Below, in pieces: positions 1-34,519 of a DNA stretch of 34,519 nt (positions are counted from its first letter, which is position 1; every line of letters starts with the position of its first letter). The notes under the pieces were generated by a model. That model was not told the DNA's origin and did not search any database. It was given only the letters and a program-made list of their open reading frames with translations. The position numbers were made by a program, and so were the translations under genes. Origin of the DNA: Spirochaetaceae bacterium (GTDB lineage Bacteria; Spirochaetota; Spirochaetia; B11-G9); assembly GCA_030638735.1 (NCBI GenBank), contig DAOWEB010000027.1, positions 1-34,519 of the forward strand. The letters are read 5' to 3'.

Positions 1-360
1 GAAAAAGAACTTTGGACTAATGCGGGTATTATTCCTTCCGGCACATGGTACAAGGAAGCAGGTCAGGGTATGGGTGCGGTTATAACTATGGCCAATGATC
101 TTGAGGGTTACACTCTGTCTGACCGGGGGACTTTTTTGGCAATGATGGACAAGATAGATCTGGTTGTTCTTGTAGAAGGGGACAGTAAGCTTTTTAATCC
201 ATATGGGATAATAGCTGTGAATCCGGCTCTTCATGAACATGCAAATTATGAAGGGGCTATGAGTCTGATCACCTTTCTTACTTCAAGAAAAGGTCAGGGT
301 ATTATTGGAAAATTCAGAAAAAACGGGGAACAGCTGTTCTACCCTGATGTAATTAAGTAA
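1..360 (+). CDS. tupA: Tungstate ABC transporter substrate-binding protein, C-terminal part (5' truncated by window edge)
   Basis: Open from base 1 in frame 1 (ELWTNAGIIPSGTWYKEAGQGMGAVITMANDLEGYTLSDRGTFLAM...) to taa at 358-360. The sequence is typical of TupA-like binding proteins, and tupB/tupC-like genes follow. Confidence 0.85.
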   Translation, partial: EKELWTNAGIIPSGTWYKEAGQGMGAVITMANDLEGYTLSDRGTFLAMMDKIDLVVLVEGDSKLFNPYGIIAVNPALHEHANYEGAMSLITFLTSRKGQGIIGKFRKNGEQLFYPDVIK

Positions 361-379
361 TAGGGAGACTGATAGTCTA

Positions 380-1057
380 ATGGTTTTTACAAAGGCTCTT
401 GCCTTAATTTTTTCTGCTGATAAAGAGGTTATTTTTATATCTATGACTTCTCTTAGTATGGCTGTAACATCAACTATTATTGCAGCGGTTCCTGCACTTC
501 TCCTGGGAACAGCATTGAGCATAAAAAAGTTTCCGGGGAAATCTCTTATTATAATTATTCTTAACAGCCTTATGGCTATGCCCACAGTTGTAATTGGACT
601 TTTAATCTATTCTATGATCTCAAGATCCGGCCCTCTGGGACAATTTGGTCTTCTATTTACACCCGGAGCAATAATTATAGGACAAAGTGTTTTATCTTTT
701 CCAATTATTACTTCTCTGGTCTACAGTGCTCTTTCCAAAATTGATACTGAACTGCCCGAAACTCTGGATACTTTTGGAACAGGTAAATTTACAAAACTAT
801 ATATGATTTTCAGGGAATCGAGAATTGCTGTACTATCTGCAATTCTTTCCGGCTTCGGAAGGGTTATTGGAGAGGTTGGTGTTTCCATGATGCTTGGGGG
901 GAATATTCGCTGGTTTACAAGAACAATTACCACAACGATTGCATTAGAAACAAGTAAAGGAGAATTTGAACTTGCCCTGGCACTGGGGCTAATACTTATA
1001 TTCATCTCTTTTATTGTAAATTCTCTTCTTCATCTGGGAGTAAAAAGTCATGCATGA
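380..1057 (+). CDS. tupB: Tungstate ABC transporter permease
   Basis: 225 aa multi-TM permease with the GEVGVSMMLGGNIRWFTRTITTTIALETSKGEFELALALG motif typical of TupB. Confidence 0.88.
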   Translation: MVFTKALALIFSADKEVIFISMTSLSMAVTSTIIAAVPALLLGTALSIKKFPGKSLIIIILNSLMAMPTVVIGLLIYSMISRSGPLGQFGLLFTPGAIIIGQSVLSFPIITSLVYSALSKIDTELPETLDTFGTGKFTKLYMIFRESRIAVLSAILSGFGRVIGEVGVSMMLGGNIRWFTRTITTTIALETSKGEFELALALGLILIFISFIVNSLLHLGVKSHA

Positions 1058-2039
1058 TTCTTTTATAACCATGAATAAACTGGGGTTTTCCTACGATTGT
1101 AATGAAGCCTTATCCATAGATTCGCTTTCCATAGAAAAAGGGATTACTTCTGTTTTTTTGGGTTCCAACGGATCAGGAAAAACTACTATTTTAAAAATCC
1201 TGAGCGGTCTTATTAGTCCGTCCCGGGGCTCAATTAACAGGACTTATTCAGAACTTATAAAAGATACGATAATGGTGCATCAGATTCCCTGGCTTTTTTC
1301 TGGTTCTGTTAAATACAATATTGATTTCGTTTTGAAAAATAAAAAAGTACAAGCAAAGGAACGTACAGTAATTATAAGGGAAGTTCTTAAACAGGCCGAC
1401 TTACTGCACCTTCTAAACAGAAAAACTTCAGATCTTTCCGGAGGAGAAAAACACCGCCTGGCGATTGCAAGAGCTATAGCTGTGGAGCCTGAAATTCTTA
1501 TACTGGATGAACCTTTTGCTCATATTGATATTGAATCAAGAAAACTAATTGAAAAACTTATCTGTATACGATCAGATTCAGGCAAAACAACTATATTAAG
1601 TACTCACAATCTTTCATCTGCTTATAGACTGGCTGACAGAATAATCTATCTTGAAAATGGTAAAATTAAAGAACCGGAATATAATTTTTTAAAGGGTTTC
1701 GTTTCCAGGAGAGATGATCATTTCTGCAGTTTTTCGGCAGGGTCTAAAAACAGAGAAGTTACAATATTGGCGCCTGCATCGGATGATAATTATAAGGCAG
1801 CTGTTATTCCATACAGAGATATTTTCCTGTCAGAGGATAAAATAAAATCCAGTGCACAAAATCAGCTTAGTGGAATAATTACAAATTTAACAAAAAAAGG
1901 CAGCCAGTATTTTGTAACTATTGACTGTGGTATAGATATAAAAGCAGTTATTACAGATCAATCTGTTAATGAGTTTCAGCTTACAGAAAAAAAGGAGATT
2001 TACATTAATTTCAAGGCAACAGCCGTAAGGCTATACTAG
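1050..2039 (+). CDS. tupC: Tungstate/molybdate ABC transporter ATP-binding protein with C-terminal TOBE-like region
   Basis: Walker A GSNGSGKTT, signature LSGGEKHRLAIARA, Walker B ILILDEPFAHID. The C-terminal ~65 aa (SGIITNLTKKGSQYFVTIDCGIDIKAVIT) resemble a TOBE domain. Overlaps the tupB end by 8 nt. Confidence 0.85.
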   Translation: MHDSFITMNKLGFSYDCNEALSIDSLSIEKGITSVFLGSNGSGKTTILKILSGLISPSRGSINRTYSELIKDTIMVHQIPWLFSGSVKYNIDFVLKNKKVQAKERTVIIREVLKQADLLHLLNRKTSDLSGGEKHRLAIARAIAVEPEILILDEPFAHIDIESRKLIEKLICIRSDSGKTTILSTHNLSSAYRLADRIIYLENGKIKEPEYNFLKGFVSRRDDHFCSFSAGSKNREVTILAPASDDNYKAAVIPYRDIFLSEDKIKSSAQNQLSGIITNLTKKGSQYFVTIDCGIDIKAVITDQSVNEFQLTEKKEIYINFKATAVRLY

Positions 2040-2046
2040 AAGAATG

Positions 2047-2127
2047 AAGGAGAAACGGAGGATGGAGACGGGAGTACGGAAGAATTCAGGATCTTCCTTT
2101 CTCCAGTTTTCGGTCTCCAGTCTCCTT
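2047..2127. repeat. GA-rich imperfect inverted repeat between tupC and moeA
   Basis: Left arm AAGGAGAAACGGAGGATGGAGACGGGAGTACGGAAG (2047-2082). Right arm CTTCCTTTCTCCAGTTTTCGGTCTCCAGTCTCCTT (2093-2127) has reverse complement AAGGAGACTGGAGACCGAAAACTGGAGAAAGGAAG. The ends match perfectly and the middle is degenerate GGAGA-type repeats. Confidence 0.6.
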
Positions 2128-2138
2128 TATATAACTGA

Positions 2139-3329
2139 ATGAGTAAAAAGAAAGAGGTTACTATGATAAAAATAGATGAGGCAATGAAAATTATCAGGGA
2201 TCAAAAAATTGTATGGCCTGTAGAAAAGGTTGCACTTATAGAGGCCCTTGGAAGAATTATGGTAAAAGGAATGACAAGCCCACTTGATTCTCCCCCTTTT
2301 GCAAAAGCAGCTATGGATGGTTTTGCAATAGATTCCAAAGATAATTCCAGTAAGTATAAAATACTTGAAATTATAGGAGCTGGTGATACTCCTACAAAAA
2401 AAATAAAAGAAGGAACCTGTTCAAAAATTATGACTGGTGCAATGATGCCGGCTGGAGCAGATAAAATAATAAGAGTTGAATTTGCTGATGAACAAAACGG
2501 ATTTGCACTACCTCATACACCTGAACCCACAGGGAATGTCATTGCAAAAGCAGAAAATTTAAAAGCTGGTGATATTGTTTTAACTCCATGCAGACTGGAA
2601 GCCAAAGAAATTGGAATAATTGCAAGTTTAGGATTTCCGAAAGTGGAAGTATCTAAAAGGCCTGTTATTGGAGTTCTTACTACTGGTTCAGAATTAAAAA
2701 ACCCGGGAGAAAAACTGGCTCCCGGTCAAATATATAACAGTAATGGATTACAGATGTCTGCTCAAATTATATCAGCAGGTTGTATTCCAAAATATTATGG
2801 AATAATAGTAGACGATAGAAAATCATTATCTGATGCTGTGGCAAAGGCATTTAGGGAATGTGATATTGTCCTTCTTTCCGGAGGGGTTTCCAAAGGTGAC
2901 TATGATTATGTTCCGGAAGTACTTGAAGATAATGGTATGAAAACTCTTTTTCACAGAGTTGCAATTAAACCTGGACGCCCCCTGTTATTTGGAAGGAAAG
3001 ATGATATTTTTGTTTTTGGTCTTCCGGGAAATCCTGTCTCCACCTTTGTTACTTTTGAAGTATTTGTCAAAACACTTATTTTTCACATGGCGGGTATGGA
3101 ATATAAACCGACTCTATATAAAGGAAAATTATCCAGAAAAGTAAAACGCCGTGATACAGAAAGAACAGAATTCCATCCTGTAATTATTCGTGGAGAGAGT
3201 GTTGAGCCTATTAAATATCTTGGGTCATCTCATTTGAATGCTATGGCTGAAGCCAATGGAATGATGACCATACCTAATGGCATTGCAGAATACAAAGAAG
3301 GAGAAACTGTAAGTGTTAGATCAATTTAA
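2139..3329 (+). CDS. moeA: Molybdopterin molybdenumtransferase MoeA
   Basis: 396 aa with DSPPFAKAAMDGFAID, GVLTTGSEL, YNSNGLQMSA, LLSGGVSKGDYDYV and FGLPGNPVSTFVTFEVFV motifs. Confidence 0.95.
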   Translation: MSKKKEVTMIKIDEAMKIIRDQKIVWPVEKVALIEALGRIMVKGMTSPLDSPPFAKAAMDGFAIDSKDNSSKYKILEIIGAGDTPTKKIKEGTCSKIMTGAMMPAGADKIIRVEFADEQNGFALPHTPEPTGNVIAKAENLKAGDIVLTPCRLEAKEIGIIASLGFPKVEVSKRPVIGVLTTGSELKNPGEKLAPGQIYNSNGLQMSAQIISAGCIPKYYGIIVDDRKSLSDAVAKAFRECDIVLLSGGVSKGDYDYVPEVLEDNGMKTLFHRVAIKPGRPLLFGRKDDIFVFGLPGNPVSTFVTFEVFVKTLIFHMAGMEYKPTLYKGKLSRKVKRRDTERTEFHPVIIRGESVEPIKYLGSSHLNAMAEANGMMTIPNGIAEYKEGETVSVRSI

Positions 3330-4113
3330 CAGGGAGATCCACTACCTTAGAATTTCTGTAACTGATAAGTGTAATCTTCGATGTACATACTGTATGCCGG
3401 AAGAGGGTGTTCCTTTTAAACCACATAGTGAAATAATGAGCTTTGAAGAAATTGTAAGAGTTGTAGAGGCAGCAGCAGAGCTTGGAATAGATAAGATACG
3501 CCTGACAGGAGGGGAACCTCTGGTAAGAAGAGATGTTGTAGAACTTGTCCGAATGATAAAAGCTGTTAAAGGAATTGAACATCTGGGAATGACAACAAAT
3601 GGAGTTCTTTTAGATAAACTTGCCCAGCCCCTTCGGGATGCAGGGATGGACAGTGTAAATATTTCCATGGATACACTAAACCCGGAAAGATATAAAAAAA
3701 TAACCAGAATTGGTGATATCTCCTATACACTAAAAGGAATTGATGCAGCTATTGCAGCTGGCTTCGAGTCGATAAAAATAAATGTAGTAGTTATGGATAA
3801 TACTCCGAATAGTGAAATTAAGGATATGCAGAATTTTTGTAACGAGAAAAGTCTGACACTTCAATTGATAAATCATTATGATCTTTCCCATGAGAAAAAA
3901 AATACCTATAAATTTGACAGGCCTCCCAAGTGTGCAATTTGTAATAGGATAAGACTTACTGCTGATGGAGTTTTAAAGCCATGCCTCCATTCCAATCAGG
4001 AGATTCCAGTTAATCCTACAGATATTATCTCTTCACTTAAAGAGACTATTTTAGATAAGCCGGAAAACGGATCAGTTTGTACAAACAGAAATATGATTGA
4101 GATAGGAGGATAG
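3313..4113 (+). CDS. moaA: GTP 3',8-cyclase MoaA (radical SAM), compact variant
   Basis: Radical SAM CNLRCTYC, RLTGGEPLVRRD and the C-terminal cluster CAICNRIRLTADGVLKPC; ends ...NMIEIGG. Only 266 aa. Overlaps the moeA end by 17 nt. Confidence 0.87.
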   Translation: MLDQFNREIHYLRISVTDKCNLRCTYCMPEEGVPFKPHSEIMSFEEIVRVVEAAAELGIDKIRLTGGEPLVRRDVVELVRMIKAVKGIEHLGMTTNGVLLDKLAQPLRDAGMDSVNISMDTLNPERYKKITRIGDISYTLKGIDAAIAAGFESIKINVVVMDNTPNSEIKDMQNFCNEKSLTLQLINHYDLSHEKKNTYKFDRPPKCAICNRIRLTADGVLKPCLHSNQEIPVNPTDIISSLKETILDKPENGSVCTNRNMIEIGG

Positions 4114-4114
4114 G

Positions 4115-4564
4115 ATGGAATTTTCACATTTGGATAAAGAGGGAAATGCAGTAATGGTTGATGTTTCTTCAAAACCTATGGTACGAAGAACAGCCCGGGC
4201 CGCAGGAAAGATCTTTATGAGCCCTGAAACTATAAAACTAATTAAAGAAAAACTGATAAAAAAAGGGGATGTTTTAACCGTTGCAAAAATTGCAGGAATT
4301 ACAGCCGGTAAAAAAACATCAGATCTTATTCCCCTTTGTCATAATATTTCCATTGATCAGATAAGTGTAGAATTGGAAATAAAAGAAAAATTTATACTCA
4401 TTACTGCAGGTTCTGTCTGCACAGATAAGACAGGTATAGAAATGGAAGCACTGACAGCTGTTTCTGTAGCTGCTCTTACTGTTTATGATATGTGCAAAGC
4501 TGTGGATAAAAAAATGAAAATAGGAGATATCATACTTCTTAAAAAGACAAAGGAGACAATATGA
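4115..4564 (+). CDS. moaC: Cyclic pyranopterin monophosphate synthase MoaC
   Basis: MVDVSSKPMVRRTARAAGKI...KKTSDLIPLCHNI...TGIEMEALTAVSVAALTVYDMCKAVDKKM. Confidence 0.95.
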   Translation: MEFSHLDKEGNAVMVDVSSKPMVRRTARAAGKIFMSPETIKLIKEKLIKKGDVLTVAKIAGITAGKKTSDLIPLCHNISIDQISVELEIKEKFILITAGSVCTDKTGIEMEALTAVSVAALTVYDMCKAVDKKMKIGDIILLKKTKETI

Positions 4565-5001
4565 AAAAAATATTCAAAATCCTGTCTTTAAATATATCAG
4601 AGGAAAAAGGGGAACAGAAAATTCCTGTTAAAAAGGCAGTCCTGAAAATAGATCATGGTATAGTTGGTGATGCACATGCCGGGAACTGGCACAGACAGAT
4701 TTCTCTTCTTGCGAATGAGGATATTGAATCTATGCGAGGGAATGGAATTGACCTTGATTATGGCGACTTTGCAGAAAATATAACAACAGAGGGAGTTATT
4801 TTACATGAACTACCTATAGGAACAAGACTAAATATGGGCAACACAGTTCTTGAAATAACACAAATAGGAAAAGAATGTCATCACGGATGTGCAATATATG
4901 CAGCTGTTGGTGATTGTGTAATGCCAAGAAGAGGTATCTTTGCAAAAGTAATTGAACAGGGAGAAATTAGCAATGAAAGCAGCTGTTATTACAATATCTG
5001 A
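4561..5001 (+). CDS. MOSC domain-containing protein
   Basis: 146 aa with DHGIVGDAHAG...WHRQISLLA and a conserved Cys region (KECHHGCAIYAAVGDCVMPRRGIFAKV), typical of stand-alone MOSC proteins in Moco clusters. ATGA overlap with moaC. Confidence 0.85.
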   Translation: MKKIFKILSLNISEEKGEQKIPVKKAVLKIDHGIVGDAHAGNWHRQISLLANEDIESMRGNGIDLDYGDFAENITTEGVILHELPIGTRLNMGNTVLEITQIGKECHHGCAIYAAVGDCVMPRRGIFAKVIEQGEISNESSCYYNI

Positions 5002-5440
5002 CAGAGCATCTAAAGGTATATATGAAGACCTTTCCGGACCGGAAATTGAAAAAATATTAAAGGAACTGGTTCCTTCCTGTCAAATTAGACGTACAATTGT
5101 TCCGGATGAAGAGAAAGATATTCTAAAGGCTCTTAAATTATTTGAAGGATATGACTTTATACTAACAACAGGGGGGACAGGCATAGGCCCAAGAGATATA
5201 ACACCAAATGTAACTGAAAAATACTGTGACCGGGAGCTTCCTGGTATCTCAGAAACACTTCGAGCAGAATCTCTGAAAGAGACAAACTCTGCAATGCTGT
5301 CCAGAGGATATTCAGGCATGAAAGATAATACAATTATTGTCAATTTTCCTGGTTCAGTTAAAGCGGTAAGACTTTGTACAAGTGTAATTGCACCAGTAAT
5401 GGTACATGCAGTAAAAATGATTTTAGGTGAAGGTCATTAA
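4973..5440 (+). CDS. mogA: Molybdopterin adenylyltransferase (MogA/MoaB family)
   Basis: MKAAVITISDRASKGIYEDLSGPEI...DFILTTGGTGIGPRDITPNVT. The ORF track starts at 4952; ATG at 4973 is the more likely start. Overlaps the MOSC gene. Confidence 0.9.
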   Translation: MKAAVITISDRASKGIYEDLSGPEIEKILKELVPSCQIRRTIVPDEEKDILKALKLFEGYDFILTTGGTGIGPRDITPNVTEKYCDRELPGISETLRAESLKETNSAMLSRGYSGMKDNTIIVNFPGSVKAVRLCTSVIAPVMVHAVKMILGEGH

Positions 5441-5514
5441 TATAAAAATTTTAGTGTTAATTTCATTAACATGGGGTACAATTGGGGTAGTGATTTCTAT
5501 TCAGGAGGGTTTTT

Positions 5515-6057
5515 ATGAAAAAACTGATTTTATTTGGAATTATTATTTTAATGGTTATTCCGGGAGCTTTTGCTCAGTTTAGAATCGATCTGGCAATTGA
5601 TGTACCTGTAAAAATTGGTATTACCGTATCTGACTTTGAAGGTGGATCGACAGATGAATCTATCGATGTATTGGAATTCGGTACATTCCCTGTTCCTGAA
5701 GCACTGTTTGCTTACCAGACATCCCTTGGGCCTGTAAAAATAGGTGGTGGATTACGGGTTTTTTCTCTAATTCTTGAAAGTATAGCCTGGCCCCATATCT
5801 ATACAGAACTTACTTTATCTCCGATTCCCATTGTTATCAATGCAGGAATTGGCGGTGGTGGTTTCATGATGTTTGGACTTTTCAATGATATGAATACAGC
5901 AAACCTATTTATACCGGATATGCATATTGCATATAAATTTGGAGATACCTTCAGACTGGGAATTGGAGCTATGGGGTTTGTAGGCAGTGAAATAGGTCCG
6001 GATGCAAATCCATATATGATCTATCTGACTGGTCGTTTTTCTCTTATCTTCGATTAA
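5515..6057 (+). CDS. Secreted/outer-membrane-like hypothetical protein
   Basis: N-terminal signal peptide MKKLILFGIIILMVIPGAFA, Gly-rich amphipathic beta-strand pattern, RBS aggaggg upstream of the ATG at 5515. Confidence 0.6.
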   Translation: MKKLILFGIIILMVIPGAFAQFRIDLAIDVPVKIGITVSDFEGGSTDESIDVLEFGTFPVPEALFAYQTSLGPVKIGGGLRVFSLILESIAWPHIYTELTLSPIPIVINAGIGGGGFMMFGLFNDMNTANLFIPDMHIAYKFGDTFRLGIGAMGFVGSEIGPDANPYMIYLTGRFSLIFD

Positions 6058-6065
6058 TAAATGAA

Positions 6066-6100
6066 TTAGAACCAATCTTTAATAATATGATTGGTTCTAA
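6066..6100 (+). terminator. Stem-loop, candidate terminator of the secreted-protein gene
   Basis: TTAGAACCAATC (6066-6077) / GATTGGTTCTAA (6089-6100), perfect 12-bp stem, 11-nt loop, just after the stop at 6057. No strong T-tract. Confidence 0.55.
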
Positions 6101-6109
6101 ATAGAGCTA

Positions 6110-6217
6110 TTTGCGATGTACAACATTTTCTACTTTAAAAAGTACCTCTTCTCTAATTGAAGGCTGATACACTACGCAAAATAGCCTTCAAATCCTAAAA
6201 ACAAGACACATCGCAAA
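6110..6217. ncRNA. Branched structured element (candidate RNA leader, small RNA or mini-element) upstream of lysR
   Basis: TTTGCGATGT (6110-6119) pairs perfectly with ACATCGCAAA (6208-6217). It encloses TACTT-TAAA-AAGTA (6131-6144, approx.) and TTGAAGGCT (6157-6165)/AGCCTTCAA (6183-6191). Structure only; no family assigned. Confidence 0.4.
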
Positions 6218-6268
6218 AGGCTGAAATATATTATTGATTAAATTTCTCAGGCAGTATACTTTGATTGT

Positions 6269-7138
6269 ATGAGTTTATCTTCATTACAACTGGATGCATT
6301 TCTGGCAGCGGCAAAATCTCTAAATTTTTCAAGAGCTGCGGAATCTTTGTTTATTACCCAGTCAGCACTTTCCCAGCGAATTAAAAATCTGGAATTAACT
6401 ATGGGGGCAACTTTATTCATACGGGATCCCACACAGATAAAGATAACAGAAATTGGGGAAAAATTACTTGGATATTGTCAGACAAAAGATTCAATGGAAG
6501 ATGAATTATTATTTAACCTTACCTCTAAAGAGGATGGAGAGCTTGCAGGAATTATAAGAATAGGCGCTTTCTCGTCAGTTCTTCGATCTGTAGTAATTCC
6601 CTCTATGAGTTCTCTTTTGCGTAAAAATCCAAAAATTCAATGTGATTTCATTCATGAGGAGACCCCTGCTCTCCCTTCCTTACTGGACAGATCAGAATGC
6701 GACTTTATAATACTGGATTATCCTATGGATTCCTCTTCAATAGAAAAACATCTTCTGGGTTATGAAGAGTATATTGTAATAGAAAGTCAGGAGTATAGTT
6801 GCCCTGAAAATATTTATCTTGATAACTCTCCTGATGATACAGCAACAGAGCAGTTTATTACTGCCCAGGATGAAACAGCTCCAAAATATGAAAGACGTTT
6901 TATGGGTGAAACATATGGAATAATTGCAGGTGTAGAGGCAGGTCTTGGAAGGTCGGTAATGCCCGTACATCTTCTGTCAGGAAGACCTCATTTAAAAAAA
7001 GTTGAGGGTTTTAAACTTTATAAAAGAGAAATAACCCTCCATTATAAAAAACAGAGCTATTATTCCTTGCTTCATAAACAAGCTGTTGAACAATTGACTG
7101 ACAGATGTGGAAAATATCTTGGTTCTCAAACAGAGTAA
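6269..7138 (+). CDS. LysR-family transcriptional regulator, ArgP/LysG (IciA)-like
   Basis: N-terminal HTH LSSLQLDAFLAAAKSLNFSRAAESLFITQSALSQRIKNLELTMGATLFIR. Adjacent to and upstream of argG. Confidence 0.85.
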   Translation: MSLSSLQLDAFLAAAKSLNFSRAAESLFITQSALSQRIKNLELTMGATLFIRDPTQIKITEIGEKLLGYCQTKDSMEDELLFNLTSKEDGELAGIIRIGAFSSVLRSVVIPSMSSLLRKNPKIQCDFIHEETPALPSLLDRSECDFIILDYPMDSSSIEKHLLGYEEYIVIESQEYSCPENIYLDNSPDDTATEQFITAQDETAPKYERRFMGETYGIIAGVEAGLGRSVMPVHLLSGRPHLKKVEGFKLYKREITLHYKKQSYYSLLHKQAVEQLTDRCGKYLGSQTE

Positions 7139-7174
7139 TTAACTTAATTGATATCCTTATAAATTAAGTTAATT
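7137..7174. repeat. Perfect 13-bp inverted repeat overlapping the lysR stop codon
   Basis: AATTAACTTAATT (7137-7149) / AATTAAGTTAATT (7162-7174), 12-nt spacer. Terminator or operator not resolved. Confidence 0.55.
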
Positions 7175-7232
7175 TTACTTAAATGCTAAATTTTGATACT
7201 AATTCACTACACACATTAAAAGAGAGGAAATT

Positions 7233-8462
7233 ATGGAAAATAATAAGGTTATATTAGCATACAGCGGAGGTCTTGATACCTCAATTATACTTCATTGGCT
7301 TATGGAAAAAAAATATGATGTAATTGCATATATTGCAGATGTGGGACAGGAAGAGGACTTTGATGCTGCAAAAGAGAAAGCTCTGAAAATTGGAGCAAGT
7401 AAGGTATATGTTGAGGATCTTAAGGAAGAATTTGTAACAGATTATATTTTTCCCGTTTTTAAAGCAAATGCCCTGTATGAAGGAAGATATTTGCTTGGAA
7501 CAGCTGTAGCCCGACCACTTATAGCAAAAAGACAGATTGAAATAGCTGCTATAGAAAACGCAGCATATGTAGCCCACGGAGCAACAGGAAAGGGTAATGA
7601 TCAGGTAAGATTTGAACTGTCATGTTATGCACTTAACCCTCAGATAAAAATTATTTCCCCATGGAAAGACAGGGTTTTTCTTGACCAGTTTAAGGGAAGA
7701 ACAGACCTTATTAACTATGCTGAAAAATATAATATTCCAATAAGTTCTACTCCAAAAAAACCATACAGTGAAGATGATAATCTTTTACACATCAGCCATG
7801 AGGCAGGCTTTCTGGAAGACCCTGCTGCCGAAGCAACAGAAGATGTTTATTCTAAAACAGTATCTCCTGAAAAAGCACCTGATAAAGTAACTAAAATTGC
7901 AATTACATTTAAAAACGGCATTCCCGTAAAGGTAGAGAATACAGATACAGGTGAATTTAAAACGAAACCTTTGGAACTGTTTAATATGTTAAATGAACTG
8001 GGCAGTACCAATGGCATTGGAAGATTGGATATGGTGGAAAACAGGTTTGTAGGAATTAAATCCAGGGGAATTTATGAAACTCCCGGAGGAACAATACTCC
8101 ATGAGGCCCATATGGATATTGAAGGTATTGCAATGGATAGAGAGGTTATGAGACTTCGTGATATGCTCAGTGCAAAATTCTCCGAAATTGTTTATAATGG
8201 ATTCTGGTTCAGCCCGGAAATGGATTTTTTAATGTCTGCTATTAACACCAGCCAGGAAGTGATTGACGGTACTGTTTATCTTAAACTTTATAAAGGAACA
8301 GTTATGGCTATTGGAAGAGAAAGCAGCAGCTCCCTTTACAATCAGGATCTTTCCAGCATGGACATTGAAGGCGGATTTAATCAGGAAGATTCAAGGGGAT
8401 TTATAAAAATTCATTCTGTAAGATTAATGGCTCATCACGCTATTATGAATAAAAAAGCTTAA
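7233..8462 (+). CDS. argG: Argininosuccinate synthase
   Basis: [53 protein letters not shown]-like motifs; 409 aa; RBS agaggaaatt. Confidence 0.97.
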
Positions 8463-8493
8463 TACTTCCAGTTTTTATAAAGGAGGCAGAGTT

Positions 8494-8916
8494 ATGACAA
8501 AGAAAAAAGTAATTTTTATATGCATTCATAACTCTGCCAGAAGTCAAATGGCAGAAGCCTGGTTAAAACACCTGGCAGGTGATAAATACGAGGTATACAG
8601 CGCCGGACTTGAACCTGGAAAACTAAACCCCACTGTAGTACAAGCCATGAGTCTTGAGGGTATTGATATTTCCAAAAATGAAACAAACTCTGTAAATGAG
8701 TTTATTGACGGTCATATAAAATTTGATTACGTAATTACAGTTTGCGATGAGACTTCAGCAGAGAAATGTCCGTTCTTCCCGGGACAGGTAAACAGACTCC
8801 ATTGGGGTTTTAAAGATCCTTCTGCAATTCCAGGGAACTCTGATAATAAGTTAAAAGAAACAATTATTATTAGAAATAAGATAAAGGATCGTATAGAACA
8901 GTTTCTTAAATTGTAA
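8494..8916 (+). CDS. arsC: Arsenate reductase, thioredoxin-coupled low-MW-phosphatase type (ArsC)
   Basis: P-loop CIHNSARSQMAEAWL, YSAGLEPGKLNP, and resolving cysteines in VITVCDETSAEKCPFFPG. Confidence 0.9.
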   Translation: MTKKKVIFICIHNSARSQMAEAWLKHLAGDKYEVYSAGLEPGKLNPTVVQAMSLEGIDISKNETNSVNEFIDGHIKFDYVITVCDETSAEKCPFFPGQVNRLHWGFKDPSAIPGNSDNKLKETIIIRNKIKDRIEQFLKL

Positions 8917-8966
8917 AATTAATTAAAATTTTTAATATGCATTAATTAGTTACCGAAAAGTATACT

Positions 8967-9407
8967 ATGGCAGGAATAAATCAATTACAGGAAGAAACTC
9001 TTCAAACTTCCAGTGAACCACTCCTTAATGCAATCCGGGACCTGTTTTTTTCCTATTTTGATCACCCATGGTTAATAAATATTATTGATGAATTGCCGGA
9101 AAATATGGGAAACATAGGATCAATTCGTACATTTCTGGCACTTGCTTCCATACATCCAATAAAGGAAAGTATAGTTCTAAATGGAATAACCGGACTTAAA
9201 ACATTGGTAAGAATTATTAATATCTGGTTAATTCCTGAAAGTACTGATATTTTTGGAGTTTCCCCTTTTACAGCAAAAAAAACTTTATCAAATCGTACAT
9301 TTAGGAAATGTATAGCATATACACTTCCTACCAATACAATGAATCTTTCAATTTTGATAGAAGAATTAGAAAGAGAGATAATTAGAGAATGCCTGTTACT
9401 TAATTAA
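8967..9407 (+). CDS. Hypothetical protein
   Basis: 146 aa ORF with ATG; no family recognised. Convergent with the thioredoxin gene. Confidence 0.5.
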   Translation: MAGINQLQEETLQTSSEPLLNAIRDLFFSYFDHPWLINIIDELPENMGNIGSIRTFLALASIHPIKESIVLNGITGLKTLVRIINIWLIPESTDIFGVSPFTAKKTLSNRTFRKCIAYTLPTNTMNLSILIEELEREIIRECLLLN

Positions 9408-9790
9408 TCAAGCATGCTTACTATCTGTGATTCCCCTATTGCACCTGCCATAAATTCTTTGATTATTCCACCCTCAACCAAAACAATTGAGGGGGTTCCA
9501 AGTATCCCAAGCTTTCGGGCAGTATCCATATCCTTTGTAATATTTATACTGAAAACATTTTTATGTTTTTTTGATAATCCTCTAAGGACAGGTGTAAGTG
9601 TTTTACAGGCACGACAATTGGAACTGTAAAAATACATTAATACTTTGGAACCATTTTTTACCATACGTCCATGGGCACCTATAAGATCAGGAACATTTTT
9701 CCCCTTCTTCATCTTCATTTTTAATCCCATAAAAAACTGTAAAAGAAAAAATGCAGCTACAAACCCTAAAATTATATATACAAATATCAT
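9404..9790 (-). CDS. Membrane-anchored thioredoxin-family protein (CxxC = CRAC)
   Basis: N-terminal TM helix MIFVYIILGFVAAFFLLQFFMGL, then VLMYFYSSNCRACKTLTPVLRGL ... LGILGTPSIVLVEGG (cis-Pro). Confidence 0.85.
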   Translation of the reverse strand: MIFVYIILGFVAAFFLLQFFMGLKMKMKKGKNVPDLIGAHGRMVKNGSKVLMYFYSSNCRACKTLTPVLRGLSKKHKNVFSINITKDMDTARKLGILGTPSIVLVEGGIIKEFMAGAIGESQIVSMLD

Positions 9791-11025
9791 TTTTTACCTA
9801 CCTTGAATCTTGAACATTCTATTTTTGCAGAAAAAATAAATCCTAAACTAATTAACACACTTGCAGTTATAAATACAGGAGTAAAACCTATTGTGGTTAT
9901 TAAAACTCCTGCTGCTATAGGGAATATTATAGTTGAAATACTTCCCGCACCACTTATTCCTGTATAAACGGCTCTGTTTTCATTGTTGGAAATTTCAAGA
10001 AGTATCCCGGGAATGGCAATCTCTTTAGTTGCAAGCACCAGTCCTGATAATGGAAAAAGTAACATAAACAAGGTATGATTATTCTGAAAAAGTAATGCAG
10101 CAATGGGTAAAAGAGCTCCGGAAATTATATGAATGGCAAGGATCCCCTTATATCTCTGCCCTTTTGACAGGAATTTAAACAGGATATTTACAACTATCAT
10201 TCCTCCAACCTGTAATAATAGATAATTCCCAATATCTGTTCCGGAAAGTCCAAAATTTTTCTTTGCCAGAGCTATAAGAAAAGGAATAACTGCAATTCCC
10301 AGACTTGTAGTATTTACTGTATACAGATAATTTCTTAGATTTTTATCACCTTTAAGAGCAATACCAAACATCTTGAATCGTTCTTTTTGACTAAGAGTTT
10401 TGGAATAAATCGATATTTTTTCTTTTATAGCCCAAAAACCGGCCGTACCTACAAGAAGAAGTCCTCCCGCAAGAATAAACAGAATACTGTAATTTGAAGG
10501 ATAGGAATAAACACTTAATATTTTACGGGCTAATAAAGCAGAAGCCAATACAGCCGTACTTGCAAGGGATTGCTTGAGAATAAAAAAACTTTTCCGGGAA
10601 TCAATATTGATCGATTTCCCAAGTATATCGTTATAAGCAATTCCGGCAAATGCGCCTGAAAAAGAAAATATGGTCATTAATAGAAGTATAAAACCAATTA
10701 CATAGTTCCCTTCCAGTCCACCTGCAAAGGAAAGAAGATATCCCAGAATGAGCAATGCTCCTACCCTTAAATTAATTCCAATTAGAAGGTATTTTTTTGT
10801 CCGTTCTTTATGCGTAAGAAAGGATGCACAAAATATCTGCATGAATCCTGTACCACCAACCATTATGGCCGTGAGGATTCCCAAATGAAAAGATGAACCT
10901 CCTGCCTCAATAAGCATAGTGGGTATTACTGTATTTATATTAACAAAATTCTTGGTAAGGGCAAGAAAAACTGCATGCCAAACCAGGGAGTTAAAGTTTC
11001 TTTGAGAATAATCTTTGTTAGTCAT
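9787..11025 (-). CDS. MFS transporter
   Basis: About 12 hydrophobic segments. The ORF track begins at a TTG at 11064, but the first ATG (MTNKDYSQRNFNSL) is at 11025. Overlaps the thioredoxin start by 4 nt. Confidence 0.8.
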   Translation of the reverse strand: MTNKDYSQRNFNSLVWHAVFLALTKNFVNINTVIPTMLIEAGGSSFHLGILTAIMVGGTGFMQIFCASFLTHKERTKKYLLIGINLRVGALLILGYLLSFAGGLEGNYVIGFILLLMTIFSFSGAFAGIAYNDILGKSINIDSRKSFFILKQSLASTAVLASALLARKILSVYSYPSNYSILFILAGGLLLVGTAGFWAIKEKISIYSKTLSQKERFKMFGIALKGDKNLRNYLYTVNTTSLGIAVIPFLIALAKKNFGLSGTDIGNYLLLQVGGMIVVNILFKFLSKGQRYKGILAIHIISGALLPIAALLFQNNHTLFMLLFPLSGLVLATKEIAIPGILLEISNNENRAVYTGISGAGSISTIIFPIAAGVLITTIGFTPVFITASVLISLGFIFSAKIECSRFKVGKK

Positions 11026-11050
11026 AGTTATCAGGACTCTACTATTAATA

Positions 11051-11064
11051 TTGATTAATATCAA
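11051..11064. promoter_or_regulatory. CRP/FNR-type box TTGAT-N4-ATCAA upstream of the MFS-thioredoxin operon
   Basis: TTGATTAATATCAA, within the longer palindrome ATATTGAT-TAAT-ATCAATAT (11048-11067). A second palindrome TGATAATTAT-N8-ATAATTATCA lies at 11070-11097. Confidence 0.45.
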
Positions 11065-11220
11065 TATCGTGATAATTATATATATACATAATTATCATAT
11101 ACAAGATTGATAAACTTTATCCCTTATTAAAACAATAACCACAATTGTCAGACAGAGGCCAGATTAAGGGAGCAAAAGCCTGGGCACACCTGCTTTTTCT
11201 ACAAGCTCCTGATTAAATAT

Positions 11221-11245
11221 CTGATGAGGATATAAACCTCATCAG
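11221..11245 (-). terminator. Stem-loop downstream of the Gfo/Idh gene (end of the sugar operon)
   Basis: CTGATGAGG (11221-11229) / CCTCATCAG (11237-11245), perfect 9-bp stem, 7-nt loop, just beyond the stop at 11260. Confidence 0.65.
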
Positions 11246-11259
11246 CCAAATCATATTAT

Positions 11260-12417
11260 TCATAATTTAATCCACATTTTAGATTTGGAACTTTCCACAA
11301 CCTTATCACAAAGTTTAACTTCCAACGCACCCTCTTTAAAAGTTGCAAAATCGGGTTTTCGTTCTGTAAAAAGATCAGGATGACGTACAAAAGAATAAAA
11401 TTCTTCATTAAACTTTTTTATAGCATCTGAAAAACCTTCATTATGTGATGCAGGCAGATCTGTATAATTGAAAGTCTGATTATTAATAACAGATGGATCC
11501 CTGAAGAATACTTCATTAGGTTTATCACGATATCCAATATTTAATTCATCCGGCACTTCAGAATTCCAGGAAATAGAACATTTCTCACCATAAATCTCAA
11601 AAGCCAAACGATTTTTCCGCCCCGCCGCCATCTGATTAACAATAAGATTACCTATTGTATTATCTCTAAATTCAAAAAGAATAACCGCCATATCTTCTGT
11701 ATCAATTGGAATACTTTCATACTCATTCTCTAAATCCATTTTACTGTTTGAAAAAGTAGAAATCTCTTTTTTGGGACGCTTCCTCTCAGGATGCAGAGTC
11801 TTCATTTCAGAAAATACTTTTACAATCTCTTTACCTGTTATAAACGAGATCATATCTATCCAATGGGTTCCTATATCTGCAAATGCTCTTGATTTTCCAC
11901 CACTACCTGATTCAAGGCGCCAGTTATAATCTGTTTCCAGAAGCAGCCAGTCCTGAAGATAAGATCCATGAACTGTAAAAAATCTCCCTAACTTACCTTG
12001 CTTTATCAGATCACGCGCATATCGAATTACTGGATAGAATCTAAGATTATAATGGACAGCTGTAACCAAAGCTCTATCAGATGCCAGACTTGCGAGTTCA
12101 TTCGCTTCACTTGTAGTAACTGCCAGAGGTTTTTCACAAACAACATGTTTACCTGCGAGAAGTGCCGCTTTTGCAATCCGATAATGGAGGTTATTGGGTA
12201 CACAAATATGCACTGATTGAATTTCAGGATCCTCTATCAAATCAGTATAATTATTATATCCCCTTGGAATAGATAGTTCCTTCACACTTTTTTCCAGCTG
12301 CTCACGATTCTGTTCAGCAACAGCCCAAACCTCCAGTCCGGGTACTCTGCGAATTCCTTCTATATGAGCTTTACCTATAAATCCTGTACCTATAACACCA
12401 ACCTTAATAATATTCAT
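11260..12417 (-). CDS. Gfo/Idh/MocA-family oxidoreductase
   Basis: MNIIKVGVIGTGFIGKAHIEGIRRVPGLEVWAVAE (Rossmann GxGxxG), HVVCEKPLAVT, DIGTHWIDM. The ORF track starts at 12531; ATG at 12417 fits the family N-terminus. Confidence 0.9.
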   Translation of the reverse strand: MNIIKVGVIGTGFIGKAHIEGIRRVPGLEVWAVAEQNREQLEKSVKELSIPRGYNNYTDLIEDPEIQSVHICVPNNLHYRIAKAALLAGKHVVCEKPLAVTTSEANELASLASDRALVTAVHYNLRFYPVIRYARDLIKQGKLGRFFTVHGSYLQDWLLLETDYNWRLESGSGGKSRAFADIGTHWIDMISFITGKEIVKVFSEMKTLHPERKRPKKEISTFSNSKMDLENEYESIPIDTEDMAVILFEFRDNTIGNLIVNQMAAGRKNRLAFEIYGEKCSISWNSEVPDELNIGYRDKPNEVFFRDPSVINNQTFNYTDLPASHNEGFSDAIKKFNEEFYSFVRHPDLFTERKPDFATFKEGALEVKLCDKVVESSKSKMWIKL

Positions 12418-12439
12418 GTATATTCCATTCCTTGTAATT

Positions 12440-13393
12440 TTATAAAGAAAGAACAAAAGCCTCTCTTTCCCTGAAGTAACTAATTGATTTTTTAACAAGT
12501 TCATCCATAACAGCAGTATCGCAAAGTTCATTCATCAAAGTATAAGGGTTTGGATTAGGACCCAATGGTTCGGGGGTCACAAAATGACCGGGAGTGTTAA
12601 ATCCAATAAGATACAGAGCCATAATTACTGTATCAAAATCTATCATTCCAGAGCCTGGTGCATCCCTGTTACTGTCTGCTATATGCAGATTAACCAGCTG
12701 ATCCTTACATTTCATAATAGTTTCACCAATATGCGATTCCTCCAGGAGCATATGATATGTATCTGCATTTATATGGTTTATTGATTCACAATCTACAGCT
12801 TTGATATATTCCAATGCCTGATCAACAGAATTAATCAAACTGACCTCTGCTGACCTTATTGGTTCAATAGCAGCTTTTATACCAGAGGCTTTAAATGAAT
12901 CTGCACATTGACGGAGAGAGTTCACACTTCTGTGGAACTCAGAACAATCCAGAGCTTCAGGCCTTCCAACGGCGGATGGAACAACAATCATATATTCCCC
13001 GTCAACAGATTCAAGAAACTCAACTTCTCGCTTTATGTAATCTATACCACGTTGACGAATATAGGAATTATTGCTGGATAAATCATTTTCAGATCCAAAT
13101 AAACCACAGGTTCCGGATATCCTCATTTCATAGGTTGATATTAGTTTTTTAACATATTCAATAGACAAACCGGAAGATCTTGTATGATGATCACCTCTCA
13201 ATTCAAAAAACTTCAATCCTGATCTTCTCAACCTCTTTAGAGAAAAATCAATCGATTCAGTACCGAACATCCAGACACTCCATGAAAGATTCATAGTTTG
13301 TTCAAATTTTTCAGGAGATTTTTTCTTTGCCTTAATAAATGCATCTTTTATTCTAAGGCTTTTTATTTCATAATTTTGCACATTCGACTCCAC
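12440..13393 (-). CDS. Sugar phosphate isomerase/epimerase (xylose-isomerase-like TIM barrel)
   Basis: LKFFELRGDHH..., AAIEPIRSAEVSLINSVDQALEYIKAVD, NADTYHMLLEE, VNLHIADSNRDAPGSGMIDFDTVIMAL. Confidence 0.85.
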   Translation of the reverse strand: MESNVQNYEIKSLRIKDAFIKAKKKSPEKFEQTMNLSWSVWMFGTESIDFSLKRLRRSGLKFFELRGDHHTRSSGLSIEYVKKLISTYEMRISGTCGLFGSENDLSSNNSYIRQRGIDYIKREVEFLESVDGEYMIVVPSAVGRPEALDCSEFHRSVNSLRQCADSFKASGIKAAIEPIRSAEVSLINSVDQALEYIKAVDCESINHINADTYHMLLEESHIGETIMKCKDQLVNLHIADSNRDAPGSGMIDFDTVIMALYLIGFNTPGHFVTPEPLGPNPNPYTLMNELCDTAVMDELVKKSISYFREREAFVLSL

Positions 13394-13395
13394 AG

Positions 13396-14367
13396 TTAGT
13401 GAGCTTTTTTTATGGTACTGAACATACTTACTGCCAGAGCTGCAATTACAAGAACACCAAACACAATATCCTGAAAATATGGATTAACATTGAGCATATT
13501 AAGAACATTTGAGATGACTCCCATTAACAGAACTCCAAAAAAAGTTCCTATTACTTTGCCTTTACCGCCATTCATCGGGGCACCACCTATAACGACAGCT
13601 CCAATAGCTTTTAACTCAATTCCGGAACCGGTTGAAGGTTGGACCGCTCCTACTCTTGATAATAATAATGTAGCGGCCATTCCAACCATCAAACCACTGA
13701 TAGCAAAGAAAACCATTTTATTAAATTTTACATTAATACCGGAAAGATACGCTGCCTGAGAATTATTCCCGATTGCATATACTCTTCGCCCCAGACGGGT
13801 ATAAGCAAGAATAAAGTGAATAAAAAAATAACCTATAAGACTTATAATAAAAAGAAGCGGTATAAAACCAAAAAGACGTGTTGCTCCAATAATCTCAAAC
13901 TTACCGTAAATAGTCTGTATTGTACCTTCAGTCAATGCAAGGGCTATTCCTTTAAAGATTCCGACACTCGCCATTGAAATAATAAATGAAGGAGCATTGA
14001 ATGCTATTGAACATCCCCCGATGAAAAGGGAAGCCGTAACAGCAACTGACAAACCAATCATTATTGCAGGGAAAGAGGCCATATCAGTTTTCATCAACAT
14101 TGCCATAACACAAGCTGTCAGACCGATATTTGCGCCGACAGAAATATCAAAATTCCCCGATATAATCAGTATTGTAGCTCCTGCCGCTACAAGTCCGAGA
14201 ACAGATATCTGTTCAACAATATTTATCATATTTCTGGCCGAAAAATACTTTGGATTAATAATACCCGTAATAAGCGATAACACCAGTATTACAAAAAACA
14301 GAACAGCCCACTGTTCTCCAATCCATTTCATTTTATTAGTAAGAACAATCTTTTCCACAGCATTCAA
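13396..14367 (-). CDS. Sugar ABC transporter permease (RbsC-type)
   Basis: NISVGANIGLTACVMAMLM, GRRVYAIGNNSQAAYLSGINV, AIGAVVIGGAPMNGGKGKVIGTFFGVLLMGVISN. Confidence 0.93.
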   Translation of the reverse strand: MNAVEKIVLTNKMKWIGEQWAVLFFVILVLSLITGIINPKYFSARNMINIVEQISVLGLVAAGATILIISGNFDISVGANIGLTACVMAMLMKTDMASFPAIMIGLSVAVTASLFIGGCSIAFNAPSFIISMASVGIFKGIALALTEGTIQTIYGKFEIIGATRLFGFIPLLFIISLIGYFFIHFILAYTRLGRRVYAIGNNSQAAYLSGINVKFNKMVFFAISGLMVGMAATLLLSRVGAVQPSTGSGIELKAIGAVVIGGAPMNGGKGKVIGTFFGVLLMGVISNVLNMLNVNPYFQDIVFGVLVIAALAVSMFSTIKKAH

Positions 14368-14378
14368 CTCCCATATTT

Positions 14379-15872
14379 CTATTTGACACCTATAAAGTAT
14401 TCAATCAACTCTTCTTCCTTCACATTTTTACCCGGTAAAATATATGCCATTTTACCATTTCGCATAACACCTATTCTGTCACTCATAGATATAAGTTCCG
14501 GCATATCAGAAGAGATCATAATTATACATTTTCCTTCTCCTGCAAGCTGTACCATCAGTTTATATATTTCTTCTTTAGCACCAATATCAACACCCTTAGT
14601 CGGTTCATCAAAAATATATATATCTGATTTACTTAAGAGTAATCGTGCAATTACAGTTTTTTGCTGATTCCCGCCACTCAGACTTAATACACTTTGCTCC
14701 TGATCTGAAACTGCAATCTGAAGCTTTCTTATCATCTTCCCAACAATTAATATCTCATCTTTTTTCTTAATCATTCTTCTATTAAATACTTCATTGTAAA
14801 CAAGAATCACATTTTCCCTTACAGAACGATCCCCAAGCAGAGCAAATTGTTTTCGATCTTCTGTTATTAAACATATCCCGGCATTAATTGCCTGAGAGGG
14901 ATTTTTAATCTCTACATTCCTGCCTTTAATACAGAGTTCTCCGGAATCCTTTTTATCAATACCAAAAATAAGATTGATCAGTTCTGTTCGGCCGGCGCCT
15001 ACAAGGCCGCCGATTCCAAATATTTCACCCCTGTGAACCTGAAAAGAGACATCATCCACAACACCATGACGTGAGAAATTTTTTACTTCAATCATTACTT
15101 TACCTATTTGAACCGGGGCACGGTTAAAAAACAGCTCTGCATCCCGACCCACCATTTTCCTGATAACCTCTTCTACTGTTATCTCATCTGCCCTGTAAGT
15201 GCCTTCATAATGACCATCTTTCAGAATTGTAATCCTGTCTCCTATCTCAAAAACCTCTTCCAGATAGTGGGAGATATAGATTATTCCAATTCCCCTTTTT
15301 TTTAAATCTTTGATCATCTCCATCAATGCTTTGGTCTCTTCCTGCCCCAGCGAACTTGTAGGTTCATCCATGATAAGAACCTTTGCCTGCATATGAAATG
15401 CTTTTACTATCTGAAGAATTTGTTTCTGAGCTGCCGAAAGATCTTCCACAAGAAGTGTTTCATTTAAAGAGATACTTAACCGATCCATAATCTCACGTGC
15501 TTTTCTGTTCTGACTGTAGGTGTCTATTTTTCCAAACAAGCCAGTAATCTCATTTCCCAAAAAAATATTATCTGCAACAGTCAGTGTTTCTATCAACTCA
15601 ACATCCTGATACATTGTCGAAATGCCCAGACCCATAGACTCATCAGGAGTGAAATGGCTATATTCTTTACCCTCATAAAAAATTCGACCTGAATCAGGAC
15701 TGAGAGCACCGGACAGTATTTTTATAAATGTTGACTTTCCCGCCCCGTTTTCACCTACAAAACAATGGATTTCCCCGGATTTCAGATCAAATGAGAATTC
15801 ATCCAAAGCCTTTTGATGACCAAAAATCTTTGTTACACCTTCCACTCTTAATAATACTGACATCATATTCAC
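14379..15872 (-). CDS. Sugar ABC transporter ATP-binding protein (RbsA-type, tandem NBDs)
   Basis: Two NBDs (GENGAGKSTFIKILSG; LSGGNQQKTVIARLLLSKSDIYIFDEPTKGVDIGAKEEIYKLM). Start may be at internal Met MSVLLRVEG. Confidence 0.95.
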   Translation of the reverse strand: MNMMSVLLRVEGVTKIFGHQKALDEFSFDLKSGEIHCFVGENGAGKSTFIKILSGALSPDSGRIFYEGKEYSHFTPDESMGLGISTMYQDVELIETLTVADNIFLGNEITGLFGKIDTYSQNRKAREIMDRLSISLNETLLVEDLSAAQKQILQIVKAFHMQAKVLIMDEPTSSLGQEETKALMEMIKDLKKRGIGIIYISHYLEEVFEIGDRITILKDGHYEGTYRADEITVEEVIRKMVGRDAELFFNRAPVQIGKVMIEVKNFSRHGVVDDVSFQVHRGEIFGIGGLVGAGRTELINLIFGIDKKDSGELCIKGRNVEIKNPSQAINAGICLITEDRKQFALLGDRSVRENVILVYNEVFNRRMIKKKDEILIVGKMIRKLQIAVSDQEQSVLSLSGGNQQKTVIARLLLSKSDIYIFDEPTKGVDIGAKEEIYKLMVQLAGEGKCIIMISSDMPELISMSDRIGVMRNGKMAYILPGKNVKEEELIEYFIGVK

Positions 15873-16020
15873 CTTAATATCCGGAAGGAGATCATCTTAA
15901 AAAGAAGTCTCCAACCTGATTATTTTTTAGTAAACCCTATCAAACTATACGAAAAACTATGTAATTCATAAATGGTTATACTAATTTTCTTATTGATTGA
16001 AGCTTAACATCTATATCAGA

Positions 16021-16053
16021 AAAAAACCGGGATAGCACAATAATGTATCCCGG
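16021..16053 (-). terminator. Rho-independent terminator/attenuator between the binding-protein gene and the ATPase gene
   Basis: On the minus strand: CCGGGATA-N11-TATCCCGG followed by TTTTTT (plus-strand arms 16027-16034 and 16046-16053, A-tract 16021-16026). Confidence 0.85.
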
Positions 16054-16067
16054 CTTTAAAAAACTAA

Positions 16068-17117
16068 TTAATAAAGGCCGTCATACTCAGGGAAAAACTC
16101 ATGAGTAAGAGTAAGCCACACAGGATCAGCATCCCATGGAACAACTTTTGTTTTATCATCAATTGTATCCATATTTACAGGCGTAATTGGAAGCATAATC
16201 TGCTGGTTTAATGTTGTATTGACACCTTTAATATAGGCATCGAGTGCTAAAAAGGAGATCATTCCTTCCCAACCTGGAGAAGAGGCGATAGAATATTTCA
16301 AACTTCCATCTTTGATTAAAGGGATACCAACGGGAGAACCATTTTGAGAAATTACTTTTATAGGATTATTAAGAATATTTCGACTGTTCAGCATACGAAT
16401 AACCGCAGCAGCCATGTCTTCATCTCCTACAAAGCGAAGGGAGAAAACAAGACCGGACTCTACAAGATTCTGAGCCTGGTCTACAGCTACACTTGGATTG
16501 TATTTTCCATCCCGTATTGCAACAATTTTATTCTTTCCAAGCTCTTTTACTTTTGACTCAAAAGTACTGCGGTACATCTGCACCGGAACATGTTCAAAAA
16601 TTCCTGTAACCATAGCTATGTTTTCGCCAGGGTATTCTGCAGCTATGTATTCGCCCCAATCCGTACCCATTGCCTTCCAATCAAAATCAACACAAGCGAC
16701 AATGTCATTGCTCTGTTTTAATACCTCTCCTACATTATCGGTTACAACAAGTGGAATTCCCGCATCCGCACATTTTTTTGCAGCGATATTTGCACCACTC
16801 TCATTGAATGTAAAGACACACATTCCATCAACACCCTGTGTAATGAGAGAATCGATATTAGCAATTTCTTTTTCGACATCATAGTCGGAATTCAAAACTA
16901 TAACTTTAATACCTGCCAGTCCTGCAGCATACACAAAACCGTCCACATCTTTCTTGTACCATGTATCTGGTCCAGGAGTGACATACCCATATACCAAATT
17001 ACCCTCAGATTTTTCGGAGTCACCACCTGCAAAGACCGTACCAATACCAACACTCATCATAAGCATCAGACACAGAATAAAAAATGCCGGTGCTTTTCGA
17101 AACCTAAATTTGTCCAT
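16068..17117 (-). CDS. Sugar ABC transporter substrate-binding protein (RbsB/periplasmic-binding-protein type 1)
   Basis: Signal peptide ...LCLMLMMSVGIGTVFAGG, then LVYGYVTPGPDTWYKKDVDGFVYAAGLAGIKVIVLNSDYDVEKEIANIDSLITQGVDG. ATG at 17117 has GGGGAGG upstream; the ORF track start is 17138. Confidence 0.92.
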   Translation of the reverse strand: MDKFRFRKAPAFFILCLMLMMSVGIGTVFAGGDSEKSEGNLVYGYVTPGPDTWYKKDVDGFVYAAGLAGIKVIVLNSDYDVEKEIANIDSLITQGVDGMCVFTFNESGANIAAKKCADAGIPLVVTDNVGEVLKQSNDIVACVDFDWKAMGTDWGEYIAAEYPGENIAMVTGIFEHVPVQMYRSTFESKVKELGKNKIVAIRDGKYNPSVAVDQAQNLVESGLVFSLRFVGDEDMAAAVIRMLNSRNILNNPIKVISQNGSPVGIPLIKDGSLKYSIASSPGWEGMISFLALDAYIKGVNTTLNQQIMLPITPVNMDTIDDKTKVVPWDADPVWLTLTHEFFPEYDGLY

Positions 17118-17161
17118 TTTGGACCTCCCCTTATTCATTGACTTTTACCACATCTATGGCA

Positions 17162-17190
17162 AGATATAGGTACAACTTATACCTATATCT
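17162..17190. promoter_or_regulatory. 11-bp perfect palindrome (candidate operator) at the predicted transcription start of the RbsB-type operon
   Basis: AGATATAGGTA (17162-17172) / TACCTATATCT (17180-17190), 7-nt spacer. Confidence 0.6.
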
Positions 17191-17195
17191 GCTTT

Positions 17196-17224
17196 ACTAT
17201 ACAATACTTTTTTTTTGAGTGCAA
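17196..17224 (-). promoter_or_regulatory. Sigma-70-like promoter for the RbsB-type operon, with an A9 tract in the spacer
   Basis: Minus strand TTGCAC (17224-17219) - TCAAAAAAAAAGTATTG (17 nt) - TATAGT (17201-17196). Confidence 0.65.
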
Positions 17225-17367
17225 GGGTAATGATAAAGAAAAGGAGAAAATATAGATTTTAGAACCACAAAACCGAATGGTCCAAAATTCTACTATCATA
17301 TAGAAGGGTATAAGATTCACTCATTTTAGATTTATCAGGATAAAATTTTACAGAACTATTCAATTTT

Positions 17368-18345
17368 TCAGCGTGGAATGAGATTGATACGCTGTTCATG
17401 AATATCAGATCTGTTGCATATAAACTCCGGTTCTATTCCTGAAAACACATCCAGAACAGCCTGTGCTGCCTGTGCTGCAATACGGGTTTTACTTTCATAA
17501 GTCAGTGCAGCAGAATGAGGAGTAAGAATAACATTACTCATACTCATTAGCTTATCATTTATTTCAGGAGGCTCATTTTCAAATACATCAAGACCTGCTC
17601 CTGCAATAAGACCTATATCCAGTGCTTCAGCAAGTGCATTCTGATCGACAATTCCTCCACGGGAAGTGTTAATTAAAAAGGAAGAGGTTTTCATACAGCT
17701 GAGAATCTCTTTATCTACAAGATGACGGGTACTTTCAGTTTCAGGAATATGCAGAGAAACAATATCCGCCATGGAAAATAATTCACCAGGACTTTTAACT
17801 GTTTCAATTTCTGCATGTTCAGTAATAAATGGATCGTACCCTATTATTTTCATTCCAAATGCTGTACGGCACATATGTGCAACCCTGGATCCAATATTCC
17901 CAATGCCCATTACTCCTAGAGTCTTTCCAAACAGATCTGATAATTTACCATTTCTCCGCTCCATCCAGTCTCCATTCCGTACAGCTTTATCCATGACAAC
18001 AAGATGCTTTGAAAGTGACAGCATAAGCATAACTGCATGCTCTGCAACAGATTCGGTATTCATTCCGGAAGTATTACAGACAATAATACCCATATTCCCA
18101 GCCGCTTCAACATCAACATTACTCGTTCCGACTCCGGTACGGGATATAACAAGAAGACGCGGTGAATTTTCAAGTACCCCCCTGGAAAGGGTGACATTTG
18201 TTCTTAAAATAACAGCATCAGCATCTTCAATACTCTCCGCCAATGTATGTTCTGACGAATCTTTCATAACTATAATATCTGCTCTTCCCTGCAGAAGATC
18301 CATTCCAGCCCTATCAAGAGGCTGAGTAATAAGTATTTTCTTCAT
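17368..18345 (-). CDS. NAD-dependent D-2-hydroxyacid dehydrogenase (phosphoglycerate-dehydrogenase-like)
   Basis: RTGVGTSNVDVEAAGNMGIIVCNT, GKTLGVMGIGNIGSRVAH, NTSRGGIVDQNALAEAL, AGLDVFENEPP, LTPHSAALT. Confidence 0.93.
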   Translation of the reverse strand: MKKILITQPLDRAGMDLLQGRADIIVMKDSSEHTLAESIEDADAVILRTNVTLSRGVLENSPRLLVISRTGVGTSNVDVEAAGNMGIIVCNTSGMNTESVAEHAVMLMLSLSKHLVVMDKAVRNGDWMERRNGKLSDLFGKTLGVMGIGNIGSRVAHMCRTAFGMKIIGYDPFITEHAEIETVKSPGELFSMADIVSLHIPETESTRHLVDKEILSCMKTSSFLINTSRGGIVDQNALAEALDIGLIAGAGLDVFENEPPEINDKLMSMSNVILTPHSAALTYESKTRIAAQAAQAVLDVFSGIEPEFICNRSDIHEQRINLIPR

Positions 18346-18364
18346 CTTTTATTTCAATCTCCAA

Positions 18365-19276
18365 TTAAAAATAGCTGAAAAAATCTAATTCCGTTAAGGA
18401 TTCCTTCATCTTTTGTCTCTGTTTTTCATTAAATACAGCAAGGGGATGGCGTGGATTACCGCCATGAAAACCTGCAAGATCCATTGCAGCCTTAACAGCT
18501 GACACACCACCGCTGCCTGACACAGCTTTGTTCATCAAGTAGAGACTAGTATGCAGACTACGTGCCATATCAAGATTTCCAGCACATACAGCAGAGTAAA
18601 GATCACAACATATATTGGGAACGGCATTAGCAAGAGAAAGAACTCCACCAGTAGCCCCGGTTAATAACGCAGGAAAGAAAAATCCGGCCGATCCAGCCAG
18701 GATATGAAAAGCATCATTCCCGCCAGTTGCAGCCAAATAACTATTCATACCTGCTGGTGAACTGTCCTTCATTCCAACGATGTTTGGATGGTCGGCTAAT
18801 TCTGCTGTCACCAAGGGAGGAATCTGTACTCCACCTGCAAAACCGGGGGCATTATACAAAAGAATGGGGACAGTAACTGAATCCGCTATCTTAAGGTAAT
18901 AACGCAGCAGTGTTGCACCGTCAATACGTTTAGCGAAGTAATGAGGAGTAAGAATACTTACAAAATCAACTCCAGTATCAATAGCTTTTTTTGAAAACTC
19001 GATTGTTTCCAGGGTAGATTCACGTGCACAACCGGCCATAACGACTTTATCTGCTTTATATTTCTCAAATATCCTTAGGATATCCAACTGATCCTCATCA
19101 TTCATACCAGCCCATTCACCATTACTTCCCAGAGCCAGATAGCCTGTCAGTTTTGTATTTCCCAACTTTTCAAGATTATATTCAAGCCAGTCAGCCCTTA
19201 TTTTATCCTTATCAAAGGGAGTAACTACAGGTGCAAATACTCCTCTCAGCTTCTCTTTTACAGCTTTCTTATCCAT
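18365..19276 (-). CDS. Dihydrodipicolinate synthase/N-acetylneuraminate lyase family protein
   Basis: GVFAPVVTPFDKDKI, ALGSNGEWAGMNDEDQ, PILLYNAPGFAGG, NIVGMKDSSP (Schiff-base Lys). Confidence 0.92.
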   Translation of the reverse strand: MDKKAVKEKLRGVFAPVVTPFDKDKIRADWLEYNLEKLGNTKLTGYLALGSNGEWAGMNDEDQLDILRIFEKYKADKVVMAGCARESTLETIEFSKKAIDTGVDFVSILTPHYFAKRIDGATLLRYYLKIADSVTVPILLYNAPGFAGGVQIPPLVTAELADHPNIVGMKDSSPAGMNSYLAATGGNDAFHILAGSAGFFFPALLTGATGGVLSLANAVPNICCDLYSAVCAGNLDMARSLHTSLYLMNKAVSGSGGVSAVKAAMDLAGFHGGNPRHPLAVFNEKQRQKMKESLTELDFFSYF

Positions 19277-20030
19277 GTTTTACTATCTCCTTTAATATTT
19301 TCAATGTGATCTCCCCGGATGAAAGATCAATATGGCAGCCACCCAACCGGACAGCTTCTTCTTTGCCACGATTACCCAGAGATGTAACTCTTAAATCTGC
19401 TTCCGTTAAATCTTCATTCTGTGTGTACCTGTTTACTGTAACCAGACATTTTATCCCGGCAGACTTTGCAGCTCTTAACCCGTTCTGACTATCTTCTACA
19501 ACCAGACAGTTTTCCGGAGCCAGTCCAAGTCCAAGAAGGGCAAGCTGATATATTTCAGGATCAGGTTTTTTATTATTTACAACATCTCCTGCCAATATTA
19601 AGTTGAATCTGCTTTTCCTGGTTTTACCAAGCAGCATTTTCATAAGAGTATTTACTGCAAGTTCATTTGAAGTTGAGCACACAGCAAGTTTCAAATCAGC
19701 CTCAATAATCTCATCCAGAAGTCTTATAACTCCAGGTCTTGGAATTATATCTCCATGTTCCAGCATTTCCATAAAGATCTCTGTCTTTCTTTTATGTAAC
19801 TGTGGAATTATTTCCTCTATATCAAAATCTAACTGCCTTTTTAAGAAATCATACTTCATTCGTTCTTTACCGCCACCAACTTTCAAAAGCGATCCGTAAT
19901 AGTTCTCATCCCATTCAATATCAAGATCAAATTCCTTAAATGCCCTGTTAAAAGCTACACGATGCCCATCGCGTTCTGTATCTGCAAGAACGCCATCCTG
20001 ATCAAAAATAACTGCCTTTAATTCTGCCAT
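19269..20030 (-). CDS. HAD-superfamily hydrolase (beta-phosphoglucomutase/phosphatase-like)
   Basis: MAELKAVIFDQDGVLADTERDGHRVAFNRAF ... AVCSTSN ... KKPDPEIYQLAL ... CLVVEDSQNGLRAAKSAGIK. The ORF track start is 20087; ATG at 20030 precedes the DxD motif. Confidence 0.9.
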   Translation of the reverse strand: MAELKAVIFDQDGVLADTERDGHRVAFNRAFKEFDLDIEWDENYYGSLLKVGGGKERMKYDFLKRQLDFDIEEIIPQLHKRKTEIFMEMLEHGDIIPRPGVIRLLDEIIEADLKLAVCSTSNELAVNTLMKMLLGKTRKSRFNLILAGDVVNNKKPDPEIYQLALLGLGLAPENCLVVEDSQNGLRAAKSAGIKCLVTVNRYTQNEDLTEADLRVTSLGNRGKEEAVRLGGCHIDLSSGEITLKILKEIVKHG

Positions 20031-20040
20031 ATTTTCTTCC

Positions 20041-20895
20041 TTATGCTTTATTCTCAGAACCGAATTTATCCATAAATCCGGAGACAACTGGGATAAGCTG
20101 TTCCTGCATGAAACCCATCACTTTAACTGGTTCTCCGCAGTTCGGATCACTTGCAAGAAACTCTTTTACAGAATCTAGAAATGCCTTTTTTAACCTGGTG
20201 GATATATTTACTTTACACCCCCCAAGGTCAATACATCTGTGAAAAATCTCATCTGATAAACCTGTTCCTCCGTGTATTGCAATAAGTGAATCAGTCTTAT
20301 CTGCTATTTCTTTGAGTATGTCAAATGAGACTCTGGGAGTACCCTTATAATACCCATGAGCCGTACCGATGGCGGGAGCCAGGATATCGATTCCAGTTTC
20401 TGCAGCAAAGGAAATAGCCTCCTGAGGGTTTGCCAGATTTGCCTCATTCTGATTCACATGAATATCATCCTCCACCCCCACAATAGCACCAATCTCACCC
20501 TCAACAGCTGCACCAAAGGGTATTGCCATTCTAACAGCTTCTGATGTCAACCGAAGGTTTACTTCCATAGGAAAGCTGGAAGCATCAATCATTACCGATG
20601 ACCATCCTGCCTTAAGACAGCTTCCAAGGATATTGAGATCTTTACAATGATCAAGATGAAGAGCTACCGGTACCGATACCTTGTCTGCTGCTGCCTTAAC
20701 TGCAGCATAGAGACATTCAGGTCCATATAACCTTACAGTCTTTACCGAAGTTTGAAGTATTACAGGTGAATTTTTCTTTTCTGCAGCTTTAATAACCGAT
20801 ACAGCAGAAAGGGGATCAAGAATATTAAATGCCCCCACCGCATAAGATCCCTTTCTGGCTTTTTTAAGCATTTCAATGGGGTTTACATAACTCAT
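20041..20895 (-). CDS. Class II (Zn) ketose-bisphosphate aldolase family protein (KbaY/GatY/FbaA-like)
   Basis: VPVALHLDHCKD, GWSSVMIDASSFPMEVN, VEGEIGAIVGVEDD, APAIGTAHGYYKG, AIHGGTGLSDEIFHRCIDLGGCKVNISTRLK. Confidence 0.93.
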   Translation of the reverse strand: MSYVNPIEMLKKARKGSYAVGAFNILDPLSAVSVIKAAEKKNSPVILQTSVKTVRLYGPECLYAAVKAAADKVSVPVALHLDHCKDLNILGSCLKAGWSSVMIDASSFPMEVNLRLTSEAVRMAIPFGAAVEGEIGAIVGVEDDIHVNQNEANLANPQEAISFAAETGIDILAPAIGTAHGYYKGTPRVSFDILKEIADKTDSLIAIHGGTGLSDEIFHRCIDLGGCKVNISTRLKKAFLDSVKEFLASDPNCGEPVKVMGFMQEQLIPVVSGFMDKFGSENKA

Positions 20896-20897
20896 TT

Positions 20898-22433
20898 TTA
20901 TCTCCTTTTTGCAAGTTCACGGTATACCGGTTGTAATACTTCATAGAGACTATGATATATACTGTATAAATCTTCATACAAACTCTTTTTAGATTTATCG
21001 GGAAATGTTTCTGTTTCTTTTTTAAGAATTCCAAGTGCTTCATCTACACTACTCCAGATGCCTACTCCCACACCGGCTATTAGAGCTGAACCAAAGGCAC
21101 CACCTTCACCACTCCCGCTTACAGTTGTTACCGGACACTGAAATACATCTGCCTGAATCTGTCGCCACAGAGGACTTATTGAACCTCCACCTGACGTACG
21201 AATCTCTGAGATAGAACTTCCCATCATGGATATCAATTCATATACATCCTTAAGACTGTATACAACACCTTCCATAACAGACCTTGTAATATCAGAACGT
21301 GTATGCTGTAAACTCAAACCGATAAATGCCCCCCTTGCGGAGGTATCAATATACGGACACCTTTCTCCTATTAAATAGGGAAGAAACAGTAAGCTTTCAG
21401 ATCCGGCTTTTGCTCCTGCTGCGGTTTCTTCCATGATAGTATAAACATCTTTCCCTGTTTCGAGAGCTTTGAGTTTCTCACCTTCTGCAAATGTATCCCT
21501 AAACCAGCGATAAGCTCCCCCCGCATTCAGGGTTACCCCCATAGCATGCCAGGAAGATGATGTATTATTGCAAAAAACCTGCAGGAGGCCTTCATGGTTC
21601 TGAAAAAATCGTTCCATTCCCATTGCCACAATACCTGCCGTACCAATAGTTGTTCCAATAATACCGGTTTTTATAAGGCCCATCCCTGTGGTCTGAATAA
21701 CTGAATCTCCTCCGCCTCCGGCAACACTTAATCCTTCCTGTAATCCAGTTAAATCTGCAGTTTCTTTATTTATCCTGCCCGATATTTCAGTTGATTCATA
21801 ACAGGCCGGTATTATTCCGGAAGGAATATCAAGAATCGAAAGAAGTTCTTTAGACCAGACTCTTCTTTTCACATCAAAAAGACCCGTTCCTGAAGCATCT
21901 GAAACTTCAGTTACTTTTTCTCCGGTAAGCCGGTAGCGAATGTAATCCTTTGGGTTAAGAAAAAGACTCATTTTTTCAAATACAGAAGGTTCATTTTCCT
22001 TCAGCCAGAGAAGTTTACTGCCAGTATACCCCGGCAGCATCCTGTTATTTGTCAACTTAAGAAGAGCCTCAACACCTCCGGCTCTATCTGTAATTTCCCT
22101 GCATTGCTGTTCCGAACGCTGGTCATTCCATAATATTGCCGGCCGTAAAACCGATCCTCTTTTATCAAGTGCAACAAGTCCATGCATCTGTCCACTCAGT
22201 CCCACTCCTGCAATATCTTTGGAATTGATACTGTTCTCTCCCAACAATTGTTTAATTCCAAGAACTACAGCCTGCCACCAATGCTCAGGATTCTGCTCTG
22301 CCCAACCTGCCTTCGGAGTAGACAAGGAATACTCATTTATTACAGATTTGATAATTTTACCTGTATCATCAATGATAATACTTTTACACCCGGAGGTTCC
22401 AATATCCAGACCCAATAAATATCTTCCAGTCAT
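20898..22433 (-). CDS. FGGY-family carbohydrate kinase (xylulokinase-like)
   Basis: YLLGLDIGTSGCKSIIID, GVGLSGQMHGLVALDKRGSVLRPAILWNDQRS, GTTIGTAGIVAMG, RTSGGGSISPLWRQIQADVF. Confidence 0.94.
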   Translation of the reverse strand: MTGRYLLGLDIGTSGCKSIIIDDTGKIIKSVINEYSLSTPKAGWAEQNPEHWWQAVVLGIKQLLGENSINSKDIAGVGLSGQMHGLVALDKRGSVLRPAILWNDQRSEQQCREITDRAGGVEALLKLTNNRMLPGYTGSKLLWLKENEPSVFEKMSLFLNPKDYIRYRLTGEKVTEVSDASGTGLFDVKRRVWSKELLSILDIPSGIIPACYESTEISGRINKETADLTGLQEGLSVAGGGGDSVIQTTGMGLIKTGIIGTTIGTAGIVAMGMERFFQNHEGLLQVFCNNTSSSWHAMGVTLNAGGAYRWFRDTFAEGEKLKALETGKDVYTIMEETAAGAKAGSESLLFLPYLIGERCPYIDTSARGAFIGLSLQHTRSDITRSVMEGVVYSLKDVYELISMMGSSISEIRTSGGGSISPLWRQIQADVFQCPVTTVSGSGEGGAFGSALIAGVGVGIWSSVDEALGILKKETETFPDKSKKSLYEDLYSIYHSLYEVLQPVYRELAKRR

Positions 22434-23899
22434 TTCCTTAACTCTCTATTTTGATATTTAATACGTATATGCTTTGCCTTCAGGTATTCAAAAAGCCCTT
22501 CCGGTCCATGTTCATACCCATTACCGCTGTCTTTCCATCCTCCATAAGGAGCATTGATGGTGCCGGCATCAACATTATTTATGGCAACATTTCCGGAAAT
22601 AAGATTCCTTGCCAATGTATCAGCCTTTATCAAAGAATTTGTATAGGCATAACAGGCAAGACCAAAGGAAACATCATTTGCCAGAGCAATAGCTTCATCA
22701 AGAGTATCATAAGCCATTATTCCCACTACAGGCCCAAAAGTTTCTTCCTGCATTACAAGCATGGAATGATCAGCATCCGCAAGGATAGTTGGCTCAAAAA
22801 AGAACCCTTTACTAAAATTTTCAGGTCGCTTACCACCAATAACCAGCCTCGCCCCTTTTCCCAGCGCATCCCTAATATGCTGTTCCGATTTACAAACTCC
22901 ATCCTCACTGGCCATAGGTCCAAGATCACAGGAATTATCAATAAGTCCGTTACCAATAACCAGAGTTTTAGCTCTTGCCGCCATAGATTCGATGAAGCGT
23001 TCATAGATATTCCGCTGTACATAAATTCGATTAATTGCAATACATATCTGGCCCATATTCCGAAAAGAACGCCGTACAGCACCTGCTACAGCTGCCTCAA
23101 AATCGCTGTCACAACACACAATTAAAGGGCATTGCCCTCCCAGTTCAACAGAAACTTTTTTAAACGCTGATGCACACATCTGCACCAGCTTCTTTCCTAC
23201 TTCTGTAGAACCTGTAAACGCGACTTTCTTAATTCCAGGTGATTCGACCAGGATTTTCCCCACGTCACTCCCTGACCCAGGACATACATTTATTACTCCT
23301 GCCGGCAAACCGGCATCAACAAGACATTCAATAAATAAAATTGGAGAAAGTGGTGTTAAAGAAGGCGGTTTAACCACGAGAGTGCACCCAGCTGCGAGTG
23401 CACCACCTATCTTCCATGCCACCAGTTCAACGGGATAATTCCATGGCGAAATGGCTGCACATGGACCAACCGGATGATATATAACATGACTGTCAATTGC
23501 TCTATCTGAGTTGGCTATTATACGTCCATACACACGCTCGCCCTCTTCCGCGTAGTAACGCAGAATATCTGCTCCCTTCTGAACCTCACCAATTGCTTCT
23601 TTAACAGGTTTTCCCTGCTCCTCTGTCAAAATCAGAGCTATCTGCTCCTTGCGTTCTTCTACAATTTGAGAAGCTTTCCTTAAAATACGTCCCCGATCAG
23701 AGGGAGAATATTTTGACCATACCTTAAAAGCCTGTTCTGCAGATTTAACAGCATTATTTACATCATCAGCTGTTGCCCTGAATAGAGAAGCTATAACTTC
23801 TTCCGTAGCAGGGTTTTGGACTTCAAAACTTCCGACATCACCGGAATCAATCCATTTCCCATTTATAAGCATCTGCCGGCAGTATGGATCCTTGTTCAT
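22430..23899 (-). CDS. NAD(P)-dependent aldehyde dehydrogenase
   Basis: PWNYPVELVAWKIGGALAAGCTLVVKP, VAFTGSTEVGKKL, VELGGQCPLIVC, RNMGQICIAINRIYV (catalytic Cys), QEETFGPVVGIM. Confidence 0.95.
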   Translation of the reverse strand: MNKDPYCRQMLINGKWIDSGDVGSFEVQNPATEEVIASLFRATADDVNNAVKSAEQAFKVWSKYSPSDRGRILRKASQIVEERKEQIALILTEEQGKPVKEAIGEVQKGADILRYYAEEGERVYGRIIANSDRAIDSHVIYHPVGPCAAISPWNYPVELVAWKIGGALAAGCTLVVKPPSLTPLSPILFIECLVDAGLPAGVINVCPGSGSDVGKILVESPGIKKVAFTGSTEVGKKLVQMCASAFKKVSVELGGQCPLIVCCDSDFEAAVAGAVRRSFRNMGQICIAINRIYVQRNIYERFIESMAARAKTLVIGNGLIDNSCDLGPMASEDGVCKSEQHIRDALGKGARLVIGGKRPENFSKGFFFEPTILADADHSMLVMQEETFGPVVGIMAYDTLDEAIALANDVSFGLACYAYTNSLIKADTLARNLISGNVAINNVDAGTINAPYGGWKDSGNGYEHGPEGLFEYLKAKHIRIKYQNRELRK

Positions 23900-24291
23900 T
23901 TGTCCTGATCCTCTTGAGAAACACTACATGTTACCCAAATTAGAACCAGCGGAATATTTCCTGTTTGCCGGGTAGTATGAAACTCACCTGGAGGTACATA
24001 CTGGGCATCCCCGGTATGAATGGGATATTCATCATCCCCCACCTGCATAACACCCGATCCCGATACAACGTAATAGACCTCTTCCAGATCATCATGGCTG
24101 TGACCAGTAGTCATACCTGTGGGGTAAATAATAGTTTGACCAAGTTTAAGTGAATGAGAAGGTGAAGTTTCAGGATCAATCATGAAATAAGTATCGCGAA
24201 GAATCGATTCCGGTCTGTTTTTTACCTGGAAACGAAGGGACCGCTTGTCATTATCCGGAGAACAATCATTGATATTGATTTTGAATTCCAT
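23896..24291 (-). CDS. Cupin-domain protein
   Basis: GHSHDDLEEVYYVVSGSGVMQVGDDEYPIHTGDAQYVPPGEFHTTRQTG matches both cupin motifs with metal-ligand residues. Confidence 0.88.
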   Translation of the reverse strand: MEFKININDCSPDNDKRSLRFQVKNRPESILRDTYFMIDPETSPSHSLKLGQTIIYPTGMTTGHSHDDLEEVYYVVSGSGVMQVGDDEYPIHTGDAQYVPPGEFHTTRQTGNIPLVLIWVTCSVSQEDQDK

Positions 24292-24293
24292 TT

Positions 24294-24731
24294 CTACTCC
24301 TCACCATTAAGCAGACTAACCTGAAGCTTTTTATCATATTTTCGATGGAGTTTGAAATCATTGAATTTAATTATCAGGATTTCTCCTAAGTACAATATCT
24401 CAGAACCATCTTCCAGGTGTCCGCCATAAGCTTCATCTTCCCCACAGGTAAGCGCAACATGTAGATGTGGTTCTCCATTTGCAATCAAGCCATCTACAGA
24501 TACCAATTCCAGAGGTTTTTCCAAAGTAAAATAATTATTTAACGGTGGAAACTCTGTATGTGTAATATGATGCAGATTGGCATTTTTAAGAGTTCCTATA
24601 CCTGAAATAACTGCACCATTAATAATATTATGTTTTTTAATCGCCTCACGAACTGATTCAAGCATCATATCACCCGGCTCAAATCCTATTGCAATAAATT
24701 CATAATTTCCTGAATAATTAAAACTTTTCAC
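24294..24731 (-). CDS. PPC (DUF296)-domain protein
   Basis: GFEPGDMMLESVREAIKKHNIINGAVISGIGTLKNANLHHI...GEPHLHVALTCGEDEAYGGHLEDG. GTG start at 24731 with AGAGG upstream. Confidence 0.8.
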   Translation of the reverse strand: MKSFNYSGNYEFIAIGFEPGDMMLESVREAIKKHNIINGAVISGIGTLKNANLHHITHTEFPPLNNYFTLEKPLELVSVDGLIANGEPHLHVALTCGEDEAYGGHLEDGSEILYLGEILIIKFNDFKLHRKYDKKLQVSLLNGEE

Positions 24732-24763
24732 TTAATACCTCTTTTATAAACGGAAAATTTTAT

Positions 24764-24793
24764 CCTATAATGACAGCTGATCCTGCATGTCAA
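24764..24793 (-). promoter_or_regulatory. Candidate internal promoter upstream of the PPC-domain gene
   Basis: Minus strand TTGACA (24793-24788), 18-nt spacer, TATAGG (24769-24764), in the only sizeable gap of the 12-gene operon. Confidence 0.5.
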
Positions 24794-24796
24794 CTC

Positions 24797-25849
24797 TTAT
24801 AAATTATTTATAGCAGCTAAAATGCCTTCAGCATCTTCCTTCATAGTTCTTTTTGAATTTGTGTACGGGTTATTGACAGTTGCTTCTTCAACCTGCTCAA
24901 TCCATTTTTGAGATATGGCTCCAACTCCCCTTAATGCACCTGAAAGCCCCCCTGCAGAAGCAGCAAGGCAATCAGTATCACGGCCGAAATTCGATGATAC
25001 AATTACGCTCTCATTTGGATCACCATCTGTTGCCTTGAATACGGCTAAAGCTTTAACCACATTCTCATTTATCATCGAAATTGCGTATGGGTAGTTGACA
25101 TCACAATATATTTCATTTAGTTCTTTTCTTATCCCCATAGGGTCGGAATACCTGCCTACCAGTTCAAGCGCTTCCTCGATTAATATTCTTGGTGATTTAT
25201 GATTGCAGCTGGCATAAGGGATTTTGCTGCTTGCCCGCTTCAAAGCAGCTTCCAAAACTGAATCAACAGTAGCAGTGTCTTTAAGAGCTTCAATTATTGC
25301 AGCCCCATAGATCGCACCCCACTCAAACGATTCACTAAAGTGCGGCTGATATACACTTCCAATCTCATTGAGATCCAATTCTGCAGCTTCCGTATTTCCT
25401 GCATTAACCAGATAAACAGGATGAAATGAACGTGCTGTCACTACAAGATTCGGATATCGACAGAAACTTCCCAAAGCACGAGGCTCAACAAGCCCGGATT
25501 TGGCAATATAGAATATTTGAATATCATAGGGTTCACTTATATATTTCATTTTTTCAGGATCCAGAACTTTCAACCAGGTATCTACCAAATCTTTTGAACT
25601 AATCCTTCCTTTTTTCTCTATAATTGCTGTGCAAAGCAATTTTTGACGCTCTATTCCATCTTCCGTCGAGCCTGCCGGTCGATCCCAAACTCCTTCATAC
25701 TGAGCATGTACATAGGGATAAAGATCATCCATAACTCCATACACTTTTTTAATTTTTTCCAGACCCCAGCCTTCAACCAGAGCACCCATTGCTGAGCCGA
25801 TTCTTGATCCGGCAATACAACCATATATTCCTGAAAGTAATTCTGTCAT
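24797..25849 (-). CDS. ADP-ribosylglycohydrolase-family protein
   Basis: GCIAGSRIGSAMGALVEGW near the N-terminus, GSTEDGIERQ, and C-terminal SNFGRDTDCLAASAGGLSGALRG (ADPRGH metal-site signatures). Confidence 0.85.
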   Translation of the reverse strand: MTELLSGIYGCIAGSRIGSAMGALVEGWGLEKIKKVYGVMDDLYPYVHAQYEGVWDRPAGSTEDGIERQKLLCTAIIEKKGRISSKDLVDTWLKVLDPEKMKYISEPYDIQIFYIAKSGLVEPRALGSFCRYPNLVVTARSFHPVYLVNAGNTEAAELDLNEIGSVYQPHFSESFEWGAIYGAAIIEALKDTATVDSVLEAALKRASSKIPYASCNHKSPRILIEEALELVGRYSDPMGIRKELNEIYCDVNYPYAISMINENVVKALAVFKATDGDPNESVIVSSNFGRDTDCLAASAGGLSGALRGVGAISQKWIEQVEEATVNNPYTNSKRTMKEDAEGILAAINNL

Positions 25850-25858
25850 TTTTAGTAC

Positions 25859-26716
25859 CTATCCTTTTACCGACCCTGCAGTAACTCCAATCTGGAGATA
25901 TTTCTGAAAAACAAGATATACAACAAGAGGAATAAACATGGCAATCATGACTCCTGCAGTTAGTTTTACCATGTGGATACCATGTTCTCCTTTCATCATA
26001 GCAATACCCAGAGTGACAGTTCTCATACTATCCTTGACAAGCAGCAATAATGAGAAAGGAAGCTCACTCCACATAGTCCTGAATCCGATAATAGCCAGGG
26101 TAACCAGCATTGGTCTGCCAATGGGCAGCATAATCCTGAACATTATCTGATAGATGCTTGCTCCATCGATTTTCGCTGATTCCATCAGTTCCTTTGGTAC
26201 CGTCGCATAATAGGTGGACATGATATATGTACCAAAAAGGGAAAAATACGACACCCATACAAGTATGAGTCCCAGGTAATTGTTAACTAATCTCAGTTTT
26301 ATACAGATCAGGTATACCTGAGAAGCAATAATTATTTGTGGAAATATCATCATAAAAAGAACCAGCAGAAAGATCGGTATTCGACCTGGAAACCTTAATC
26401 TTCCGAAAGCAAAGCCAGCCATGCTGCAGATTACCAGATAAAAAATAAGGGCCAAAGGAACAACAATAATACTGTTTCTTAAGTAAATTGCCATTTTTGC
26501 CTTCGTAAATGCATATACATAGTTTTCCAGAGTAATATCTTTAACCATAGCAATGGGGGAATCAACAAATTCGCTCTCACTTTTCAATGAGGTATTTAAA
26601 CTGTATACAAGTGGGATCAGAGCAAGGAATACAAAAAACATCATAATAATATACATAGGTAGTTTTGTTTTTAACCACCCCAATAATTTCTGCCTATTCA
26701 ATGATCTATGAAACAT
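25859..26716 (-). CDS. Carbohydrate ABC transporter permease (MalG-type)
   Basis: Multi-TM; LMESAKIDGASIYQIMFRIMLPIGRPMLVTLAI (EAA motif); short C-terminus. Confidence 0.92.
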   Translation of the reverse strand: MFHRSLNRQKLLGWLKTKLPMYIIMMFFVFLALIPLVYSLNTSLKSESEFVDSPIAMVKDITLENYVYAFTKAKMAIYLRNSIIVVPLALIFYLVICSMAGFAFGRLRFPGRIPIFLLVLFMMIFPQIIIASQVYLICIKLRLVNNYLGLILVWVSYFSLFGTYIMSTYYATVPKELMESAKIDGASIYQIMFRIMLPIGRPMLVTLAIIGFRTMWSELPFSLLLLVKDSMRTVTLGIAMMKGEHGIHMVKLTAGVMIAMFIPLVVYLVFQKYLQIGVTAGSVKG

Positions 26717-27608
26717 TAGATCCCTTCCTTACCAGATAAATTTGGGCAACTGCTATAAGAGAGCAAAAGAAAAAGAGGATCACTGCCCAGGCACTGGCAT
26801 AGCCCATATTCGAATACCTAAATCCATAGATATATATACCAAACTCCATAGTATACGAGGAAAACCCAGGACCTCCTCCGGTAAATGCATATAAGAATCC
26901 AAACATCCTTGCAAATACCTCTATAAATGAAAGTACAACCCAAAACTGAATACCAAATACCACCCCTGGAACCGTCACTGAAAAAAAGGAGCGCCACCAG
27001 CCTGCTCCGTCAATCCTTGCCGCATCATAGAGAACAGGGCTGATTCCACTCATGGCTGCCAGAAAATAAATACAACCGAATCCCAGCCTTGACCAAACTA
27101 CAAACATTGATCCGACAGTATGTATGACTGTTTTTGTGCTGCTGATCCACCTCACAGTCAGCATATCCAGTCCTGCAGATCTAAGGATGTTATTCAGCAC
27201 CCCATAATCACGAAAGAAAATATTCAGCAAAACTCCAAGTATTACATAACCCAGAATATTTGGAAGATAAATAATCGACCTAAAAACACTCCATCCCTTC
27301 AATCCATCCCGAAGAATCGCTGCAAGCAATACAGTTATAAACGCACTAATTGGAATATACAGGACAAGGATCAGAATATTTTTTAGTGAATACCAGAATA
27401 TTTCATCATGAATAATTTTCCTGAAGTTTTTAAGACCTACCCATACAGGTTTACCAAAGCCTTTCCACTCAGTAAAGGCATAGTAAAAGTTGGATAATAC
27501 CGGAACTATAATAAAAACAGAAAGCAATACCAATAAAGGAAGTATTAAAACATAAGCATCCCGGGTATCTGCCGACACATATTTATGATTGTGGCTAAAT
27601 CTTTTCAT
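26706..27608 (-). CDS. Carbohydrate ABC transporter permease (MalF-type)
   Basis: YVLILPLLVLLSVFIIVPVLSNFYYAFTEWKGFGKPVWVGLKNF, YDAARIDGAGWWRSFFSVTVPGV (EAA motif). ORF track start is 27683; MKRFSHN (27608) or MVSSTMKRF (27623) is more plausible. Confidence 0.9.
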   Translation of the reverse strand: MKRFSHNHKYVSADTRDAYVLILPLLVLLSVFIIVPVLSNFYYAFTEWKGFGKPVWVGLKNFRKIIHDEIFWYSLKNILILVLYIPISAFITVLLAAILRDGLKGWSVFRSIIYLPNILGYVILGVLLNIFFRDYGVLNNILRSAGLDMLTVRWISSTKTVIHTVGSMFVVWSRLGFGCIYFLAAMSGISPVLYDAARIDGAGWWRSFFSVTVPGVVFGIQFWVVLSFIEVFARMFGFLYAFTGGGPGFSSYTMEFGIYIYGFRYSNMGYASAWAVILFFFCSLIAVAQIYLVRKGSNVS

Positions 27609-27644
27609 TGTTGAACTTACCATATCCTTGCTGTATAAGATAAA

Positions 27645-27676
27645 TGATATGCGAAGCAAAACTGCTTCACATATCA
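27645..27676 (-). terminator. Stem-loop between the binding-protein gene and the malF-type permease gene
   Basis: TGATATG-c-GAAGCA (27645-27658) aaac TGCTTC-a-CATATCA (27663-27676): 13 bp with one mismatch, no T-tract; more likely an mRNA-stabilising or partial-attenuation hairpin. Confidence 0.6.
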
Positions 27677-27698
27677 TAATCAATCAATTTCACCGGCT

Positions 27699-28997
27699 CT
27701 AGCGTGATGATTCCAAAATCGCCTGAACTTTCTTTATATACTCATCAACACTAAGTTCATGGGCATTGAAAATAAGAGAATCATAATCAATAGATTTCTG
27801 CCTAACCTCGGAAGTAATGTACCGCTTCAGGTCGGGTGTACTATTGGTTTTAAGATAACCGAGAATTTCCATAAGCTGAGGATAACCCAAACTACTAAGA
27901 TCAACATTGACATTGGGAACCATAGCACCGGTTTCATTAACAAGGATCTTAGGCCCCTCTCCGGAAGCATATGCTCTTAAATATTCAGCAGCAAGATCAA
28001 TATTTTCTGAATAGGAAAAAATACCATATCCTATACCTGCTAACTGATTCATCTGCCTGTCTTTATACTTTGCACCTGGATGATTGATATTAGGAAAATA
28101 ACCAATATTATCTTTACCCAGTGCATCAGCATAATCCTTCCAATGGGCAATGTCGGAAATCAAACCCAGATAAAGTGCGCCTTTCCCAGCCTTAAACTGG
28201 TCAACAGAATCCATAAAAATAGGCTGTCCTGCACCTCTGGGGTCCAGATACTCTTTAACACTAAGCTCATTAATCATCTCTATAATAGTCACAAACTCAG
28301 GATCACTAAAATTACTAATTCCGGTCCTAAATCCCTCAATACCTTCTTTTCCATAGAAATTCGTCGCAAGACTCCTCCGGAGCCATTCAGAACCATATGA
28401 AGGCGTATTCCCCCAAATAATTGGAGTGATACCGGAACTTTTCAGTTTTGCACATGCACTAAGAAAATCACTCCAATCTGTAGGGGGTTGATCTGCATTC
28501 AAACCAGCTTTTTCAAACAAAGCCTTATTGTAGTACCAACCTAATCCCTGCACTGTTAACGGAACAAGTTTTATACCTCCATTGAAATCATTATCAGTTG
28601 TACAGGAGAGCCAAACATCCTCAGATATTTCATCTCTCCATTCATCAATGTAAGAATCCAGGGACACAAGATAATCTGCAAATACCCACATTTTCGGATC
28701 AACTGCACCCATAGCTACATCAGGTCCTGATCCGGAAGCAACGGCAGCTCTAAGTATATCATAGTATTCATCATGTGGTTGAGCAACGTGTTCGATAATA
28801 ACATTTGGGTGTTCTTTAATAAAAAGATCATCGATAGCTTTCATAGCACTACCCATCTTCTCTTCACCATACTTGTAATCCCACACTACCAGGGTTACAA
28901 CTCCCTCCCCTTCCTTTTCTTTTTCACCTGCTGAGAACACATTTACTGGAATCATTATTACCAGTATAAGGATAATCAGCCCTTTAACTTTGTTCAT
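27699..28997 (-). CDS. Extracellular solute-binding protein (MalE/UgpB type, family 1)
   Basis: Signal peptide MNKVKGLIILILVIMIPVNVFSAG; LFIKEHPNVIIEHVAQPHDEYYDILRAAVASGSGPDVAMG; 432 aa. Confidence 0.93.
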   Translation of the reverse strand: MNKVKGLIILILVIMIPVNVFSAGEKEKEGEGVVTLVVWDYKYGEEKMGSAMKAIDDLFIKEHPNVIIEHVAQPHDEYYDILRAAVASGSGPDVAMGAVDPKMWVFADYLVSLDSYIDEWRDEISEDVWLSCTTDNDFNGGIKLVPLTVQGLGWYYNKALFEKAGLNADQPPTDWSDFLSACAKLKSSGITPIIWGNTPSYGSEWLRRSLATNFYGKEGIEGFRTGISNFSDPEFVTIIEMINELSVKEYLDPRGAGQPIFMDSVDQFKAGKGALYLGLISDIAHWKDYADALGKDNIGYFPNINHPGAKYKDRQMNQLAGIGYGIFSYSENIDLAAEYLRAYASGEGPKILVNETGAMVPNVNVDLSSLGYPQLMEILGYLKTNSTPDLKRYITSEVRQKSIDYDSLIFNAHELSVDEYIKKVQAILESSR

Positions 28998-29145
28998 ATA
29001 GAACCTCCAAAAGGATATTTTTTAACCAGACAACGTCCGGCATTATTACACGTGACTACTTAAACCAGTACAACCCGATTAAACATACTGCAAAACCATC
29101 CATTACAGTTGTTTCCTGTTTTCATCACAAACAAGCACACATTTA

Positions 29146-29203
29146 TTATGTTCATTATGTGCATTTATATTAAGTTTTGTCAATATATTTGTTTGTTTTT
29201 TGG
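29146..29203 (-). promoter_or_regulatory. Promoter/operator region of the 12-gene operon
   Basis: Plus-strand TTTTGTCAATATATTTGTTTGTTTTTT (29175-29201) reads on the minus strand as AAAAAACAAACAAATATATTGACAAAA (TTGACA -35), with CATAAT ~18 nt downstream. Confidence 0.45.
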
Positions 29204-29319
29204 TATTATTTTCTATATTCTTAAGATATAAACATTTGATCTCCTGTATGACTTCTTGAAATAATATTAAAGAGGGAGTAATGTTAGAAAAAGAGATCCC
29301 TGAATATGAAGGATAAAAC

Positions 29320-30102
29320 ATGAGCAAGAAAAGCAATCGTATAAAGGAAATACTAACCTTCCTCCACAATCAGGGTGAAGTCTCTGTCAAAGAGCTTGCA
29401 CAATACCTGTTGACCTCTGAAATGACCATCAGAAGGGATTTGAACTTTTTAGAAGAAGAAAAGATTGTCAGAAGGATCCACGGGGGTGCAGTCTTAAACA
29501 GCTCCTATCTTATTAATACAGATATTCGTTACCTCTTCGGAGAAGAAATCGAGAAAAGTATTGAACAAAAGAACCTGATAGGTCATGCATCATCATTATT
29601 GATAAAAAATGATGAAACTATTGGGTTTGATATCGGTACTACCATTCCCTTTATTGCAAGAAATTTGAACAGAGACATCAGTATAACAGCTGTATGCACT
29701 ACTTTTGAGTGTGCAATAGAGTTATACAACAAGAAGAACATAAACCTCCTTATTACCGGTGGATTTCTGCACCGGGAATCAGATGTATTTCGAAGTGAAG
29801 AAGGTGTGCAAATTTTAAAGAAAACCCGTATGGACAAAGCATTTATATCCGCTGGTGGAATCGATGCTGACCTTGGCTTGACCTGTTACCATGAATTTCA
29901 TATAGAAATAAAAAAATTACTAATGGAATCCAGCAAACAAGTTATACTAATAGCAGATTCGAGTAAATTCGGACATGTCAAACCTTCCTATTTCGCAAAT
30001 CTCTCCGATATCGATACACTGATTACCGATAAAGGCATTCCGGATACTTACAGAAAACTAACAGTAGATCTGGGAATAGAGTTGATTATTGCCGGGGAGT
30101 GA
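29320..30102 (+). CDS. DeoR-family transcriptional regulator
   Basis: NRIKEILTFLHNQGEVSVKELAQYLLTSEMTIRRDLNFLEEEKIVRRIHGGAVL plus a DeoR-type C-terminal sensor (IGFDIGTTI, LLITGGFLHRESDVF, LIADSSKFGHV). Divergent from the 12-gene operon. Confidence 0.95.
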   Translation: MSKKSNRIKEILTFLHNQGEVSVKELAQYLLTSEMTIRRDLNFLEEEKIVRRIHGGAVLNSSYLINTDIRYLFGEEIEKSIEQKNLIGHASSLLIKNDETIGFDIGTTIPFIARNLNRDISITAVCTTFECAIELYNKKNINLLITGGFLHRESDVFRSEEGVQILKKTRMDKAFISAGGIDADLGLTCYHEFHIEIKKLLMESSKQVILIADSSKFGHVKPSYFANLSDIDTLITDKGIPDTYRKLTVDLGIELIIAGE

Positions 30103-30183
30103 TATTCAATTTCTGAATTTATGTTTACTATTGTATACTTATGCAAGAGAGCCCAATCCCACACTCTAAAGACATATACTTTT

Positions 30184-30942
30184 TTACAATCCAAAGAGTT
30201 CTGCCATGTTCTTTCCTAAAACCCATTGTCTGTCTTCCTCTGGAAAATCTTCAAGAATGGCTTTCATCTTCGCTACTTCTGCATGCATCAGAGCAAAGGG
30301 AGTGTCACTCCCAAAACAAACCCTTTTGGCACCTAGAACCTTTATTGCTTTAAGCACGGCAACATCCCTTACCGCACTTGCAATCAGGATCATGTTTGGA
30401 CACTCCTGAGCAAATTCTATTGCTGCATTGCTCAAATCGGCAAATGCAGCACCACCCATATGGACTACAAGGATTCGGAGTTCCGGAAATCTCTTTGCTA
30501 TCTTGGCAGCACGGAATGGATGAGTATGTTCATAGGCATCCCCACCAATATGGAAGGCTAGAATACCCCTTAATTTAACAATCTCTTCAATCACCGGCAG
30601 TGAAAGGTCAGGATCATCTATGTAGAAAGAATTCTGTGCACCATTTAGCTTCACACCAGGAAACCCGTATTCAAGAATAGATCTCCTTACAGCATTTCTT
30701 GCATTTTCAATACCAAGATTAGGATCGGCCCATCCAAACCCCACAATTCTCTCAGGATACTTTTGCTGAGCTTCATATACATACTGGTTAGCCTTATCAA
30801 TTTCCCGAAGGTAGGGGGGTTGTAACCAGACAAGAGCTTTATCGACACCAGCCCTATCCATCCTTTGAATCAACTCATCATGAGTAATACTATTTCCACC
30901 TTCCGGAGTTGGAGAGATGTGACAATCGGCATCTAATATCAT
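30184..30942 (-). CDS. Amidohydrolase-2 (PF04909-like) family protein
   Basis: MILDADCHISP N-terminus (DxDxH), ILAFHIGG, ILVVHMGG, CFGSDTPFALM. ATG at 30942 has AGGAGG upstream. Confidence 0.85.
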   Translation of the reverse strand: MILDADCHISPTPEGGNSITHDELIQRMDRAGVDKALVWLQPPYLREIDKANQYVYEAQQKYPERIVGFGWADPNLGIENARNAVRRSILEYGFPGVKLNGAQNSFYIDDPDLSLPVIEEIVKLRGILAFHIGGDAYEHTHPFRAAKIAKRFPELRILVVHMGGAAFADLSNAAIEFAQECPNMILIASAVRDVAVLKAIKVLGAKRVCFGSDTPFALMHAEVAKMKAILEDFPEEDRQWVLGKNMAELFGL

Positions 30943-31016
30943 CTGAAACCTCCTGCAATATTTCATGCTTTTGTATCTTCTATAAAACTAAAAAACTCAC
31001 AAAATATTTCAATTAT

Positions 31017-33152
31017 CTACAAGTCTTTCGATTCAACCAGGCAGTTTCTGCTGAAACTTCCTTTGATTTCCTGATCGTTTCCCCTTATAATGAATCCCTT
31101 TGCCGGGAGAATATCTCCATCCACTATTTTGTAATTAATTATTCCAAAGTTCACAATAATAGAAGTTCCGTTTGCATAGCTCGTCATCTGCACACTATAG
31201 TCATCACTCAAAACCTTGTGCTCTACAAGTTCAACAGTGGCCGTCTCCCGATGTAAACTCGATATAATTTCATACGTGGTAATAAACAGAGGTTTCATTG
31301 TCGGCCAATGCTCTGTTGTAATAACCCAATAAGAGGGATTCCCCTGAATCAGATCAGCAAGGAAATGATCTACATGATCTTCCCGGCCATACGGCATTCC
31401 GTGCTGCCAGTGGCAAACTACAGCATCATGATAGACTAAAGGGAATAACGGGATCCGAACACCAAAGTCATATGCAATTACCGGATTATAGAAACCTACG
31501 GATTCCCCCGGAAGCCCTTCAAAATAATCACTCTCAAGAACAGCCCAATCGTTACCGAATTCAGCACCAACCACAAGCCCCCTGTCTCTAAGAGATTTTA
31601 ACAAATGCTTACGATTTGCTACATCCTGCTCCCTTGTCATTGGATGATCCAGACTATAACACTCAATAGGAGGATTTGCTGCTATTGTATCGAGATAATG
31701 TGCATTTGGCTCCAATTCTCTTTGAATCAAGTCTAAATTATAATCAGCAAACTCAATGGCTTTGCTTGAACAAGTTATGACAACAGGACCTCCTGCCCAC
31801 ATACCTCCTTCAACAGGACTACCGTCACTGTTTCTCGTAACAACCCTCTCAACCTCTGTTATTAGAGGAGAATTGAGGAAAAAATCCTGATAATTATCAT
31901 CCAGAGCAATCACATATCCAAGTTTCACTGCTTCATCGCAAACTTCCCTAAGACCCTGCAGACCACCAGCTGATTCGTGAGGCGGCCAAATATCAGGATG
32001 CATATTGCAGAATCCATTTCTCTGCCATCCTTCAATTGAAATTAATGCACGATCAACACCCATGTTCCACAGCTCTGAGACAACTTCCTTTGCAGATTCA
32101 AAAGAAGTCAATACATTATTGTATCCATCAAGTACCGGATCATCCCAACTACGAAATTCAGGTTTATTAATCCGGTTGTAAGCAATAAATATCTTTACAT
32201 TCGGTGCGCCAATTAATTTCTCTACATTAGGATTTTCTGATATTTTTTCCTCCAGGGATTTATAGCGACCAACTTCCCTGGCATATTCACGGTATCGCTT
32301 TGCCATATCCACATATGTCCCCTCTAAAATAAGTTCAATGGTGCACTTCCGTGCAAAGCTGAATTCACCATGAGATGATCTCCAAACAGGTGTCAAAGCT
32401 GAAATTCTGGCACCTCTCCCTACCTCACGGGGTTCACCATGAGGACCGGTTTTTTTAATTTCTCCTTTTACAGAATTACAAACAACCTTCAATGAAGCAT
32501 CCTCAAATGTATGAACATTAATGAAAATTCCAGAACTTTTCCCATTTTCACACTTATAAGCTCCATACCAGGGCATACTAATACAATTAGGAGCTCCACC
32601 CCCAAATGGAAGAATCTGAGTAATATCTACAATATTTGCCCAAAGGTTATGCATATACCGCATAAAACCACCCTTCAATGTTGATGGAACAATACATCCA
32701 TAACCCTTTGGCACTACAAGATATCCATCCTCTTTGGCAGAAAGAAGATGGACCAGACAGCTTGGATATAATAACTCGATAAACTTATATCCAGGTGGAA
32801 GTATAAGAGATTCTATCCGGACATCCACCTTTGGAAGATTTTCGTGTACAGTCAGATTAACAAGAAGCTGGATATCGATAGAGCCATTATCACACCGGGC
32901 ATCTTTAAACTGAATAACTGCTGATTCTTCTGCAGAATGAGGTTTTTTTTGAACGTCTACTTTCCCTGGGTTTGTTCCGAGAGCAAAATCCAATATGCGC
33001 CCCTGATATTCAATTTTAATAAGGCCGGAATATTCCTGATACTGTGGTTTTCCCCATTCGAATCCATCTACCGGATCGCTAACCGTAAACTCACCTTTGT
33101 TCCCAATCTCAACTTTGATCCGTGAATTCTCTAATAACACTATCTGCTCCAT
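31017..33152 (-). CDS. Large glycoside-hydrolase-like (beta/alpha)8 protein, possibly DUF5696/GH101-like
   Basis: About 711 aa: N-terminal beta-rich region, then ALISIEGWQRNGFCNMHPDIWPPHESAGGLQGLREVCDEAVKLGYVIALDDNYQDF ... ANAHYLDTIA-like segment ... GLVVGAEFGNDWAV. ATG at 33152 has AGGAGG upstream. Confidence 0.65.
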   Translation of the reverse strand: MEQIVLLENSRIKVEIGNKGEFTVSDPVDGFEWGKPQYQEYSGLIKIEYQGRILDFALGTNPGKVDVQKKPHSAEESAVIQFKDARCDNGSIDIQLLVNLTVHENLPKVDVRIESLILPPGYKFIELLYPSCLVHLLSAKEDGYLVVPKGYGCIVPSTLKGGFMRYMHNLWANIVDITQILPFGGGAPNCISMPWYGAYKCENGKSSGIFINVHTFEDASLKVVCNSVKGEIKKTGPHGEPREVGRGARISALTPVWRSSHGEFSFARKCTIELILEGTYVDMAKRYREYAREVGRYKSLEEKISENPNVEKLIGAPNVKIFIAYNRINKPEFRSWDDPVLDGYNNVLTSFESAKEVVSELWNMGVDRALISIEGWQRNGFCNMHPDIWPPHESAGGLQGLREVCDEAVKLGYVIALDDNYQDFFLNSPLITEVERVVTRNSDGSPVEGGMWAGGPVVITCSSKAIEFADYNLDLIQRELEPNAHYLDTIAANPPIECYSLDHPMTREQDVANRKHLLKSLRDRGLVVGAEFGNDWAVLESDYFEGLPGESVGFYNPVIAYDFGVRIPLFPLVYHDAVVCHWQHGMPYGREDHVDHFLADLIQGNPSYWVITTEHWPTMKPLFITTYEIISSLHRETATVELVEHKVLSDDYSVQMTSYANGTSIIVNFGIINYKIVDGDILPAKGFIIRGNDQEIKGSFSRNCLVESKDL

Positions 33153-33214
33153 ATTTTTGTCTTGCCTCCTACAGTACAAATCCAACAAAATTTCTAACAT
33201 TTTGACCATTACTT

Positions 33215-33268
33215 ACATCATAATCACACATTTTATCATATTTTGTCAATATATTATGTTTGTTTGTT
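33215..33268 (-). promoter_or_regulatory. Promoter/operator region of the hydrolase operon, sharing a motif with the 29175 region
   Basis: TTTTGTCAATATATTATGTTTGTTTGTT (33241-33268): shares TTTTGTCAATATATT and TGTTTGTTTG-type repeats with 29175-29201. TTGACA on the minus strand. Confidence 0.45.
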
Positions 33269-33456
33269 CTATATCATCCTTCAGAAACACAATCATTAGC
33301 AGATTGAAGCTGCAACATATATGCTGATTGATACTAACTTGCAAGCACTCTCTATTACAGAAAAGAAAAATTCTTATAGTGAATTCCATTTTTCCAGGGT
33401 ATTCAAACAATTCACTGGGTTTGCACCACCTGTTTACAGAAAGAATTACACACTGT

Positions 33457-34470
33457 TTACGATAAAAGATTTTGATATGTTTCCATAAGGAGATTTTTCA
33501 TATTACCTCCCATAATTCTGTTTGTATTTAGTTCATTCCTAAGTAATGAAGCTTCCAGTTCGTGAATAAGAGATTTAAGCCCACCAAAATTCCAGACCTG
33601 CAAGCCATATGGAAAATCACTGGCCCATGCAAGATTTTCAATAATTGAAGTTCCTTTATTGGAAAAGTACAACAGATCATTTCTTATATGTGTATCGTGT
33701 TTTGCACTCTCAACAAACATTATATTAGAATGGTTTTTACCAAGAAATAAGCTATCCTGATATACATCCTCAGCATCAATATAGGAAGCACCCCCTCCTC
33801 CCATATGAATTGCCAATAATTTTGAATTTTCAAACTTTTCTGCAAGAAAACGCAATCCCGATACTGAAGTATATTTAGTATCAGCTCCAAATTGAAATGC
33901 AGGGACCGCCTTTTTTTTTATAATATGGGTTACAATCTCAACTACCTGCTCACTATTTATCATAAATCGGTTCTGAGCAGGATTTATTTTTATTATACCA
34001 AATCCAAAATGATCAACACAGATATCTACCATTTCTATTGCCAGATCTTTTCCAAGAGCAGCCGGGTCTGTCCATCCTGCAGGTATAATCCTTTCCATAT
34101 ATTTTATAGAAGAATCATAGATATATTTATTTGCAGCAAAAAGAGATTCAAAATTATGCTGCTCATCTTCTCCAAAATATTGTGTTACCGAAGGATTCTG
34201 CCAGGATAAACAGGATAAAGACATATCGATTTTTGACAAATCCATGCTGAAAACCAGCTCATCCATATCAGCTGGTTTTCCATGGAAGTATAAAAAATCC
34301 TGCTTTACTTTCTTTGCCATAGACTGACTCAGAAGATTGCTATTGCTGATATGAGTATCTGAATCTATAATTAATTTATCATTACTCGAAATTAAATAAT
34401 CAAGTTGACTGGAAATTCTAACTTTTGCCTGTTTTGCACCTTTGCGAGAGACCTTTTTAGTTTTCTCCAC
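33457..34470 (-). CDS. Amidohydrolase-2-family protein, paralogue of 30184-30942 with N-terminal extension
   Basis: LIIDSDTHIS (DxDxH), LAIHMGGGGASYIDAEDVYQ, NLAWASDFPYGLQVW. GTG start at 34470; an in-frame TGA just upstream. Confidence 0.8.
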   Translation of the reverse strand: MEKTKKVSRKGAKQAKVRISSQLDYLISSNDKLIIDSDTHISNSNLLSQSMAKKVKQDFLYFHGKPADMDELVFSMDLSKIDMSLSCLSWQNPSVTQYFGEDEQHNFESLFAANKYIYDSSIKYMERIIPAGWTDPAALGKDLAIEMVDICVDHFGFGIIKINPAQNRFMINSEQVVEIVTHIIKKKAVPAFQFGADTKYTSVSGLRFLAEKFENSKLLAIHMGGGGASYIDAEDVYQDSLFLGKNHSNIMFVESAKHDTHIRNDLLYFSNKGTSIIENLAWASDFPYGLQVWNFGGLKSLIHELEASLLRNELNTNRIMGGNMKNLLMETYQNLLS

Positions 34471-34519
34471 TTGGGATCACGAATCCTTTCCGCCAGTAGC
34501 AGAAACTGCCTATTTCTCC

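Follow-up and report, generated by a model that had tools for sequence, protein, structure and literature searches.

A folded element upstream of lysR in a spirochaete is almost certainly one copy of a MITE family confined to a single genus

Introduction

The small mobile sequences of enterobacteria known as RU are bacterial MITEs, of which RU-1 is 127 bp and RU-3 is 103 bp long (PMC2759123). As described there, they resemble the spirochaete family reported here in being non-coding, multicopy, mostly intergenic sequences of about 100–130 bp with inverted ends. The two differ in their hosts, which are unrelated, and in three features of the spirochaete family: a duplication fixed at 5 bp, a single variable base that separates this duplication from the end repeat, and an end motif that recurs a third time, internally and inverted. 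The comparison is one of description, not of sequence.

Target duplications of about 5 bp are made by IS1634, IS1380, IS21 and Tn3. The spirochaete family shares this duplication length with them, but no such element was found with the ends of the family.

The window analyzed here is a stretch of 34,519 nt from a Spirochaetaceae bacterium (GCA_030638735.1, contig DAOWEB010000027.1, forward strand). A branched, palindromic element upstream of lysR had been marked in a first-pass annotation as a possible riboswitch-like leader, a small RNA or a small mobile element. We conclude with near certainty that positions 6104–6223 hold a MITE, a DNA transposon that is non-autonomous, and that they make up one copy of its family. 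The basis for this identification is the set of dispersed copies, their boundaries and target duplications, an empty site in a relative, restriction to one genus, and the absence of a consensus fold. The family is apparently undescribed, as a brief literature search found no description of it, and it is ordinary in kind.

Results and Discussion

Extent and parts of the element

The edges of the element were derived from full copies, 25 in its own genome and 59 across the genus. The features of the locus, all on the + strand, are as follows.

6066–6100, +: 12-bp stem-loop TTAGAACCAATC / GATTGGTTCTAA where the upstream gene ends; a pre-existing hairpin, separate from the element
6099–6103, +: left target-site duplication, AAATA
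6104–6223, +: whole MITE insertion, 118 bp with one variable base on either side; edges set by full copies
6105–6119, +: left terminal repeat, arm A, AGCTATTTGCGATGT; family consensus AGCTTTTTGCGCTGT
6146–6156, +: internal box CTCTTCTCTAA, at least 90% conserved in most columns of the alignment of 55 copies
6157–6191, +: inner 9-bp hairpin TTGAAGGCT / AGCCTTCAA, restricted to the window copy and its closest sisters
6174–6186, +: internal arm B, ACGCAAAATAGCC in the window copy, GGCGCAAAA(T)AGCC in the family; repeats the end motif a third time, in inverted orientation
6208–6222, +: right terminal repeat, arm C, ACATCGCAAAAGGCT; family form ACATCGCAAAAGCCT
6224–6228, +: right target-site duplication, AAATA
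6234–6260, +: lysR promoter-like box TTGATT-N15-TATACT, outside the element; from the alignment of the window, L111 and L084

The outer 10-bp stem noted earlier is exact (TTTGCGATGT at 6110–6119, ACATCGCAAA at 6208–6217), so the limits first given to the element, 6110–6217, do mark inverted repeats; the real unit is slightly wider, 6104–6223, with AAATA flanks. The terminal inverted repeats of the window copy (6105–6119/6208–6222) are 15 bp long, imperfect and 87% complementary, and the ends of the family read AGSYTTTTGCGMTGT. In the alignment of 55 copies, the conserved blocks are arm A, the CTCTTCTCTAA box, arm B and arm C, and the intervening stretches are variable; the family carries a conserved CTTCTCTAA box internally. 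Two inner hairpins had also been claimed. The perfect 9-bp one is present at 6157–6165/6183–6191, is similar in the copies L002 and L003 and is missing from most others; the second amounts to a weak 5-bp stem only.

Most copies are 116–118 bp long, and they are short, non-coding and without a transposase gene. Length variants of 105, 139–141 and 157–210 nt also occur, the long ones mostly holding nested inserts from two other hairpin families.

Copies and distribution

BLASTN of the window sequence (query 6050–6270) against its own genome, which comprises 4.3 Mb in 431 contigs, gave matches at 25 places on 25 contigs, and a consensus built from complete copies gave 42 matches. This multicopy, dispersed distribution, together with the target-site duplications and the empty site in a relative, upholds the mobile-element reading among those first offered. 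The family was found in all six genomes of the genus, our own and five others. Outside the genus, a phylum sample of 393 genomes (392 besides our own) yielded one 23-nt partial match only, and the 59 genomes searched as relatives yielded one weak match. The relatives identified through the LysR protein were metagenome bins, and their labels read Spirochaetia, Spirochaetaceae or Spirochaetes bacterium. The family consensus was not found among the plasmids of PLSDB. The MITE family is confined to one spirochaete genus.

Target duplications and insertion sites

The AAATA flanks of the window copy form a perfect direct repeat (5/5 match); the final two bases of the upstream stem at 6066–6100 fall within the left one. 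Across the 25 own-genome copies, the best-supported direct repeat is exactly 5 bp, with 84% agreement per base, and the score drops when a sixth base is added. On each side, a single base stands between the repeat and the conserved AGC...CCT ends. Among 59 full-length copies from the six genomes, the repeats match at 5/5 positions in 36 and at 4/5 in 10; agreement at each position among these 46 ranges from 42 to 46.

These duplications bear on whether the element could be a REP or IS200-IS605-like single-strand element, or an integron attC site. A short palindromic unit beside a terminator-like hairpin, with repeated internal arms, would suit such an origin. However, 46 of the 59 full copies carry 5-bp duplications, and REP/IS200-IS605 and integron systems are not known to make constant 5-bp target duplications. 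An attC site is further opposed by the lack of a head-to-tail cassette array, as the 25 places lie on 25 contigs, and we regard this explanation as exceedingly improbable.

At the single bases adjacent to the ends, close copies agree just slightly more often than base composition predicts, so that these bases are, for the most part, apparently not inherited. The junctions therefore hint at a cut placed one base beyond the end repeat. Open frames are avoided by the copies: 20 of 68 sites lie in frames of at least 110 codons, compared with 234 of 366 random positions.

For the MITE, we propose that a DDE-type transposase supplied in trans would bind the terminal repeats, with both the class of enzyme and the mobilization in trans being inferred. 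Insertion at a 5-bp staggered cut would then leave the flanking AAATA duplication, and the landing point would have been the foot of the upstream gene's hairpin, upstream of the lysR promoter.

Folding and covariation

The RNA fold of 6105–6222 on the + strand has an energy of −29.1 kcal/mol, compared with −13.3 ± 2.9 for shuffled sequences (z −5.5; none of 200 as good), and the opposite strand gives a z of −3.1. On the aligned family, RNAalifold found 0 consensus pairs over 55 copies. The outer stem is paired in 83.4% of cells, against 83.6% when partners are shuffled, and its columns 3/119 and 12/110 (2/15) fail to pair in 52 and 51 of the 55 copies, respectively. The perfect 10-bp stem of the window needs an A at element position 12, and only three copies pair in this way. 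Covariation of the outer stem, which had been named as support for an RNA, was not found over the 55 copies.

We compared the arms of each copy with permuted partners. For arms A and B, the mean duplex energy within copies was −16.18, compared with −15.57 ± 0.10 for permuted copies (0 of 2000 permutations as good), whereas for arms A and C, 1998 of 2000 permutations equalled or beat the copies' own pairing. The second internal hairpin was also considered as within-copy pairing and rejected, 158 of 2000 permutations being as good. The covariation between A and B is weak and suggestive only, because the copies are related and relatedness could produce it.

A dispersed small-RNA gene, or a structured RNA family spreading as a repeat, would account for the conserved internal CTTCTCTAA box and for A-B complementarity exceeding that of permuted copies. 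Against it, the outer stem shows no covariation and the second internal hairpin does not exceed the permuted level. Rfam 15 gave no match, and the sequence between the boxes varies freely. The small-RNA reading is therefore very unlikely. The branched fold arises incidentally from the inverted end motifs, A and C being terminal and B internal.

The slight A-B covariation is not required by a pure end-repeat model and counts against the MITE reading to that extent. In a more novel reading, the family would be moved by an undescribed transposase that reads arm A, the inverted arm B, arm C and the CTTCTCTAA box, cuts one base beyond the end repeat and leaves a non-inherited base at each junction. 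We consider this unlikely; if it were true, the A-B hairpin would be a recognized structure and not a mere by-product.

The lysR locus

A relative whose LysR is 85% identical (L111) has the same gene pair and is missing the element at the same point, that is, it carries the empty site. When the element and one AAATA are removed from the window, the remainder aligns to L111 through TTGG(T/C)TC, AATA, ATTGATT, GTATACT and ATGAG. The lysR loci of two further relatives, L113 and L084, are also without the element. The promoter-like TTGATT-N15-TATACT, common to the window, L111 and L084, lies just before the lysR start and downstream of the insert, so the insertion is likely to be outside the lysR transcript. 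The element lies between the hairpin at 6066–6100 and the promoter-like box, and it probably leaves the lysR transcript unaltered.

A cis-acting RNA leader of lysR, either a riboswitch or an attenuator, was suggested by the position of the element about 50 nt ahead of the lysR start and by its low folding energy. This suggestion is not supported: the orthologous loci in L111, L113 and L084 are without the element, the leader has no match in Rfam, and the 55 copies give no consensus fold. In addition, with the promoter-like box downstream, the lysR transcript should begin past the element. A leader function is accordingly hardly credible.

The 12-bp stem-loop at 6066–6100 had been proposed as a possible end of the upstream transcript. 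The stem is real but lacks a T-run, and a scan for terminators returned no match there. In L113 and L084, hairpins of other sequence occur at a similar position before lysR, also without a T-run; these pre-lysR hairpins may represent a structure conserved at the 3' end of the upstream gene. The lysR orthologue of another relative (L086, G001:C295:272-1129) is reported with one in-frame TGA.

These results remove a false riboswitch candidate and explain a repeat that recurs in a spirochaete genus, one that is uncultured. The MITE should be masked during annotation and RNA-motif searches in the genus; otherwise its intergenic copies, which look folded and number dozens per genome, would mimic a conserved RNA. 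Its presence or absence also marks insertions between related genomes.

Search for the transposase

The ends of the MITE provide a handle for tracing the transposase. We searched the six genomes of the genus for the domains DDE_Tnp_1, DDE_Tnp_1_3, rve, DDE_Tnp_1_4 and Tn3 (PF01609, PF13612, PF00665, PF13701 and PF01526), and no autonomous element with the MITE ends was found; since these genomes are fragmented bins, the missing partner is weak evidence. Tn3 transposases were not found in the six genomes. The PF13701 matches were weak, several falling at loci already scanned.

No transposon-sized element emerged when end motifs as far as 8 kb from each other were paired within the loci analyzed. 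End-motif scans of 26 transposase loci, which left out one new PF13701 locus, gave nothing clearly above shuffled scores except the MITE copies themselves. One copy in the genome G003 (L098, 1372–1487; duplication TAGCC) overlaps the 3'-terminal part of a transposase frame of the IS1634 type. An IS1634 element near a G003 copy was considered as the parent and rejected, as its own ends differ (TAACCCAAGTTCACC).

Nested hairpin elements in sister copies

A second family of about 42 nt has the layout [NN]-TTAGGATGCATA-[N'N']-CGAGCAG-hairpin-CGACCAG-[NN]. It occurs at L013, L023, L130, L131, L158, L186, L207–L211 and other loci, with none in the window. There are 104 pattern matches in our own genome and hundreds across the genus. 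In 44 of 45 copies, the internal N'N' reads as the reverse complement of the NN beside it (mean 10.7 and maximum 25 in shuffles). The inner stem is swapped wholesale among copies and is usually still self-complementary. These elements form tandem arrays of 42–43 bp and nest both in the MITE and in one another. The layout, which we take to be one of guide, hairpin and cleavage site, would recall REP/IS605 ends, but the guide is variable. The nested hairpins of about 42 nt are a more surprising lead than the MITE itself and deserve their own study.

Nested inserts of a third kind, about 54 nt long (GCAAGATAAAATGGGCGACACGAAGTGTCGGGGACCCATTCTTAGTCGAAA), are present at L006, L151, L163 and L170. 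Their hairpin shows a paired change, GACAC/GTGTC versus GATAC/GTATC.
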